A stretch of DNA of 64,000 nt from Shewanella metallivivens. GTDB taxonomy: Bacteria; Pseudomonadota; Gammaproteobacteria; Enterobacterales; Shewanellaceae. Below the pieces are notes generated by a model that saw only the letters and a program-made list of their open reading frames with translations, did no database searches and was not told the origin of the DNA. Numbering within the stretch: the stretch's first letter is position 1; each line of letters opens with the position of its first letter. Positions 1 to 64,000 of the stretch are shown here, piece after piece. Where the stretch lies: NCBI RefSeq assembly GCF_028750675.1, contig NZ_JAQQPZ010000002.1, positions 497,800-561,799 on the forward strand, written 5' to 3'. The position numbers were made by a program, and so were the translations under genes.

Positions 1-443
1 TCTTCTAGCGGCGTGGCGAGATAAGCAGCAAAAATAGGACCATATTTTTCGTCAGCTTGCGCGACTTCGCGGTCATATTGTGACAAACGATTTTCTGCCT
101 TGGCTGCTTCAAGTGCTGCAGCTGAGTCAGCTTTAAGACCTTGTTCAGTACCAATGCTTTGGTTAGAACTTGTCCAACCAAACAAACCTTTGTAGTTACC
201 AAGGCCTGGGTATAGAGCTAAATAGATCACACCGAACACGATAGTAAGGTAGAACATATAAGCCCACCACTTTGGTAGTGGGTTGTTTAGTTCTTCAATT
301 CCATCAAACTCGTGGCCCATTGATTTACCTTCTTCAACACCGGTGTAGTTTTTATTCACCACTTTTAGAAGGATAAAACAACCAACAATGACCACAATAG
401 TCAGTACAGAAATCCAAATGCTCCAGAAGTTACTCATAATCAT
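1..443 (-). CDS. ccoP: cbb3 cytochrome c oxidase diheme subunit CcoP, N-terminal part only
   Basis: This is the start of the CcoP subunit, which passes electrons from soluble cytochrome c to the CcoN/CcoO core of the high-affinity oxidase in the inner membrane. The visible part has the N-terminal membrane segment (WISVLTIVVIVGCFILL), the family stretch ELNNPLPKWWAYMFYLTIVF with a second membrane helix, and the start of the periplasmic linker. Both heme CxxCH motifs would lie beyond the left edge. The ATG at 443 overlaps the ccoQ stop as TAATG and has AGGAG about 8 nt upstream; a second ATG at 437 is also possible. It is the last gene of a ccoN-O-Q-P operon. Confidence 0.95.
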   Translation of the reverse strand, partial: MIMSNFWSIWISVLTIVVIVGCFILLKVVNKNYTGVEEGKSMGHEFDGIEELNNPLPKWWAYMFYLTIVFGVIYLALYPGLGNYKGLFGWTSSNQSIGTEQGLKADSAAALEAAKAENRLSQYDREVAQADEKYGPIFAAYLATPLE

Positions 444-619
444 TACTTCTGCTCTCCTGAGTCTTTAGACATTTTTGCCAGTTCATCATCTGAAAATACT
501 AAGTTAGCCGCTTCGTCAAATTTAGACTTGCTGTGCTTACTGTATGCCCAGTAAAAAATGCCGACAAAAGTCACCATTACAATAATGGTTAAAATGCCTT
601 GAAAAGTACCGTAATCCAT
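443..619 (-). CDS. ccoQ: cbb3 oxidase small subunit CcoQ
   Basis: A 58-residue protein with one N-terminal membrane helix (GILTIIVMVTFVGIFYWAYS) and a charged, acidic C-terminal tail, the usual size and plan of CcoQ (FixQ). CcoQ stabilises the assembled cbb3 complex rather than carrying redox centres. It sits between ccoO and ccoP, which is the standard order, and its stop codon overlaps the ccoP start by one base, so the two are probably translationally coupled. The ATG at 619 has a GGAGG-type ribosome site just upstream. Confidence 0.93.
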   Translation of the reverse strand: MDYGTFQGILTIIVMVTFVGIFYWAYSKHSKSKFDEAANLVFSDDELAKMSKDSGEQK

Positions 620-628
620 TATTGCCTC

Positions 629-1255
629 CTACTTGAGTGCGTGACCCAAAGATTGCAAATACGCGATTAGTGCTTGTAATTCAGTTTTGCCTTCAACCGC
701 TTTTTGAGCGCCAGCAATTTCTTCGTCGGTGTAAAGATCACCACCTTTATAACCGCCTTTGTGCAGGTTACGTAGGATAGACATCTTCTCACCAGTTAAA
801 TTGCCGTCTAGCGTGTTTTCAGCTAACCAAGGGAAAGCAGGCATGTTTGATTGTGGTACCACATCACGTGGATTGATTAAATGCACTTCATGCCATTTAT
901 CGCTGTAGCGACCACCCACACGAGCAAGATCGGGGCCCGTACGCTTAGAACCCCATTGGAAAGGGTGGTCCCAAACTGATTCACCGGCAACAGAGTAATG
1001 ACCATAACGTTCAGTTTCTGCACGTAATGGACGGATCATCTGGCTGTGACAGTTATAACAACCTTCACGCACATAGATATCACGACCTTCAATCTGCAGC
1101 GCAGTGTAAGGTATTAACCCTTCAACGGCTTGAGTGGTGTCTTTTTGGAAAATCAGCGGCGTAATTTGCACCAAACCACCAAAGCTAATGGCAATCACAG
1201 TGAAAATAGCAAGCAGACCCACATTCTTTTCAATTAATTCATGATTAAATTTCAT
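629..1255 (-). CDS. ccoO: cbb3 cytochrome c oxidase monoheme subunit CcoO
   Basis: CcoO is the membrane-anchored monoheme cytochrome c of cbb3 oxidase; it relays electrons from CcoP to CcoN. The 208-residue protein has an N-terminal anchor helix (about residues 13-35), one heme-binding motif in [14 protein letters not shown], and the family sequence [19 protein letters not shown] Met in SNMPAFPW is a plausible distal heme ligand. Length is normal for the family. It lies 12 bp downstream of ccoN and 9 bp upstream of ccoQ in one operon. Confidence 0.97.
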
Positions 1256-1267
1256 CGAATCTGCTCC

Positions 1268-2695
1268 TTAAGCTTCTGCTAACGCTGGTAATGATTCTTT
1301 AGGTGCTTTAACAGTGCGTAGCACGTTATAAGCCATAATCAACATACCGGTTAAGAAGAAACAACCACCAAGAAAGCGCACAAAGTAGAATGGGTATGAA
1401 GCTTCTAAACTCTCAACAAAACTGTACGTTAACGTACCGTCAGAGTTTACTGCACGCCACATAAGACCTTGCATAACACCAGAAATCCACATACTAACGA
1501 TGTATAAAACAGTACCGATAGTAGCCAACCAGAAGTGGACATTCACTAGCGAAGTGCTATACATACGACCATGGCCAAATAACACAGGCACTAGGTGATA
1601 TAGCGAACCAATTGACACCATTGCAACCCAGCCTAGCGCGCCAGAGTGAACGTGACCAACGGTCCAGTCAGTGTAATGAGATAACGCATTTACCGTTTTG
1701 ATTGCCATCATTGGGCCTTCGAAGGTAGACATACCATAGAAAGACAATGAAACAACTAAGAAACGCAATACTGGGTCTGTACGTAGCTTATGCCAAGCAC
1801 CAGATAAAGTCATAATACCGTTAATCATACCGCCCCAAGATGGCGCGAATAAGATTAATGACATCACCATGCCTAAAGACTGAGTCCAGTCAGGTAGGGC
1901 AGTGTAATGTAAGTGGTGAGGACCAGCCCAAATATATAACGCAATCAATGCCCAAAAGTGAACAATCGATAAACGATAAGAATAAACAGGACGTCCAGCT
2001 TGCTTAGGTACGAAGTAATACATCATCCCTAAGAAACCAGCAGTCAGTAAGAAGCCTACAGCATTATGACCGTACCACCACTGTACCATTGCATCGACCG
2101 CACCAGAGTACAGCGAGTAAGACTTAAACAGACTTACAGGTACTGCCATTGAGTTAACAATGTGCAATACAGCTACAGTGATAATAAAGGCACCAAAGAA
2201 CCAGTTTGCCACATAAATATGTGACGTAGTTCGTTTAGCGATTGTGCCAAAGAAAACGATTGCATAGCTGACCCAAATTACCGCAATCGCGATATCAATT
2301 GGCCACTCTAATTCTGCGTACTCTTTACCTTGGGTGTATCCCATTGGTAAAGTGATTGCAGCGGCAATAATAACGGCCTGCCAACCCCAAAACGTAAATG
2401 CGGCTAATTTAGGCGCAAATAGACGGATTTGACAAGTGCGTTGCACAACATAGTAGGATGTAGCGAAAAGGGCTGATGTTCCGAACGCGAAAATCACCGC
2501 ATTGGTATGTAAAGGTCGTAAACGACTAAACGTTAACCAAGGTGTTTCAAAGTTCAGTTGTGGCCAGATTAACTGAGCCGCAATCAATACACCGACTGCC
2601 ATACCAACGATTCCCCACAAAACTGTGGTGAGTGCGAATTGGCGAACAATAGTGTAGTTGTAATCAGCGCCTGTAGACTGGGAATGGTTCATCAT
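1268..2695 (-). CDS. ccoN: cbb3 cytochrome c oxidase catalytic subunit CcoN
   Basis: CcoN is the heme-copper catalytic subunit that reduces oxygen and pumps protons at low oxygen tension. The 475-residue protein has about 12 hydrophobic segments and the family's histidine ligands, including [21 protein letters not shown], the [11 protein letters not shown] segment and [14 protein letters not shown]. Start ATGs occur at 2695 and 2692; GGAAG upstream is better spaced for the second. First gene of ccoNOQP. The upstream region holds CRP/FNR-type palindromes, in line with low-oxygen control of this operon in related bacteria. Confidence 0.97.
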
Positions 2696-2862
2696 AATGC
2701 TTCCACGGCTTATTACTTTTACTTTTAATATTTAGTAAAGCGAGCTTTACCAGTTAAGTTGACAAATGGTTACAAAACGAACCGCTATGGTTATTTTTAC
2801 AACAGTTTGTCAAGGTGTTACCTCGTTTTTGTTGTCTCTATCACGAGGCGATGTAATGATAC

Positions 2863-2876
2863 TTGAGCTGAGTCAA
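2863..2876. promoter_or_regulatory. Weak second FNR/CRP-type palindrome
   Basis: TTGAGCTGAGTCAA keeps the FNR half-sites TTGA and TCAA with six bases between. It lies about 170 bp before ccoN and is better placed than the perfect box for a ccoN promoter. This is a motif match only; no promoter was verified. Confidence 0.35.
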
Positions 2877-2904
2877 AAAAGATACTTCGCAACTTGACTC
2901 AAAT

Positions 2905-2918
2905 TTGATCTAGATCAA
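2905..2918. promoter_or_regulatory. FNR/EtrA-type binding site
   Basis: TTGATCTAGATCAA matches the FNR consensus TTGAT-N4-ATCAA exactly and is a perfect palindrome. It sits between divergent ccoN and the lipoprotein gene at 2965. Its centre is about 53 bp before that gene's GTG, so a class II position (-41.5) would place the lipoprotein transcript start near 2953. For ccoN it is about 215 bp upstream of the start codon. Confidence 0.75.
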
Positions 2919-2964
2919 TATCTGCCAGTTAAAATGTTCAATTTATCACTAAAGGTTAATCACA

Positions 2965-3417
2965 GTGCCTAAAATAAACAAAATAGTTTCAGTTGTATTT
3001 TTCTTAATGTTTTTAATAGCATGTGATAATAAAAAAATAAATCAACATTCTGAATTTCCATTTGACACAACACTGTGTCAATTTTCAGCAGGTGAATGTT
3101 ATAAAAAAGTTGCTGATTTAACTGTCGGTTTGATGATCGATCCAGTGCACACTCCAAGTGAAAAACCACTTAATCTTACGCTCAAATTTAATCAAGCGAT
3201 CACTAATATTTCAATAAGAATAGAAGGGCGCGATATGTTTATGGGAGTAATACCTGTGACATTATCTGCAATAGAAAACAATCAAGCACACGGCACACTT
3301 ATATTTGGCTCTTGCAGCAGTGGTTACATGGTATGGCGTGTGTTTGTCAGTTTTGACTACCAAGGGCAGCGACGTACACTTATCTATGACTTTTTAGCAG
3401 ATAATCCACAGAGTTAA
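2965..3417 (+). CDS. Small predicted lipoprotein, function unknown
   Basis: A 150-residue protein with a lipoprotein signal peptide: basic start, hydrophobic core and the lipobox LIAC, followed by Asp, so lipidation at Cys20 is likely. The mature part has three further cysteines (CQFSAGEC and GSCSSG) and ends in a beta-rich segment (YMVWRVFVSFDYQGQRR). I do not recognise a family. The start is GTG at 2965 with AAAGG about 10 nt upstream. It is divergent from ccoN and has an FNR-type box at class II distance, so low-oxygen control and a role linked to the oxidase, for example in assembly or copper handling, are possible but unproven. Confidence 0.75.
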   Translation: MPKINKIVSVVFFLMFLIACDNKKINQHSEFPFDTTLCQFSAGECYKKVADLTVGLMIDPVHTPSEKPLNLTLKFNQAITNISIRIEGRDMFMGVIPVTLSAIENNQAHGTLIFGSCSSGYMVWRVFVSFDYQGQRRTLIYDFLADNPQS

Positions 3418-3738
3418 CATGTTCATAATAATGCATATATAAAGTAGTAGGGCACAAGACGATATGTCATTAAAACGACTACACATTATTTGATGGCAAT
3501 AATTTTGAATAATAGCGGTTATATTATCGTCAATCACATGGCCTAATACACAACCTTATATACAGCATTTTTTAATTGCCTTAGCTTAGCGTTAAACCAG
3601 GTGCATCTATTGTTACAATATCTTCAGCTAGGTGAGTGGTTTAAGTCACAAAAACAAGCACGGCATAACAATCTAATTGATAATCATTCTCAACAATGTA
3701 TTATGAGATATAAGATACAATTTGAATGAGAAGGCGAT
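3418..3738. other. Intergenic stretch before Fur-boxed gene
   Basis: About 320 bp with no convincing gene. The only clear element is the Fur-like site near its right end. No strong terminator was seen after the lipoprotein gene. Confidence 0.5.
3675..3693. promoter_or_regulatory. Fur-box-like operator
   Basis: AATTGATAATCATTCTCAA contains GATAATCATT, identical to the core of the 19-bp Fur consensus; by hand alignment 14 of 19 positions match. It ends about 45 bp before the ATG of the Cys-rich small protein, where it could cover a promoter, so iron repression is predicted. Not tested. Confidence 0.6.
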
Positions 3739-3990
3739 ATGTCTAGAGTCAATGTAACAATCGACACTGCCAAACTGGCTCAATTAATAAAAGCAGGTCA
3801 TTTGTGTGCTGCTGATTTACAGTGTTTAGACAGAGACAGCAAACAAACCTTGTGGCAATTATGCTTATGGAGTTGCCAGCACAGAGTGGGATGTCAAAAT
3901 AGCCAATGTCAGCAATCATGTAGTAAAAACAGCAATCAACCAAACTCAACCAAAATGCCGATTACAATAATAGACTATCTAGAGTCATAA
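3739..3990 (+). CDS. Small cysteine-rich protein, probably iron-regulated
   Basis: An 83-residue protein. The N-terminal half is a short conserved-looking segment (NVTIDTAKLAQLIKAGHLCA). The middle is rich in cysteines: seven Cys between about residues 23 and 61 (HLCA, LQCL, QLCLWSCQHRVGCQ, SQCQQSC). The tail is Asn/Ser/Gln-rich and low in complexity. There is no signal peptide, so it is probably cytoplasmic. An AAGG ribosome site precedes the ATG. The Fur-like box upstream suggests expression under iron limitation; the cysteines suggest metal or Fe-S binding. I do not recognise a named family. Confidence 0.7.
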   Translation: MSRVNVTIDTAKLAQLIKAGHLCAADLQCLDRDSKQTLWQLCLWSCQHRVGCQNSQCQQSCSKNSNQPNSTKMPITIIDYLES

Positions 3991-4004
3991 ATGTCGAATC
4001 AATT

Positions 4005-4032
4005 AATGCCGATAAATAACGTTATCGGCATT
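4005..4032. repeat. Perfect inverted repeat, possible terminator
   Basis: An 11-bp perfect stem (AATGCCGATAA with TTATCGGCATT) encloses a 6-base loop. It lies between the Cys-rich gene and the recombinase gene. A second small hairpin (AGCG/CGCT) follows. There is no clear T run, so it may be a weak terminator or a protein-binding site. Confidence 0.5.
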
Positions 4033-4092
4033 AGCGATAAAACGCTATAATAGCTATTAAAACAATAACCTAATCTCTACTATGTATTCACT

Positions 4093-5391
4093 ATGACAAC
4101 TGAGCTATTGCCTCCAGTATTACCACTTTTTGACGCTGCAGATTTTATATTGCAAGGTAATCCCACTATAAATCAGTATTTAACGCGTATTTCTATCAAT
4201 AAAGTGACAGATGCAGGCCTAATTATTGAACACTGTGCAGACTGGTTATTTGAGCAGAAGCAATCAGAAAACAACTACAAAGCATACCGAAGCGAACTCA
4301 CCACGTTTTTACATTGGTGCTTTGACGTAGTCGCTCTATCGCCAATAGCCGTTACACGTAAAGACATCGCTAAATACATTGATTACTGCCAGTCGCCACC
4401 AAACCATTTGATTGGGTACTTTAATGTTGCACAATTTAAACTCGACAAAGCGAGTGGAGAACGGCAACCAAATCCCCAATGGCGGCCGTTTATTGGTAAA
4501 AAACAGTTCGGTAAATGTCTGCCATATCAATTAAGTGATAATGCACTTAAAACCAAAATAGCCGTTTTATCATCATTTTACGGGTACTTAATTAGTGAAG
4601 AATACACAGAGCGCAACCCAGCACAGCTTTGGTTAAAGCACAGTAGATTTGCCATTAAACGTAAATTCACCCTAGAGGAAGACTGTAATCACCATGCATT
4701 TACCGAGTTACAATGGTCTTATGTTGTCAGTACCGTAAAGCATTTATCGCAAACACAACCAGAGCAACATCAGCGCAGTTTATTTTTAATTACACTGTTA
4801 TATAGCTGCTATTTACGCATATCTGAAATCAGTGCGCGTGCAGGCTATGCACCCATAATGAGTCAGTTTCGGCAAGATCCACATTCCAGAGTGTGGTATT
4901 TTCATGTGCCATATTCTAAAAGTGGCAAAGCACGTAACATTGCCATATCCAAAGTATTATTAAGCAGCTTAATCGAATACCGACGATACCTGGGTTTAAG
5001 TGATTTACCAGACATCAACGATCAACACCCAATATTTGTTCGCCATAAAGCCGCTGCACATGGCCGAGAATCCGGAGTGATTAACGCCAATCTAGGCATA
5101 AGACAGATCCGAGATGAAATCGATAAATTAATTAATCTTGCTGCAGACAATGCTGCCAAAGATGGATTTGAACACGACAGTCGTTTAATGAGACAACTCA
5201 GTGCGCATAATATTCGTCACACAGGGATCACGCACGACATTAATATCAACCGCCGGCCGTTATCACACGTTCAGGCCGATGCAGGCCATGAAAGTATCGA
5301 CACCACATCTCAGTATTTGCACACCACACAAACAGAACGCCACCAAAGTGCGGCAAATAAACCTTTAAATCATCTTGCTGAGATTGAATAA
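4093..5391 (+). CDS. Tyrosine site-specific recombinase (integrase family)
   Basis: A 432-residue recombinase that would cut and rejoin DNA through a 3'-phosphotyrosine. The full catalytic set is visible: Arg242 (CYLRISEIS), a beta-hairpin Lys near 276 (SKSGKARN), His372 and Arg375 (AHNIRHTG), His399 (DAGHES) and the nucleophile Tyr408 (SQYLHT). The N-terminal half (about 1-190) is a core-binding domain with an insertion around 100-140. It is followed by about 600 bp without genes and then the defence island, so it could have mobilised that island. It could equally be a resident stand-alone recombinase; I found no att repeats or neighbouring tRNA. Confidence 0.88.
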   Translation: MTTELLPPVLPLFDAADFILQGNPTINQYLTRISINKVTDAGLIIEHCADWLFEQKQSENNYKAYRSELTTFLHWCFDVVALSPIAVTRKDIAKYIDYCQSPPNHLIGYFNVAQFKLDKASGERQPNPQWRPFIGKKQFGKCLPYQLSDNALKTKIAVLSSFYGYLISEEYTERNPAQLWLKHSRFAIKRKFTLEEDCNHHAFTELQWSYVVSTVKHLSQTQPEQHQRSLFLITLLYSCYLRISEISARAGYAPIMSQFRQDPHSRVWYFHVPYSKSGKARNIAISKVLLSSLIEYRRYLGLSDLPDINDQHPIFVRHKAAAHGRESGVINANLGIRQIRDEIDKLINLAADNAAKDGFEHDSRLMRQLSAHNIRHTGITHDININRRPLSHVQADAGHESIDTTSQYLHTTQTERHQSAANKPLNHLAEIE

Positions 5392-5990
5392 TTGGCTGGT
5401 ATGAGTGGTAAAAAAGAAAAGCATGCAATGTAAGCACGATTTTAAACGGTAATTTAGGCATAAAAATGCCATCCATAAACCATGGGACGACATAAATACA
5501 GCCACTATGACGGTAAGGTATAAACCGCATATACCTGTAAATTTAACATAAACCCAAATATGCGCACAATGTATATTATGTTAAATAGAGTTTATATGTT
5601 TTTGTAATCATCCCTTGTTGTGTGGCTTCTCAAACCAAATGAGTTTTGTCTCACTTCGTGGATCTGGCCTTTTAGTATTTAGAATCATATGGTTATTTTG
5701 GTATTAACGATTTGTTTGCCCTGTTACGGTGCAACAATCTAATCAGAGCGCTTTTTGATGCAAGTTTTTACCACCTGACTTTTTCAAATCCTGCGGTATG
5801 TTTTTGGTTTGATTGTCAGTGTGTTTTAGTAAGCGTTACTTTGGTTCTGTGATTAGTCATAACTGTTTATTTGAAATGGTCATGTTGAAATTGTTCAAAA
5901 CTCTTGTAGTTCCCAAAGACAGAATCCATAGATTTAAGTTTTCGGTACTGTCACTCCGAACCCCAGCGACATTATTTTCAACAATATGAT
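5392..5990. other. Gene-poor spacer between recombinase and mcrC
   Basis: Roughly 600 bp with no ORF I would support on either strand; short frames here have no recognisable product. Its position between an integrase and a restriction island makes it a place to look for an attachment site, but I could not find a direct repeat by eye. Confidence 0.4.
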
Positions 5991-7295
5991 TCATACAACT
6001 ACACTCAACGGCTCTTTAAGACTCACTAATAGACACTCATCAGTTTCAAGATCATAAGGCACCACAATCAACTTTAACCCTGGTTTAAAGTCGAAGTTTG
6101 CCAGAGGTTCAATAAAGCCAATATACTTAGGATAAATCAAGTACAGATCACCCTGGCCTCTAAGGTACTTTTCACCATAAGCAAATAACTGGTACAAATC
6201 TGACTGACTCAAGTTGTACTTATGCTTTGTAGTATTAAGTGAAGCATCAAGAAGCTTCCACTTGGTATCCATCACAGTAACCACTTTTGATTTATCATAA
6301 ACCACAATGTCAGGTTTTAGCCTAAACCAATCATTGCCGTTATGGTGGGTTAAGCAATGGCTAGACACCTGCTCTCTTAACTTTAAATGTGTAGGTAACT
6401 GACGCTTTAGCTGCTTGGCAACATAACGCTCAAATAGCTGTTCCATCGGAAATAAGAAAGATAACCCATCATGATTGCCGACCATTGCTACAGGTGATTG
6501 ATAACTCAAAATCAGTTCACACCATGGCTTTAAAGGCCGGTAATGAGCAAGTCCTCTATCATCCTTCCACTGTCTAAAATCTAAAGCATAATTCGTAGAC
6601 AAATTTATATCATTAAATACAAACAGTAATTCGCGAGCTAACCGTTGATTTGCACTCGACTTAGACCAATTAAGTACTTGCTTCAATGAAGAGTGCAGTA
6701 AACGGTTTTCAGCCCGATTAGCATTATAGATATCATAAGCAACATGAAAATGATGTTGCTTACCAGGACGTTGCCTGAGTTGTTTAGCAACTTGCAACTG
6801 CCCTTTTAGGTAAGGCGATTCACGTTCAATTCGCTGATACTCATTTCTAATACCTTGCCGTACAAGCTTTGAAACGGCTTTTAAAAAATGCGTAATCAGT
6901 AGCTCATAAAGCGGTTGCTTCAAAAGCTGCAATTGAGATTGTTGAAACTCTTCTAACTTTAACGTTTCAACGCTGGCTAACATCTTTAGCAAGATTTTAC
7001 GGGCTGATACAGGGTCACAAGTATCAGTTGACGTTTTAGGTAAAATCTCGATTCGTGTTTTACAAGGTGTTTCTAACACACCAACAAAGTTAATGACCTG
7101 AAGTGCAATAGATTTACCGTATCGCTTAGCTTTAACCAATTCACGTTGACTATCGCCATTACTGACACCATTAGCCAATAACCACTCAAACGCTGATTTA
7201 GGGATTGAGTGGCAATCTATGCTGTGGTTATTACCGCCATTAGTTAATAAGGCAAACTCTCTAACAGTGACATTATTAACCTTGTTGCGCATCAT
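5991..7295 (-). CDS. mcrC: McrC-type nuclease subunit of McrBC restriction system
   Basis: McrC is the endonuclease partner of the McrB GTPase; together they cut modified DNA. The 434-residue protein has an N-terminal beta-rich part (about 1-90, with GVLETPCKTRIEILPK), a helical middle, and a C-terminal PD-(D/E)xK-like nuclease core: LKPDIVV for the Asp, then VVTVMDTKWKLLD for the acidic-x-Lys pair. Length is normal for the longer members (PF10117). It overlaps mcrB by 20 bp and is the last gene of the island's minus-strand run. Tandem ATGs at 7295/7292 leave the exact start slightly open. Confidence 0.88.
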   Translation of the reverse strand: MMRNKVNNVTVREFALLTNGGNNHSIDCHSIPKSAFEWLLANGVSNGDSQRELVKAKRYGKSIALQVINFVGVLETPCKTRIEILPKTSTDTCDPVSARKILLKMLASVETLKLEEFQQSQLQLLKQPLYELLITHFLKAVSKLVRQGIRNEYQRIERESPYLKGQLQVAKQLRQRPGKQHHFHVAYDIYNANRAENRLLHSSLKQVLNWSKSSANQRLARELLFVFNDINLSTNYALDFRQWKDDRGLAHYRPLKPWCELILSYQSPVAMVGNHDGLSFLFPMEQLFERYVAKQLKRQLPTHLKLREQVSSHCLTHHNGNDWFRLKPDIVVYDKSKVVTVMDTKWKLLDASLNTTKHKYNLSQSDLYQLFAYGEKYLRGQGDLYLIYPKYIGFIEPLANFDFKPGLKLIVVPYDLETDECLLVSLKEPLSVVV

Positions 7296-9012
7296 AAATG
7301 CCTTTATATGCGTCAGGATTACTTAATGCAGCATCATTTCGTTGATAAGGTCTAATGCCGTCTTGTGACCAATCATTTCCCATCAACTGTAATACTGAGC
7401 TATCAGTAAACTTCTCTTCAATAAACTGTAAACTGGCATCGGTTTTTAGGTGGTCACCCAATACCTGCCCTACACGTTCCCAGTCTTCAAAAAAGTATTC
7501 TTCTAATAAAGGAAGAATTTCTAACTCAAAAATACGTGCCAAACGCTCAATGGATGGATCATCTTTTAATGGTAAAAAGAAGCTATGGCCTATGGTATGT
7601 TCACGGTCATACAACAACTCAATACGCTGGTTAATCGTTTTTAGCATCTTCGCTACATCTATACCATCAATAGCAATACCTGAAAGTAAGCCATGTTGTG
7701 GCATCATCTCAACAAATTCAAAGCGACGACGCAGCGCTATATCGACTTGAGCTAGCGATTTATCTGCGGTGTTCATAGTACCGATAATATGCAGATTCGA
7801 AGGTACTGAAAATGACTCTTTCGAATAAGGCAGTTTTACTGATAAAGCTTCAGCGCAACCCGAACGTTTACTAGGCTCGATTAGCGTAATTAACTCACCA
7901 AAGATATTTGAAATATTGCCACGGTTGATTTCATCGATGATAAGGACAAATGGTTGTTGCGTAGTTTCATGGTCAGCAACTTCAGGCACATATTCTTTTA
8001 GTCCAAAGTGTTTCTTCAAGTAGAGTAAAAAACCTTCTACATAGGAGGTGTTGTAGATATCTTGTTTCGATCCTGTTAGATAAAGCTTTCTCACATTCGC
8101 TATTGAGGCGACATATTTAGGGTCTGTGCTTTCAGTTGAGTGTGGGAATATTTTAAAAGTAATGCCACCAACATATTCGATTTCAAACTTCTTTCCACGT
8201 ACAGTTTCCATTTCTATACGGTCGTCAGCTTCTTCATATTTTTCTTGAAGCTGTATAACTGCATCATCAAAAGCATCGACAGATACCACCTGTAAATGGC
8301 TTGAACTTGCTCGTTCACATATCGATTTAAACACACCAGGGTCAACACTATATGACAGTACACCGTTATCGCTATTAGCCTTTAATCCTTCAACAAAATC
8401 TTCATAGCTAAAGCTTTGATGGAAGGTAACAAAACCAATACGATTCTTCGTCACTAGCTCATCAAAACGGGCTTTGATTTTATGGCGGTCATGTTCATAT
8501 TCAGTTAAATAAGCTGGATCAACAATAGCAAGTGCTTGGTTAATGGTATTGTAGGTTTTACCAGTACCAGGGGGTCCATACAAAATTTGGTTTAATGCAG
8601 CCATGTTGCCACCTGCTTTAGTTGATTGTTTGGTCTTGTTCATTTCAGGATGCCCATTGGAAATTCCAATTAAATAAAGTAATTGCTGGATAGCACCTTC
8701 ACTTTCAACATTAAAGGCATAACCATATTGTGACGTGCCATTAAGCTTTGGATACCGACGAAAACTGGTGTTCTTAGTTGGCTGCCAATCAGTCTCTACG
8801 CCTTCTATTGCATCAACCTCGCCTTTCAAATGAATGATACTAGGGTGAAGCACAAGTGGTTGTTTTTTCACTATTAGATCTGGTTTATGCTTAACATAAA
8901 TATACGAATCTTTATAGAGACAGTGCTCATGAGCATAGGAAGGGTGATTATGTTTATCATTAGTCCCTATTAATCTAAGTAATATTTCATGAATTTGTTC
9001 TGAATTTAGCAT
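7276..9012 (-). CDS. mcrB: McrB-type AAA+ GTPase of McrBC restriction system
   Basis: McrB is the GTP-driven AAA+ motor that translocates DNA and activates McrC. The 578-residue protein has an N-terminal domain of about 130 residues, which should recognise target DNA, then Walker A GPPGTGKT (146-153), Walker B VLIIDEINRGN (356-366), sensor GTMNTADKS (411-419) and an Arg-finger region RRRFEF (428-433). MNTADKS is the McrB signature. The long segment between Walker A and B is an insertion relative to compact AAA+ cores. It overlaps mcrC. The N-terminal domain is not one I can name, so the target modification is unknown. Confidence 0.9.
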   Translation of the reverse strand: MLNSEQIHEILLRLIGTNDKHNHPSYAHEHCLYKDSYIYVKHKPDLIVKKQPLVLHPSIIHLKGEVDAIEGVETDWQPTKNTSFRRYPKLNGTSQYGYAFNVESEGAIQQLLYLIGISNGHPEMNKTKQSTKAGGNMAALNQILYGPPGTGKTYNTINQALAIVDPAYLTEYEHDRHKIKARFDELVTKNRIGFVTFHQSFSYEDFVEGLKANSDNGVLSYSVDPGVFKSICERASSSHLQVVSVDAFDDAVIQLQEKYEEADDRIEMETVRGKKFEIEYVGGITFKIFPHSTESTDPKYVASIANVRKLYLTGSKQDIYNTSYVEGFLLYLKKHFGLKEYVPEVADHETTQQPFVLIIDEINRGNISNIFGELITLIEPSKRSGCAEALSVKLPYSKESFSVPSNLHIIGTMNTADKSLAQVDIALRRRFEFVEMMPQHGLLSGIAIDGIDVAKMLKTINQRIELLYDREHTIGHSFFLPLKDDPSIERLARIFELEILPLLEEYFFEDWERVGQVLGDHLKTDASLQFIEEKFTDSSVLQLMGNDWSQDGIRPYQRNDAALSNPDAYKGIYDAQQG

Positions 9013-9061
9013 CTAAATACTCGAAATTTTTTTGTTAATTTATTAATATTTATTACTATAA

Positions 9062-10042
9062 TTAGGACGGAATGTATCTCCACTCTCTGTTACGGCTCAA
9101 GTTTGTATAAGCAGTGTTAAAGAATGACAGATGTTTAGGTTTTATAGTGAAAGTATTGTTTTCAATATCCTTTGCTCTAAAAATTTCCATTCCTTTACCT
9201 ATTTGAACCACATGTTGACCAATGCAGATCATACGGTCATGAGCCTCCTCACCAAAAATCTTATTTTTACAAAGTGAAAATTTGATTTGTAAATTTATTT
9301 CACTGAAATAAGGCTTCTTTTTTAAGACAGCATTAATATAATCTTTTATCTTATCGGCACTAACCGATTGATTATGAATGTCACAAGCAGAAAAAATATC
9401 GATACTATATTTAGTGCCATAAGATGAAAGCCTTTCAAAAAGACACTCTAGTGAAGTTTTATGGCCATCTCTGATATCACGCTCCAAATTCAAAGCTAAA
9501 TATCTATCTATTATCGTTATTTTATTAGAATGTGCGACTAAACTACTAAATCTATCATTCCACACATCATTAAAACTTGAGCCAGCATTGATGTCTGATT
9601 CACATGACATTTTGCTTTTAGCGAAATTTATAGATTCATTAAAATTATTTGGAGTGATCACCTCCAAATCAATTCCATTAACTATCAATCTATTCTCATG
9701 AAAAATCTCGTCGTAATCACTAGTCAATATGCCAGTAACTACCTTCTTAGAATAAAAACATCTTTCAAAATCTGCAATATCATCAAGTTCAGACAATTTA
9801 CTTTTCACAAGTTGAACTTGATACTTTTTAAAGCCATCTGAAGTTAAAGCTGTCACCCATTTTTGCTTATATTTAGTTGGTACAGAATTAATAGCTTTTA
9901 TTATTTCATCCTTGTTTTCATTACAAAAAGCTAAACAACCACACTTATGCCACATATCGAGAATAGCATGATTTACTACAGGTAAAGTCCTGATGGAAAT
10001 ATCATCAAATAACTCTTGTTCAAAATAGAAAGGTGTAATCAT
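9062..10042 (-). CDS. Partner of DUF3696 ATPase with MIT_C-like C-terminal domain
   Basis: A 326-residue protein whose start directly follows the ATPase stop (TAAATG), so the two are almost surely co-translated. The N-terminal about 150 residues are not recognisable. The C-terminal half resembles, from memory, the phospholipase-D-like MIT_C domain of eukaryotic MITD1: a strand-plus-basic segment KITIIDRYLALNL (174-186), then EEAHDRMICIG (265-275) and QIGKGMEIFRA (280-290), compared with HDREIRF and KIGRGLDYF in MITD1. I see no HKD catalytic motif. The linkage suggests the effector or sensor of a two-gene defence module. The domain call is by eye and needs a profile search. Confidence 0.6.
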   Translation of the reverse strand: MITPFYFEQELFDDISIRTLPVVNHAILDMWHKCGCLAFCNENKDEIIKAINSVPTKYKQKWVTALTSDGFKKYQVQLVKSKLSELDDIADFERCFYSKKVVTGILTSDYDEIFHENRLIVNGIDLEVITPNNFNESINFAKSKMSCESDINAGSSFNDVWNDRFSSLVAHSNKITIIDRYLALNLERDIRDGHKTSLECLFERLSSYGTKYSIDIFSACDIHNQSVSADKIKDYINAVLKKKPYFSEINLQIKFSLCKNKIFGEEAHDRMICIGQHVVQIGKGMEIFRAKDIENNTFTIKPKHLSFFNTAYTNLSRNREWRYIPS

Positions 10043-11389
10043 TTATCCCCCAAAAACTTCTTCTAATCTTTCTTCGAAAAAGCCTTCAGGCCAATCTGTT
10101 GTAAAGTCACCATCATCATCTAATTCGATTTGAGTGACTTGAGAACCAGAATTTCCAACATCGACATACAACACAGAAACCAGCTCTTTTGGTATTTTTC
10201 CTTCTCTAATTCTTCTTTGAATACGTAGCATGAGCGCTTCACTATGCGTCTCAATAATCCATTGGTTTTTCTGCGATTCGGAAACGGAATCAATAAATAG
10301 GTCCGCAAGGTGAGCCTGCAAACGTGGGTGCAGGTGAATTTCGGGTTGTTCAACACAGATTAGCTTGCTTTTAGATATCACGGCCTCAAGTATAATAGGA
10401 AGAACTTGTCCAATACCAAAGCCTACATCTTTAGGTGTAATGGTGGCCCCATTACGTAAGTCTTTAAGCTGTATTGAAATAAGCTGCCCAGTATTAATAT
10501 TACCTAAGTCAACAGCTTCAATCTCATAAGGTATTTTAAAGTCAGATAAAAACGAATTTAGCTTAAGTTTAGTTTCATCTGTCGAATTAAATATTGCATT
10601 GCCTAAATTACTTTTTCCTTGACCTTTTTGGTAATTACCAATTTCGTCTGAGTAGTATCTTTTAGGTGAACTCCTTAATGGCCCAAGGTATTTCAACTGA
10701 TCGAATACATTAGCAATATCATCAACAACTCTATTTGTATAGCTAACTAAGTGACTCTCTACTCTTGCCGTACTGACAGGAACGTTTAATGAGCGACTAA
10801 CTCTAAAAAACTTCCCTAAAGAGTCTGTCAAATCTAACCAAGAAGAATCTTTAGGTGAGATTTTATGTCGTTTTGCTAGACTCTTTTTTAAACTATCTGA
10901 ATTGTCCAAAGCAAAAGTTTCACCATTAGAGCCTTTTCTTACTCTCGTTAGTTGAAAATCTACTTTTTCAATATGCTTATTACGGCAATTAAATCCGTAA
11001 TTTGTCAAAGTAGGTTTATGATTAATGGGACTATAGCTAAATGAAATAGTTCTGTAGTCACTATTAGCAAATAGCATTTCATGCCCATGCTTAAGTTTAT
11101 ATTCCTCTGCCTCATATTGGCTATCATATTCTATTGAGAAAAACATTTTATTATCAATGTTCTGTCCATGAACGAGTGAGTTGTACGTCCCTAAGTTAAT
11201 AAAATCCCCGGAGGGCACCAGCTCACTATCACTCTTAGACAACATCGTTTGCTTTAGCATCATCAATGATTGAATTACAGAGCTTTTACCAGATGAATTC
11301 GGACCAAATATCAATGTTATTGGAGCAAACTTTAGCGATTGTTTCCCTGCAAAAGATTTAAAATTTTCTATTTCAAAATTAGTTATCAT
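10043..11389 (-). CDS. SMC-like AAA ATPase with C-terminal DUF3696
   Basis: A 448-residue ATPase of the OLD/RecF-like class. The N-terminus MITNFEIENFKSF and Walker A GPNSSGKSS (29-37) are typical. The C-terminal half has an ABC-type signature region (DVGFGIGQVLPIIL) and Walker B followed by the His switch (CVEQPEIHLHP). The end, DDDGDFTTDWPEGFFEERLE, fits DUF3696. Such ATPases often sit in phage-defence modules with a toxic partner; the abutting gene at 9062 is the obvious one. It lies 23 bp after hsdS in a run continuing to mcrB and mcrC. I do not recognise a named system. Confidence 0.8.
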   Translation of the reverse strand: MITNFEIENFKSFAGKQSLKFAPITLIFGPNSSGKSSVIQSLMMLKQTMLSKSDSELVPSGDFINLGTYNSLVHGQNIDNKMFFSIEYDSQYEAEEYKLKHGHEMLFANSDYRTISFSYSPINHKPTLTNYGFNCRNKHIEKVDFQLTRVRKGSNGETFALDNSDSLKKSLAKRHKISPKDSSWLDLTDSLGKFFRVSRSLNVPVSTARVESHLVSYTNRVVDDIANVFDQLKYLGPLRSSPKRYYSDEIGNYQKGQGKSNLGNAIFNSTDETKLKLNSFLSDFKIPYEIEAVDLGNINTGQLISIQLKDLRNGATITPKDVGFGIGQVLPIILEAVISKSKLICVEQPEIHLHPRLQAHLADLFIDSVSESQKNQWIIETHSEALMLRIQRRIREGKIPKELVSVLYVDVGNSGSQVTQIELDDDGDFTTDWPEGFFEERLEEVFGG

Positions 11390-11412
11390 TAACTCTATTT
11401 CCCTTAAAGTTA

Positions 11413-13269
11413 TTAGTTAAATTGTCTTTCGACGATGGCGTCGGTGAGGTGGAGTTGAGTTGTTTGGGCGTCACTTAAACGGGCTTTAAGTTGGTCGCAA
11501 AGTGCCATTAGCTCATCGACTTTAGCTACGATACGGTGTTGTTCTTCGAGTGGTGGTAGGGGTGATAATTTTTTCTTTAAATCCCCAAGTAATAAGTTAT
11601 TAATAGCACTTCCCCCAGATTTTTTTAATAGATTAGGAGTTTCAGATTCAAGGAATAATGCTATGTATCTATTTGATATAAAAAGATTAGCAACTTTAAT
11701 AACTGCAACACTCTTTTGAAACGTGCTTTTGCTTGTATAAGAATGTTCTTCGGCTATAGCCATCTTACCAACCGTAGCACCAGTGTTTACCATACAAATA
11801 TCACCAGCTTCCAAGTTAGTGCGCTGATGAACTTCTGCAAACTCTGATTCAACAATTTGCCTAGCATTGTCGTAAATCAGTTTGCCATTTTGGATATCTT
11901 TGGCTGATAAAAAATAGAAACCAGAATTATCTAAGTTATTGCAATCACCATGCTTTCCGTCCGTTATCAGCAGAGTAATATCTTGCAGACAACACCACTC
12001 CCACCCATTAGGCAATTCAAACGGTTTTTCTTCGTCGGTGATGGCGGGCAATGGTTTCTGTTTTTTGATTTTACCGTCTTTAATCAACTGAGCTTTTTCT
12101 GCTTTGATCCGCTCTAGTAGCTTGGCGGCTGGTTCATCATTAGCATCTTGTGGTACCAACTTGCCCATGACGGCGAGTTGGAGGATGGTTTGTTTTAGGG
12201 TGTCGATGCTGGCTTCTGTGGTGAATAGCGTGTCGAAGTGTTCGGCGACACGATGCCAGCTGTCTGCAAAACTATCATTAAGTGCAGACTCAAGGCTGGC
12301 TGAATGGCTATCTGCTGGCTGATTAGTGTTATGCTGTAGCAGTGCATTTAGCAGAGTTTCTACTAAGGTTTGGTGTGCTGTAATGCTTGCTTCTGTTTGT
12401 GCTTCAAGGGCATCACACAAGCTCATTAACTCGTCGACTTTAGCGACGATACGGTGTTGTTCTTCGAGTGGTGCAAATGGTAGTGGATTATATGCAAAAA
12501 AATCTTTAGGAACTCGTTTTTGACCTGCTGTACCAGTCATCTTAGTTTCGCCGACTTTTAGAAACATTGGTGCTTTCAAATATAAAAGAATAAAGAGTGG
12601 ATCTACTGTTGATTCTATTGGCCTGGCAATGTGCAGTTCCGTTGTTCCCGTTCCGACACCGTTAACTAATCCAGAAAAAACAGCTGCTTTACTGTTCTCA
12701 AAACAAGGAGTTATTTTTGCTAATCCAATATCACCATCAGCAAAGTGTGTATATCCTTTTTTTATTTCTTTCCATAACCTTGTTTCAGAACCATGATCCC
12801 CTTTATAACTGGTACTAATTAGAGGCATCGGCACAAAAGAAGCTTCTGTATCATCATCAAAACTAGAATTTCTTGGACCTATTTCTGCGAGTTCTGCTAA
12901 ACAAGTCCACGCCCAACCTTGCGGCAGTGCAAACGGCTTTTCATCGTCACAAATCTCTGGCAAAGGCTTTTGTTTCTTTATCTTACCTTCTTTAACCAAT
13001 TGTGATTTTTCAGCAGCGATGCGCTTAAGCAATACTGAAGCGGGTTCGTCATTCTCATCTTGCGGCACTAACTTACCGCGTACGGCCAGTTCTAAAATCA
13101 GCTCACGCAGTTTTTTAATACCATAGAGTGAAAATTTATTCGAGGTACCACGCCCTGCTGAAGATTTTTGCTCTATGGCGCTTGTCCAAATATCAATGTT
13201 CTGGGTGATTAAGCTTTCTGCTGTTTGCTCAGATTGACCGTCGTTGGTAGGTGTTGATAGATCAGCCAT
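11413..13269 (-). CDS. hsdS: Type I restriction-modification specificity subunit HsdS
   Basis: HsdS recognises the bipartite target DNA for the type I complex. The 618-residue protein has two target-recognition domains, each flanked by conserved helical segments. The paired copies are obvious: ELAVRGKLVPQDENDEPAS with QLAVMGKLVPQDANDEPAA, GKIKKQKPLP twice, and PLEEQHRIVAKVDELM twice. It is longer than typical HsdS (about 400-450) because of an N-terminal extension of about 50 residues and a linker between the halves. The start overlaps the hsdM stop as TAATG. The internal DNA repeats could allow recombination between specificity domains. Confidence 0.92.
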   Translation of the reverse strand: MADLSTPTNDGQSEQTAESLITQNIDIWTSAIEQKSSAGRGTSNKFSLYGIKKLRELILELAVRGKLVPQDENDEPASVLLKRIAAEKSQLVKEGKIKKQKPLPEICDDEKPFALPQGWAWTCLAELAEIGPRNSSFDDDTEASFVPMPLISTSYKGDHGSETRLWKEIKKGYTHFADGDIGLAKITPCFENSKAAVFSGLVNGVGTGTTELHIARPIESTVDPLFILLYLKAPMFLKVGETKMTGTAGQKRVPKDFFAYNPLPFAPLEEQHRIVAKVDELMSLCDALEAQTEASITAHQTLVETLLNALLQHNTNQPADSHSASLESALNDSFADSWHRVAEHFDTLFTTEASIDTLKQTILQLAVMGKLVPQDANDEPAAKLLERIKAEKAQLIKDGKIKKQKPLPAITDEEKPFELPNGWEWCCLQDITLLITDGKHGDCNNLDNSGFYFLSAKDIQNGKLIYDNARQIVESEFAEVHQRTNLEAGDICMVNTGATVGKMAIAEEHSYTSKSTFQKSVAVIKVANLFISNRYIALFLESETPNLLKKSGGSAINNLLLGDLKKKLSPLPPLEEQHRIVAKVDELMALCDQLKARLSDAQTTQLHLTDAIVERQFN

Positions 13270-14789
13270 TACTTGCCCTCACCGTCTGCTGTTGATGGTG
13301 ACGATAATGCGGCTGACAAAATGCCTTTTAGTTGATCCCGCAGTGCTTGAATATCGGCTTGTTGTTTGGCGTAATTGTTCAGTAACTCTTGTGGGTCATG
13401 GCTAATGACTTCGCCCACATGAGGGTTTTTAATGTCGAGGTTATAGTTGCGAGCAATGATGTCATCGATTGACACTTTCCAGGCTTGTTCGTTTTCTACC
13501 CGCGATGCAAAGCCATCGGCCTCGTTGCCCCACCATTCAAGTTCTGTTTCAAACTCTTCAAACTTCATCGGCTTGGTTTTATTGTAATTTTTTACCCCTG
13601 CCGGGTAGGGATGCTCGTAAAACCACACCTCTTTGGTAGGCGTGCCTTTGGTGAAGAACAGAATATTGGTTTTAATGCCGGTGTAGGGATTAAACACGCC
13701 ATTAGGTAAACGCACTATGGTGTGTAGATTACATTCATCCATTAACATTTTTTTGATTTTGGTTTTAACACCTTCACCAAACAAGGTGCCATCTGGCAAC
13801 ACCACTGCTGCACGTCCGCCACTTTTAAGCGCTGATGGCTCATTACCCGCTGAAGGCGCTGCTAATACTTCAATAATAAGTTGCAGGAACAAGTCGGCGG
13901 TTTCACGGGTTTGAAATTCGCTTGGAAAGTTTTTTTCAATGCCGTCTTCTTCGGTGCCACCAAATGGCGGGTTGGTGATGATAACGTCAACTTGCTCGTC
14001 CCAACTTGAAAGCGGTTTGTTTAAGGTGTTGCCGTGTCTAATTTGTACTGGTACTTCAATGCCGTGCAACATCATGTTGGTGGTACACAATAAATGCGGT
14101 AACTGCTTTTTCTCGACACCAAAGATTTGCTGTTGCAGGGTTTGGTGATCATCTGCTGTTTTAACGTAGTTGGCTTTAACATGGTCAAATGCACAGGCTA
14201 AAAATCCGCCAGTACCACACGCTGGGTCCATAATCGACTCACCCAGTTTGGGGTCAGTTACCGCCACAATAAACTTAGTAATAGCGCGCGGGGTATAAAA
14301 CTCACCAGCGTTACCGGCACTTTGTAAGTCTTTTAATATTTGCTCGTACAAATCACCAAACAAGTGGCGCTCGTTTGAGTCGGTAAAATCAATCTCGTTA
14401 AGCTTGTTTATCACCTGACGTAATAGCGTGCCGTTTTTCATGTAGTTAAAGGCATCTGAAAACGCCTCTTTCACCACATAACCACGGGGGTTTTTATCTA
14501 TCGGCGCGGTGAGGTTTTTAAGCTGTGGGAACAGCTCATCATTAACAAACTCAAGTAGCTCGTCGCCTGTAATGCCTTGATTATCAGCCGCCCAGTTGCG
14601 CCATAAAAACTGCGCGGGAATTGGCTCACGGTAATCGTCTAGTTCTAGCTCTAACTCTTGTTCTTGGGCATCAAATACTTTTAAGAACAGTAACCAAGAC
14701 ATTTGCCCAAGGCGCTGGGCGTCACCGTCGACACCGGCATCTTTACGCATAATATCTTGGATGGATTTAATTGCTGAACTGATAGACAT
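13269..14789 (-). CDS. hsdM: Type I restriction-modification N6-adenine methyltransferase HsdM
   Basis: HsdM methylates adenine in the target set by HsdS and is part of the HsdR2M2S complex. The 506-residue protein has the HsdM N-terminal helical domain (about 1-145), the SAM motif DPACGTGGFL, the catalytic motif IITNPPFGG of N6-adenine methyltransferases, and RLPNGVFNPYTGIKTNILFF further on. Length is normal. It opens the minus-strand run hsdM-hsdS-ATPase-partner-mcrB-mcrC. About 250 bp of gene-free DNA upstream probably holds its promoter. Confidence 0.94.
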   Translation of the reverse strand: MSISSAIKSIQDIMRKDAGVDGDAQRLGQMSWLLFLKVFDAQEQELELELDDYREPIPAQFLWRNWAADNQGITGDELLEFVNDELFPQLKNLTAPIDKNPRGYVVKEAFSDAFNYMKNGTLLRQVINKLNEIDFTDSNERHLFGDLYEQILKDLQSAGNAGEFYTPRAITKFIVAVTDPKLGESIMDPACGTGGFLACAFDHVKANYVKTADDHQTLQQQIFGVEKKQLPHLLCTTNMMLHGIEVPVQIRHGNTLNKPLSSWDEQVDVIITNPPFGGTEEDGIEKNFPSEFQTRETADLFLQLIIEVLAAPSAGNEPSALKSGGRAAVVLPDGTLFGEGVKTKIKKMLMDECNLHTIVRLPNGVFNPYTGIKTNILFFTKGTPTKEVWFYEHPYPAGVKNYNKTKPMKFEEFETELEWWGNEADGFASRVENEQAWKVSIDDIIARNYNLDIKNPHVGEVISHDPQELLNNYAKQQADIQALRDQLKGILSAALSSPSTADGEGK

Positions 14790-15042
14790 GAACTTGCTCT
14801 CAAAACATGATAATTGCTTGGGATAGTAGCAAAATCATCATGCCAATTCACTGATATAGTGTTGGATTTCTCTAAAAAACCAAACTAATTACAATTTGCG
14901 GTATATCCGAAGCACACAACTACAAAATAAGTAGTATACATTTATTTCTGAACTATGAAGTAGGCTATGCATAAAGCAGACTTTTATGTTTTAATATGTT
15001 TTATTACAACTAATTAGCAAGGAAGAATGTTAGTGGTGCAAT

Positions 15043-15447
15043 ATGTTTATTGAATGTCCTCATTGTCAACACGATAACGAAATCGAGTTCGCCGAAAATA
15101 TACTCTGTAAAAAGTGTGAAAAGGATTACAAGGGAGTTAAATTTTCTAAACGAAAATTTATCACAGGCACAGCGATGATCCTTTTAACTTATGTTGGCGT
15201 TCATACCCTGAATGACGAGGTCAAAGGTTACGGAGATCGTTATCCGATAGCGGTTGAATATGCTTTGTTGGACAGCTGTATTAATGGAAGTAAAAATTCT
15301 ATTTCTCAAAGCCGTTATCTCAGCAAGCGCGATGTTTGCCTATGCGCTCTCAAAGGAGCGCAAGAAGATTATCCCTACTCTGATTATAAAGATGATGCGA
15401 AAGGCTTTGTTTCTATTTTTCGACGTTATGCTAACAGTTGTCGATAA
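15043..15447 (+). CDS. Small zinc-ribbon membrane protein, function unknown
   Basis: A 134-residue protein that starts with a two-knuckle zinc ribbon (IECPHCQ and ILCKKCEK), then a basic stretch and one predicted membrane helix (FITGTAMILLTYVGVHTL, about 45-62). The C-terminal domain of about 70 residues has further cysteines (LDSCIN, VCLCAL, NSCR), suggesting disulphides if it lies outside the membrane. I do not recognise a family. It is on the plus strand between hsdM and the tiny genes and is followed by a strong hairpin terminator. Presence in the island suggests an accessory or cargo gene. Confidence 0.65.
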   Translation: MFIECPHCQHDNEIEFAENILCKKCEKDYKGVKFSKRKFITGTAMILLTYVGVHTLNDEVKGYGDRYPIAVEYALLDSCINGSKNSISQSRYLSKRDVCLCALKGAQEDYPYSDYKDDAKGFVSIFRRYANSCR

Positions 15448-15458
15448 TTTTATACGTA

Positions 15459-15487
15459 AAAAGCGGTCACCTTCAGGGACCGCTTTT
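15459..15487. terminator. Bidirectional rho-independent terminator
   Basis: AAAAGCGGTC pairs perfectly with GACCGCTTTT across a 9-base loop. A and T runs lie on both sides, so it can stop both the zinc-ribbon gene (plus) and the tiny genes (minus) that converge here. Confidence 0.88.
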
Positions 15488-15510
15488 GCTAAATTTAACG
15501 TTAAATGGTT

Positions 15511-15636
15511 TTATTTACTCTTTGGAACGTTACCTCGCCCATTACCAGAAGGTTTACCCGTCGTGCTTGGGTAATTGGGATTGTTACTTGGACGTGGTGT
15601 TGCTGGTGCTTTTGAGGTTGGTGTTGATTTACTCAA
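15511..15636 (-). CDS. Tiny Pro/Ser/Asn-rich protein with TTG start
   Basis: A 41-residue protein read from TTG at 15636. AAGGAG lies 6 nt upstream and overlaps the stop of the preceding tiny gene (TAAGGAG), so the two are coupled. The sequence is disordered and basic, with the stretch PSNNPNYPSTTGKPSGNGRG. Similar short proteins with a PSNNPN-W/Y-PS-TTG core are, from memory, recurrent in proteobacterial genomes, but no function is known to me. An upstream ATG at 15726 in the same frame would run through the neighbour and has no ribosome site, so it was not used. Confidence 0.65.
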   Translation of the reverse strand: MSKSTPTSKAPATPRPSNNPNYPSTTGKPSGNGRGNVPKSK

Positions 15637-15646
15637 GGTAGTCTCC

Positions 15647-15796
15647 TTATTTGCCTGACTTTTGGTTAGTTTCTGAAGCGCGCTGTGCTCGGGGTGCAAA
15701 AGTACCTTTTTCGACTTTGCCACCATTTTTAATTGCTTCAGAAGACTGAATACGAGCAGCGGCTTCTGGTGTCATTGGAGTTTTACTTTTAGTCAT
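15647..15796 (-). CDS. Tiny SMP-like protein
   Basis: A 49-residue basic protein from the ATG at 15796, with AAGGA about 7 nt upstream. Its core, MTPEAAARIQSSEAIKNGG followed by KGTFAPRAQRASE, resembles the short repeat of plant seed maturation proteins and a widespread group of bacterial 50-residue proteins. It is probably disordered. The frame stays open further upstream but that part looks like noise and has no ribosome site. It is followed at once by the second tiny gene and shares a short divergent promoter region with the gene at 15876. Confidence 0.72.
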   Translation of the reverse strand: MTKSKTPMTPEAAARIQSSEAIKNGGKVEKGTFAPRAQRASETNQKSGK

Positions 15797-15875
15797 GTTC
15801 AATTCCTTTTTACTAGTTAATATTATTGGTGTCTTCGCTAAGACATGCACAGAATGACATAGGAGGTGGGGACTC

Positions 15876-16208
15876 ATGGGGACAGAAATAAAACAGAAAC
15901 AAATAAAAGAGTTACTGCAAAAGCTAAACCTCAGTATTAACAACTTTGCAGGGTTAGTTTATGAAGCTCTTTATGATGATAATAATGATGAAGCAGAGAA
16001 AAAGCTTGCAGAGAACATTAAGAAGCAACTACAACGGAAAACAACCAAAGAGGAAGTTTTAGATTCATACCTTGATATATTGGTAGAGCACCCTAGTTAT
16101 CAAGGCCTCAACCTTGATAAGGTTCGCAGCCAATATGTTATTCATAGCTGCTTAAATGATGACATTACGATGAGTATCACAGCACTTTCAGGTGAACTAG
16201 ACAGCTAA
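15876..16208 (+). CDS. Small helical protein in restriction locus, function unknown
   Basis: A 110-residue, charged, mostly helical protein. The ATG has a strong AGGAGG site about 9 nt upstream, so the start is well supported. The N-terminal KELLQKLNLSINNFAGLVYE could form a helix-turn-helix of the kind seen in small regulators, followed by a Lys/Glu-rich helix and a C-terminal segment with SYLDILVEHPSYQG. It could be a regulator of the restriction genes, but this is inference. It converges on hsdR and is divergent from the tiny gene pair. Confidence 0.65.
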   Translation: MGTEIKQKQIKELLQKLNLSINNFAGLVYEALYDDNNDEAEKKLAENIKKQLQRKTTKEEVLDSYLDILVEHPSYQGLNLDKVRSQYVIHSCLNDDITMSITALSGELDS

Positions 16209-16241
16209 TCAACAACTAATTCGACGACCAATTTTACAAGC

Positions 16242-16266
16242 AAAGGGGTGGTTAACTGCCCTTTGT
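16242..16266. terminator. Hairpin between converging genes
   Basis: CAAAGGG pairs with CCCTTTG across an 11-base loop, between the 110-residue gene and the end of hsdR. No long T run follows; a moderate terminator. Confidence 0.55.
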
Positions 16267-16274
16267 CATTTCTA

Positions 16275-18755
16275 TTAAGCTGATTGCTGGTGAATTTGAT
16301 AAATTTGCGCTTCTAGTTCACTGATGGCTTGTTCGTATTCGGTTTTGCCACCAAAGCCTTTTTTAACGATCTCGCTTAAATTACCGTATTCCGTAAACGG
16401 GGCGACTTTAAGTACTTGCATGTTTTCGATTTCTTGCACGCCGACATCGGCATATTTTACCAGTAAATTTTGCAGTACGGCTTGTGCTGTGGCTGAGTAT
16501 TTAGTGAAGTAATTGCGCTTTTGTACATTGTTTGCGCGCTCCTTGCGGGTTAATGGCGGTTGGTCGTACACCACGTGGCAAATCATATCAAAGGGGTCCA
16601 TTTCTTTACCGACTTCATCCTCTAAAGCTGACCAAATAATGCCTTCTAGTGCTAGCTCATCAATTATCGCTTGTTTGCGGTCAGACTCATTCCAACGCTT
16701 CACAAATTCATCTAGTGAACTAAATTGCTTGGCCATGGTTTTACGGGTGTAATCTTTAAAAGATTCGGTGACTAATTTACCGTCGCTGTCGTAATACTGC
16801 ACTCGCTCGGCTATTTTACTGACAGTCACACCTGACACGCGGTATTTGTTGATTTTGCGGGTTTCGCCTTCGTCCCATTCTCCATCAAGGCTGCCATCGC
16901 CTTGGGGGTCGTTTATAGTGTCATTTTGAGTCGCATCTGGTTCGTCATCTTGGTATTCACCTTGATTGTCTGCCGCACCGTTATTACCAGTTAGATCGTC
17001 GTCAACAGTATCAATATCAACATTTTCATCTTCGATGTCTTCAGGGGTTACTTTAATGATTTTTTCGGGTGTACCGTCAAAGCGCTCGTCGGCAAATAAT
17101 TCAGTGGCTTTTTTAAAGTCTAAAATAGTGAACCAGAGCTTGCCGTATCTATCGTCAATACGGGTACCTCGGCCAATAATCTGTTTAAACTTGGTCATGG
17201 ATTGAATGTTTTGATCTAGCACTACTAATTTGCAGGTTTTCGCATCGACACCTGTGGTCATAAGCTCAGAGGTAGTGGCAATAACAGGATAGGCTTTTTT
17301 GGGATTAATAAAGTTGTCTAACTGCCCTTTACCTATTTCATCATCGCCGGTGATTTTCATCACGTACTTTTCATTTTTGGTCATTTGCTCAGGGTTAAGA
17401 TTGGCAATAGCACGACGCATTCGTTCAGCGTGGTCAATGTCGTTACAAAACACGATAGTTTTGGCCATCGGGTCGGTGCGCTTTAAGTAGTTGGTAATGG
17501 TTTCGGCAACCAGTTGGGTACGCTCGTCTATCACCATGGTGCGGTCGAAGTCTTTTTGGTTATAAATGCGGTCTTCTATCACTTCACCATTGTTATCGAT
17601 TTGGCCTTTTGTGGGGCGCCAGCCTTGTAAATCGACATCAATATCGACTCTCACCACTTTGTACGGCGCTAAAAAGCCATCTTCAATGCCTTCTTTGAGT
17701 GAATAGGTATAAACAGGCTCACCAAAATAATCCGTGTTAGAGACTTCATCGGTTTCTTTAGGGGTTGCGGTAAGGCCAACTTGGGCCGCGCTTTTAAAGT
17801 ACTCTAAAATTTCACGCCAGGCACTGTCTTCAGAAGCACTGCCACGATGGCACTCGTCGATAATGATTAAATCAAAAAAGTCTGGGTCGACTTGTTTAAA
17901 GGCTTTTTGGTGCTCTTCTGGACCGGTTAATGCTTGATAAAGCGCTAAATGAATTTCAAATGCAGGATCAACCGTACGCCCAGTAATTTTGGTCATTGAG
18001 GTGCCGAAGGGCTGAAAATCATTAATGCGAGTTTGATCAACCAGGATATTACGGTCGGCTAAAAACAAGATGCGCTTTTTAGCACGAGACTTCCATAATC
18101 GCCAAATAATTTGAAACGCCGTATAGGTTTTACCCGTACCGGTCGCCATGACAAGTAACACGCGGTCTTTACCGGATGAAATGGCTTCAATGGTTTTGTT
18201 AATGGCTTGCAGTTGATAATAACGAGGGTGCTTACCCGTACCATCGTCATAGTATTCTTGATTGATAATGGGTAATTGCGCTGGGGTGTAGCCTTTCCAA
18301 ATACAGTATTTAGTCCAAAGCTGTTGCGGCGTTGGAAAGTCTTCTAAGCGGATTTCTGTTTCGAGTTGGTGCGATTCGTTAGTCCCGAGACTGTTTGTGA
18401 CTGCATGGGTTTTATCATGAAAGATAAAACCATCACCGTTTGAAGCAAAGATGAAAGGCACATCAAGCAAACGGGCATAATCTAGCCCCTGTTGCATGCC
18501 TTTACCCACTTCATGTTTATTGGCTTTAGCCTCAATAACGGCCAGTGGCATACTGGGTTTGTGATATAGCACAATGTCAGCAGACTTAACCGTTTTACGC
18601 ACGCCCATTTGCCCACGCACTATCACTTTACCGTCGCGTAACTTCACTTCCTGGCGAATTTGCGACATGTCATTCCAGCCCGCTTGTTTAATGGCTGGCA
18701 TGATGAATTTGCTAATGATATCGGTTTCGGAAAGCTTGGCTTTATTGATGCTCAT
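16275..18755 (-). CDS. hsdR: Type I restriction endonuclease subunit HsdR (EcoEI-like)
   Basis: HsdR is the motor and nuclease subunit of the type I complex. Read from the ATG at 18755 it is 826 residues. It has an N-terminal PD-(D/E)xK nuclease (Asp60 in SADIVLY, Glu75 and Lys77 in AVIEAKA), the helicase motif GTGKT (206-210), the DECH box (300-303), [16 protein letters not shown] and an EcoEI-type C-terminal domain. An acidic low-complexity stretch (about 565-635) joins the helicase and C-terminal parts. The frame is open to 18794, but the family-like start is [12 protein letters not shown], with AAGGA upstream. It is separated from hsdM by four small genes, so it has its own promoter. Confidence 0.93.
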
Positions 18756-18889
18756 ATGAAATCTAGGTCCTTCTAGCACAGCAACAAACTGCAATTAAAA
18801 ATTAGTTTGCCACAAAATAGCTCAAACACCAATGATTACATGCAGATACAGTCACTTAAATCTAAAAAATTAGAAACCAGACAATAGTG

Positions 18890-20047
18890 TTAAGCCCTCA
18901 GTTCAGGCTCATGATTAAATCTCTGCATATACGTTTTCTTTACTCTCGCAAACCACGCATAGACTAATTCACGTGTTTCATTGGTTGCCATTGCATTACG
19001 TATCCCGGAGATTTGATCCAATTCAAGCATGCCTATTCGTTTATTGACTTTCACCCCAATGGTCACTCTTTGTGGGTGCTCCATTTTAAATGCACAATAA
19101 TGTCCTGCGACAATCCGGTTGTGATAAACAGCAATACAATGCTTTTGGTCCATTCCTTCTCTAAGCAAAGCATCATAATTATCAATTGCGACAAAATTTG
19201 GCTCACTCGAAATAAGTTGTGGATATGGTGTATCAGCGTCAACCGGTCTGGATTCGGATAGCCGAGTAGCATTACGGATATCTATCCATTGTTGATGTAA
19301 TCTTTCAAGCTCATCCAGTGTCGACAGTTGGCCAATTCGTTTTGCAGGCTCATTTATCCCGAGTGCTAAACCAAGTGCAATCGTATCAGCTAGACATGCA
19401 CGTAAAGGCCCTCTTTTGATATTTTTATCATTTGCTATGGCATGGCCTAATTTTGTGCAGGTTAAAAATGGATATCGGTTATCTAGGCTTATGGTTGCAT
19501 AGTTTATTGTGTGGTGATGTTTAAACACTTTGTAGCGACACATTGTTTTGTCTAACAATTTTTTTAAATATTTTACCTCGATATCTCGCTCAAATTTTAG
19601 AGACAATTTGTCTATAAATTTAAGTGTCGCTTTTGCGTTGTCATAGCCGAGCTTATTGAGAATGTCGCGTTGTCCTAGATGACTTAAGGCTAATGCCTTT
19701 GCATTATCAATGGGATAATGCTCACAAATAAGCACTAATATTAACGGTCTAATTAATAACAATTGAGCGGCTTGCTCACTATTAGCTGCAAGCCACAACA
19801 GCTGATATTGGTGTTCAGGAAAAGCCATTGTCACGGCTAAATACTGTTTAGGGATCTGCGCTAACCATTCAGCACCTGATGAAAACTGAGTGATGAAGTT
19901 AAGCCCTAAGCCTAATCCACCTTCTAATAATTCTTTGGGTTTAGCCGCGAATACCCTATAAGCACATAGTTTTTTATGCCAACTATGAAGCTCTATATCA
20001 TAGTCAAAACCAAAGTGAGTTGTGTGTATGGTTAGTTGTAAATCCAT
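18890..20047 (-). CDS. PcfJ-like domain protein
   Basis: A 385-residue protein. The C-terminal about 130 residues match the PcfJ-like pattern: a Gly/His/Cys segment (LLREGMDQKHCIAVYHNRI), a beta strand with basic residues (PQRVTIGVKVN) and a Gln-x-x-Gly-x-x-Asn element (LDQISGIRNAMA). The N-terminal 250 residues are helical and not recognised. PcfJ was named from a conjugative plasmid, and the family occurs on mobile elements, but its biochemical role is not established. It lies upstream of hsdR on the same strand, at the distal end of the defence island. Confidence 0.65.
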   Translation of the reverse strand: MDLQLTIHTTHFGFDYDIELHSWHKKLCAYRVFAAKPKELLEGGLGLGLNFITQFSSGAEWLAQIPKQYLAVTMAFPEHQYQLLWLAANSEQAAQLLLIRPLILVLICEHYPIDNAKALALSHLGQRDILNKLGYDNAKATLKFIDKLSLKFERDIEVKYLKKLLDKTMCRYKVFKHHHTINYATISLDNRYPFLTCTKLGHAIANDKNIKRGPLRACLADTIALGLALGINEPAKRIGQLSTLDELERLHQQWIDIRNATRLSESRPVDADTPYPQLISSEPNFVAIDNYDALLREGMDQKHCIAVYHNRIVAGHYCAFKMEHPQRVTIGVKVNKRIGMLELDQISGIRNAMATNETRELVYAWFARVKKTYMQRFNHEPELRA

Positions 20048-20456
20048 ATTTCTGCCTATTGAATATCAAGATTTCACTCAAACACAGTGTTAAATAAACC
20101 CTGATCCGCGACAATTCTATTGTTTGCAAGTAAGGTGAGTGACAACATTATCTCATCACTAAAACATTGACTAGTATACGGTTGTATTTTCAATAATTTT
20201 GACATATTCCCCAATGTGTAATCTAAAATAAATTGCTTGACACGTATCTATATTTATAAATTGGCATTATTAATGCTTGTTATTTTGTGATTAGTATTAA
20301 TGAATAAGGCGTTTAGCTGAAACAGAGGCAACATTGGCCTTAACGTTTACTATCTGTAATTTAAGGCTTATGTTTACTGCAAATCATGATTTTATGGTGA
20401 GTTAAGTATTACCTAACTAAAATGATGACGATGGCAAGCGATTAACGGGAGAGATA
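20048..20456. other. Intergenic region upstream of binding-protein/kinase pair
   Basis: About 410 bp with no gene, between divergent units. A sigma-54-like element TGGCATTATTAATGC with correct GG/GC spacing occurs at 20262-20276 on the plus strand, but it departs from the consensus at three positions and no TTGCATTTTGCAA palindrome was seen here. Confidence 0.35.
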
Positions 20457-21266
20457 ATGAAGTATTTACTAGTTATAGTTTGTTTAATTCAAAGCTCGTG
20501 GTTATTTGCGCAAGAATATACCTTTGGCGTAGTTCCGCAGTATGAGCCACAAAAGTTAAATGCCATTTGGCAGCCTTTGCTTAACGAAGTGAGTCAACAA
20601 ACGGGTATTAAAATTAAACTGATCACTGTTGAATCAATCCCTGTGTTTGAACAAGCATTTGCCAATGGAGATTATGACTTTGCTTACATGAATCCTTGGC
20701 ACAGTGTGATCGCCAATGAAAAGCAAGGGTATATGCCGTTAATAAAAGACGCAGGACGTAAGCTTCAAGGCGTATTGGTTGTCAAAAAAGACGGTGGCAT
20801 TAATGATTTGAGTCAATTGCAAAATGAAGAGATTGCCTTCCCTGCCCCAAATGCGTTAGGTGCTTCATTATTAATGCGAGCTGATTTAGCACAATTATAT
20901 GACTTATCGATAAAACCCGTTTATGTACAAACCCATTCCTCGGTATATCTTAATGTTGCCTTAGGCACTACAAAAGCTGGCGGTGGTGTGTTGGGTACCT
21001 TGAAGCAACAGCCGCAAAATTTACAAGATAAGTTAACCATTCTATATAAAACACGTGAAATCAGTCGTCATCCAATTGTTGCGCATCCTAGAGTCGATAC
21101 AGCTGTTCAACTCAATATTCAACAAGCTATTTTAACTATCGGTCAAAGTGAAAAATATAAGCATTTACTTGCAGGGATACCGATTACTCAACCCAGTACG
21201 GCAACGTTGGCAGAATACCAGCAATTAACACAATGGGGGTTACGCTCATTTTATGTCGAAAATTAA
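20457..21266 (+). CDS. PhnD-like periplasmic binding protein, sensor partner
   Basis: A 269-residue exported solute-binding protein of the PhnD/phosphonate group. It has a signal peptide (LVIVCLIQSSWLFAQ) and the family opening YTFGVVPQYEPQKL, then DFAYMNPWHSV and the hinge-like segment EEIAFPAPNALGASLLMRAD. No ABC transporter genes are near; instead the gene overlaps the following hybrid kinase by 14 bp. It is therefore more likely to present a ligand to that kinase than to feed a transporter. The ligand cannot be told from sequence. GGGAGAG precedes the ATG. Confidence 0.85.
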   Translation: MKYLLVIVCLIQSSWLFAQEYTFGVVPQYEPQKLNAIWQPLLNEVSQQTGIKIKLITVESIPVFEQAFANGDYDFAYMNPWHSVIANEKQGYMPLIKDAGRKLQGVLVVKKDGGINDLSQLQNEEIAFPAPNALGASLLMRADLAQLYDLSIKPVYVQTHSSVYLNVALGTTKAGGGVLGTLKQQPQNLQDKLTILYKTREISRHPIVAHPRVDTAVQLNIQQAILTIGQSEKYKHLLAGIPITQPSTATLAEYQQLTQWGLRSFYVEN

Positions 21267-23481
21267 TTGGTGGCGAAGTCTACGGGCACAGAGTTTTTTG
21301 GCGGTTTTTTCGTTTGGGCTAATGCTGATTTGTTTATTTGTGTTTTATACCTTACCCGAACAAGCTCGGTGGGTTAACGATGGCTTATCCAAAACGGCTC
21401 AGCGTTCATTGCAACAACTATCAACCTCTATCACTACGCCGTTGCTGACCCGACAATATGCTGAGCTGTATGAACAAATCAATAATCAACTTGAAATACA
21501 TCCAAATTGGAAAGCCATAAAAATAGTAGATGCTGAAACGGGTAATCAATTGTATCCACTAGACTCATGGGTTGGCGCTTTTGAAAGTGGTGATATGTTA
21601 TTGAGCCAAGACATTATTTTTTTAGATAAGCCGCTTGCAACAATTACCTTGGTGGTTAATTTTACAGCTGAAATTAATGAGTCATCTAAATTACATTACA
21701 CGCTGATTTATATTCAATTTTCTATCTTGTTACTCATTTTAGTCGGCCTTGCATGGCTAGTAGACTATCGAATCACTTCCCCACTACGTGCGTTAGAGCA
21801 TGCATTCACTCGCTTAGCTAAAGGTGATTTTGACTGTCATGTAGACAAGCAGCAACACAATGAAGTTGGCAGCGTGATTAATGGATTTAATCAAATGGTC
21901 AATGAGGTTGCGGGAAGTCAGCAAAAACTCAATAGTTTAAGGATACAGGCTGAATCTGCTAGTAAAGCGAAATCTGATTTTATGGCCAGTATGAGCCATG
22001 AACTACGTACCCCTCTTAATGCCATTTTAGGCTTATCTCAGCTGTATGATTATGATCAATCGGCGAGCCAAATCCAAAAAAATAATGCCAAAAGCATCTA
22101 CCGTGCTGGTGAACACTTGTTGCTATTAATCAACGATGTACTTGATATGACTGCTATTGAGTCAGGTAATATGCAGTTCAATTTTGAATATGTGCCAATT
22201 AAACGAGTTATTGAAGAGTCTGTTGAATTAGTTACTGAGTTAATCAATGCGCAATCAATTTCACTTCACCTTGAGGGACTTAACAACCTTGAAGGCTTGT
22301 GTTTTTATGTAGATGAGCGCCGTTTCAAGCAGATCATGTTAAATCTATTGTCTAACGCCATTAAGTACAATAAACCACAAGGTAAGATTTATATTCGTTG
22401 TAGTGAGTTAAACAATAATCAATGCCGAATCAGCGTTGCCGATACTGGATATGGTTTAACTGATGACGAAGAGTCGCGATTATTTAAACCATTTGATCGT
22501 TTAGGCGCTGAAACTAGCGAAATAAATGGTACTGGTATTGGATTAGTTATCACCAGAGAATTAGTAGAAAGAATGCAAGGTGAGATAACCGTTCAAAGCG
22601 AAGTCAACCAAGGTTCTTGTTTTAGTTTATTATTTAATAGTTTTGAACAATCTAATAAGACAACCAATACACAATTTCCGAATGACAATGCGTTGCATAC
22701 AGAAGTTGATGCATTGCCTATCTTAAACGTGTTGGTTGCAGAAGATCAGGTTACCAATCAGCAAGTATTAAAACAGCAATTAACCCTATTAGGTGTGCAA
22801 TCAACGTTTGTGAGCAACGGTGAACAAGCCTGGCAAATATTACAAGATATACCATTTGATGTGTTACTGACCGATATACAAATGCCGCTGTTAGATGGTT
22901 TAGGCTTAACAAAAAGAATACGCCAAGATGACCGATATAATGCTTTGGTCATTATTGCGGTGACAGCCAATATCATTAAAGAAAATATTGATGATTGTTA
23001 TGCTGCTGGCATGAATGGTTTTTTGACTAAACCTGTCGAGTTGGTTCAACTTAAAACACTATTAATCGAGCATTCATCAATAACCATTAACGCCCCTATT
23101 GAACAAGAACATTCATCAGCCTCGATGAATGACAAGTTTGCTCAACTCGATATCGGTTTGTTAGTGTCGATGCTGGGTGAAGACACTGATGTGCATTGCA
23201 TGGTATTTAATGCGTTTATACAATCAGCAGGTGAACAAGTTAAGCTGATTAACGCCTACACAGAAAGCGAAAACTATGTTGATTTATCATTTCAATCACA
23301 TGGACTAAAGTCTGCATCAAAGTCGATTGCGGCTTTAGGTTTAGCGGATATTTGTCAACAAATAGAATCGCTTGCAAACATTAATAGTATTAATGAACAA
23401 TTAATCATAGACTTAAACTTATGCTTTGAGAGCGTTATGGCTGATCTGAAGTATTATTGTCGGCAACATGAAGCACCTTAA
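21253..23481 (+). CDS. Hybrid sensor histidine kinase with REC and Hpt domains
   Basis: A 742-residue inner-membrane kinase. Order: membrane helix (about 13-33), periplasmic sensor (about 35-148), second helix (150-170), HAMP (170-225), HisKA with phospho-His249 in SMSHELRTPLNA, HATPase (about 350-460), receiver (VLVAEDQVTNQQV and LLTDIQMPLLDG) and C-terminal Hpt (SHGLKSASKSIAALG). This is a full TorS-like phosphorelay chain, and the overlapping periplasmic binding protein fits the TorT/TorS logic. No response regulator is adjacent, so its output lies elsewhere. It converges with the fimbrial operon. Confidence 0.9.
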   Translation: MSKINWWRSLRAQSFLAVFSFGLMLICLFVFYTLPEQARWVNDGLSKTAQRSLQQLSTSITTPLLTRQYAELYEQINNQLEIHPNWKAIKIVDAETGNQLYPLDSWVGAFESGDMLLSQDIIFLDKPLATITLVVNFTAEINESSKLHYTLIYIQFSILLLILVGLAWLVDYRITSPLRALEHAFTRLAKGDFDCHVDKQQHNEVGSVINGFNQMVNEVAGSQQKLNSLRIQAESASKAKSDFMASMSHELRTPLNAILGLSQLYDYDQSASQIQKNNAKSIYRAGEHLLLLINDVLDMTAIESGNMQFNFEYVPIKRVIEESVELVTELINAQSISLHLEGLNNLEGLCFYVDERRFKQIMLNLLSNAIKYNKPQGKIYIRCSELNNNQCRISVADTGYGLTDDEESRLFKPFDRLGAETSEINGTGIGLVITRELVERMQGEITVQSEVNQGSCFSLLFNSFEQSNKTTNTQFPNDNALHTEVDALPILNVLVAEDQVTNQQVLKQQLTLLGVQSTFVSNGEQAWQILQDIPFDVLLTDIQMPLLDGLGLTKRIRQDDRYNALVIIAVTANIIKENIDDCYAAGMNGFLTKPVELVQLKTLLIEHSSITINAPIEQEHSSASMNDKFAQLDIGLLVSMLGEDTDVHCMVFNAFIQSAGEQVKLINAYTESENYVDLSFQSHGLKSASKSIAALGLADICQQIESLANINSINEQLIIDLNLCFESVMADLKYYCRQHEAP

Positions 23482-23661
23482 CATTAGACATACAATCAAC
23501 GTATTGATTTTTATGCTTGCTAAAAGTGTAGTGATTCATTTTTGAGGAAAATAGTTTCCAATAGATAATGTGTGAATAATGTTTGATACGCAGAAATAAT
23601 GTGGGGGTGATGATTAAGTCATTATTGACGCCATCCATGGCACCGAGTTTATTTTTATCAC

Positions 23662-24585
23662 TTAAAACTCAACAATCACCCTCACCCGATCTCGATAAAC
23701 ACCAGGGAGTGGAAACCTATCTTCCACCAATGTTTCAACCAAAAATTGAAACGCCTGGTTATTACCCACACCAATACCTGCCACACTGGCCGACAAATCT
23801 GGTCCTATTAGGGTGTTGCCGTCGGTCGTGGTAATTTTATAGGCGATGGTCTCGCTGTTAAATGCCATATTCCTTTGGCCGGCATTAAAGTTATCGCCAC
23901 CATCAACATAATATTGATAACTCAGCTGCTTAGTGCAATTGATATCCAATGGCAATATGGCGCTGTGAGCACTGCCCAGATAAGACACCGTACCAAGCGA
24001 GACATCTGATGTTTGAACGCTACAACTTTCGGTAACACTAAGTTGCACATTAATCATCACGGTTGCACTGCCATTGTCGCGACCTAAACAGATCCCTAAT
24101 AAGCCAATACCAGAACAATAATCCCATTGCCATAGTATCGATATGGTGTCGTTATACGTGCCTACACCGACATTCGCCGTACCTGTAGACAGATAAATAG
24201 GTATCGTGCCGTCATCGCCAAACAGGCCCAATAAATCCAGTAAATTAAATGATCCAAAACTCACCGTTTCATTAAGGGTGAAAGGATCTGAGCGCTCAGG
24301 CGCGGTATACAGTGTGTAAGGCACTGCATCACCATTGGCAGCTGTTAATTGAAAATCAGCCCCCACTAATGTGGCATCAATTTCGCTAAAGTCCAGCAGG
24401 TTAACAAAGCCTGAGCAACTAAAATCTGAACTGAATGAGGTTTCTATAATACCTGTAGAAATTGATGCAGAGCTAAACGCGCCTAAGTTTTGATTGCTGT
24501 TACCGCCCACTACACAGTCTGCGTAAGCTTGTTGGCAAGTGAACACCATGACTGCTGTACAACACAGTTTGCTAATTATGTTCAT
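23662..24585 (-). CDS. Two-domain spore coat U (SCPU) fimbrial subunit, probable tip adhesin
   Basis: A 307-residue exported protein with a signal peptide ending near YADCVVGG. It holds two SCPU-type beta domains: the first has GDAVPYTLYTAPERS and ends near residue 175 (WQWDYC), the second starts at VTESCSVQTSDVSLG and ends GVYRDRVRVIVEF. Each has the Cys pair expected of exported pilin-like folds. In this family the two-domain subunit encoded after the usher is usually the tip protein. Its ATG overlaps the usher stop (ATGA), and it is the last gene of the fimbrial operon. Confidence 0.85.
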   Translation of the reverse strand: MNIISKLCCTAVMVFTCQQAYADCVVGGNSNQNLGAFSSASISTGIIETSFSSDFSCSGFVNLLDFSEIDATLVGADFQLTAANGDAVPYTLYTAPERSDPFTLNETVSFGSFNLLDLLGLFGDDGTIPIYLSTGTANVGVGTYNDTISILWQWDYCSGIGLLGICLGRDNGSATVMINVQLSVTESCSVQTSDVSLGTVSYLGSAHSAILPLDINCTKQLSYQYYVDGGDNFNAGQRNMAFNSETIAYKITTTDGNTLIGPDLSASVAGIGVGNNQAFQFLVETLVEDRFPLPGVYRDRVRVIVEF

Positions 24586-27500
24586 ACTGTCTCTCCTTTA
24601 CTTTGCTGTGTAATGTTATTTGCGCGTTGTTTAAAGAATAAATCTGGTTGGGGTGGTGCTTGTTGTGTCGAGTCATGATGAGGAACAAGATCGATATTAG
24701 TGTAATCAAGCCACCTCGCTTTGTCCCAATTGGGGGCATTTGGCATGCCCGCCTTAGACGCTATGTCATTCGTTAATAAGTAAACGTCACTTACCTTGTT
24801 CTGTGTAAGTAACGCATTGTTTATTGGATTAAATTGACTATCCGCATTCGATGATAGGATTAACCTTGGGGTGTTTGCAGTGTAAGTTTGCTTAACCGCC
24901 TCTTTTGTCGTTGATGCTGTTTCATGTATTTGAGCAGATAATACTAACTGTGAAGCAACCTGTTGCACTGTAACTGTAATGAACTCCAGATCTATGCTGC
25001 CCTGATGTTGTTCAATCATAGAGGCTTGAGTGTTCACTGCAGCCTCTGGATTTACTAGGGTTTGGGTCTGTTCATCTGAGTGAGTTTTCTCAATCACATG
25101 AGTTGGCTCAACATCAATAGCAACCGTATTGATCACTTTAACCACTTCAGACTTTGGAGTATGTATGGCTTCTGGCGATGTTACATTAACCATGCTGTCA
25201 GATTGTTCGCATACCAAAGGCCCAATGATGGCTTTTTGATGATTGATTTGGGTATAACTAAACTCAACTGAGCATTGTTTATTGTCCCACTGCAATACCA
25301 TCTGATTTTGCGCTTGTAGCGCTTGCGGATAAACTTCTCCGTGATGCGCTACTGTCTGTGGTTGCTTATCACTGTTAATGATAGCGCTGGCACCTGCAGG
25401 AATAGGGTTACCTTTGCTGTCGTTTACAATCACAGTCGCAATAAATTGTTTAGGTTCACAGATAATTGGACCAATCACGGGTGTTTGCTCATCTGTTTTA
25501 CGGTAAGAAAATTCAGCGGAGCATTGTTGATCAGCCCAGTTAAGGGTTATGATGTTTTGCGTTCTAAGCGATGATAATGACAATTGACCATTTTTACCGA
25601 CAACTTTTGGTTCAAGCTGATCATTAATGATGGCTAAGGTACCTGCTGGTACAGGTTGGCCTTGTTGATCATTAATCATGACCAGTGCATTGGCATCCTC
25701 AGTAGCACATACCAATGGGCCAATGACAGGAATGTCATCTTCTTGCTTGCTGTAGGCAAACTCAAGTACGCACTGCTTACCGTCCCATACAAGCGTTAAG
25801 GTATTGTTATCCTGTAGCTTTTCAAGATACAACTCACCGTCCCAACCGACAAAGTCACCATTTTGTTCACCATTTAGGGTCGCTAATGCACCGACCGGAA
25901 TAGGCTGACCTTGCTCATCGTTTACAATCACAATGGCTGCTTTGGTTTGATACAGTTCAAAATCAACATCTACACCGTGGTTTTCTGCTGCCATCACTTG
26001 TATTTGATCGTTCACCACGTTGGTGTCTAGCGGTAATGATTTGGTGTTAATACTGATATTGACTGGGTTATATGATGCAAGCCCGGTAACCAATAACATG
26101 CCGTCATCATCTGACTCACCGACTTGCTGGTTTTCAATTAATACTGGCACATCTGCAATACCGCCCGTTGATACCACGGCAAACGTATCGGCGACCCGAT
26201 TACCTAACAAGAAACGACTATTAGACCAAATTAATGAGCCCGAGGCCTGGCCCCAATGGCCACTTGAACCACCACGGTTGTAGTAACCGCCAGTTAATTC
26301 AACTTTGTCACCTCTCCAACTGCCGTTAGCTGAAAAATCACTGGTGCCTACAACATTGCTGACGTTACCTCTAAAACCACGATTGCCATTGCGAGCAAAT
26401 GAAGCTGAGGCTACGGTACGGTCTTCGCCTTTATTGTCACGCACATGGCTTACGCTAGCACGGGAACGAGTGCCAAATGGCATCGAAAAATTCAAGCCAA
26501 CGCTCACATCGTCACGATCGGGATCCCAGTTAACACTGGCTGAAATAGAGGCTGTATCGATTGATTGATTATAAAAAGCAGATACCAGGCGACGGTCATC
26601 ATCATCGAACTTAGTGATATCAAAATACCCCATCCCCACTGAAACGCCATTATCAAATGAGTATGCGGCATTGGCTTGTACTTCACGCTCGATTTGCGAC
26701 ACAAATTGGGTTGACCCTGTGTCACGGTAACCTTGTTGCTGTTGCTTGAGTTGGGCAGAAACCCCCCAGTTATTAGCCTGAAAACGATAACCAGCAAGCC
26801 CTAACCAACCGCTGCTATTTTTGTCTTGGCCATGGGCAGCCGCAAACGAAAATACCCCTAGATTACCTAGTGTAAAATCAGTTCCAAAACCTAAGTTGTA
26901 AACATCTTTGCTCAGTTCGGCATGCGATGACACCGACATGCTGTCGGTTAAGCCATAACGAACATCGGCAATAGCGGTTAGGTTTGAGTCATAATCAAAT
27001 GAATCAAGACCAAAACCTTGTCTTAGTACCCCTAGGTTAAGGTCGTAGTCGTACACTCCCTGTTTAAGCAACTCTGGTGCAACATAAAATTGCAAATCAC
27101 GGCTAACTGCTTGACCATAAATATCGGTGGTAACAATACTGGCGCTGGCAAAGCCATTAACTGTAGGTTCACTGTCTAGAATAAAGTTACCAGGCTCAAC
27201 ATTCCCAGAGTACATTTTGTAATTATTTACAAAGACTTCAATATCTGATGGCAATACCGCACTACCAATGAATTCAGGATAAGGGTAACTGATAAACTGT
27301 GGGTCTAACTCAAAACGTCGGGACAGCTTAATCCCCCCCATTCTGACTTGACGAGCCCAAGGGTTACCGCCACTTATCATGTCGCCGACACGCCAATAGC
27401 GCATATTTTCCTCGTCATTGTATTGCCAAAAACTGTCGTAGCGGATCATTCCTTCGTCGACAAAGCTGTTATGACTGCCACCCAGTTGCTTACGATAATT

Positions 27501-27971
27501 ACCTGTGGTTTCAACGACTCCCCAATCGCCAAATGCGCGCCACTGTTGCAATAAATCGACTGTGGTTGTGCCAGATTGGTAATCACGATAATAGATATCG
27601 TAATTCATTAACGCACCACTAGAGCGCGTAATCGGGATAGAGGTTCTTTTTTTGCTGTTAATCACCTGAGCAGGAAACAAATCTATGTCAGCGGTAAGAT
27701 AAAGACGTTGTGTTTCGTAACTATATTCACAAGTGACGGCTTGTAAATTACAGTAATCAACACGACCATTTAAGCCACTGGCATACTCAGCTAATGATGA
27801 GGTGCCCAAAACGTCTTCGCTACTCCAAAAATGATTTTGAATACGGTTAAATTCTATTAGTTGGTTAACTTGGACGCCATTAAGATACACATCCAAATAT
27901 AAGGTTTCAGCTGAGGCTACACTGGTGTATGAGCATGCTGCGACTAAGATAACGTTGGTTAGTTTTTTCAT
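24582..27971 (-). CDS. Outer-membrane fimbrial usher with three tandem C-terminal domains
   Basis: The usher forms the outer-membrane pore that takes subunits from the chaperone and assembles the fibre. Residues 1-21 are a signal peptide; about 22-140 form the N-terminal chaperone-binding domain; about 150-650 are the beta barrel with plug. Ushers in the family normally end near residue 800. Here the C-terminal domain is present three times (about 677-755, 761-838, 844-921), each starting like IVNDEQGQPIPVGA and ending IGPLVC, then comes a Thr/Gln/Asn-rich tail of about 200 residues to residue 1129. The total is about 300 longer than usual. It starts 2 bp after the chaperone stop. Confidence 0.92.
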   Translation of the reverse strand: MKKLTNVILVAACSYTSVASAETLYLDVYLNGVQVNQLIEFNRIQNHFWSSEDVLGTSSLAEYASGLNGRVDYCNLQAVTCEYSYETQRLYLTADIDLFPAQVINSKKRTSIPITRSSGALMNYDIYYRDYQSGTTTVDLLQQWRAFGDWGVVETTGNYRKQLGGSHNSFVDEGMIRYDSFWQYNDEENMRYWRVGDMISGGNPWARQVRMGGIKLSRRFELDPQFISYPYPEFIGSAVLPSDIEVFVNNYKMYSGNVEPGNFILDSEPTVNGFASASIVTTDIYGQAVSRDLQFYVAPELLKQGVYDYDLNLGVLRQGFGLDSFDYDSNLTAIADVRYGLTDSMSVSSHAELSKDVYNLGFGTDFTLGNLGVFSFAAAHGQDKNSSGWLGLAGYRFQANNWGVSAQLKQQQQGYRDTGSTQFVSQIEREVQANAAYSFDNGVSVGMGYFDITKFDDDDRRLVSAFYNQSIDTASISASVNWDPDRDDVSVGLNFSMPFGTRSRASVSHVRDNKGEDRTVASASFARNGNRGFRGNVSNVVGTSDFSANGSWRGDKVELTGGYYNRGGSSGHWGQASGSLIWSNSRFLLGNRVADTFAVVSTGGIADVPVLIENQQVGESDDDGMLLVTGLASYNPVNISINTKSLPLDTNVVNDQIQVMAAENHGVDVDFELYQTKAAIVIVNDEQGQPIPVGALATLNGEQNGDFVGWDGELYLEKLQDNNTLTLVWDGKQCVLEFAYSKQEDDIPVIGPLVCATEDANALVMINDQQGQPVPAGTLAIINDQLEPKVVGKNGQLSLSSLRTQNIITLNWADQQCSAEFSYRKTDEQTPVIGPIICEPKQFIATVIVNDSKGNPIPAGASAIINSDKQPQTVAHHGEVYPQALQAQNQMVLQWDNKQCSVEFSYTQINHQKAIIGPLVCEQSDSMVNVTSPEAIHTPKSEVVKVINTVAIDVEPTHVIEKTHSDEQTQTLVNPEAAVNTQASMIEQHQGSIDLEFITVTVQQVASQLVLSAQIHETASTTKEAVKQTYTANTPRLILSSNADSQFNPINNALLTQNKVSDVYLLTNDIASKAGMPNAPNWDKARWLDYTNIDLVPHHDSTQQAPPQPDLFFKQRANNITQQSKGETV
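25209..25943 (-). repeat. Three tandem copies of the usher C-terminal domain
   Basis: Units of about 83 residues at 25707-25943, 25458-25691 and 25209-25442. All share N-D-x-x-G-x-P-(I/V)-P-(V/A)-G, a Trp or Leu then QC or VL before EFxY, and V/A-I-G-P-(L/I)-(V/I)-C at the end. The copies have diverged in sequence, so the triplication is not recent. Confidence 0.88.
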
Positions 27972-27973
27972 CG

Positions 27974-28711
27974 TTACCTCCCATCGTGGTTAATCTCCAC
28001 ATCGACACCATTGATTTCTGCGAATAGTTTCGACGAAGAGGTAATCGCAACGGGTGATACTTCAAACGCTGCCTGAGTGTTGGCTGGTACGTAACCCAGT
28101 AAGCCACCAAACACAACGCTCTGTGTGTTGCCGTCGTTGCTGTAACGTACTTTAGAGATTCTGGCGTGCCCGTTTGCTTGATTGTTGAAGACCAACTGAT
28201 TGGTTTTGTGATTGTATGAATAGCTTAATGCACGGTTCCAGATACTGGTTAATTGCTCAAAATTATCTGTGCGTGCCACTGACAAGTCTGGACCACCAAT
28301 AAACAAAGGTAAGGCATAACGCACTTGCAGCAATAAGCCTTGTTCTGATGTGTTTTGCATATCAGGAATTTCATCCAAAAATACTCGATATAAGCGTTCA
28401 TTATTGATGTCACTTGCAGGGCCAGTATTAACGATACGAACCACCTGCTGTTTACCCGGTAAAATGTTGAGGGATGATGGGCTGACCACCACTTTAGGCT
28501 TGTCTTGAGTGTTGTTGTGTGTATCCCAATGTCGCACACGAACTTGAATCTTCATGGTGGTGTTACTGTTATTTTGCAGTTTCAGTAAAGCGGCTTTTTC
28601 GCCTGGGGCAATATCAATATTTACCGGTGAAATCAATAATTCGGCAGCGGTAAGGCTAAAAGGGTTTATGACCATTAAGCTGGCTAATATAAGCAATACT
28701 AAATGCTTCAT
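27974..28711 (-). CDS. Periplasmic fimbrial chaperone
   Basis: A 245-residue PapD/FimC-like chaperone that stabilises subunits by donor-strand complementation and carries them to the usher. It has a signal peptide (residues 1-23), LLISPVNIDIAPGEKAALLKLQN at the first strand, and RLYRVFLDEIP with the conserved basic and acidic residues of the domain-1 subunit-binding cleft, then a second domain. Length is normal. It lies between the subunit genes and the usher, with 2 bp to the usher start. Confidence 0.9.
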   Translation of the reverse strand: MKHLVLLILASLMVINPFSLTAAELLISPVNIDIAPGEKAALLKLQNNSNTTMKIQVRVRHWDTHNNTQDKPKVVVSPSSLNILPGKQQVVRIVNTGPASDINNERLYRVFLDEIPDMQNTSEQGLLLQVRYALPLFIGGPDLSVARTDNFEQLTSIWNRALSYSYNHKTNQLVFNNQANGHARISKVRYSNDGNTQSVVFGGLLGYVPANTQAAFEVSPVAITSSSKLFAEINGVDVEINHDGR

Positions 28712-28722
28712 GTTGTTTCTCC

Positions 28723-29232
28723 TTAAAAAATAAGTACAACCTCTACGCTGTCTTGGTAGTTACCTGTAGAGGGAGTCACTGCTTGTGGCGCAATAGCTGC
28801 ATAGATTGGCAGCCATTCAAACAAACCACTGGCAGTCCCGCTTATCGCATTAGCGTTGTCCCATACTTGCGAACGTCCAGGGTCTTGAAATAGTTGATAA
28901 GGCACCATTTCACCGGTGACGTTATTGAGTAACTTACGGTTACTACTGTCGGTGCCGTTTAACCCATTACCAAGTTCAATTCGGTAACTTAAATTGGGGG
29001 AACATCTAAAGCCAATAGAACCACTTCCGGGTGTCGACGTGGCTTGTGCTCCATAAGTTAAACTGCTCAGTTCACCAAAATTAATCACACCAAATGCCGT
29101 GGCACCGCTGCCGTTGTCTAGCACACAACCTTGTTCTATTTGGATGCTGATTTCACTCACATCTTGCGCTTGTTCTGCAACAACAATTAGCGGGGTCATA
29201 GCAAGTAGTGCGATTAATGTCTTGGTCATCAT
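28723..29232 (-). CDS. SCPU-domain fimbrial subunit
   Basis: A single-domain spore coat U-type subunit of 169 residues from the ATG at 29232. AGGA lies about 8 nt upstream; the in-frame ATG at 29268 has no ribosome site and would put a polar extension before the signal peptide. The signal peptide is MMTKTLIALLAMTPLIVVAE. The mature part has EQGCVLDNG and FRCSPNLSYRIEL, an apparent Cys pair, and ends YQDSVEVVLIF. Such subunits polymerise through the chaperone-usher route. It is the second subunit gene of the operon. Confidence 0.88.
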   Translation of the reverse strand: MMTKTLIALLAMTPLIVVAEQAQDVSEISIQIEQGCVLDNGSGATAFGVINFGELSSLTYGAQATSTPGSGSIGFRCSPNLSYRIELGNGLNGTDSSNRKLLNNVTGEMVPYQLFQDPGRSQVWDNANAISGTASGLFEWLPIYAAIAPQAVTPSTGNYQDSVEVVLIF

Positions 29233-29300
29233 TGTTTCATCCTCGTTTGATGAAGAATGCGGCGTCATTTACTGAGATTAAATGACGCCCTGCAGGTTGA

Positions 29301-29837
29301 TTACCACGAGATGGTCATACGTACAGTATCTAAGTAGTTACCCGCTGCTGGGGTGGTTTGTCCTGCCAAAACACGACCATAAATCGTTAATGGTTGCGCA
29401 GCGCCAGTTCCGGTTAAAGCTTGTGACTGTGGACCTTCCCCCCAACGCACAGAGCGCGCTGCATCTTGATAAAGCTCATAGTTCACAAAATCTAAACCAC
29501 CGCGAGATACACGACGTTGGCCGGCCTGCGGGTTTGAACCATCATCAAGCGCTACGCTATAGGCTAAGCTGGTATTACAGGTGAGCTCGATACTACCTGT
29601 TCCTGCTGAGCCAGCAGACTCGGCATCAATAAACAGGTCTAAATTACTTTGTTCACCAAAGTCGACTGAGCCAAATTTATTAATACCGGCACCGGCATCT
29701 GCGGTACCGTTTACGGCACAGCCTTCACCTATAACCAGTGATACATCAACATCACCACGTATTTCACTTGCAAATGATGGGCTCATCGCTACTGAAGAAG
29801 ATAATAATGCTGCGATTGTGATATGTAGTTTTTTCAT
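29301..29837 (-). CDS. SCPU-domain fimbrial subunit, probable major subunit
   Basis: A 178-residue exported subunit: signal peptide to about residue 23 (SPSFASE), then GEGCAVNGTADAG and LTCNTSLAYSVAL with the paired cysteines, PLTIYGRVLAG, and the end YLDTVRMTISW. As first gene of the operon, right after a sigma-54-type promoter, it is the likely main fibre subunit. GAGGTG precedes the ATG. The next subunit gene lies about 70 bp downstream. Confidence 0.9.
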   Translation of the reverse strand: MKKLHITIAALLSSSVAMSPSFASEIRGDVDVSLVIGEGCAVNGTADAGAGINKFGSVDFGEQSNLDLFIDAESAGSAGTGSIELTCNTSLAYSVALDDGSNPQAGQRRVSRGGLDFVNYELYQDAARSVRWGEGPQSQALTGTGAAQPLTIYGRVLAGQTTPAAGNYLDTVRMTISW

Positions 29838-29892
29838 ATGTCACCTCAGTGTTGTTTTAAATTAAGAGTTATTTTGAACTCGATTAAGGTAT

Positions 29893-29908
29893 TGCAGGTA
29901 CGGTGCCA
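29893..29908 (-). promoter_or_regulatory. Sigma-54 promoter of the SCPU fimbrial operon
   Basis: Read on the minus strand, TGGCACCGTACCTGCA matches the TGGCACG-N4-TTGC consensus at all but two of the fixed positions, with GG and GC spaced correctly. A start site near 29882 would leave about 45 nt of leader before the first subunit ATG at 29837. Confidence 0.8.
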
Positions 29909-29992
29909 ACTCCTGACAAAATATTAAGTTATTGTTTAATAATCATTTTATCTAATTAAAGGTTTGGGTTGTGCTTTAACACTGAGGGTGGC

Positions 29993-30026
29993 TTGCAAAA
30001 TGCAACGCTACATTCGCATTTTGCAA
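29993..30026. promoter_or_regulatory. Pair of enhancer-type palindromes upstream of fimbrial promoter
   Basis: Two sites: TTGCAAAATGCAA (29993-30005), a perfect TTGCA-N3-TGCAA palindrome, and TCGCATTTTGCAA (30014-30026). Their centres are 21 bp apart, two helical turns, about 105 and 126 bp upstream of the -12 GC. The same motif occurs before three other sigma-54-type promoters in this window. Confidence 0.75.
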
Positions 30027-30356
30027 AGGATGAAAAATATACGAGGGCTTAATTGTTAATGGACATTATTTGATGAAGTTTAAGAGTGATCGCGGATATA
30101 TAGCCATAGCACCATTAACAATACACTCGCTTGTGTAATGTTATTGAAAGCCATTGATGGGTAATTGGCGTGTATTAGCACTAAAGCAGAATAGAATTGG
30201 TTTAGCTGGATGAGATGAAGAGTACAGAAGTTAACGATCTACTGACCATTATGTATTGGAGGCATGGTAATTGAGTAATTGTTAAACATTATAAGCTTAC
30301 CTGTTAACGATTTTCTGGTTTTGATAAATTAAGTTTACTGCTAAAACTTATTCATT
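30027..30356. other. Gene-free stretch between fimbrial enhancer and regulator gene
   Basis: About 330 bp of AT-rich DNA with no gene or motif I can support beyond the hairpin that follows it. Confidence 0.4.
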
Positions 30357-30406
30357 AATTTGTGTCTTAATCAAATTACCCAAGAGATTTAATTAAGACA
30401 CAAATT
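30357..30406 (-). terminator. Long inverted repeat after the sigma-54 regulator gene
   Basis: A 15-bp perfect stem (AATTTGTGTCTTAAT with its complement) encloses a 20-base loop, about 30 bp past the stop of the regulator gene. The stem is AT-rich and no clean T run follows, so it is a probable but not classical terminator. Confidence 0.5.
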
Positions 30407-30438
30407 CGTCATCGCCAACAAATAACATATTTTTTAAT

Positions 30439-31869
30439 TTAATTTTCAACCCAGCTTTTCATTTTTCGGTATATCGTCGATGCACTTATACCGAGGTACG
30501 CAGCTGCAAGCGGTATATTGCCATCACACTGGTTTATGGCATCCTCAATGGCATTTTTTTCAACGACCCACAGTTGTATAATATTGTTGTTTGGCTCAGG
30601 TTGTACTTTAACATTTGTATTCACATCTTTAGCTGAATGGGGCTGTGAGATGTGATTGTGCAAAGGATGCTGCTGTTGATTGACAACACTATGACCAAAA
30701 TTATTGGGTAGCATGTCTTGTTGGACACTTTGACCATCATAAATCACTACGATATTTTCTATCACATTTTGTAATTCACGAATGTTACCGGGCCAATCAT
30801 ATTGTCTAAACGTTTGTTTTACATCTTCGCTAAAGCTCTGAAATTTTTTGTTATTTTCAGCTGATTTTGCCATTAAGATATGATTAGCTAATAATAAAAT
30901 ATCATCACCCCGTTCGCGCAATGGCGGTAACGTTACAGGGATCACATTGAGGCGATAATATAAATCTTCACGGAAACGCCCCTCGCCGACTTCAGCGGCA
31001 GGATTACGGTTGGTTGCACATACAATCCGCACATCACTTTGTAATACTTCATTGCTGCCGACTTTACAAAAGGTACCCGTTTGTAAAAAACGTAATAATT
31101 TGGCTTGAAGATTTAATTGCATCTCACAAATTTCATCTAAAAATAGTGTGCCACCGTTAGCCACCTCAACAGCCCCTTTTCTATCGGTAAGCGCACCACT
31201 AAAGGCACCTTTTACATGGCCAAAAAATTCAGATTCAAATAATTCTGCTGGTATTGCTGCACAGTTAATCGCAATAAAAGGCCCATTATTACGCGCGCTG
31301 GCTTGATGGAGCCCTAATGCACAGACTTCTTTACCCGTACCACTTTCACCTGTAACAAAGACACTGGCTTTACTGCGAGCTGCACTTTCTAATAAGCGAA
31401 ATACCGTGTGCATTGACAAGGATTCACCAATAAAATTTTGTCTATCAAGTGACGTCGATTCGGGTTCAACTTCAACGATTTCTAACTCTTGGTGTTGTTG
31501 TTTAATTGCGTTTGAAACCGAGGTGATTAAGCGCTCAGAAGTAAACGGTTTCTCGATAAAGTCATAACCACCTAATCGCATCGCATCAACGGCTATATCA
31601 ATAGAACTATTAGAAGTGATGATAATAACTTTGGCTGAAACTTCTTGTTTATTAACATATTTAAGGACTTCTAAACCACTAATATCAGGTAAACATACAT
31701 CTTGAACTAATACTGCAGGCATCTTCGCTTTAATGGCAACTAATGCAGAATACCCATCCACAAAATGTTCAGTCTCAAAACCGGCTTTTTGCAACTGGCT
31801 GCAATACAAAGCGCCACTCGACAAGCTGTCTTCTACGACGTACACCAGTGGCTTATTAGTGGTATCCAT
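30439..31869 (-). CDS. Sigma-54 response regulator (LuxO/NtrC type)
   Basis: A 476-residue enhancer-binding activator. Order: receiver (1-125) with acceptor Asp in VLVQDVCLPD and the KPF motif; AAA+ domain (about 145-375) with Walker A GESGTGKE, the sigma-54 contact loop GAFSGA (a Ser form of GAFTGA), Walker B GGTLFLDEI and RFREDLYYRLNV; and a C-terminal Fis-type helix-turn-helix (IPLAAAYLGISASTIYRKM). An Asn/Gln-rich linker precedes the helix-turn-helix. The Hpt gene 9 bp upstream suggests it is the phosphate acceptor of a LuxU-like relay. Its own operon and the fimbriae have matching sigma-54 promoters and palindromes, so it probably also activates its own gene. Confidence 0.93.
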   Translation of the reverse strand: MDTTNKPLVYVVEDSLSSGALYCSQLQKAGFETEHFVDGYSALVAIKAKMPAVLVQDVCLPDISGLEVLKYVNKQEVSAKVIIITSNSSIDIAVDAMRLGGYDFIEKPFTSERLITSVSNAIKQQHQELEIVEVEPESTSLDRQNFIGESLSMHTVFRLLESAARSKASVFVTGESGTGKEVCALGLHQASARNNGPFIAINCAAIPAELFESEFFGHVKGAFSGALTDRKGAVEVANGGTLFLDEICEMQLNLQAKLLRFLQTGTFCKVGSNEVLQSDVRIVCATNRNPAAEVGEGRFREDLYYRLNVIPVTLPPLRERGDDILLLANHILMAKSAENNKKFQSFSEDVKQTFRQYDWPGNIRELQNVIENIVVIYDGQSVQQDMLPNNFGHSVVNQQQHPLHNHISQPHSAKDVNTNVKVQPEPNNNIIQLWVVEKNAIEDAINQCDGNIPLAAAYLGISASTIYRKMKSWVEN

Positions 31870-31878
31870 GGCAACTCC

Positions 31879-32247
31879 CTATTCAGCTATCGAGCTGATA
31901 TGTACTTTATATTCGATTAAAGTCGCGTCAATAATGTTAATTAACGTTAATGTGGCAGGTATAAATGATTGTTCAGCGTTAAGTTGATAAACAAAACTGG
32001 CACTTTGAGATAATCGTTCTGCACCATATAAGGCTGCCGTATTTTTTAATATGTGGGTAGCATTGTTAATGGCTTGGAAAGCATGATTATCAACGGCAGC
32101 ACTGATATCGGCATGCAATTGTTTGAGTTCTTGTTCAAACAACACAAGCAAGTGTTGGTAGGTATCACTACCGAGATCAGACTTTAACTTGTCGAGTGTG
32201 CTGAGTTGCATCATAGGGTACGCACTGAACTCGGTGTGTTGTGACAT
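31879..32247 (-). CDS. Stand-alone histidine phosphotransfer (Hpt) protein
   Basis: A small cytoplasmic Hpt protein (122 residues from the ATG at 32247; 129 if started at 32268). The phospho-His is in ATHILKNTAALYGAERLS. GGGG lies 6 nt before the 32247 ATG, while the 32268 ATG has no ribosome site. It would carry phosphate between hybrid kinases without Hpt (33525 and 35891 here) and the sigma-54 regulator encoded 9 bp downstream, the LuxU/LuxO arrangement. Confidence 0.85.
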   Translation of the reverse strand: MSQHTEFSAYPMMQLSTLDKLKSDLGSDTYQHLLVLFEQELKQLHADISAAVDNHAFQAINNATHILKNTAALYGAERLSQSASFVYQLNAEQSFIPATLTLINIIDATLIEYKVHISSIAE

Positions 32248-32302
32248 GTTGAACCCCGTATTCATCATATATTTAAGGTGAACTTGTTATACAAGGATAT
32301 TC

Positions 32303-32317
32303 GCAATTGGCGTGCCA
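32303..32317 (-). promoter_or_regulatory. Sigma-54 promoter of the Hpt/regulator operon
   Basis: Minus-strand TGGCACGCCAATTGC matches the TGGCACG-N4-TTGC consensus with no mismatch. The start site would be near 32291, leaving a leader of about 23-44 nt before the Hpt gene. This places the sigma-54 regulator gene itself under sigma-54. Confidence 0.85.
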
Positions 32318-32412
32318 AATCGCGAAGTAAAATAAAATCAACAAATATAATATCTTACAACGGTTTTATACAATGAAAAATAGAAAGCTTATCAATAAAT
32401 TCGCATATTGAT

Positions 32413-32425
32413 TGGCATTTTGCAA
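32413..32425. promoter_or_regulatory. Enhancer-type palindrome upstream of Hpt/regulator operon
   Basis: TGGCATTTTGCAA, one base from the perfect TTGCATTTTGCAA. Its centre is about 116 bp upstream of the -12 GC of the sigma-54 promoter, matching the geometry at the other three promoters. Confidence 0.7.
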
Positions 32426-32472
32426 ATCATTATGCGAGTAGAAGCCTATCGCAGAAGTGTGTAATCTTATTG

Positions 32473-33282
32473 TTAGCGCCATAAACTTAAACTTTTCTCT
32501 AAGGTTTGTGGCTTACCTAATAAATACCCCTGGACGACATCGCAGCCAAGTTGGCTTAGAATATGTAATTGATTTTCAGTTTCAACCCCTTCTGCCACAA
32601 TATGCAACCCTAAGCGCTGCGCCATAGCAATAACGGCACTGCATAAAGTAAAGTCTTCATTATTATCGGTAATTCCACTGACAAAACTACGGTCAATTTT
32701 GAGTCCGTCAATATTAAATTTTCGCAATAAGCTTAATGACGCAAAGCCAGTACCAAAATCGTCTAACCAAATTTGGACATCTTCCTGCTTAAAGGCATTA
32801 AACACTTTACAAATTGTCTGAGGGTCATTGATTAATGCAGTTTCTGTTAATTCTAATTTGATTGCCGAAGGTGGGATATTAAGTTCAATAATTAATGACA
32901 TAAGCTGTTCATATACGTTGGTATGTAAAAGCTGTACTGGAGATACATTCAACGATAAACAAATGTTTTCCATACCATGATTACGCATGCGTTTTAGATC
33001 TAATAATGCTTGTTGAAAAATCCAGCTACCCAATTCTAAAATTTGACCACTTTGTTCTGCACAAGGAATAAAATCACAAGGTGATATCACCCCAAATGTG
33101 GGTGATTCACAGCGTACTAATGATTCAAATCCAACAATTTTACCGCTTTGAACTGATATAAGAGGTTGGTATACCATGCTAAAACAATGCTGTTTTAGTG
33201 CCACATCAATGACATCGGTTAATTTATTCCAGTTTGAATTACTCGCATCCTCGTTTATAACAGTATTTTTTTTGGCATACAT
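32473..33282 (-). CDS. EAL-domain c-di-GMP phosphodiesterase
   Basis: A single-domain cytoplasmic EAL protein of 269 residues; EAL enzymes hydrolyse c-di-GMP to pGpG. The signature reads ESL rather than EAL (GFESLVR), but the catalytic Glu stays. The other active-site elements are present: LSLNVSP, LELTETAL, WLDDFGTGFASL, LKIDRSF and VAEGVETENQL. So it is probably active. The ATG at 33282 has GGAG 6 nt upstream; the in-frame ATG at 33303 lies only about 10 nt from the predicted sigma-54 start and has no ribosome site. It is alone in its transcription unit. Confidence 0.88.
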   Translation of the reverse strand: MYAKKNTVINEDASNSNWNKLTDVIDVALKQHCFSMVYQPLISVQSGKIVGFESLVRCESPTFGVISPCDFIPCAEQSGQILELGSWIFQQALLDLKRMRNHGMENICLSLNVSPVQLLHTNVYEQLMSLIIELNIPPSAIKLELTETALINDPQTICKVFNAFKQEDVQIWLDDFGTGFASLSLLRKFNIDGLKIDRSFVSGITDNNEDFTLCSAVIAMAQRLGLHIVAEGVETENQLHILSQLGCDVVQGYLLGKPQTLEKSLSLWR

Positions 33283-33324
33283 AGTTAGCTCCAAGACAGT
33301 CATTGTAAATGTAATAAATACAGA

Positions 33325-33339
33325 GCAAGACTTGAGCCA
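33325..33339 (-). promoter_or_regulatory. Sigma-54-type promoter of the EAL gene
   Basis: Minus-strand TGGCTCAAGTCTTGC has TGGC, TTGC and correct spacing but differs from TGGCACG at two positions. The predicted start near 33313 fits the ATG at 33282. Confidence 0.65.
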
Positions 33340-33430
33340 ATAGCCACATCAAGCGGCGTCAATTAAGCAATTGATTTCAAAATGTTATTTTATCACTTTT
33401 ATGAGTTTGTCATTTTAAATAATAACAATG

Positions 33431-33462
33431 TTGCAAGTTGCTAGAATGTTTGCATTTTGCAA
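33431..33462. promoter_or_regulatory. Enhancer-type palindromes upstream of the EAL gene
   Basis: A perfect TTGCATTTTGCAA (33450-33462) and a degenerate TTGCAAGTTGCTA (33431-33443), centres 19 bp apart, about 111 and 130 bp upstream of the -12 GC. The paired layout mirrors that at the fimbrial promoter. Confidence 0.7.
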
Positions 33463-33524
33463 ATCATAATTCAAAGCAAATAGTGACCCAACAGCAGTAA
33501 GCAATGTTGACTGAGAGTATTGAG

Positions 33525-35855
33525 CTAGCAATATTTAGACAGTGTTTTTAAAAGATTGTGTTTATTGACGGGCTTTGAGATGTAATCATCCATCCCTGCA
33601 TCTAAAAATCGATGTTTATCGCCTTCCATTGCGTTGGCGGTAAAAGCAATAATGGGTGTTGCAGATGATAAAGAGTTTGCGCGAATGCATTTTGAAGCGT
33701 TAATTCCATCCATTTTAGGCATATAGATATCCATTAAAATGATGTCATATTGGACTTTTTGTGCGGCTTTTACGGCTTCAACACCATTTTGAACAAAATC
33801 AACATGACAGTGAAGATTAGCAAACATTGCCTTCATAACTAGCTGATTTGTCATATCATCATCTGCCAATAATACCTTAACACTTTTAGATTTCACGTTC
33901 AGTTCATCGATAATAGCTTGTGAGTTAAATTCAATCGTATTTGCAAGCTTAAAAGGTAAATTAATGATAATTTTCGTGCCTAGTTGTTCTTCACTTTGTA
34001 TTGTTAATGTTCCGCCCATTAATTTAACTAAATTATTGCTAATGGCTAATCCCAATCCCGTTCCAGAATGCTGTTTATTCGCTGAACTATCTACTTGAGT
34101 AAAAGGTTCTAAAATATGCTGTAACATCGATTGTGGGATGCCAATACCTGTATCTTGAATAGTGATAACGACATTGGCATCAGTATCAGATATTATTTCA
34201 TAGTTTGTCTCTAAATAGACTTTGCCTTTGCTCGTAAACTTAATTGCATTAGAGAGAATATTGAGTACAAGTTGACGTAAGCGCCCATGGTCACCAAGTA
34301 AAGTTAAGTCTCTGTCTGGCAAGCTTTGCTCTAATGCCAAACCACTTGATTTAGCATTGGTCGACATTAATCGGCAGGCAGAATCTAAGGTTTCATTTAA
34401 ATTAAATTGCTCGGTGATCAGTTCTAACTTGCCTGCTTCAATTTTGCTGATATCTAATATGTCGTTTAAAATTTTTAATAAACTATTAGAAGACTCGAGC
34501 ATAGTAGACAGATAAAACTGTTGTTGAGTCGATAAAGTTTCATCTTCTAGCAACACATCGAGTAAACCCATGATGCCATTCAATGGTGTTCTGACTTCGT
34601 GACTCACGTTAGCTAAAAACTTTGATTTAACTAAATTAGCCATTTCTGCTTTTTGACGAGCTTCAATTAACTGCAGTTCATTGCGTTTTAAATCGGTAAT
34701 GTCGATATGAAACCCTACTATACCGCCATCACGCATCGGCCGTTCCACCATTTTTATCCAGCGGCCATCGGTGAGTTCTATAATTCGTTCAGGTGCATTT
34801 ATTCGAAGTTTATCGATATCGAGTAATTCAGGATCTTTAACTAATGCTCTCACTGTTTGATTATTGCTAAGATCTTTATAACGTGTCCCTTCTCGAATAA
34901 TGTCAGCTAATTCTGGGTATAACGAAATAAAGTTTTGGTTATAAACAGCCACTTTTTGTTGGTTATCAAAAATGATAAAACCATCTTCTAGAGCTTCTAT
35001 TGCATCCCTAAATCGACGTTCATTTCTGATTTGGTTAACTGATAAAATATGCAGAATCTTACTCAGGTTACCAGGCAACCGCAGTAAAAAATAAATCAAT
35101 ACTGCTAAACTGGATCCTGCCAATACAAACAAACCATAATGTATCCAAGAATCAATTAACACATCCGATTTACTTTGTTCAGTAATCAATTCTATGTGTG
35201 AAATACTGTGTAGGTTATCGGTGTAATAGGCCAAAAATAAACTTAATGTAAACACAACAGCACTCAAGCTAAATGCCACAGTCTTGTGACTCCAAATGGG
35301 TGCTTTGTTGGTGATGAGGTTAATAAAACCTTGTACAGAAGAATTTTGTTTGTCGATTTCAACTTCGACACTTTGTTGGGTAATAAGATTCTCGACAACT
35401 TTACCAAAATCTCGCAAATGCTGTTTGTCACTAAAACTAAATTCCCTTGGCTGAGTATCAATAATGCATAATGTGCCAATACGATGTCCCCCCGGTGTTT
35501 GTAAGGGAAACCCGGCATAAAATCGGATACGAGGATCATTAACGACCAAAGGATTATCCCTAAAACGAGGATCGCTTAAGGTATCTTCTACGACAAACAC
35601 TTCACTTGAGTGGATCGCATGGCCACAAAACGATTCAGCTCTTCCCGTCTCACACACATCTAAACCTTGAGAAGACTTAAACCATTGACGGTCCTTATCG
35701 ATTAGGCTAATTAAACAAATAGGGACATTAAAATATGTTTTAACAAAACGCGTCATATGATCAAATTGCTCTTCAGGAGCTGTATCAAGTAATTCAAGTT
35801 GTTGTAACGCTTTTAGCCTGCTGGCTTCATCATGTGTCTCTGTGGCCGGTTCCAT
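33525..35855 (-). CDS. Hybrid histidine kinase with GAF and PAS domains
   Basis: A 776-residue kinase. The N-terminus is a GAF domain (about 20-165, with DRQWFKSSQGL and ESFCGHAIH), followed by two membrane helices (about 195-215 and 240-262), a PAS domain (about 285-390), HisKA (NVSHEVRTPLNG), HATPase (DTGIGIPQ and [10 protein letters not shown]) and a receiver (VLLADDDMTNQLV, ILMDIYMPKMDG). There is no Hpt domain, so it needs an external one; the protein encoded at 31879 is the nearest. The GAF lies before the membrane helices and so is cytoplasmic. It is the last gene of the operon that starts at 39978. Confidence 0.9.
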   Translation of the reverse strand: MEPATETHDEASRLKALQQLELLDTAPEEQFDHMTRFVKTYFNVPICLISLIDKDRQWFKSSQGLDVCETGRAESFCGHAIHSSEVFVVEDTLSDPRFRDNPLVVNDPRIRFYAGFPLQTPGGHRIGTLCIIDTQPREFSFSDKQHLRDFGKVVENLITQQSVEVEIDKQNSSVQGFINLITNKAPIWSHKTVAFSLSAVVFTLSLFLAYYTDNLHSISHIELITEQSKSDVLIDSWIHYGLFVLAGSSLAVLIYFLLRLPGNLSKILHILSVNQIRNERRFRDAIEALEDGFIIFDNQQKVAVYNQNFISLYPELADIIREGTRYKDLSNNQTVRALVKDPELLDIDKLRINAPERIIELTDGRWIKMVERPMRDGGIVGFHIDITDLKRNELQLIEARQKAEMANLVKSKFLANVSHEVRTPLNGIMGLLDVLLEDETLSTQQQFYLSTMLESSNSLLKILNDILDISKIEAGKLELITEQFNLNETLDSACRLMSTNAKSSGLALEQSLPDRDLTLLGDHGRLRQLVLNILSNAIKFTSKGKVYLETNYEIISDTDANVVITIQDTGIGIPQSMLQHILEPFTQVDSSANKQHSGTGLGLAISNNLVKLMGGTLTIQSEEQLGTKIIINLPFKLANTIEFNSQAIIDELNVKSKSVKVLLADDDMTNQLVMKAMFANLHCHVDFVQNGVEAVKAAQKVQYDIILMDIYMPKMDGINASKCIRANSLSSATPIIAFTANAMEGDKHRFLDAGMDDYISKPVNKHNLLKTLSKYC

Positions 35856-35890
35856 ATGATTCCTTTTGAGATAGCATTAAAGGATGTTAA

Positions 35891-38338
35891 TTACAAATGA
35901 GCAAGTTGCTGTAAGGTATATTGTAATTTTTCTAATTTACTGCGTTTAACGTTATGACTTTGATTTAAATAACGCTCCAACAGATCGTATAACATGTCTC
36001 GATTAATCGGTTTAGCTAGATAATCGTTCATTCCAGCTTGGATAAACCGTTTTTTGTCACCGTGTATCGCATTGGCCGTTACCGCTACAATAGGGATTTG
36101 GCTATAAGATTGACGACTTGAACGGATTTTCTCTGTCGCTGTCACCCCGTCCATTACAGGCATTTGAATGTCCATCAGTATTAAATCTGTTTGATTTTCA
36201 ATTAAGAAATCTATTGCGGCTTGTCCATGGTTTACGCAATGGGTTTTACAACCCAATTGTGAAAGCATTTCACTTAACACCACTTGATTATTGATATTGT
36301 CTTCAACAATCAACACATGCTTATCATAATAAGCATCGCTCACAGTGCTCGGTAATACACTATTACACTGATGAACTAGATCAAGGTTAACAAGCGGGTC
36401 ATCAATGAGTTCCAGAGCCCAATTAAGGTGCGATAATTTAAATGGCCCATTAAGTAAAATTTCATTTTGGTTGTGATAACTAAAATCGTTAACTTTACCT
36501 GTTAAATTAATGCAGAACAGACACACTTGTCTTGTTATAAGTTGATTAACTTCATTAATATATTTTCTACATCCAGCCAACTGCATAGGATCGGTAAGCA
36601 GTAAGATATCAACATTATCGGCAATAGTTTTGGGCAGCTCAGAATGATGCAGAAACGATGAATAACTGAGTCCATAGTGTTGTAACATATTAAATACGGC
36701 TGGGTTCAAACTTGTGTGCGCTCCAATGACCCAACAATGTGAACGCTGACGTTGCTTAATGATGCTTGCTTTAGAATCACATACTCTAGGTTCCACCAAT
36801 AAAGGGATTTCAACCGTAAAAACACTGCCTTTGTTAATCGTTGAAACAACGTTGATATTTCCGCCCATTGCATCACATATTTGCCGGCAAATGGCTAAAC
36901 CTAAGCCACTCCCGCCATACTCCCGTGTAGATGAAGTATCAGACTGCACAAAAGCTTCAAACATATTACTTATTTTATCTTCAGCTATGCCGATGCCCGT
37001 GTCTTGCACCGCTAATTGTAAAATCATCTCTCCATTACGATTAAAAGAATCAACCTTAATGAGCACCTCACCTTCATGGGTAAACTTCACTGCATTCGCT
37101 AATAGGTTAATCAATATTTGTCTCAAACGCGCTTTATCCCCCATGATTGACAGGGGGACATTCGGCATGACATTTAACACAACAGATAGGCTTTTTTCTA
37201 ATGCTTCACCAGAAACAATATCAATGGCCTCTTCAATACAATTGTCTAATTTAAAAGGGTCATTAACTATGTTGATTTTACCGGCTTCAAAACGAGAATA
37301 CGTCAATACGTCATCTAATATGCTAAGCAATGCATCACTGCTGGTTCTGATCATTTCTGTAAAACGGCTTTGTTCACGCGTGAGACCGCTGTCTAATAAG
37401 ATGTCAGCAGAACCAATCACAGCATTTAATGGGGTACGAATTTCATGGCTAATATTCGCCATAAAGCGACTCTTGGCTTCGGACAACTGTTCAGCTTGTA
37501 ACTTAGCCTCTTTTAACGCAGTCAATGCCGCCCTGCTTTCAGTGATATCCGTTTGCACAGCAATAAAGTGACTAATGTTGCCGGTACTATCTACGACAGG
37601 ACTGGTATTGATATTTACCCAATATGGATCTCCTGCTTGGGTATAATTAACAATATCAATTTGAAAACAGCGCCCTTGTGCCAATGCATCTGACATCGAT
37701 TTAATGGCTGCTTTATCGCTTTGTTTACCTTGCAGAAGTTGCCCAGGTTTCTGGCCTATAATATCGTTAAGTAAATAGCCTGTTCTTTCTTCAAAGCTTT
37801 TATTTACCCATTCAACTCTCCCTTCTCTATCAGTAATAACCACTAGGTTTTGTGTATGGCTTGCAACGAGAGATAGGCGTTTTACGTAATTCTGTTGGTG
37901 TAATAACTGTGCTTGAATATCTTTATGCTGTTGGATTTCAAATAACGAACCGATGTAACCTCCGTTACCATCCTGCACTATCCGTAATTCGAACCAATGG
38001 TGCTGGCCATTTTTTAGGGCTAACTGCACTTCAATAATGGCAGGTTTTAGATGATTTTTATCGGCCAGCTTTTGCAAACTTACATCAAGCAATGCTTGAT
38101 GAGTTAACGAACGAATAAGGCTATAAAGGTTCATGTTGGCTAATGAATCACTGTCGTAGCCTAATCGAGTTTGCCACGCAGGATTGGTGAACGTAAATTC
38201 GAGGCGTTCATTACACTCGAAAATACATTCATCTAATAATTCGAGTAACTTAGTTTGACGCTTTTGTGCAAGAGACAGTTTTTCGACTAACGCATACTGG
38301 ATCTGTGTTTGCAGTTCATCATTAGGATCGGCCGCCAT
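35891..38338 (-). CDS. Soluble hybrid histidine kinase with two PAS domains
   Basis: An 815-residue kinase with no membrane segment. Order: N-terminal helix, PAS (about 40-150), PAS with C-terminal motif (about 160-280), HisKA ([15 protein letters not shown]), HATPase (DTGIGIAEDK, GSGLGLAICR), a degenerate receiver-like stretch (about 550-660; no clear Asp pocket), then a good receiver (VLIVEDNINNQVV, ILMDIQMPVMDG). It lacks Hpt. The second PAS ends with the family segment HFIAVQTDITE, often linked to redox or ligand sensing, but no cofactor can be assigned. It lies 35 bp before the next kinase gene and 19 bp after the hydrolase. Confidence 0.88.
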   Translation of the reverse strand: MAADPNDELQTQIQYALVEKLSLAQKRQTKLLELLDECIFECNERLEFTFTNPAWQTRLGYDSDSLANMNLYSLIRSLTHQALLDVSLQKLADKNHLKPAIIEVQLALKNGQHHWFELRIVQDGNGGYIGSLFEIQQHKDIQAQLLHQQNYVKRLSLVASHTQNLVVITDREGRVEWVNKSFEERTGYLLNDIIGQKPGQLLQGKQSDKAAIKSMSDALAQGRCFQIDIVNYTQAGDPYWVNINTSPVVDSTGNISHFIAVQTDITESRAALTALKEAKLQAEQLSEAKSRFMANISHEIRTPLNAVIGSADILLDSGLTREQSRFTEMIRTSSDALLSILDDVLTYSRFEAGKINIVNDPFKLDNCIEEAIDIVSGEALEKSLSVVLNVMPNVPLSIMGDKARLRQILINLLANAVKFTHEGEVLIKVDSFNRNGEMILQLAVQDTGIGIAEDKISNMFEAFVQSDTSSTREYGGSGLGLAICRQICDAMGGNINVVSTINKGSVFTVEIPLLVEPRVCDSKASIIKQRQRSHCWVIGAHTSLNPAVFNMLQHYGLSYSSFLHHSELPKTIADNVDILLLTDPMQLAGCRKYINEVNQLITRQVCLFCINLTGKVNDFSYHNQNEILLNGPFKLSHLNWALELIDDPLVNLDLVHQCNSVLPSTVSDAYYDKHVLIVEDNINNQVVLSEMLSQLGCKTHCVNHGQAAIDFLIENQTDLILMDIQMPVMDGVTATEKIRSSRQSYSQIPIVAVTANAIHGDKKRFIQAGMNDYLAKPINRDMLYDLLERYLNQSHNVKRSKLEKLQYTLQQLAHL

Positions 38339-38357
38339 GTGGAATATTCCTCGTTAA

Positions 38358-38948
38358 TTAGCGTAAATCTGTCGAACGACAAACCGTTGCATAAAGAGGA
38401 AACACCTCTTTGCAATAAAATGTTTGTTCGAATGGCGTTCTGCTTGATGTGCAATCATCTAAAATGGTGGTATTAAATCCAAGGTCAATTGCCGAGCGCG
38501 CAGTTGAATCAATACAAATAGATGTAACCGTGCCAGCTAGTACCACTTCTTCAACGCCAGCGTGTATTAATGTTTCAGCTAAAGCGGTGTTTGAAAACGC
38601 GTTAAGCCCACGCTTACCCGGTATCACTTTAATAAAATCATTAAATTCGTTAAGTTCTGGGATCACTTCAGCACCATAAGACCCCTCTTTAAAAGCCCCG
38701 ACTTCACTGATCACTTTTAATATACCTACAGGATTGTGCAATTCACTGTAATCAGTGGTAAAAAATATTGGCGTATTCACTACAATCCCAAAATCTCTTC
38801 CATGGTTACGTAATAAACTAATGGTGTTTTCAAGTACACCTGTTACTTTTGAAGACTGTTCAATAACACTGTGTAAAATGCCGTCTTTAGAGAAATAGTC
38901 ATTTTGATAACCAATTAATACCAAGGCTTTATTTGCTAGTTTAGTCAT
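38358..38948 (-). CDS. Isochorismatase-like cysteine hydrolase
   Basis: A 196-residue cytoplasmic hydrolase from the ATG at 38948, which has AAGGA about 9 nt upstream; the frame is open to 38987. The triad is visible: Asp in GYQNDYF, Lys in IPGKRGLNAF and Cys in TVTSICIDSTARSA. Members act on isochorismate, nicotinamide or similar amides, so the substrate is open. It sits inside a signalling operon between a response regulator and a hybrid kinase. That is not a metabolic setting; it may make or destroy a small signal sensed by the kinase. Confidence 0.85.
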   Translation of the reverse strand: MTKLANKALVLIGYQNDYFSKDGILHSVIEQSSKVTGVLENTISLLRNHGRDFGIVVNTPIFFTTDYSELHNPVGILKVISEVGAFKEGSYGAEVIPELNEFNDFIKVIPGKRGLNAFSNTALAETLIHAGVEEVVLAGTVTSICIDSTARSAIDLGFNTTILDDCTSSRTPFEQTFYCKEVFPLYATVCRSTDLR

Positions 38949-38988
38949 GTGAAATTGTCCTTTTATGATTGATTCCCTTTTAAACAAT

Positions 38989-39978
38989 TTATGCTTGCCA
39001 TTGAGTTAAAAAATGCTCGAGTGCTAGTTTTGTCACGGGCTTTTCAAGGTAATGTGTAATACCTTTACTAAAAAGCTGTGTAATTTCTTCAGGTTCAGTT
39101 AATCCTGTTAACGATACCTTCGGCGTTAATCGATTAACGCCGTCTTGCTCTATAAGTTGCTTAGCGACATCACTGCCATATAAACCCGGCATCCTTTCAT
39201 CTAATAAAAGCAGGTCGAACTGTTGTTGTTGTGCAAGCGCGAGTGCTCGCGTTCCATCATTTGCGGTAACCACTTTACAGCCTAATTTTTCTAACATGGC
39301 TTTTGTCGCAATTAAACTAGGAATGCTGTCATCAGCGATGAGAATACACAAAGGTTCAGGTGTGATTTTAGTGTCCATCATGTTGATAATGTCCGTATCA
39401 TAAAAAGGCCAAAATAATGTATTGGTGTCTGAAATATCAGTATTTGATACTTTGCTTATTTCGCAAAATTGGATTGTAGTGACATTTGCTGAAACAGGTA
39501 CATTCTTCACTATATCTTTAGCATCTATTAAAGAAATACACTGGTCGGCTTGCTCTATTGAAGATATAAAATTAACCATTGAATGCGATATCAATGACGC
39601 CATAATGGTGTTTATTTGGCTCGATGTTGCCTGCACCGCGATAGTGTGTGAAGGTAATTTAATTGCTTGCGAATAAGTCACTTTTTCTGGCGTTGTACAT
39701 TGCGCCGCAACCTCTTGGTTATCATCTGCAAATATTGACAACTCAAGATGTTTATTTTTATTAGTCACCACTACCACAAGTTGATGCTGTGCAACGTTCA
39801 ATGCTTGTTGAATCAGTTCATTTAATTGTTGGTGCATAAACGATGGGTTACATTGATAAACCACACTATAAAAACCTGTTTTATTAATCAGGCAGGGTGC
39901 GATTTTTTTATCATGTTGCCGCAGAATGTTCGCTAGCACACATTGGATAAATTCCAATAATTCAACTTTAATCTTCAT
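38989..39978 (-). CDS. Response regulator with degenerate kinase-like N-terminus
   Basis: A 329-residue protein from the ATG at 39978 (GAGGT about 6 nt upstream). The C-terminal about 120 residues are a receiver (CILIADDSIPSLI, LLLLDERMPGLYG, KPV motif). The N-terminal about 190 residues have no clear domain, but LNELIQQALNVAQHQLVVVV followed by LELSIFADD resembles a worn HATPase core (N-box and strand) without its G boxes. There is no output domain. It may be a phosphate sink, a competitor or an adaptor in the relay. It is the first gene of a four-gene operon under a sigma-54-type promoter. Confidence 0.75.
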   Translation of the reverse strand: MKIKVELLEFIQCVLANILRQHDKKIAPCLINKTGFYSVVYQCNPSFMHQQLNELIQQALNVAQHQLVVVVTNKNKHLELSIFADDNQEVAAQCTTPEKVTYSQAIKLPSHTIAVQATSSQINTIMASLISHSMVNFISSIEQADQCISLIDAKDIVKNVPVSANVTTIQFCEISKVSNTDISDTNTLFWPFYDTDIINMMDTKITPEPLCILIADDSIPSLIATKAMLEKLGCKVVTANDGTRALALAQQQQFDLLLLDERMPGLYGSDVAKQLIEQDGVNRLTPKVSLTGLTEPEEITQLFSKGITHYLEKPVTKLALEHFLTQWQA

Positions 39979-40012
39979 AGCGACCTCTGATGACAACAAC
40001 TCTATATTAATA

Positions 40013-40027
40013 GCAATTAATACGCCA
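40013..40027 (-). promoter_or_regulatory. Sigma-54-type promoter of regulator/hydrolase/kinase operon
   Basis: Minus-strand TGGCGTATTAATTGC has TGGC and TTGC at correct spacing but three changes in the -24 element. A start near 40001 fits the ATG at 39978. The weakest of the four matches; supported by the strong palindrome 126 bp upstream. Confidence 0.55.
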
Positions 40028-40114
40028 CAAAAGCGACCAACTTTAAATAATTGTTTTGTAAATACTATTTTATGCCTGCATCTTGTAAATCTCAGTGCAG
40101 CAGTGGTGTCGCAC

Positions 40115-40163
40115 TTTAAGACGCAATTTGAATTGCATTTTGCAAATCAAATTGCGTCTTAAA
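40115..40163. repeat. 49-bp near-perfect inverted repeat centred on the enhancer palindrome
   Basis: Two 23-bp arms with a single mismatch flank a 3-bp centre TTT. The inner part is the perfect TTGCATTTTGCAA at 40133-40145; the outer part is TTTAAGACGCAATTTG and its complement. Three other enhancer sites lack these outer arms. It lies between the end of the GGDEF-EAL gene and the operon starting at 39978. Confidence 0.8.
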
Positions 40164-40310
40164 ATGGATAACCAAGATTTGATCATATTAAGTATACAAA
40201 AGGCACCCGTTTTGTTTTTGGTCCTATTGATATCAACTGTAAAGTTACAATCTTGTGGGGTTCAGATGTCGAAATATGTGAGGAGTTATGACGCCGTTAT
40301 CGAGTGATTA

Positions 40311-42404
40311 TTACCATAATTGTTTTGCAGGCAACGCTTTACTGTACAAGTATCCTTGTATGTCATTACAGCCAAGGCTTTTGAGTATTTCAAATTGCTC
40401 GGTGTACTCTACGCCTTCGGCAATAGTAGTGAGCTCAAGGTTTATCGCTAATTGAATTATAGTACGAGCAATAGCAGTGTCTTTTTGATTAGTGACAATT
40501 TCATCAATAAACGATTTATCAATTTTTAAAGTATCTATTGGGAAATTTTTTAAATAATTTAAAGACGAGTAACCAGTACCAAAGTCATCAATGGCGAGTT
40601 TTACGCCTAACTCTTTTAATTTAACTAATAATAAAATTGCATCGTCTATATTTCGAATAATCGCAGATTCAGTAATTTCCAACTCAAGTAAATGCGGCGA
40701 AACCTGAGTGTGTTCTATAGCAAACTTCACATAGTCATAAATGTTTTCATCATTAAACTGTAAAGCCGATAGATTGACCGCCATACGTTTAAATTCAATG
40801 TGCTTGTTTTGCAAAATTTTGGCTTGTTTACAAGATTCAATTAGCACCCACTTCCCTATCTCAATAATTAAGCCACTGCTTTCTGCTACGGCCATAAAAT
40901 CAATTGGAGATAAAATGCCTTTTGTTGGGTGGTTCCAGCGTAAGAGTGCTTCGTAACCTACAATTTGAGAGGTCACGGCATTATATTGAGGTTGGTAATA
41001 AAGTTCTAATTGGTTACCGCATTGTATTGCTTCACGAAGTTCTGCTTCTGTTTGAAGCCGCATCATAAGTGATTGATGCTTTTCATGTGAAAACAATTGG
41101 TAGCCATTCTTACCATTGTTTTTTACTTCATACATGGCAGTGTCCGCATGTTGAAGTAATATATCTGCCGTTGTACCGTCGTCAGGGTAAAAAGAAATAC
41201 CAATACTGGCTGAAATAAACGTTTGTAAGCCTTGAATAAAATAAGGTTTACAGAGTGAGTCGATGATTCTCTGCGCAATAACTGCAACGCTGTCAAAATC
41301 AGCAAGATCAGATAAAATCAGCGTAAATTCATCACCACCGAGCCGAGCGATATGTTGTTCATTAAACATCGAACGCTCACCGACTGCTAAGGTGTCAGAG
41401 ACTCTGATGGAGTCTTTTATCCGCTGCGCCGCCTGGCACAATAACTCATCACCTGCTTTATGACCTAATGTGTCATTTATTTTTTTGAAATAGTCTAAAT
41501 CAATAAATAAAAGCGCTAATTTGGTGGTATGACGTTGTGCATTTGCAATCGCTAAATCTAACTGCATTAAAAATTTACGCCGATTAGGTAAGTCAGTTAA
41601 TGTGTCGTAAAAGGCGTAATAGCTTATTTCTTGTTCGGTTTTTTTACGCGTTGTAATGTCATGTAAAGTACCGTTAAGCCTAGGCTCACCAAAATCATAT
41701 GTAATATCTGTAACATCATGTACGGTTATCACCTCACCAGAGCTGTTCAATACACGGTATTCAATATCATAAGGCTGTTTAGTTTGTAGCGCATTTAATA
41801 CTGTCGTTCTTACAAACTCTCTGTCTTCTGGGTGAACAATTTCGATAAGATAGCCCATTGTCATTTCAACTTGCTTTGGTGCCACCCCCACCATGCGATA
41901 AACTTCATCAGAACAATCTAATGTTTCTGTTTTAAAGTCCCATTCCCAAGACCCTAAATGAGCAATGCTTTGTGCTTTAGCCAGTTTGTTTTTGCTTTTT
42001 CTTAATTCTTTTATGGTTTTATTCGCTTTTAGAACATATTGGATCCGATGGCTGAGCAGTGGCCATTTTACCGGTTTTGTCATAAAGTCTGTTGCACCCA
42101 CATCAAATGCTTTTTGGATGTCTTGGGGCTGATCTAATGCCGTAACCATAATAATTGCTACGTTTTCACCTTCTGGTAATGCACGAATAATTGAACAGCA
42201 TTCAAAACCATCCATATTTTCCATTGAGACATCAAGCAAAATAAGATCAGGAGAATAGCGCTTAAACTGAGCGATGGCCTCTTCACCATTACTTGCTTCG
42301 ATAATCGATGCTTCAGACAATGTTAATGCTTTACGCATCAGGATACGCATCACCGGATCATCATCCACTAACAATATTACCTCGCGAGCTGAAGATAATG
42401 CCAT
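40311..42404 (-). CDS. Response regulator with PAS, GGDEF and EAL domains
   Basis: A 697-residue cytoplasmic c-di-GMP enzyme. Order: receiver (about 8-125; LILLDVSMENMDG), PAS (about 145-260), GGDEF (about 270-430) with intact RLGGDEF, and EAL (about 450-695) with YEALLRW, NLSALQF, ELEITESAI, IDDFGTGYSSL and IAEGVEYTEQ. Both catalytic sites look complete, so the receiver may set the balance of synthesis and breakdown. Its start overlaps the stop of the hybrid kinase (TAATG), which is the likely phosphodonor. Last gene of the TonB/YfiR/kinase operon. Confidence 0.92.
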   Translation of the reverse strand: MALSSAREVILLVDDDPVMRILMRKALTLSEASIIEASNGEEAIAQFKRYSPDLILLDVSMENMDGFECCSIIRALPEGENVAIIMVTALDQPQDIQKAFDVGATDFMTKPVKWPLLSHRIQYVLKANKTIKELRKSKNKLAKAQSIAHLGSWEWDFKTETLDCSDEVYRMVGVAPKQVEMTMGYLIEIVHPEDREFVRTTVLNALQTKQPYDIEYRVLNSSGEVITVHDVTDITYDFGEPRLNGTLHDITTRKKTEQEISYYAFYDTLTDLPNRRKFLMQLDLAIANAQRHTTKLALLFIDLDYFKKINDTLGHKAGDELLCQAAQRIKDSIRVSDTLAVGERSMFNEQHIARLGGDEFTLILSDLADFDSVAVIAQRIIDSLCKPYFIQGLQTFISASIGISFYPDDGTTADILLQHADTAMYEVKNNGKNGYQLFSHEKHQSLMMRLQTEAELREAIQCGNQLELYYQPQYNAVTSQIVGYEALLRWNHPTKGILSPIDFMAVAESSGLIIEIGKWVLIESCKQAKILQNKHIEFKRMAVNLSALQFNDENIYDYVKFAIEHTQVSPHLLELEITESAIIRNIDDAILLLVKLKELGVKLAIDDFGTGYSSLNYLKNFPIDTLKIDKSFIDEIVTNQKDTAIARTIIQLAINLELTTIAEGVEYTEQFEILKSLGCNDIQGYLYSKALPAKQLW

Positions 42405-44749
42405 TACGAGAGTTCCTCTAGCTTATGCAACAAGGCTTGTTTACTTCGGTCAAATACATTCATTAATGTATCAGTAATATCGCCAAGCACATTTAATTGT
42501 TCATTACGAGCAGACCGTTCAATTTGGCTGGCTAGGTTTTGCATTTTCATTGCGCCTAAGTTTGCTGAACTAGACTTAAGTGAGTGCGCTGCTTTAAATA
42601 CTCTATCGGCATCATTATGAGTCATGCCAACAATGATCTGGTTAATCAACTCGGGCGCCGTTTGCAAATATATCTCGACAATATTTTGTACAAGTTCCTT
42701 CGCATCATCAGGTGAAATCTGAATAATATCGTTCAACGGGTCATCAGAGAATATCGGTGGTTCATCAGTATCACCATTTTGGCTTAGGGATGTTGATTGA
42801 GCGCCATCAAACAACCATTTATTAAAACACTCTGTTAGATTTTGACGCGTAAAAGGTTTGAGAAGTGTATCTTTAGCGCCAGCCTCCCTAAAACGTCGCT
42901 TAACATTGGGTTGTATATCTGCGGTAAGCGCGATGATTGGGGTGGAATAGTTAATGCTGGTTGGCCCCAAATGACTTATCGTTTGAGTCGCATCTATGCC
43001 ATCCACGACTGGCATATGGTAATCCATAAAGATCAAATCAAATTTTTTTTCGCTTGCAGCTGCAATTGCTTCCATTCCATTTGAGACTATTTCACAAGTA
43101 TGCCCCAATGATTCGAGTAAACGCTTAACCACCATTTGGTTAATCACATTGTCTTCAGCAACTAATACTGACGCTTTACGATAACCTGCTGTATTTTGTT
43201 CAAGTGTCACGACATCTTGTCGGTCATTCTGAACAAGACAATTATTTTGTATCAACGGAATGCTAAACCAAAAAGTACTGCCAATATTTGGCGTGCTTTC
43301 TACCCCATAACGGCCATTCATTAATGCAATAAGTTGTTGGCAAATGGCTAAACCTAAACCGGTTCCACCGTACTCTCGGGTAATTGAATTATCTGCTTGT
43401 GTAAAGGGCGTAAAAATAGATTCTAATTTATTAGCGGCGATGCCCATCCCCGTATCTTTAACCGTAAACGTAATAAAGGTCTCTGAACCTTCAATATGTT
43501 GTCGTACCTTGACCTTAACCCCGCCTTGGCGAGTAAATTTTAGTGCATTTGATAATAGGTTATTAAGAATTTGCCTAATTCTTACAGAGTCGCCTAAAAA
43601 GACGTCTTGAGACAATGGCTGAATATCGAGATCAAAAATGAGATGCTTCTTTTCTGCTACGGCTTGATGCGATTTACACGTCGTACTCACGAGTTCGTAT
43701 AAATTGAACTCATGAATATCTAAATCTACTTTGTTGGCATCAATTTTTGAAAAATCTAATACTTCATTCAACAATAGCAATAAGGTTTGCGCTGATTCAT
43801 TAATCAAATGTACGGTATTGGACACATCTTGTTCGAGTTTAAATGAGCTCAGTAAATCTGAAAATCCAATAATACCATTCAGGGGGGTTCTGATTTCATG
43901 GCTCATGACTGCTAAAAACTCAGACTTAGCCAAATTAGCATTTTTAGCGATTTCCAAGGTTTGCTGTAATTCAAATGTACGTTCGTTAACTCGATTTTCA
44001 AGCTCATGATTAATGGTTTCGAGCTGCTGACCTCGGGCGTCAACCTCAGCTATCATCACGTTAAAACTGTCGGCTAATTTTGAAAACTCGTCATTTGATT
44101 CAATATGAACCCGTTGTGAGTAATCTTTTTTATTTGATATTTGTTCTATAACCGACAACAAGGTATTGAGCGGCTTAGTAAACAAAGATTGTAACCACAA
44201 CATCACCAATACACTGGCCATGAAAGCAGAAACACCTGTTGAAAAAACTAACAGTAAATATTCGTCCAGCTGTTTTGACAAGGTATTCATATTGTCGGTG
44301 ATATATAACACCCCTAAAAACTCCCCTTCTGAAACTAATGGGGTATAAGAATGTACACCTACAGTATCGAGACTAAGGTGTTTTTGTTTTAGTGACGTTA
44401 AGTTGTTTATTGCCTCTAATTGTGGTTTATCAGTGCCATTTTTGCCTTGATAAACCGCAAATACCTCGCCTAAGGCATCATAAATAACCGCATGCACAAT
44501 ATCTGGCTGAGCAACCAATGCTGACAAGGTTTTTTCTGCTGACGAAGGATCATTAAAGATCACTGCAGCAAGACTATTACTGGCTACGATATCACTCAAT
44601 ACGGTTAGGTTTTGTTGGGCTTTTTGTTGGGTAATTTCATACTGTTTATTAATTAAAGATGTTGAAATAATGGTAATGACAATAAGAGAAATCAACAGCA
44701 TTGAAAAAATCAATTTTGTTTTAATCGAGAAAAAGTTTTTTATTTTCAT
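42404..44749 (-). CDS. Hybrid histidine kinase with YfiN-like (CHASE8) sensor and Hpt
   Basis: A 781-residue inner-membrane kinase. N-terminal helix, periplasmic domain (about 35-165) with the CHASE8/YfiN-like opening [20 protein letters not shown] and [16 protein letters not shown], second helix, HAMP (about 190-245), HisKA ([12 protein letters not shown]), HATPase, receiver ([25 protein letters not shown]) and Hpt ([14 protein letters not shown]). In Pseudomonas the same sensor is fused to GGDEF in YfiN and held by periplasmic YfiR. Here YfiR is encoded just upstream (ATGA overlap), so it probably controls kinase activity instead. Confidence 0.9.
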
Positions 44750-45279
44750 CGTTTAACCTCAACAGCTAATTTCAACACTTGTGAGCTAATGGTTAAGCCC
44801 GACTTTTCTAACACCTGCTGATTCACTTTGAAATATAAACGTTGGTCTTGTTCAATAATTTCAATCATCCCACCTTGTGAAGTAAAACCCGAAATGTCAG
44901 ATACCGTTAAAATGGCTCTATCATCAACGGCTAAAAATAAACGGCGGGTTAATTCACGGTAATTGCTATCAATAAATATGGCATCACATTGATTGACTTG
45001 ATTGGTTTCGGTTAACTCTATTGGCGAGATTGATTGGTTGCCAATTTTCTTTTTTGAAAGAGCCATAAAACTGTCTCGGTATTGTTTACCAAAATAGCAT
45101 ATGTGCCAAGCCGACTTCTGCTCTGTGCGTGTTTGCGGCCATTGGGTAAATTTTACAAAGTTATAGGTAAAAGCCGCTTTTAATTCAAAAGCGTCTTCTG
45201 CCATAGATGAACCTGAATACAGGACAAATACAGTCAGTAACCCATAAATGAATTGCCTATAAATCGTCATAATTTTCAT
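44746..45279 (-). CDS. YfiR-family periplasmic regulator (DUF4154)
   Basis: A 177-residue exported protein read from the ATG at 45279 (a TTG lies one codon earlier). Signal peptide to about residue 27, then the family motif [38 protein letters not shown], and [20 protein letters not shown] with KLAVEVKR at the end. YfiR represses a membrane-bound CHASE8 protein in other bacteria and links envelope redox state to c-di-GMP. Here it lies between a TonB receptor gene and a CHASE8-type kinase gene and overlaps the latter. Confidence 0.9.
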
Positions 45280-45287
45280 CAATCAGC

Positions 45288-47324
45288 TTAAAAGTTAACG
45301 CTAGCTTTAACAAAATAACTAGGGCCAACACGATAAGGCAGCAAAATGCTTTCGGCTTCATATTCTAGGTGAGCAGGATAAAATAAGTTTTTACCGTAAG
45401 CCGATAACATAACATTGGGTGACATCGCCCAATTTATTGCAACGTCAACACCTTGATAACTTTCAATAGTTTTAGTAGTGCTTCCGTTACCTGAAATTAA
45501 TTCTGTATTGTCAATAAAACGCCAAACCAAATTAACATCGAGTGTTTTATGTAGTTTCCAATCAATAATACTCGATACCATATGTCCTGGCGCTTTAGTG
45601 TTTTGGGCAAGCACGCCATCGAATTCATTGTGGATGTAGCTGTAGTTAGCTCTTAACTGTAATTGTTCATTTATAGCCCATAAAGCCGATAATTCTGCGC
45701 CATAGTTATAACCATCATATTGGTTTTCAAAAACAGTAGATTGAGTCACATAGTCAGGATAAGTACTAAAGTCGGTGGTTCCTTCTGATACGCTACGTAA
45801 TTTGTCGTATTGGTTATAGAAAATGGCAGTATCAAAAGACAAAGTTTTTATCGGCATAAACCGATAACCCACTTCATAGGAGGTAATTTCTTCTGATTGA
45901 TAATCATCAGAGCCTATCACAAGCACTTTGACTAAGGGCGATGACTGAGTAGGAGCAATGTTAAGTGCATTAACCGAAATATTATTTTCGACTCTAGAAG
46001 GCGTCCTTACCGCTCTCGCGATAGATGTCCAAAGGTTATTTTGGTTATCTATTTGCCACATTAACCGGATATTAGGCTGAAATTCAAAGCCTGTATAATC
46101 ATTATGTTCAAATCGGGATGCTACGGTAAGCCATAATTTGTCATCAATTAGTGTCAATTCGTCACTAATAAATGCACTCCATAACTGAGTGTTGGTCGAG
46201 GGCGACTCTGTACTGGTTAATATTGACGTTGAATGTAAATCATCTTCAATAAAGCGGTACCCTAAACCCCACAAAATATTATGGTCATTACCCATTATAA
46301 ATTGATGTTGAAAATCCACATCAAAAGTGTTGGTTTTTAACTGATACAGTTGTTCATCTCTATTAGTATAATCAAAATATGATTGCAGGCTGTATTCTGA
46401 TGTTGCAGATAAAGCTTTAGTGTATTTTACTAACAAATTAACACCTTCGCTTTTAAGTTCTTCATCATAAAAGTCACGATAAGCGGGTGCTTCAACTGAA
46501 GCGATATTTGATGCTTGCTCCATTTTGGTGGTGTAAAAGTCACTACTGATTGTCAAACTGGTGTCAGCTTCTAGCTGAGCATCTAAACGGCCGCCCATTT
46601 GTAGATGGTTCCAGCTATTGTCTTTACTCACCGAGGCGGCAGATTCAACCAGATTACTCTCTAAGTCTTGTGACTGATGCTCTAACGAATCTCTTGAATT
46701 TGCTTTAATATAAACTCTTGATGTTGCACTGTCTGATAATTGCGTGCCATAACGTAAACCAGCAAAGGCTTGTTCATAATCACCCGCTCCAATTTCTGCA
46801 TAGCCATCTAGTGTATCGGCACTGTGTTTGGTAATAATATTGATCACACCATTAACTGCATTAGCACCCCATAATGCAGCACTTGGTCCACGAATCACCT
46901 CAATACGCTCAACATCAGCCATCAATACATCTTGTACCTCCCAATAAACACCAGAGAATGCTGGCGAATAGAGGGTTCTTCCGTCTATCATCACGAGCAG
47001 TTTGTTGTTGTAACGTCCGTTAAAACCACGGCTACTGACAGCCCACTTTTGTGAGTCCATTTGTGCAACATGAAGTCCAGGTACATCACGTAGAGCTTGA
47101 GGGATAGAGGTTGCACCAGAATGACGAATGGCTTCATTAGTAATCACATAAATGGCGGCGGGAGAATTTGAAAGAGGCTGCTTTTGCTTTGATACTGATG
47201 TGACTTCTACATTCATCAGCTCTTGTAAACTGAGATCTAATGAATTGGCTTCTTCTGCGAGAGCCGAAGAGCTGACTAACAACGTAAAAAGTGCAGAATA
47301 AGGAATAACGTGCAATTTTAACAT
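45288..47324 (-). CDS. TonB-dependent outer-membrane receptor
   Basis: About 678 residues from the ATG at 47324, where a signal peptide (MLKLHVIPYSALFTLL to ALAEE) begins; the frame opens at 47351. The plug domain has LQELMNVEVTSVSKQKQ, DVPGLHVAQM, LLVMIDGRTLYSP and VERIEVIRGPSAALWGANAVNG; a 22-strand barrel follows and the end is PSYFVKASVNF with a terminal Phe. The barrel is shorter than in many siderophore receptors. Followed within 10 bp by yfiR, so it may sense or import a signal rather than serve nutrition. The ligand is unknown. No sigma-54 element or shared palindrome was seen upstream. Confidence 0.9.
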   Translation of the reverse strand: MLKLHVIPYSALFTLLVSSSALAEEANSLDLSLQELMNVEVTSVSKQKQPLSNSPAAIYVITNEAIRHSGATSIPQALRDVPGLHVAQMDSQKWAVSSRGFNGRYNNKLLVMIDGRTLYSPAFSGVYWEVQDVLMADVERIEVIRGPSAALWGANAVNGVINIITKHSADTLDGYAEIGAGDYEQAFAGLRYGTQLSDSATSRVYIKANSRDSLEHQSQDLESNLVESAASVSKDNSWNHLQMGGRLDAQLEADTSLTISSDFYTTKMEQASNIASVEAPAYRDFYDEELKSEGVNLLVKYTKALSATSEYSLQSYFDYTNRDEQLYQLKTNTFDVDFQHQFIMGNDHNILWGLGYRFIEDDLHSTSILTSTESPSTNTQLWSAFISDELTLIDDKLWLTVASRFEHNDYTGFEFQPNIRLMWQIDNQNNLWTSIARAVRTPSRVENNISVNALNIAPTQSSPLVKVLVIGSDDYQSEEITSYEVGYRFMPIKTLSFDTAIFYNQYDKLRSVSEGTTDFSTYPDYVTQSTVFENQYDGYNYGAELSALWAINEQLQLRANYSYIHNEFDGVLAQNTKAPGHMVSSIIDWKLHKTLDVNLVWRFIDNTELISGNGSTTKTIESYQGVDVAINWAMSPNVMLSAYGKNLFYPAHLEYEAESILLPYRVGPSYFVKASVNF

Positions 47325-47499
47325 CTCAACAATGCCCTCTTTAAATAACATTAGCTGTATTTATTAAACTAACTTACATCAACATATAAAAAAAGTATGC
47401 TGTAGGGTATGTTTTTTTTACAAAATGATGGCTAGGTGAGATCAAGCGCGCAGTTTATGGCTATACGAATTAAATAATCCACTCAACAACGCGCGAAAG

Positions 47500-48924
47500 C
47501 TATAGAACTTGTGCCGATTTATGAGTGCTCGATTGATAAAACTTTAGTTTTTTTCCGACAATCAGTTTGTCTTTATGAAGCATATTATTCCAATAAATAA
47601 TTTGCTCAACACTGACATTATACACTTTAGCAATACTCCACAGTGTGTCACCGTGTTTTACCGTGTGATCTGCTGTAGGCGACACAACAGCACTCACCGC
47701 CATTGGTTTAACAATGTTATTAGCATTATTAGGTTGATTTACAGTAATAAGCACTGATTTTACAGCGGGCAAATGCGTATCTGGATCCACTTGGGATTGT
47801 GTATGTGGCATATATAAAAATTCTCCAGCAATAATTTTATCGCCGTTGATGTCATTCATGTGTTTTATCTTGGCCACTGTTGTTTGATGTCGTTTGGCAA
47901 TAATGCCAATATTGTCACCCGGCTGAATAATGTATTTATACCACTGCACCCGCTCATTGACGTCGGTATTGGCTAGAGCTTGTTTAAATTTTTGTGCTTT
48001 ACTGACTGGCACAACAAGTTGATGTGGTCCATGCGGTGAGGTTGCCCAGCGGTTAAAACCTGGATTAAGTTTTTGCAGGTGTGAAACGGGCATCTTAGCC
48101 AGTTTTGCTGCAACAGCTAAGTCGATTTGTCCTCCCACATCTATCACTTCTACAATAGGTTTATTAGGAATGGGTTGAAGCTTAATACCATAGGCTTGCG
48201 CATTTTTTATCACATCGGCAATGGCAAGTAATTGAGGAACATATTGCTTGGTTTCTGTTGGTAAATTTAACGCCCAAAAATCAGTGCTTAAGCCACGTTC
48301 CTGGTTGTACTTAATTGCCTGGTTTAGTCGCCCTTCTCCGGCATTGTAGGCCGCTAAGGCATAATACCAGTTGTTTGTTTTTTGATATAAATACTCAAGC
48401 ATGTCTAAGGCTGCAGATGTTGCCGCAGGCACATCTTTACGACCGTCATACCACCAATTCATGTTTAAGCCAAAATGAGTGGCCATGGGTAAGGTAAATT
48501 GCCACAAACCAGAAGCGTCAGCTTTAGAATATGCGAGTGGATTAAAAGAACTTTCAACGATAGGCAGCAAGGCAATTTCTATCGGTAAATCTCGATGATC
48601 AAATTCTTCAACAATTAAATATAAAAACGGTTTGGCACGTTGCGAAATTTGTTCAAGATGCTCAGGGTGATGAATAAACCAGTCGCGGTATTGATTAACT
48701 AAAAACTCATCAGGGATTGGCATGTCCATTTGCATACGGATCCGCTCCCATACGTCGTCAGCTTGTTTACTTTGCTGCCTGACCAATGCTCTTGGGACGT
48801 TAATCTGTTTTGTATTGACCTTGTTATTTGCTAATTTCGTCGGTTGAGCATCATTTAAGGTAGCTGTTTGGCAACCGGTTAAGACTATGACACTCGCAGC
48901 AAGAAGAATAATGGTTGATTTCAA
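47500..48924 (-). CDS. mltD: Membrane-bound lytic transglycosylase MltD-like with LysM domains
   Basis: A 474-residue lipoprotein that cleaves peptidoglycan at the outer membrane inner face. Lipobox LTGC at Cys18; an SLT domain (about 110-250) with catalytic Glu in PIVESSFNPLAYS, then SGLWQFTLPMATHFGL and YALAAYNAGEGRL; and two C-terminal LysM domains (YIIQPGDNIGIIAKRHQTT and HTVKHGDTLWSIAKVYNVS). This is the MltD layout. Single-gene unit separate from the upstream signalling operon. The symbol is given on architecture. Confidence 0.88.
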   Translation of the reverse strand: MKSTIILLAASVIVLTGCQTATLNDAQPTKLANNKVNTKQINVPRALVRQQSKQADDVWERIRMQMDMPIPDEFLVNQYRDWFIHHPEHLEQISQRAKPFLYLIVEEFDHRDLPIEIALLPIVESSFNPLAYSKADASGLWQFTLPMATHFGLNMNWWYDGRKDVPAATSAALDMLEYLYQKTNNWYYALAAYNAGEGRLNQAIKYNQERGLSTDFWALNLPTETKQYVPQLLAIADVIKNAQAYGIKLQPIPNKPIVEVIDVGGQIDLAVAAKLAKMPVSHLQKLNPGFNRWATSPHGPHQLVVPVSKAQKFKQALANTDVNERVQWYKYIIQPGDNIGIIAKRHQTTVAKIKHMNDINGDKIIAGEFLYMPHTQSQVDPDTHLPAVKSVLITVNQPNNANNIVKPMAVSAVVSPTADHTVKHGDTLWSIAKVYNVSVEQIIYWNNMLHKDKLIVGKKLKFYQSSTHKSAQVL

Positions 48925-49068
48925 TTCGAGTTAACCCTTAGCTATCACTCAGGCAATTTTGTATACGAATATTGAGCATTGTAATTGAGTTATAAAAGGC
49001 ATTCCATTTCTTTTGTGTACCTAAAATAGTCATTTTATTCAGCTTGATAAAGTGTTATTTAGGCTTAA

Positions 49069-50466
49069 TCAAATCAATTTTTCAGCTTGCTTATGGTCAA
49101 ACTCTTTTAATGTTTTTCTTGCTAAGTACCTAAACGGCAATGCTTTTACTGCCTCTTCAAATGGCATTACTGCGAAAGCCCAAAAAATAGATGCATCAAA
49201 ATATAAAATGAGCACCCCACAAAGTGGAATAGAAATTAACCATTGTCCTGTAAAATTAATTTTGAAAACTGCTGTCGTTTTACCTAATGCACGCAATATA
49301 TGACCATGGACTGTGTTATAACCCCGAATAAACGGCAACAATATATATAGCGGAGCAATGGTAGTGAGAGCTAAATAGGTTTCTGAAGCTAACCCAGGAT
49401 AAATGTCTGCAATAACAAAACTTAACCCCCAGAATAGCCCACAAGAACACACAGATAACACCACCGCCATAATGATGCTGATATCTACATCGGCTGTTAG
49501 GTTGTCGAGTTTTTTAGACCCTATAGCCTGGCTAATGGTAATAGCTGATGCATGGGCCCAAGACGTAATAAACTGAGTTCCGCCCCTTATCCACGGCATT
49601 AATACGGTAATCGCAGCGTAAGCATTAATTGAAAGCTGTGAATACAATAATTGATAAATCGTCGCCCCAATTGATAACATAGTCACGTTTGCCGCAACTG
49701 GAAAAATCTCAAAAAAATGTAATTTCATGTTATTAATAAATACACTGAATTGACTGCTAAAACTCAATGTTAATTCAGCTTGATATTTTAAGCATACTGA
49801 GAGAAATACCATACGTAAACTAATGGCTGTGACACTGCCAATAGCAGCACCAATGACCCCGAGACCTTGCCACTCGTTAAAGCCATGTATTAAAAGATAT
49901 GACGCAATGGCATTGATGGGCAACTCTATCAAATAACTTTTAAATGGTGTTTTACTACTGCCTATCGCGTTGAACATTGCGGTTATCACTTGAGTAATAG
50001 CAGTAAATAACACAAGGTACTTGGCAATATTTAAGTATGCGCCGATTTCAACATATAAGGTTTGATTGTCGGTCAGTTGGCGTATCAGGTCTTGATCGAG
50101 CCAAGTTAGTAATAACCAAAAAACAATGGCGACACTGAGATTGATTAACATTCCTGACCAATAAGCATTGGACAATTTAGTTGGGCTACCTGACCCTACA
50201 GCTCGGCTCATAACCAATTGAGTACCATTAGCCAGCGCCATTTGAATGCCAAGAATAAACGACACTATGGTCGTCGCAATTCCCATTGCAGCAAGCGACA
50301 CCTCTCCTAAAGGACTCACCAATAAGGTATCAATCATTAACATTGATTGCATCAACAACGCGTTAAGTGCTAATGGCCAACCTAAGGCAATGTTTTTTCT
50401 TATATAATTATTTGATAGAAACGTTGTAAACACTGCACACCTTATTACACCAGATTGAAACCACAA
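49069..50466 (-). CDS. MATE-family multidrug/metabolite exporter
   Basis: A 465-residue inner-membrane protein with about 12 hydrophobic segments. The MATE pattern GWPLALNALLMQSMLMIDTLLVSPLG at the first helix and the paired repeat of the fold after residue 240 are present. MATE proteins export cationic compounds by Na+ or H+ exchange. The true start may be downstream of the first Met, because the first 20 residues are poorly MATE-like. No operon partner; divergent from the GntR gene. Confidence 0.85.
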   Translation of the reverse strand: MWFQSGVIRCAVFTTFLSNNYIRKNIALGWPLALNALLMQSMLMIDTLLVSPLGEVSLAAMGIATTIVSFILGIQMALANGTQLVMSRAVGSGSPTKLSNAYWSGMLINLSVAIVFWLLLTWLDQDLIRQLTDNQTLYVEIGAYLNIAKYLVLFTAITQVITAMFNAIGSSKTPFKSYLIELPINAIASYLLIHGFNEWQGLGVIGAAIGSVTAISLRMVFLSVCLKYQAELTLSFSSQFSVFINNMKLHFFEIFPVAANVTMLSIGATIYQLLYSQLSINAYAAITVLMPWIRGGTQFITSWAHASAITISQAIGSKKLDNLTADVDISIIMAVVLSVCSCGLFWGLSFVIADIYPGLASETYLALTTIAPLYILLPFIRGYNTVHGHILRALGKTTAVFKINFTGQWLISIPLCGVLILYFDASIFWAFAVMPFEEAVKALPFRYLARKTLKEFDHKQAEKLI

Positions 50467-50821
50467 CCTATTGAATAGATTACATTAAAATCAAAAAAAA
50501 TCTCAGATGAGATTTAATCCAAATACAACATGATTTTAGCCGCTTGATAATAGTAATACAATAAGATTAAATTAAAGACGCAAATACCGATTGAATCAAG
50601 ATTTTTATTGGTCGTTAAAGCGATAAATCAAACACTCATTTAAAAATTCATGCCATATATTTACAAAATATGAATATAAACCGATGAGCAAGATCTTGCT
50701 ATAACCCTTGTATAACCTACACTTTAGATGATAATGAATCTCAGTAAACCAAATTTATGCAAAAAAAGTGATTTATTATATAAACAAAACAACCAAGGTC
50801 ACATTTTAATAAATAAGCTAT
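50467..50821. other. Divergent intergenic region
   Basis: About 350 bp of AT-rich DNA between the MATE and GntR genes. Apart from the operator-like sites just before the GntR gene I see nothing specific. Confidence 0.4.
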
Positions 50822-50865
50822 TTGGTAATACCAATTTTTGGGTGTACAATTGTATTAAATAGTAT
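50822..50865. promoter_or_regulatory. Candidate GntR (FadR-type) operators
   Basis: TTGGTAATACCAA (50822-50834) is a perfect palindrome around a single base and fits the FadR-subfamily form TNGTNNNACNA. TTGTATTAAATAGTAT (50850-50865) shares its left half with sites before the PL7 and PL6 genes. Both lie within 65 bp of the GntR gene, suggesting autoregulation. Confidence 0.5.
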
Positions 50866-50886
50866 ATATAGCCAATTGGAAAGATT

Positions 50887-51600
50887 ATGAATGGTGATTT
50901 TGAGTCTATTGCAGGTTCTAAACGAAGCTTACATGTGCAAGTCGCTCGTGAAATTGCAAGAAAGATTTTATCTGGTCAATTACCACAGAATTCAGTGATA
51001 CCAAGTGAAGTTGACTTGTGTGAACAATTTGGGGTGAGCCGAACAGCACTGCGTGAAGCGGTTAAACTGTTAACCTCCAAAGGATTATTAAAATCTAGGC
51101 CCAAAGTTGGTACTAAAGTGGTCGAACGTGCCTACTGGAATTTCTTAGATTCACAATTGATTGAGTGGATGGATGGCATTTCTGACAATGACGAATTTTG
51201 TTCACAATTTCTTGGCTTACGTAATGCTATCGAACCAGAAGCATGTGCACTCGCCGCGCGCAATGCTACCGTTGAACAACGAATGAAACTGTCTGAAATA
51301 TTCGAGCAAATGTGCGACATTGCCAACGCTGATGTATTTGACCAGGCAAAATGGACTTCTGTTGATACTCAGTTTCACAGTTTAATATTTAACTCAACCG
51401 GTAATGTTTTCTATCTGCCATTCGGTAATATTTTAACCACCATGTTTGCAAATTTTATTCATCACTCATCTACAGATGGGAGTACCTGTATTGAAGAACA
51501 CCGTCAGATTTACAGTGCGATTATGGCGGGCAATAGTGACAAAGCCCGTTTAGCTTCATCAACTCATTTGCAAGCGGTTAAAGACAAATTACCAATATAA
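50887..51600 (+). CDS. GntR transcriptional regulator, FadR subfamily
   Basis: A 237-residue repressor or activator. N-terminal winged helix-turn-helix (about 12-80: GQLPQNSVIPSEVDLCEQFG, SRTALREAVKLLTSKGLL) and a C-terminal FCD ligand-binding domain (about 95-230) with metal-site candidates in LRNAIEPEA, DTQFHSLIF and EEHRQIYSAI. FCD regulators often respond to sugar acids such as the KDG-type products of alginate breakdown, and the alginate genes begin 2.8 kb downstream; the link is inference. Strong terminator follows. Confidence 0.88.
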   Translation: MNGDFESIAGSKRSLHVQVAREIARKILSGQLPQNSVIPSEVDLCEQFGVSRTALREAVKLLTSKGLLKSRPKVGTKVVERAYWNFLDSQLIEWMDGISDNDEFCSQFLGLRNAIEPEACALAARNATVEQRMKLSEIFEQMCDIANADVFDQAKWTSVDTQFHSLIFNSTGNVFYLPFGNILTTMFANFIHHSSTDGSTCIEEHRQIYSAIMAGNSDKARLASSTHLQAVKDKLPI

Positions 51601-51609
51601 TTAATTTTT

Positions 51610-51654
51610 AAAAAACATATCGTCACCTTATGACTTCGTTTCGATATGTTTTTT
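51610..51654 (+). terminator. Rho-independent terminator after GntR gene
   Basis: AAAAAACATATCG pairs with CGATATGTTTTTT over 13 bp, with a 19-base loop and a T run in the right arm. Confidence 0.88.
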
Positions 51655-51782
51655 ATTAATTTAACCCAGCGGCGAGCACATCAACAGTCACTATTTATTC
51701 ATTCAATTAAACACATCATTGTGATAGCCAGCGAATTATAACTTTATGATAGATTGACAATTAACCTATCAAGAGACTTTTT

Positions 51783-53648
51783 ATGCCACAGTCACTTTTA
51801 CCTAATATTTCACTTTTTATTAGCCAAATAGACCCATTTGATAAAATTGATACAGAAAAGTTAAGAGAGCTCTGTACTCATGTCAAAATAAGCTATCTAG
51901 CGAAAGGCGAAAAAGTCGATTTAGCAGAAAAAGATAAAGAAACATCACTGTACATTGTTCGCACAGGGTCAATGGAACAACGAAAAACCAATGGCGTATT
52001 AAGAGCTCGTTTAGGGCCTGAAGATTTATTTGGTTTCACCTTTTTGAATGCCGCCGTTGATGATAATGAAGGTTATTACGCCACTGCAATTGAAAATACC
52101 CTACTGTATTTAATTCCGCACTCAGCATTACAGACCTTGTTTAAGCAATCACCGCATATCGCTGAGCATTTTGCCTCGCAAGCTCAAGTCCGCTTAAAGT
52201 CTGCACTCGATGTTGTTTGGTCTAATAAAGAAAAAGGCTTATTTTTACGTCGTGTAGGTGATATAGCAACCGGACGAATAGCCATTGTGACTGCAGATAT
52301 GAGCATTCAACAGGTCGCTCATGAAATGCGTAATGTACTGCGAACCTCATGTGCGGTCATTTATAAAAACAACGAAATCGTTGGCTTAATTACTGACCGA
52401 GACATGACAAAACGTGTCATTGCTGATGGTGTAGCGGTTGACCGCCCCATTGAAGATGTTATGACGTTATCGCCATACATTATCAATCCAGACGATCTCG
52501 TGTTACATGCAGCGTCATTAATGATGCAGCATAACATTCGCAATTTACCTGTAGTAAAAGACAATAAAGTCATTGGGTTATTAACAACAACACACCTAGT
52601 ACAAAATCACCGTATGCAAGCAATATTCTTGATTGATAAAATCAAATATGCTGGTAGCACTTCCGTTTTAGCGAGCTTCACCTCTGAGCGACAAGCTATT
52701 TTTGAAGCTTTAGTCGAAGGCAAAGTTGCTCCTGAAACCATTGGTAAAGTGATGACTATGATTATGGATGCCTATAATCGACGGTTGATTCAAATTGCTA
52801 TTGATAAATTAGGTCCACCGCCTTGTGAATTCTCTTGGATAGTTGCTGGATCTCATGCGCGAAATGAAGTCCATATGCTGTCGGACCAAGACAACGCAAT
52901 CGTGTTAGCTGACAATGCTACCGACAACGACAAAATTTATTTTAAACATTTGGCTAACCTCGTCACCCATGGCTTAGCCAGTTGCCATTACTCTCTTTGC
53001 TCTGGTCACTATATGGCATCAACATCTAAATGGTGCCAAACAGTATCGATTTGGAAAGCATATTATAAAAAATGGGTTGCCAATCCAGAGTATGAATGCT
53101 TGCTCAATATCAGTGTGTTTCTAGAAATCCGTACTATCTATGGAAACCCTCATTACGAAACAGAATTGCGGAACGAATTGTATAGCAACATTAAAAATAA
53201 CCGCGAATTTTTAAGTTCATTGGTAAAAGATGCAGTGAACACCAATCCGCCATTGGGGATTTTTAATAAATTGGTATTGGAAAAGTCAGGTGAAAACAAG
53301 AAAACACTCGATGTAAAAAAGTACGCGATTAATTTAATTATTGATCTTGCGAGAATTTATGGTCTAGCCGTTGAATGTGATTTATCTGCAACCGATGAGC
53401 GTTTTAAAGCCGCTAACGAAAAAGGCATACTCAGTGACGACTCGTTTAAAAATATCATTGGTGCGTATAAATTTATTTTATCGTTTAGGTTTAACCACCA
53501 ATTAGTCGCATTGAAACAAGGTGAAGAACCCAATAACAACATTAACCCAGATCATTTTGGCAGCTTTGAACGCAAACATCTAAAAGATGCTTTTAGAATT
53601 ATTGCCGATTTACAAGAGGCCGCAAAAGTAAGATTTGGGAGTCGTTAA
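51783..53648 (+). CDS. cNMP-binding/CBS/DUF294 nucleotidyltransferase-like protein
   Basis: A 621-residue soluble signalling protein. Order: cyclic-nucleotide-binding-like domain (about 10-130), paired CBS domains (about 160-280; AIVTADMSIQQVAHEM and GLITDRDMTKRVIADG), DUF294 nucleotidyltransferase domain (about 320-440) with GSHARNEVHMLSDQDNAIV as active-site-like motif, and a helical C-terminal domain (about 480-620). It resembles GlnD-type transferases, but substrate and partner are unknown. It overlaps the exonuclease gene by one base (TAATG). The pair is a recurrent cassette in marine gammaproteobacteria, from memory. Confidence 0.88.
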   Translation: MPQSLLPNISLFISQIDPFDKIDTEKLRELCTHVKISYLAKGEKVDLAEKDKETSLYIVRTGSMEQRKTNGVLRARLGPEDLFGFTFLNAAVDDNEGYYATAIENTLLYLIPHSALQTLFKQSPHIAEHFASQAQVRLKSALDVVWSNKEKGLFLRRVGDIATGRIAIVTADMSIQQVAHEMRNVLRTSCAVIYKNNEIVGLITDRDMTKRVIADGVAVDRPIEDVMTLSPYIINPDDLVLHAASLMMQHNIRNLPVVKDNKVIGLLTTTHLVQNHRMQAIFLIDKIKYAGSTSVLASFTSERQAIFEALVEGKVAPETIGKVMTMIMDAYNRRLIQIAIDKLGPPPCEFSWIVAGSHARNEVHMLSDQDNAIVLADNATDNDKIYFKHLANLVTHGLASCHYSLCSGHYMASTSKWCQTVSIWKAYYKKWVANPEYECLLNISVFLEIRTIYGNPHYETELRNELYSNIKNNREFLSSLVKDAVNTNPPLGIFNKLVLEKSGENKKTLDVKKYAINLIIDLARIYGLAVECDLSATDERFKAANEKGILSDDSFKNIIGAYKFILSFRFNHQLVALKQGEEPNNNINPDHFGSFERKHLKDAFRIIADLQEAAKVRFGSR

Positions 53649-54361
53649 TGAAGTCGATTATTCATTACTTTCATCCATTAATGCGAATAATGCGTGAACG
53701 TCAGCAATTTTTGCTCAATGAAAGTATACCCAAATTTATTCACGACAATTTACTGCAAACGCTACCCACGCTTAACGATACTGCTGAAGCATTTGACTAT
53801 TTAGTGCTCGACTTTGAAACTACAGGTTTAGATGTCGACAATGATTTAATTTTATCGATTGGCTGGGTAGAAATAATCAACTCTCAAATTGACCTTGCCT
53901 CATGTAAGCATCATTACATTAACTCAAAATCGCAAATCAAACCGGTTACGGCGGTGATCAATCACATCACCCCACAAATGCTGAACGAAGGCGAATCGAT
54001 ACACGATGCAATTAAAGCCTTGTTTCACGCTTCAAAAGGTAAAATCCTGGTTGCCCATGGTTGCTTAGTAGAAGCAAGATTTTTACAAAAATACATGTTA
54101 CGTAATTTTGAGTTATCAAGTTTACCTTTACTGTGGATAGACACTCTTAGTATCGAAAAGCACATGGCAATGTCGGTCAATAACCCAGACATCGATTTAA
54201 CTCTTGCCACCACTAGGGAACGTTACAATTTACCCGAATACAATAATCACAATGCATTGGCCGATGCGGTATCAACAGCTGAATTATTCCTAGCACAACA
54301 AAAAAAACTACAGCCACACAATAACATTCTTTTTGGACAACTGTACAAGATGAGTCAATAA
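53648..54361 (+). CDS. DnaQ-like DEDDh 3'-5' exonuclease
   Basis: A 237-residue exonuclease-like protein. An N-terminal helical part of about 45 residues is followed by the exonuclease fold: Exo I LDFETTGLD, Exo II region VAHGCLVEARFLQ, and Exo III HNALADAVSTAELF. In Exo II the usual Asp is a Glu (VEARFL), a form found in the DUF294-linked group from memory, so activity is uncertain. Translationally coupled to the DUF294 gene. It may be a regulatory nuclease rather than a polymerase proofreader. Confidence 0.85.
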   Translation: MKSIIHYFHPLMRIMRERQQFLLNESIPKFIHDNLLQTLPTLNDTAEAFDYLVLDFETTGLDVDNDLILSIGWVEIINSQIDLASCKHHYINSKSQIKPVTAVINHITPQMLNEGESIHDAIKALFHASKGKILVAHGCLVEARFLQKYMLRNFELSSLPLLWIDTLSIEKHMAMSVNNPDIDLTLATTRERYNLPEYNNHNALADAVSTAELFLAQQKKLQPHNNILFGQLYKMSQ

Positions 54362-54419
54362 CCCAAACCAATACAACAAGGGCAATGCGCAACCGGCAAA
54401 TTGACACACTGCCTCGACG

Positions 54420-55379
54420 TTATTGATGTGTTACGGTTATCTCACTGAAGCCCACCTCAAATACTTGGTTACTATATGCACTATCCACAATGATTTGCGG
54501 GTAAATGCCCGCTTTAAAATAGTAGCTTTCATTCAACCAGTTTTTTGACAAGCTATAATAGTTTCCATCATTTGCAAGCACCGCTTCACCCCACTTTAAC
54601 GTTTTAATGGTGTCGACCCCAGCAACGCTTGTTTGTAATTCAATGCCTTGCTTGTTAACGCTGATCCTGTATTGCCATTGCTCATACGCTTTCGCCACCC
54701 CAAGGTTAATACTAAACGGCTGGCAATCACTGCATGTTTGATTATCCTGTGCAAATGAATCATTGAGAATAACTCGTACAGGTTTATCATCACCTTCCCA
54801 TAATAGCTTTACCAACGCTTGCTTAATCTCATAACCATGGACTTGACCAAGTACCACCTTTGGCGCCACACCAATAATGGAAGGATATTGAGCAATAATA
54901 AGACGGGCTGACAGTTGATGCTCACCGGTAATAAACCAATTTTGATGACTCGAACTGCAGCGATTTTCAGTATCAAAATAGCGCAGCTCGCGTAACTCTG
55001 AGCGCACATAACTCGAATTGTCGGTTGTGGCGCCGACTTCATCTAAATTCACTTTAAAATGTAATATGTCAGGAGACGTTTCCCGCCAAAAATACTCAAG
55101 CGAAGTGTCATTTGTCAGTGTTTCTTTGCCACTACACTCTGCTGGGATCAATTCAGCGGCACTACTCCCACCGGTTCCATAATAATCATCTTGGCTCACA
55201 GGCAGTGTTAATTTCCATTGATTGATATTCCAACCGCAGTCGTTGCAATCGTCAGACTCACTACCACTATTATTAGGTAGTGTGTCTGACACATCTTGAC
55301 CATCAGTACTTGAACCGCCACATGCAGACAGTGCCAATACAGTGGTTAATGTTAGCCATTTTAGTTTAAACGCCTTCAT
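54420..55379 (-). CDS. PL7 alginate lyase, lipoprotein
   Basis: A 319-residue polysaccharide lyase family 7 enzyme that cuts alginate by beta-elimination. Signal with lipobox LSAC at Cys20, a short Ser/Asp linker, then a beta-jelly-roll domain with the PL7 signatures: SYVRSELREL (catalytic Arg), LGQVHGYEIK (QVH, His), and YYFKAGIYPQ (Tyr). It is probably tethered to the outer membrane. Convergent with the exonuclease and divergent from PL6. A candidate GntR site lies 14 bp before the ATG. Confidence 0.92.
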   Translation of the reverse strand: MKAFKLKWLTLTTVLALSACGGSSTDGQDVSDTLPNNSGSESDDCNDCGWNINQWKLTLPVSQDDYYGTGGSSAAELIPAECSGKETLTNDTSLEYFWRETSPDILHFKVNLDEVGATTDNSSYVRSELRELRYFDTENRCSSSHQNWFITGEHQLSARLIIAQYPSIIGVAPKVVLGQVHGYEIKQALVKLLWEGDDKPVRVILNDSFAQDNQTCSDCQPFSINLGVAKAYEQWQYRISVNKQGIELQTSVAGVDTIKTLKWGEAVLANDGNYYSLSKNWLNESYYFKAGIYPQIIVDSAYSNQVFEVGFSEITVTHQ

Positions 55380-55392
55380 ACAACCCCCTTAT

Positions 55393-55408
55393 TAGTATTA
55401 CAATACCA
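55393..55408. promoter_or_regulatory. Candidate operator upstream of PL7 gene
   Basis: TAGTATTACAATACCA is a near-palindrome (TNGTATT then AATACNA) of the FadR-family type. It lies between the PL7 ATG and the rest of the shared PL7/PL6 intergenic region, about 14 bp from the PL7 start, where it could block transcription. Confidence 0.45.
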
Positions 55409-55637
55409 TAAGGCACAATACCGATAACGCATACAAAAAACTCTGTGACAGAGGTCAAACTATCGCGTAAATGTTATTGCATATAAGCTAACCCTAAAGT
55501 TAACGGAAAAATAAAATTAGATATTTTAGCTATTTATATAAATTTTGTTATTTTTTAGCACATATTTACTACAACGACGTAAAAGTTTGTTTCACATCAC
55601 AGAAAACTATCACCTAAAAAGAGAGAATGCTTTCAGA

Positions 55638-55653
55638 GCTTATTATAATACAA
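55638..55653. promoter_or_regulatory. Candidate operator half-site upstream of PL6 gene
   Basis: GCTTATTATAATACAA; its right half AATACAA matches the half-site seen before the GntR gene. It ends about 13 bp before the PL6 ATG. Weak on its own. Confidence 0.3.
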
Positions 55654-55666
55654 ATAGGGGATAAAT

Positions 55667-57226
55667 ATGAAAAAGACATTATTAGCAGGAGCAATCGCCC
55701 TCAGCTTACTAGGCGGCTGTGTTTCGACTGATACGTCAAATGAGGTACCTAACAATCCAGTTGTGAATACTGCAGCGTTAGAAACCAACTCTAAACTGCT
55801 TATTAGCAGTAATACATTGACAACTGCTGATGCCCAAGCATTAAAAGCCCAACTACTCAATTTAAAAGACGGTGACACATTTGACATCGCACCAGGCAAA
55901 TTTGCCAATTTGGGCAGATTCGACATTACAGCTAACAATGTCACGATAAAAGCAAGTGAACCGGGTAAAACATGGTTTACAGGTTCAACTCAACTTAACC
56001 TTCGAGGTAATAACATCACACTAGACGGTGTTGTGTTTACTGAAGGGGGTCCAGCAGAACGTATGGGCGGTATTGTTTTTCGTGGAAATAACAACCTAGT
56101 GACTAACTCAACATTCTATTTCTTTAATGATGGTTACGAATATGAACCTATGGGCGATCGTGACGAATACCCCAAATATTTATGGGTATCTATTTATGGA
56201 AAAAATAATCAATTAATTAACAACACGTTTGAAGGTAAACATAAGCGCGGTACATTAATCGGTATTCAAAAAGCTAAAGGTGACAAAACCCCCGATAACC
56301 ATGTCATCAAAGGAAACCTGTTTTTTAACCAAAAAAGCAATCAATTCTACGAATTCGATTTTAAAGCCGCTGAGCGTTATAACTCAAACAGCTGGGAAGC
56401 TATCCGAGTTGGCGATTCAAAAAGTTCTATTTACCCCTCTCAAACCCTAGTTGAAGGTAATTTATTCCTGCAATGCGACGGTGAAACAGAACTGATCACC
56501 TTTAAGTCTGGCGAAAATATCCTTAGAGGTAATACGATTGTAGACAGTGCATCAATGATTTCATTACGTCACGGTAAAAACAATACCGTTGAAAACAATG
56601 TGATTATTGGTAATGCCAAACGCTATACCGGTGGTATTCGTTTTTACGATGAAGGCCATGTTATTCGTAACAATTACATTGAGCGCGTTATGGGAACGGG
56701 TAATGTGCGTGGTGGTATTGCCGTTAATACCGGTATTACTGACGTCCAAAATGGCGAAAAACTAGGTGGCGGCGTTAAAGGTAAAGGCCTCAATAAACAA
56801 GCAACCCCATACAAAGTATTAGTTGAAAATAATTCGATTATCGATTCTCGTCAAAATATTCTTTATTCATCAAAAGTGCATAGTGTTAGCCAATATGATA
56901 ACTCCAAAGTTTCGACGGTTTATGCAGGTACAGATATCACTTTTAGAAACAACCTTTCTTTTGCAGACCAGAAAAAAACCTTAGCGGTTAAAGGCGATGA
57001 TGGTAATGCGCCATTAGTGAATCCCGTTTACGAAAATGAACTGTATTACGGCGAAGTAGCAGAAACAACTTTGCCAAACATTCCAGGCATCATTACTGAC
57101 TTAAAGCCTGAGTTGGTTCGCGGTGAAAATGGCTTATTAGAAGCAACAAATTACACAGGTGGTGCTAGAGGGTTAACGGTACTGACGGTTAACGATACAG
57201 GCGCATCATATCGAATTCAAAAATAA
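55667..57226 (+). CDS. PL6 alginate lyase, lipoprotein
   Basis: A 519-residue polysaccharide lyase family 6 enzyme (chondroitinase B-like fold) that cuts alginate. Lipobox LGGC at Cys18. The right-handed parallel beta helix spans about 60-450, with repeated N-x-(T/V)-I turns. The catalytic pair is Lys280 (LITFKSGEN) and Arg301 (MISLRHGKN), in line with the Ca-bound Lys/Arg pair of PL6; the substrate-groove segment SWEAIRVGDS is intact. AGGGGA precedes the ATG. First of a plus-strand series with the beta-helix protein and porin. Confidence 0.92.
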   Translation: MKKTLLAGAIALSLLGGCVSTDTSNEVPNNPVVNTAALETNSKLLISSNTLTTADAQALKAQLLNLKDGDTFDIAPGKFANLGRFDITANNVTIKASEPGKTWFTGSTQLNLRGNNITLDGVVFTEGGPAERMGGIVFRGNNNLVTNSTFYFFNDGYEYEPMGDRDEYPKYLWVSIYGKNNQLINNTFEGKHKRGTLIGIQKAKGDKTPDNHVIKGNLFFNQKSNQFYEFDFKAAERYNSNSWEAIRVGDSKSSIYPSQTLVEGNLFLQCDGETELITFKSGENILRGNTIVDSASMISLRHGKNNTVENNVIIGNAKRYTGGIRFYDEGHVIRNNYIERVMGTGNVRGGIAVNTGITDVQNGEKLGGGVKGKGLNKQATPYKVLVENNSIIDSRQNILYSSKVHSVSQYDNSKVSTVYAGTDITFRNNLSFADQKKTLAVKGDDGNAPLVNPVYENELYYGEVAETTLPNIPGIITDLKPELVRGENGLLEATNYTGGARGLTVLTVNDTGASYRIQK

Positions 57227-57297
57227 TCGAATCAATTCATCCAATTATATTAAAACTTCACTTCATAAAAAGAAGTGTTAACTAGAGAGATGTTACA

Positions 57298-59838
57298 ATG
57301 AAAAAAAGTACATTAGCTAGCTTAATTTGTATTGCTTTATCTGCTGGTGCTTTAAGTGGTTGTGATTTTTATGATGAACCTTCCACATCAGAAACAATAA
57401 CAGACACCACACCAGAACCCACACCTGATGAACCCACGGCATTTGTTTCAACAACTGCCGAACTCATTGCCGCAATTGATACGGCCGAAACCGGTGATTT
57501 TATTGGTTTAAGTACCACTGGAGATTTTTCCAACACAGGTACAATTATATTAGATAAAGCGATTACCTTGATTTCTGCAGATGCTTTAGGAAATATTCTT
57601 GAAGTTGATGGGGATACCACGACAGACCAAGCAGTGTTTACCGGTGCTGTTTGTATCGACATTCCAACAGAAGCTGTTGAAACTCTTAATGATGGTAATC
57701 AAGTTCGTATTTCAAACATCGCATTTGAAAACATTATCATGGATTCATGTGGTAGTGGTGAAAGTACTTCAAACTCAATTATTAACATAGGAAAAGTAGG
57801 CAAAGGTAAAACTGCTGTACTGCTTGATAATCTGACCTTTGATGGAACATCGTTTACAGAGACAACAGGTTCAAGTGATGCTTGGGTATATTCACGTGGT
57901 TTAGTTGACCTTTCAGACAGCACGTTTACCAATAAATCAGAAAATGCACAAAGCATTTTGTATTTAAATTGTGGTAGTTCAACCTCTCGCGGCGGCAGTA
58001 ATGATGACCCACGAGGTTCAACTTTTACAGGTAATACTTTCTCACTTGCTGGGTTGAACTCTGCAGGTGTCGTTAAAGCCGCAACCATTGGTGTACCAAG
58101 TAATTTAGGGCAAGATAACAAAAATTGTGCGACTACATTTACAGATAATACATTCGAAAACTTTACGTATTTAATCAGTGAAACCAGCGATCCATCAACC
58201 GCACTTTATGATGTCTTTGGCGATACAGTGCTAACTGACAATACATTAGTTAATGATCTTGATGACACTACTACCCCACCAGTAACTGGTACCACTGATC
58301 CTAAAAATGTCGATGAACTTAACGCAGCTATATTAGCGGCAACAGCAGGCAGTACGATCACTTTAGGTGCAGGCGATGACTACGACTTTTCTGCTGGAAC
58401 AATCACCATTGATAAAGCAATTAAATTAGTGGGTGAAGATGGCGCTCTAATTACTGGTACAGCCTGTATTGACGTACTTGATGCAGCAGTTGGCACCGAA
58501 ATATCTAATATTACCTTTACAGAAATCACCCTAGACGTATGTGGTGATACGTCAGGAAGTTCATCTAATTCAATTATTAACATTGGTAAAGTAGGTAAAG
58601 ATAAACTGGGTGTTACCCTAGATAAACTTAATTTTGATGGTGCTGAATTTATTGAACCTACTGGGTCTAGTGACGCTTGGATCTACTCACGTGGTTTAGT
58701 TGATATTTCTGATAGCATTTTTGCTAATAAATCAGCTGATGCGCAGAATATTTTATATTTAAACTGTGGCAGTTCAGCCTCTCGTGGTGGCAGCAACTCA
58801 GACCCACGAGGATCTATATTTTCAAACAACACTTTTGCATTAGCAGAGTTCAATGCTTCAGGCATGACCAAAGCAGCCACCATTGGGGTACCAAGTAACT
58901 TAGGTCAAGAAGATAAGAATTGTGCAACCACATTTACAGCTAATACATTCACAAACTTTAGTGCATTAATCAGTACCACTGAAGATAACTCGACTGCGCT
59001 TTATGATGTGTTTGGTGATACGACAGAGTCCGAAAATATTTTAGAAAGCACCCCAACTGAAGAGCCAGTGTTGCCGCTAAATGTGGCTGAAATAAATGCA
59101 GCAATTGTTGCTGCAGAATCTGGCGCAACAATCACTTTAGGTGCAGGCGATCAATATGATTATTCATCGGGTGTTATCACTATCGACAAAGCCATAAAGT
59201 TAGTCGGACAAGAAGGTGCAACCATTTCTGGAAACACCTGCATCGATGTGGTTGATGGTGCAGCTGGCGCCGAAATTTCGAATATCACGTTCGCTAACGA
59301 TGCGATTGCGTTATGTGGAACAACTGATGATGCAAAAGAAGCGGTAATCAACATCCAAAAAGTGGGCGAAGATGAGATGCCAATCATCTTAACTGACCTC
59401 ACCTTTAATACCACTTTGATCACCTCGCAAGATCAAATTGAAAACAAAGGTGCATGGATCCGTTCTTATGGCTTTATTAATCTCACAAACAGCAGTTTTA
59501 CAACGCAAGACTCTGGCTTACAAAATGACTTAGTTAAACTCACTTGTAGCTCGTCTAAAGGCAAAATGGGAACCCTAATCGATGGCAATCTATTTTCTAT
59601 TGCCGGTGCCGACGCTAAAGAAACCGCAGCAATTAAAATTGGCGACTCAAGCAGCGGCGCGATCAAAGATGCTGACAACGAAAACAACTGCAATGTAACG
59701 GTCAGTAATAACACATTTACCGGATACACATTCGACATTGTCAATAGTGTTGGTTCAAGTGGGGCACGTGATGCCGCTATCTTCGCTCGCTTAGAAAGCG
59801 AAAGCACAAACCAGTTCCCTGGCAACACTTTCAACTAA
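57298..59838 (+). CDS. Lipoprotein of three tandem beta-helix repeats, function unknown
   Basis: An 846-residue predicted outer-membrane lipoprotein (lipobox LSGC at Cys22), then a Pro/Thr/Glu-rich linker. Three repeat units of about 250 residues follow: about 50-316, 336-581 and 595-846, joined by Thr/Pro linkers. Each opens with a TITLGAGD and AIKLVG-type element and ends in a conserved strand; units 1 and 2 are much closer to each other (SSDAWVYSRGLVDLSDSTF and SSDAWIYSRGLVDISDSIF) than to unit 3. The pattern is a pectin-lyase-like beta helix, but I see no PL6 Lys/Arg pair. It may bind alginate. It lies 71 bp after PL6. Confidence 0.8.
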   Translation: MKKSTLASLICIALSAGALSGCDFYDEPSTSETITDTTPEPTPDEPTAFVSTTAELIAAIDTAETGDFIGLSTTGDFSNTGTIILDKAITLISADALGNILEVDGDTTTDQAVFTGAVCIDIPTEAVETLNDGNQVRISNIAFENIIMDSCGSGESTSNSIINIGKVGKGKTAVLLDNLTFDGTSFTETTGSSDAWVYSRGLVDLSDSTFTNKSENAQSILYLNCGSSTSRGGSNDDPRGSTFTGNTFSLAGLNSAGVVKAATIGVPSNLGQDNKNCATTFTDNTFENFTYLISETSDPSTALYDVFGDTVLTDNTLVNDLDDTTTPPVTGTTDPKNVDELNAAILAATAGSTITLGAGDDYDFSAGTITIDKAIKLVGEDGALITGTACIDVLDAAVGTEISNITFTEITLDVCGDTSGSSSNSIINIGKVGKDKLGVTLDKLNFDGAEFIEPTGSSDAWIYSRGLVDISDSIFANKSADAQNILYLNCGSSASRGGSNSDPRGSIFSNNTFALAEFNASGMTKAATIGVPSNLGQEDKNCATTFTANTFTNFSALISTTEDNSTALYDVFGDTTESENILESTPTEEPVLPLNVAEINAAIVAAESGATITLGAGDQYDYSSGVITIDKAIKLVGQEGATISGNTCIDVVDGAAGAEISNITFANDAIALCGTTDDAKEAVINIQKVGEDEMPIILTDLTFNTTLITSQDQIENKGAWIRSYGFINLTNSSFTTQDSGLQNDLVKLTCSSSKGKMGTLIDGNLFSIAGADAKETAAIKIGDSSSGAIKDADNENNCNVTVSNNTFTGYTFDIVNSVGSSGARDAAIFARLESESTNQFPGNTFN

Positions 59839-59854
59839 AAATTAATAATTTAAC

Positions 59855-59889
59855 CCTCTTTGTTTCTCAATTATTGAGTCTCAAAGAGG
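59855..59889 (+). terminator. Nested hairpin after beta-helix gene
   Basis: CCTCTTTG pairs with CAAAGAGG, with an inner CTCAA/TTGAG stem. It sits between the beta-helix and porin genes and may end or attenuate transcription. Confidence 0.55.
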
Positions 59890-59916
59890 TGTTTCAAACA
59901 AAATTGGGATATGAAT

Positions 59917-60732
59917 ATGAATAAATATGTTGCCGTAGGTGCTGGTGTTCTGGGGTTACTTGCTTTTAATGCTTTAGCAGATGATTCAGATGATGTAAGA
60001 CCTGGCACAAGTACGATATCAATAAAATGGGAACACAAATTATTAGAAGGCCGGACTGATAAGCCAAAAGTTGAATTTGCACATCGTATGCGGAACGGCT
60101 TTCAATTTGGCTTTGAACAAGTATGGCTATATGACCGCAGCGAGTCTGAAGTTGATGCTGGGTTTGCACCAGAACAATATGAAATGAACTTTAAAACGGA
60201 TTACAAATGGACATGGGGTAATAAAAAACACCAAGCAGGTCCAGTTCTTGATTATCAGTTAAAAGAAGATGCAAAAAATATCCGTGCAGGTGTTTATTAT
60301 GGTTACCGGGTTAGCAAAAACTTAAGTACAAAAATCAGGGCTCGTTACTCAACTAATTTAGAAAGAATAAGAATTGGTGAAGGTGACCGTGATGATACAA
60401 ACAAAGAAATGCGCTATGACTTTTGGTTAACTTATAGATGGGATGCATTTACATTTGTTTGGGATGCCATTTTCTTACAAAAACTATCATCAAATCTAAA
60501 TAGTTCAGGTGTTGAACAGCATATATTTGACAACAATAAACAAACAGCTTGGGAGCATGAGTTTAGTGCTGAATATCGTATGCCTAACTCTCGTGAACAT
60601 GCTTTTTACGGCAAATTTAAATTTAAACAAGAGTTAAATAAACCGAGCCATACATCTGATAGAAATGGGGGTTATGATTGGTATGGTAAACGTGATAATG
60701 CAATAGAAGTTGGTTATAAATACCGTTTCTAA
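59917..60732 (+). CDS. KdgM-type oligosaccharide porin
   Basis: A 271-residue outer-membrane channel of the oligogalacturonate-specific KdgM family (PF06178). Read from the second ATG, which has GGGA about 7 nt upstream; the first ATG, at 59911, is only a few bases from it. Signal peptide to about residue 22, then a narrow barrel: repeated aromatic/basic strands such as KVEFAHRMRNGFQFGFEQVW and MRYDFWLTYRWDAFTFVWDA, ending NAIEVGYKYRF with a C-terminal Phe. Next to alginate lyases it should pass unsaturated alginate oligomers into the periplasm. Confidence 0.88.
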   Translation: MNKYVAVGAGVLGLLAFNALADDSDDVRPGTSTISIKWEHKLLEGRTDKPKVEFAHRMRNGFQFGFEQVWLYDRSESEVDAGFAPEQYEMNFKTDYKWTWGNKKHQAGPVLDYQLKEDAKNIRAGVYYGYRVSKNLSTKIRARYSTNLERIRIGEGDRDDTNKEMRYDFWLTYRWDAFTFVWDAIFLQKLSSNLNSSGVEQHIFDNNKQTAWEHEFSAEYRMPNSREHAFYGKFKFKQELNKPSHTSDRNGGYDWYGKRDNAIEVGYKYRF

Positions 60733-60743
60733 ACACAAAATGC

Positions 60744-60773
60744 AGCCTACACAAGTTAATCTTGCTGTAGGCT
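60744..60773 (+). terminator. Hairpin terminator after porin gene
   Basis: AGCCTACA pairs with TGTAGGCT, extended inside by CAAG/CTTG with a one-base bulge. A weak T-rich stretch follows. Confidence 0.6.
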
Positions 60774-60858
60774 TCAACGTTTAATTGACATTAATCATCA
60801 AAGACAGCTCAGCGCCAAGGTGATTGTTGATTAAATTCATGCATATAAAGGAAACATT

Positions 60859-61734
60859 ATGGTCCTAAAACAATCTACAACGATGTTAATGTTGTCAGGT
60901 GTATTACTAACCGGCTGTATGAGTACATATGAGCCAATCAAAGTGATGCCAAGTAATGGTGAGCAAGGTATTCCTGCTGATTACTCAAAATTCCATTCAA
61001 TCTTAAGCGTATCAAAATTACAAATCTCAACACCTAACGCCAAAGAAGGTAGCAAAAATGAAGTTGCCACAGACAGTAATTTTGCAGGTGTAATGGATGA
61101 AAACTTTTATGTAGATAAAGGTTCTGAGGCATTAGTCTTTAAAATGCAAGGTTATAAACTTAGAAATGAACTGCGTATTTTAGAGAACTTTAAAACAGAC
61201 AATCCTTATAAAATTTATAAGTTAAGCGCTGATTTAATGTTAAAAGATCCTATGACGGCAATAAAAAATAGTGACCCTAATCGTGATGAAATGACCTTTT
61301 TACAAGTTCATAATAAAGGAACACACGATGATGGAAAACACGGTGCGGGTTACATCCCTCACCCACTCGTTCGTATCGTTTGGGAAGGCGAGCGTCGAGG
61401 TATAACCAATCATTATTGGGCAATTGTTAAAAATAACGCGGTAAATTGTTCAAAAGACTTTGGTAACCGTGAAAAACAAATCTGTAAAAAAGCGTATACA
61501 CGCTATGATTTAGGCGAACATGATCCGATAAACCCAGTCCACTTTGACATTACCGTCGGTGATAGAAGACTGCTCATCGACTTTAATGGTGACAACGTTG
61601 TCGATCATAACCTCGATTACTGGACTCACATGCGTAGTTATTTTAAAGCTGGAGTGTACAATCAGTTTGAAAACGGCCAAAGCGAAGCGCACTTTTATAA
61701 CTTGAAATACTCAGTTGAAGAAACAAAGTTTTAA
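60859..61734 (+). CDS. Second PL7-type alginate lyase, lipoprotein
   Basis: A 291-residue lipoprotein (lipobox LTGC at Cys20) with a PL7 fold. The signatures are LRNELRIL (Arg), FLQVHNKG (QVH) and SYFKAGVYNQ (Tyr/Lys). It differs from the PL7 at 54420 in lacking a long linker and in the loop sequences, so the two probably differ in bond preference. AAGGAAA precedes the ATG. A strong terminator follows. Confidence 0.88.
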   Translation: MVLKQSTTMLMLSGVLLTGCMSTYEPIKVMPSNGEQGIPADYSKFHSILSVSKLQISTPNAKEGSKNEVATDSNFAGVMDENFYVDKGSEALVFKMQGYKLRNELRILENFKTDNPYKIYKLSADLMLKDPMTAIKNSDPNRDEMTFLQVHNKGTHDDGKHGAGYIPHPLVRIVWEGERRGITNHYWAIVKNNAVNCSKDFGNREKQICKKAYTRYDLGEHDPINPVHFDITVGDRRLLIDFNGDNVVDHNLDYWTHMRSYFKAGVYNQFENGQSEAHFYNLKYSVEETKF

Positions 61735-61789
61735 CACTGACCAAGACATAATCAGTGATACATTAACTTTGATGTAGGTTATACAAAAT

Positions 61790-61812
61790 CGCAGTTGAAT
61801 TGTTCAACTGCG
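61790..61812. terminator. Strong bidirectional terminator
   Basis: CGCAGTTGAA pairs perfectly with TTCAACTGCG around a TTG loop, followed by five T on the plus strand and by ATTTTG on the minus strand. It separates the second PL7 gene from the convergent gene at 61825. Confidence 0.9.
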
Positions 61813-61824
61813 TTTTTATGTTAT

Positions 61825-62256
61825 TCATAGAGGGTGTAACAGCTTAAACGATACTAGCATTGTCTCAAAAGTGATCATTTCGCAACATTGAATGACCTCA
61901 TTCTTCATTTTTTCTAAATGATGACTAATAGATTTCTCTTGTAAGTTGTCTCGTTGTGATACATCTGCTATTCCCTTATTATTTCTGTATTCAGTAGAAT
62001 TAAATTCATCGATATTTGCAAAGCTACGTTGTAAATACCCCATGAAACTATGGTGTTGTTCATTAGAATGCTTAATGTCTTTATCAAGTTGGATATCAAT
62101 ATCCCATTCAGCAAATGCCATTGTAATTTCTTGTTCAAAATGTGCTGACATTAATTCCCTATCGCCATTTGCATCTGCTAAATTATCAGCAGTAAACACA
62201 TGAGTTATGACCAATTCAAATTGAACAACCAGGTCAAATATATCACGATCAACCAT
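61825..62256 (-). CDS. Small helical protein, function unknown
   Basis: A 143-residue soluble protein with no signal or membrane segment. GGAG lies about 7 nt before the ATG. It is mostly helical: a first pair of helices (about 3-60, with an acidic stretch), a polar middle with HSNEQHHSFMGYLQRS, and a C-terminal helix with KNEVIQCCEMITFETMLVSF. I do not recognise a family. It lies between alginate genes and shares the strong terminator with PL7, but need not be related to them. Confidence 0.6.
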   Translation of the reverse strand: MVDRDIFDLVVQFELVITHVFTADNLADANGDRELMSAHFEQEITMAFAEWDIDIQLDKDIKHSNEQHHSFMGYLQRSFANIDEFNSTEYRNNKGIADVSQRDNLQEKSISHHLEKMKNEVIQCCEMITFETMLVSFKLLHPL

Positions 62257-62765
62257 AAGGATCTCCTATCCAGTAATTCACTGAATTTGTAACACTCTAA
62301 ACGTGCAGTTCATTGATATTTTTGCCGCATGTGATTGACGTATTATTCAACGATTTGAATTTAGATTAGTTTATATCTAATAATTTATTGATGTAAAGAT
62401 AAGCGTTACCCAAACAACCTGAAGATGCATATTTCAGAGCATCATCGGGTGTTCAGTACTAGGCACGTTAATGCGGTGATGTAAGCATATTATGTATTAG
62501 CGCACCAACCGAGTGGTAAAGGATGAAACTCCTAAGGGGCAAGTTTTACACACGTTTATGCTGTGTTTTTTGTCAATATTAGCTGGTTTTAGGAAGGGAT
62601 AAGCCATTACCAGTAACGACTGTCTTGAGGCTATTGAATATCATGCGACAGTAAACAACATAGTGTAGCCATTAAACAATGGCGCCATAACCGAAAATGA
62701 ACGTAAACATTAAAAACATATTCCGGATCAACGCCATAAGCTTAAGATGTATAAAGGTTTATTGG
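62257..62765. other. Gene-free stretch before the last lyase gene
   Basis: About 510 bp without a supportable ORF on either strand. Base use is more GC-balanced than other intergenic DNA here, so it may be the remains of a lost gene or element, but no product could be read. Confidence 0.35.
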
Positions 62766-64000
62766 CTATTTTTTCAAATAAAGTAACTCAATATCTCGTT
62801 GCGCCCAGACTTCAGATAAATCGTTCTTAACTGTAAAAGAACTAAAATCTGTTTCTGTGGCTAACCTAATCCATTCAGCTTTATTTAGAGCAATGCCCGC
62901 TTTTAAATACAGTGGTGTCATGCGTTCAACACGGCGACGTTTATCTTTTTGACTGTAAGGCCATTTTATTGCGGGGTCATGATAATTGGCCATAAACAAG
63001 ATACCTTCAATTAACGAGCCTCCTTTTTCATTTTTATACTTCCACAAATCAATACCTAACTTGTCGCCTAACTGTGCAATGCCGACTAATGGGTCGAGGC
63101 TAAAATAATGATAATGGTATGCGCGAGTACGTTCAATTTCATGAGGTTGCGAACCATCAGCTTCAAATTGAGTGTCGATACGCATTTTACCTTTTTGTAC
63201 CATTTGTTTTGCCAATGCTTTATTACCTAAAAAGTAAGCAATACCCGCTAATTGATAATCATACCAAGTGCCGTGATTATTGGCCGAATAAGCTTCGCCT
63301 TTGGGCCCCCCACTAAGATCATCGATAATCATCCAATCAAGATATTCACTGTACCATTGATGAATTGCTAACTCGTCAGCCTCTGTCCAATGAGGCGAGC
63401 TTGATAATATTGCTATCGAATCAAGCATGCGTTCTACCAAGGTTCTAGTATCAATAATACCGCTACGTCGTCCATCCGCAACGCCCGGCACACCTTGCCC
63501 AAATTTAACATTGGGGTTCATTCTAGTCGGTTCATTAATAAACCAAGTTCGAATATAGTGGATTCCTTTCTGAGCGTATTGTTCATCTTGACTAAAGTAA
63601 TATGCCAATGCGATAGCTCTTACACTGCGTGTAAAATTGCCTATCCGTTTTGAGTCTGTTTGATCAGTTTTAGAAGCAGGGTTAGTTTTGCCATCATGAC
63701 GGACCCACGGTAATCCGTCAGCTTTATTCTCATCTGGCCACCAATATGGACTGATACTCATGTAATCATGCTTATCACCACTCGGTGGTGTCATCCCTTT
63801 ATGGGTCACACTAAAAGGACCAGCCTGAATTGCAATATCAGCTTCTTCAAGCAGCAATTGATAACTGTGTTTCATTGACATCGTTACATCATCTGAGTGT
63901 AACAATGCGCGATTGGACGCTAATATTTGTGGCTCTAGAAAAACAAATTCACTGGCCATGATTGGTGAACTTAATACTGAAATAATACATGCCATTAAGG
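62766..64000 (-). CDS. Alginate-lyase-fold protein (PL5/PL38-like), 5' end at window edge
   Basis: At least 409 residues of an exported protein of the alginate lyase superfamily (PF05426). It has the helical (alpha/alpha) layout with DYMSISPYWWPDE near the start of the domain, GIIDTRTLVERMLDS, and SANNHGTWYDYQ, whose NNHG is the active-site Asn-His pair; an Arg/Tyr-rich segment RTRAYHYHYFSLDPL should complete the site. This pattern is closest to PL38-type alginate or glucuronan lyases. The first Met at 63995 gives a short signal-like start, and the frame is still open at the edge, so the true start may lie outside. Confidence 0.82.
   Translation of the reverse strand, partial: LMACIISVLSSPIMASEFVFLEPQILASNRALLHSDDVTMSMKHSYQLLLEEADIAIQAGPFSVTHKGMTPPSGDKHDYMSISPYWWPDENKADGLPWVRHDGKTNPASKTDQTDSKRIGNFTRSVRAIALAYYFSQDEQYAQKGIHYIRTWFINEPTRMNPNVKFGQGVPGVADGRRSGIIDTRTLVERMLDSIAILSSSPHWTEADELAIHQWYSEYLDWMIIDDLSGGPKGEAYSANNHGTWYDYQLAGIAYFLGNKALAKQMVQKGKMRIDTQFEADGSQPHEIERTRAYHYHYFSLDPLVGIAQLGDKLGIDLWKYKNEKGGSLIEGILFMANYHDPAIKWPYSQKDKRRRVERMTPLYLKAGIALNKAEWIRLATETDFSSFTVKNDLSEVWAQRDIELLYLKK

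Follow-up and report, generated by a model that had tools for sequence, protein, structure and literature searches.

Three tandem C-terminal domains and a polar tail in a fimbrial usher of Shewanella metallivivens

We find that a fimbrial usher of Shewanella metallivivens, encoded in the 64,000-nucleotide stretch of DNA that was analysed (the window), carries three tandem copies of the second usher C-terminal domain, CTD2, followed by a polar tail. The three-copy layout and the tail are common to all five proteins of the orthologue group, and purifying selection acts on every copy. The pathway, the usher and the domain are already known; the new part is a tandem triplication of CTD2 fixed in five proteins. 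Classical ushers have two tandem C-terminal domains, CTD1 and CTD2, hence one CTD2 each (PMC8410936), and among the titles and abstract openings listed by searches of the open-access literature, none describes an usher with several CTD2 domains.

The usher is encoded on the minus strand by an ORF at 24582-27971, stop codon included, that reads through 1129 amino acids without an internal stop. Residues 208-663 match the usher barrel family PF00577 (E 1.8e-26; 93.6 bits, cut-off 27.1), in agreement with the original prediction of an usher at this place. Residues 1-21 resemble a signal peptide by eye. Residues 22-583 (the latter number being approximate; 26223-27908, minus strand, as are all parts of the protein given below) then make up the N-terminal domain, the barrel and the plug. 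CTD1 comes next (residues 584-676; 25944-26222); its approximate boundaries derive from a phmmer alignment to PapC and from the end of the PF00577 match. The PapC_N family PF13954 has no Pfam match here; the region itself is present and aligns with archaic ushers from about residue 16.

Three separate stretches within residues 677-923 match the PapC_C family PF13953 (E 2.1e-33). Scored singly against the cut-off of 27 bits, copy a (residues 677-758; 25698-25943) reaches 52.3 bits (E 5e-14), copy b (residues 759-839; 25455-25697) 38.0 bits (E 1.4e-9) and copy c (residues 840-923; 25203-25454) 38.8 bits (E 8.1e-10), all far above chance. Since each unit passes on its own, the claim that these are usher C-terminal domains in a tandem of three is upheld. 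The corresponding copies of the orthologue from Pseudoalteromonas sp. H71 score 48.2, 28.3 and 39.9 bits. Identity between copies is 42-46% in the window protein and 33-42% in H71, and the linkers that join them in the sequence are a few residues long. Behind copy c comes the predicted tail of about 200 residues (206 in fact, residues 924-1129; 24585-25202), rich in T, V, A, Q, S and N. The canonical layout, in which the protein ends soon after a single CTD2, is thus replaced by three copies and this tail.

A profile of the copies detects Caf1A (E 0.00024), FimD (E 0.0018) and PapC (E 0.049) among PDB chains; the A4 profile detects no PDB chain at E <= 1. A model of CTD1 and the three copies, made with five sequences, is of modest quality (mean pLDDT 58.5, pTM 0.32). 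Ushers or usher C-terminal domains make up 9 of the 11 PDB chains that Foldseek finds with it at E <= 0.001, the top rank being taken by a streptococcal pilin and not by an usher. In VIA-align, copy c superposes on the CTD2 of Caf1A with Z 11.0 (79 residues, 2.1 A) and on that of PapC with Z 9.8, and copies b and c together match CTD1-CTD2 of FimD with Z 10-11 at an rmsd of about 9 A. Such an rmsd supports the domains one by one and not their mutual placing; the arrangement of the copies relative to each other is not given by the model. Overall, the CTD2 of PapC, FimD and Caf1A matches the copies by profile and by fold (Z 7-11). The comparison with FimD and PapC that the original prediction had proposed thus gives usher matches for copy c and, domain by domain, for the b-c pair; for copy a it yields, among the matches listed, only non-usher folds (best Z 6.8). 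The identity of copy a thus rests on its sequence, where it scores highest of the three.

The chaperone-usher operon to which this gene belongs is intact and of the archaic (Csu-like) kind. ORFs and Pfam matches define five consecutive genes on the minus strand: an SCPU-domain pilin of 178 aa (29301-29837; PF05229, E 1.3e-31), a second of 181 aa (28723-29268; PF05229, E 2.1e-28), a PapD-type periplasmic pilus chaperone of 245 aa (27974-28711; PF00345 PapD_N, E 5.9e-16), the usher, and a protein of 307 aa with two SCPU domains (23662-24585; PF05229 twice, E 1.8e-19). This last gene, presumed to encode the tip adhesin, lies at the 3' end of the operon and its start overlaps the usher stop. With three SCPU proteins accompanying chaperone and usher, the operon falls among the archaic (sigma, Csu-type) systems. 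A search of the genome with PF00577 reveals no other usher. The GC content of the operon exceeds that of its flanks in 4/4 loci measured (0.441 versus 0.375-0.398 in the window).

CsuD, the usher of the Acinetobacter baumannii Csu pilus, aligns to residues 76-755 with 30.6% identity (tblastn, 303 bits, E 3e-82), and the window usher is nearer to it than to the classical ushers, among which the best PDB chain, PapC, gives 28 bits in phmmer. Like the window usher, CsuD has Usher and PapC_C matches and lacks one to PapC_N; unlike it, CsuD is 832 aa long and ends 4 residues behind a single CTD2 (744-828). The csu operon has a similar gene order, with csuD overlapping csuE, but places three pilin genes before the chaperone where the window has two. 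A likeness by operon description extends to CupE5, the usher of the archaic CupE system of Pseudomonas aeruginosa: there, as in the window, the usher and tip genes (cupE5 and cupE6) overlap, and their translation may be coupled (PMC10104325).

One contig scan found four orthologues at 63-99% overall identity, all of which have the complete operon and the three copies. They come from Shewanella ulleungensis (L030), S. saliphila (L031), Pseudoalteromonas sp. H71 (L032) and, at 99% identity, a MAG contig labelled Glaciecola (L029), a label that may be a binning error. The presence of the same layout in this second assembly argues against an assembly artefact; with the ORF intact and the three further orthologues in agreement, artefact and pseudogene are both rejected. 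The surroundings of the operon vary. In the MAG copy a transposase-like ORF (by eye; L029:1364-2632) separates the regulator gene from the first SCPU gene, and it is absent from the window. Upstream of the operon in S. ulleungensis and S. saliphila lies a gene for a protein of 435 residues whose hydrophobic start looks pilin-like by eye (L030:3935-5242, L031:3900-5207), while the nearest upstream gene in the window (30439-31869) is response-regulator-like, so that its neighbourhood is unlike theirs.

The three-CTD2 layout looks rare across the Shewanella genomes and the wider draws surveyed. The tandem profile A1 was run over whole genomes in genus, order, class and phylum draws that overlap. 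Full three-domain matches occur in 3 of 129 genus genomes, namely the window's own (G000) and two that are probably those of S. ulleungensis and S. saliphila, none of them new; in 2 of 197 genomes of the order draw, both among these three; and once each among 369 genomes of the class and 398 of the phylum draw, G000 both times. Among the matches listed for the phylum draw, 59 other places cover at most 105 of the 247 profile positions, and a match in the order draw (G088) that spans positions 17-246 does so over 195 bases, so it represents a single domain. PF13953 matches are found in 60 of 398 genomes, with more than one match per frame, among the matches listed, in G000 alone. A strongly diverged extra copy could be missed in this way; G345, with its possible second copy described below, is an example. 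Usher matches occur in 544 plasmid records, in no case covering 80% of the window usher at one place. Among the plasmid matches listed, 29 of 30 stop where copy a ends (residue 755 or 757); the match in H13 reaches 797, past its annotated 766-aa gene, in which there is one weak CTD2 match.

Does the triplication set this group apart from its nearest relatives? Of 31 listed ushers other than the window's own, 29 were read; the remaining two (G201:C1 and G129:C32) had no locus. The copy profile gives one C-terminal match in 25 of the 29 ORFs, eight of these weak (E 0.012 to 0.93), and no match in four, one of which (L099) is cut by a contig end. None of the 29 has two C-terminal copies by this profile; five further matches, all with E of at least 1.5, lie in other parts of the ORFs. 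The top-scoring relative (L082, 601 bits) stops directly behind its CTD2. The expectation that ushers normally have one CTD2 therefore stands, CsuD included, and the idea that three copies are standard for archaic ushers is rejected for those read beyond the orthologue group. The original prediction had named a standard copy number within the subfamily as the case against itself: this holds inside the orthologue group (5/5) and fails outside it, where one copy is the rule in the ushers searched. A possible degenerate second CTD2 was seen in an 853-aa usher of G345 (L124:1190-3751, the same ORF as in L103), which would then have at most two copies: behind the copy at 689-767, a second PapC_C match at 789-823 scores 17.3 bits, under the cut-off of 27.

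The C-terminal ends were surveyed in 53 non-own loci. Fragments or frames with stops (L036, L039, L046, L116) were left out, which gave 49 C-termini from 48 different ushers (L077 and L117 being the same), some of them shared with the 29 above. Forty-eight of the 49 end 0-39 residues past the matched domain, and L068 ends 122 residues past it. In one genome (G655), two ushers with a single PapC_C, L122:1805-4969 and L068, continue past it in low-complexity sequence for about 184 and 122 residues, so a tail as such is not unique to the window usher. Another single-CTD2 usher (L121:22-3180, G670) has a long N-terminal extension with an AMIN domain (PF11741, E 1.1e-8, residues 172-267). AMIN domains are found in peptidoglycan-binding envelope proteins; if this one marks a wall-anchored usher, it is worth a look.

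Each copy has its own history. A tree was built from 12 copies together with 13 outgroup domains picked from the better matches. In it a, b and c each form one orthologous group (support 70/78, 99/98 and 86/75), which places the triplication before the split between the Shewanella and Pseudoalteromonas genes, unless the operon was transferred later. The tree leaves most deeper forks unresolved, and two outgroup rows sit among the copies. Copy a is closest to the outgroup CTD2, with a mean identity of 0.29 versus 0.26 and 0.24 for the others.

Selection on the copies is seen in the dN/dS of the window usher against those of S. ulleungensis and S. saliphila, respectively: 0.033 and 0.049 for a, 0.100 and 0.113 for b, and 0.062 and 0.049 for c, with 0.035 and 0.043 for CTD1 and 0.034 and 0.033 for the barrel. 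Between the latter two species a gives 0.041, b 0.032 and c 0.176. Thus 8 of the 9 copy values in the Shewanella comparisons lie at 0.03-0.11, similar to CTD1 and barrel. In the comparison with H71, copy c alone escapes saturation at synonymous sites (dN/dS 0.162), and the constraint on c is accordingly looser in 2 of 4 comparisons (0.176 and 0.162). The original prediction had taken the divergence between copies as a sign that selection keeps them. Divergence of that kind does not show it, but the low dN/dS and the conservation of each copy from Shewanella to Pseudoalteromonas do support the same conclusion.

The tail follows a different course. Its dN/dS is 0.385 and 0.408 in the two window comparisons, about 4-12 times that of the copies, and 0.450 between S. 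ulleungensis and S. saliphila. Its length is 206 residues in the window protein, 207 in the MAG copy, 336 in S. ulleungensis, 354 in S. saliphila, where part of it is an array of an 18-base repeat, and 195 in H71. No Pfam family comes near its cut-off in the tail. The Shewanella tails align with each other at both ends. The window and H71 tails give no significant BLAST match; aligned over 135 residues, Shewanella and Pseudoalteromonas tails are 23% identical, the likeness lying mainly in the last residues (KGETV versus RGESV). From its composition, the tail is probably loose and disordered.

Are the three copies equivalent? In PapC, F732 and W767 of CTD2 contact the chaperone, and P744, F745 and W781 contact the N-terminal domain; the changes F732A, W767A and L765A/W767A disrupt assembly (PMC8410936). 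We mapped these positions through the phmmer alignment of copy a, which is weak (28 bits), and the alignment of the copies, so that single residues are approximate. Position 732 is Ile in 5/5 a copies, Leu or Ile in b and Thr in four of the five c copies. Position 744 is Pro and position 781 Trp in all copies. At 745 the copies have Val (a) or Ala (b and c), and an aromatic residue occurs there in 1 of 13 outgroup domains; 765 is Glu or Gln throughout, the PapC residue not being conserved. F745 and L765 of PapC thus have no counterpart in the copies. Position 767 is Tyr in every a and c and Tyr or Phe in 13/13 outgroup domains, but Ser or Thr in b in all five proteins (Ser in the window). By residue class, copy a appears to retain most of the chaperone contacts of PapC, and the altered residues in b (767) and c (732) would speak against three equivalent sites or plain copies of one site. 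The suggestion in the original prediction that triplication may change the order or number of subunits engaged is a conjecture that goes beyond these data.

With a probability of about 0.4, we favour a division of labour in which copy a does the handover and copies b and c with the tail make an added arm that offers a weak surface for docking or tethering. Copy a, adjoining CTD1, would take the chaperone-capped base of the fibre over from the N-terminal domain, as a normal CTD2 does. The extra arm would lie in the periplasm, a location that we infer, as we do the role, here from usher topology, and may hold the growing fibre by its base, or else chaperone-subunit complexes, close to the pore during the intervals between cycles in which CTD2 is detached. 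Tethering is preferred because CTD2 is released and then rebound in the PapC cycle (PMC8410936) and because slipping of the base has been proposed as a hazard in archaic pili (PMC9452303). The latter source also reports that the base and the C-terminal domains show no important interaction or affinity and that F1 chaperone-subunit complexes bind neither CTD2 nor CTD1-2, which weakens a docking or tethering role. A stronger version, in which a binds the chaperone and b and c, their contact surfaces altered, relay or tether either the fibre base or a further chaperone-subunit complex while a single CTD2 lets go, seems quite unlikely to us; if true, the usher would hold the base at more than one site.

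Other explanations draw on the same observations. The few-residue linkers would suit a string of beads in which b and c hold the tail off the pore while the tail or c contacts peptidoglycan or a periplasmic partner and braces the usher against the pull on the pilus. The AMIN-bearing usher of G670, with that domain on its N-terminal side, indicates that ushers are able to gain anchor-like parts, but arm and tail have no known peptidoglycan-binding domain in Pfam and the Shewanella and Pseudoalteromonas tails have little sequence in common, and we regard such bracing, the main rival reading, as somewhat unlikely. It is unlikely, too, that two chance duplications left one working copy and two that stay, with no new function, since their removal is rare or mildly harmful. 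The changed contact residues in b and c, the evolution of b about 2-3 times faster than a against the window, the single value of 0.176 for c and the growth of the S. saliphila tail by the 18-base repeat would all fit mere tolerance. That account is opposed by dN/dS values for b and c that never exceed 0.18 and by the persistence of all three copies from Shewanella to Pseudoalteromonas, since copies that could be lost or broken at no cost would not be expected to last. We consider it very improbable that b or c plug the periplasmic mouth of the pore as a further gate: the title of 2kt6, a structure of a PapC C-terminal domain, calls that domain structurally homologous to the plug, and our model matches it (Z 7.0), but no sequence feature suggests binding to the pore.

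What drives secretion in archaic pili, and what the C-terminal domains contribute to it, is discussed as unsettled (PMC9452303). A natural usher with three diverged CTD2 domains, one of them without the contact aromatic, can address this question: removing the copies one by one can test the parts of CTD2 in holding, handover and anchoring.
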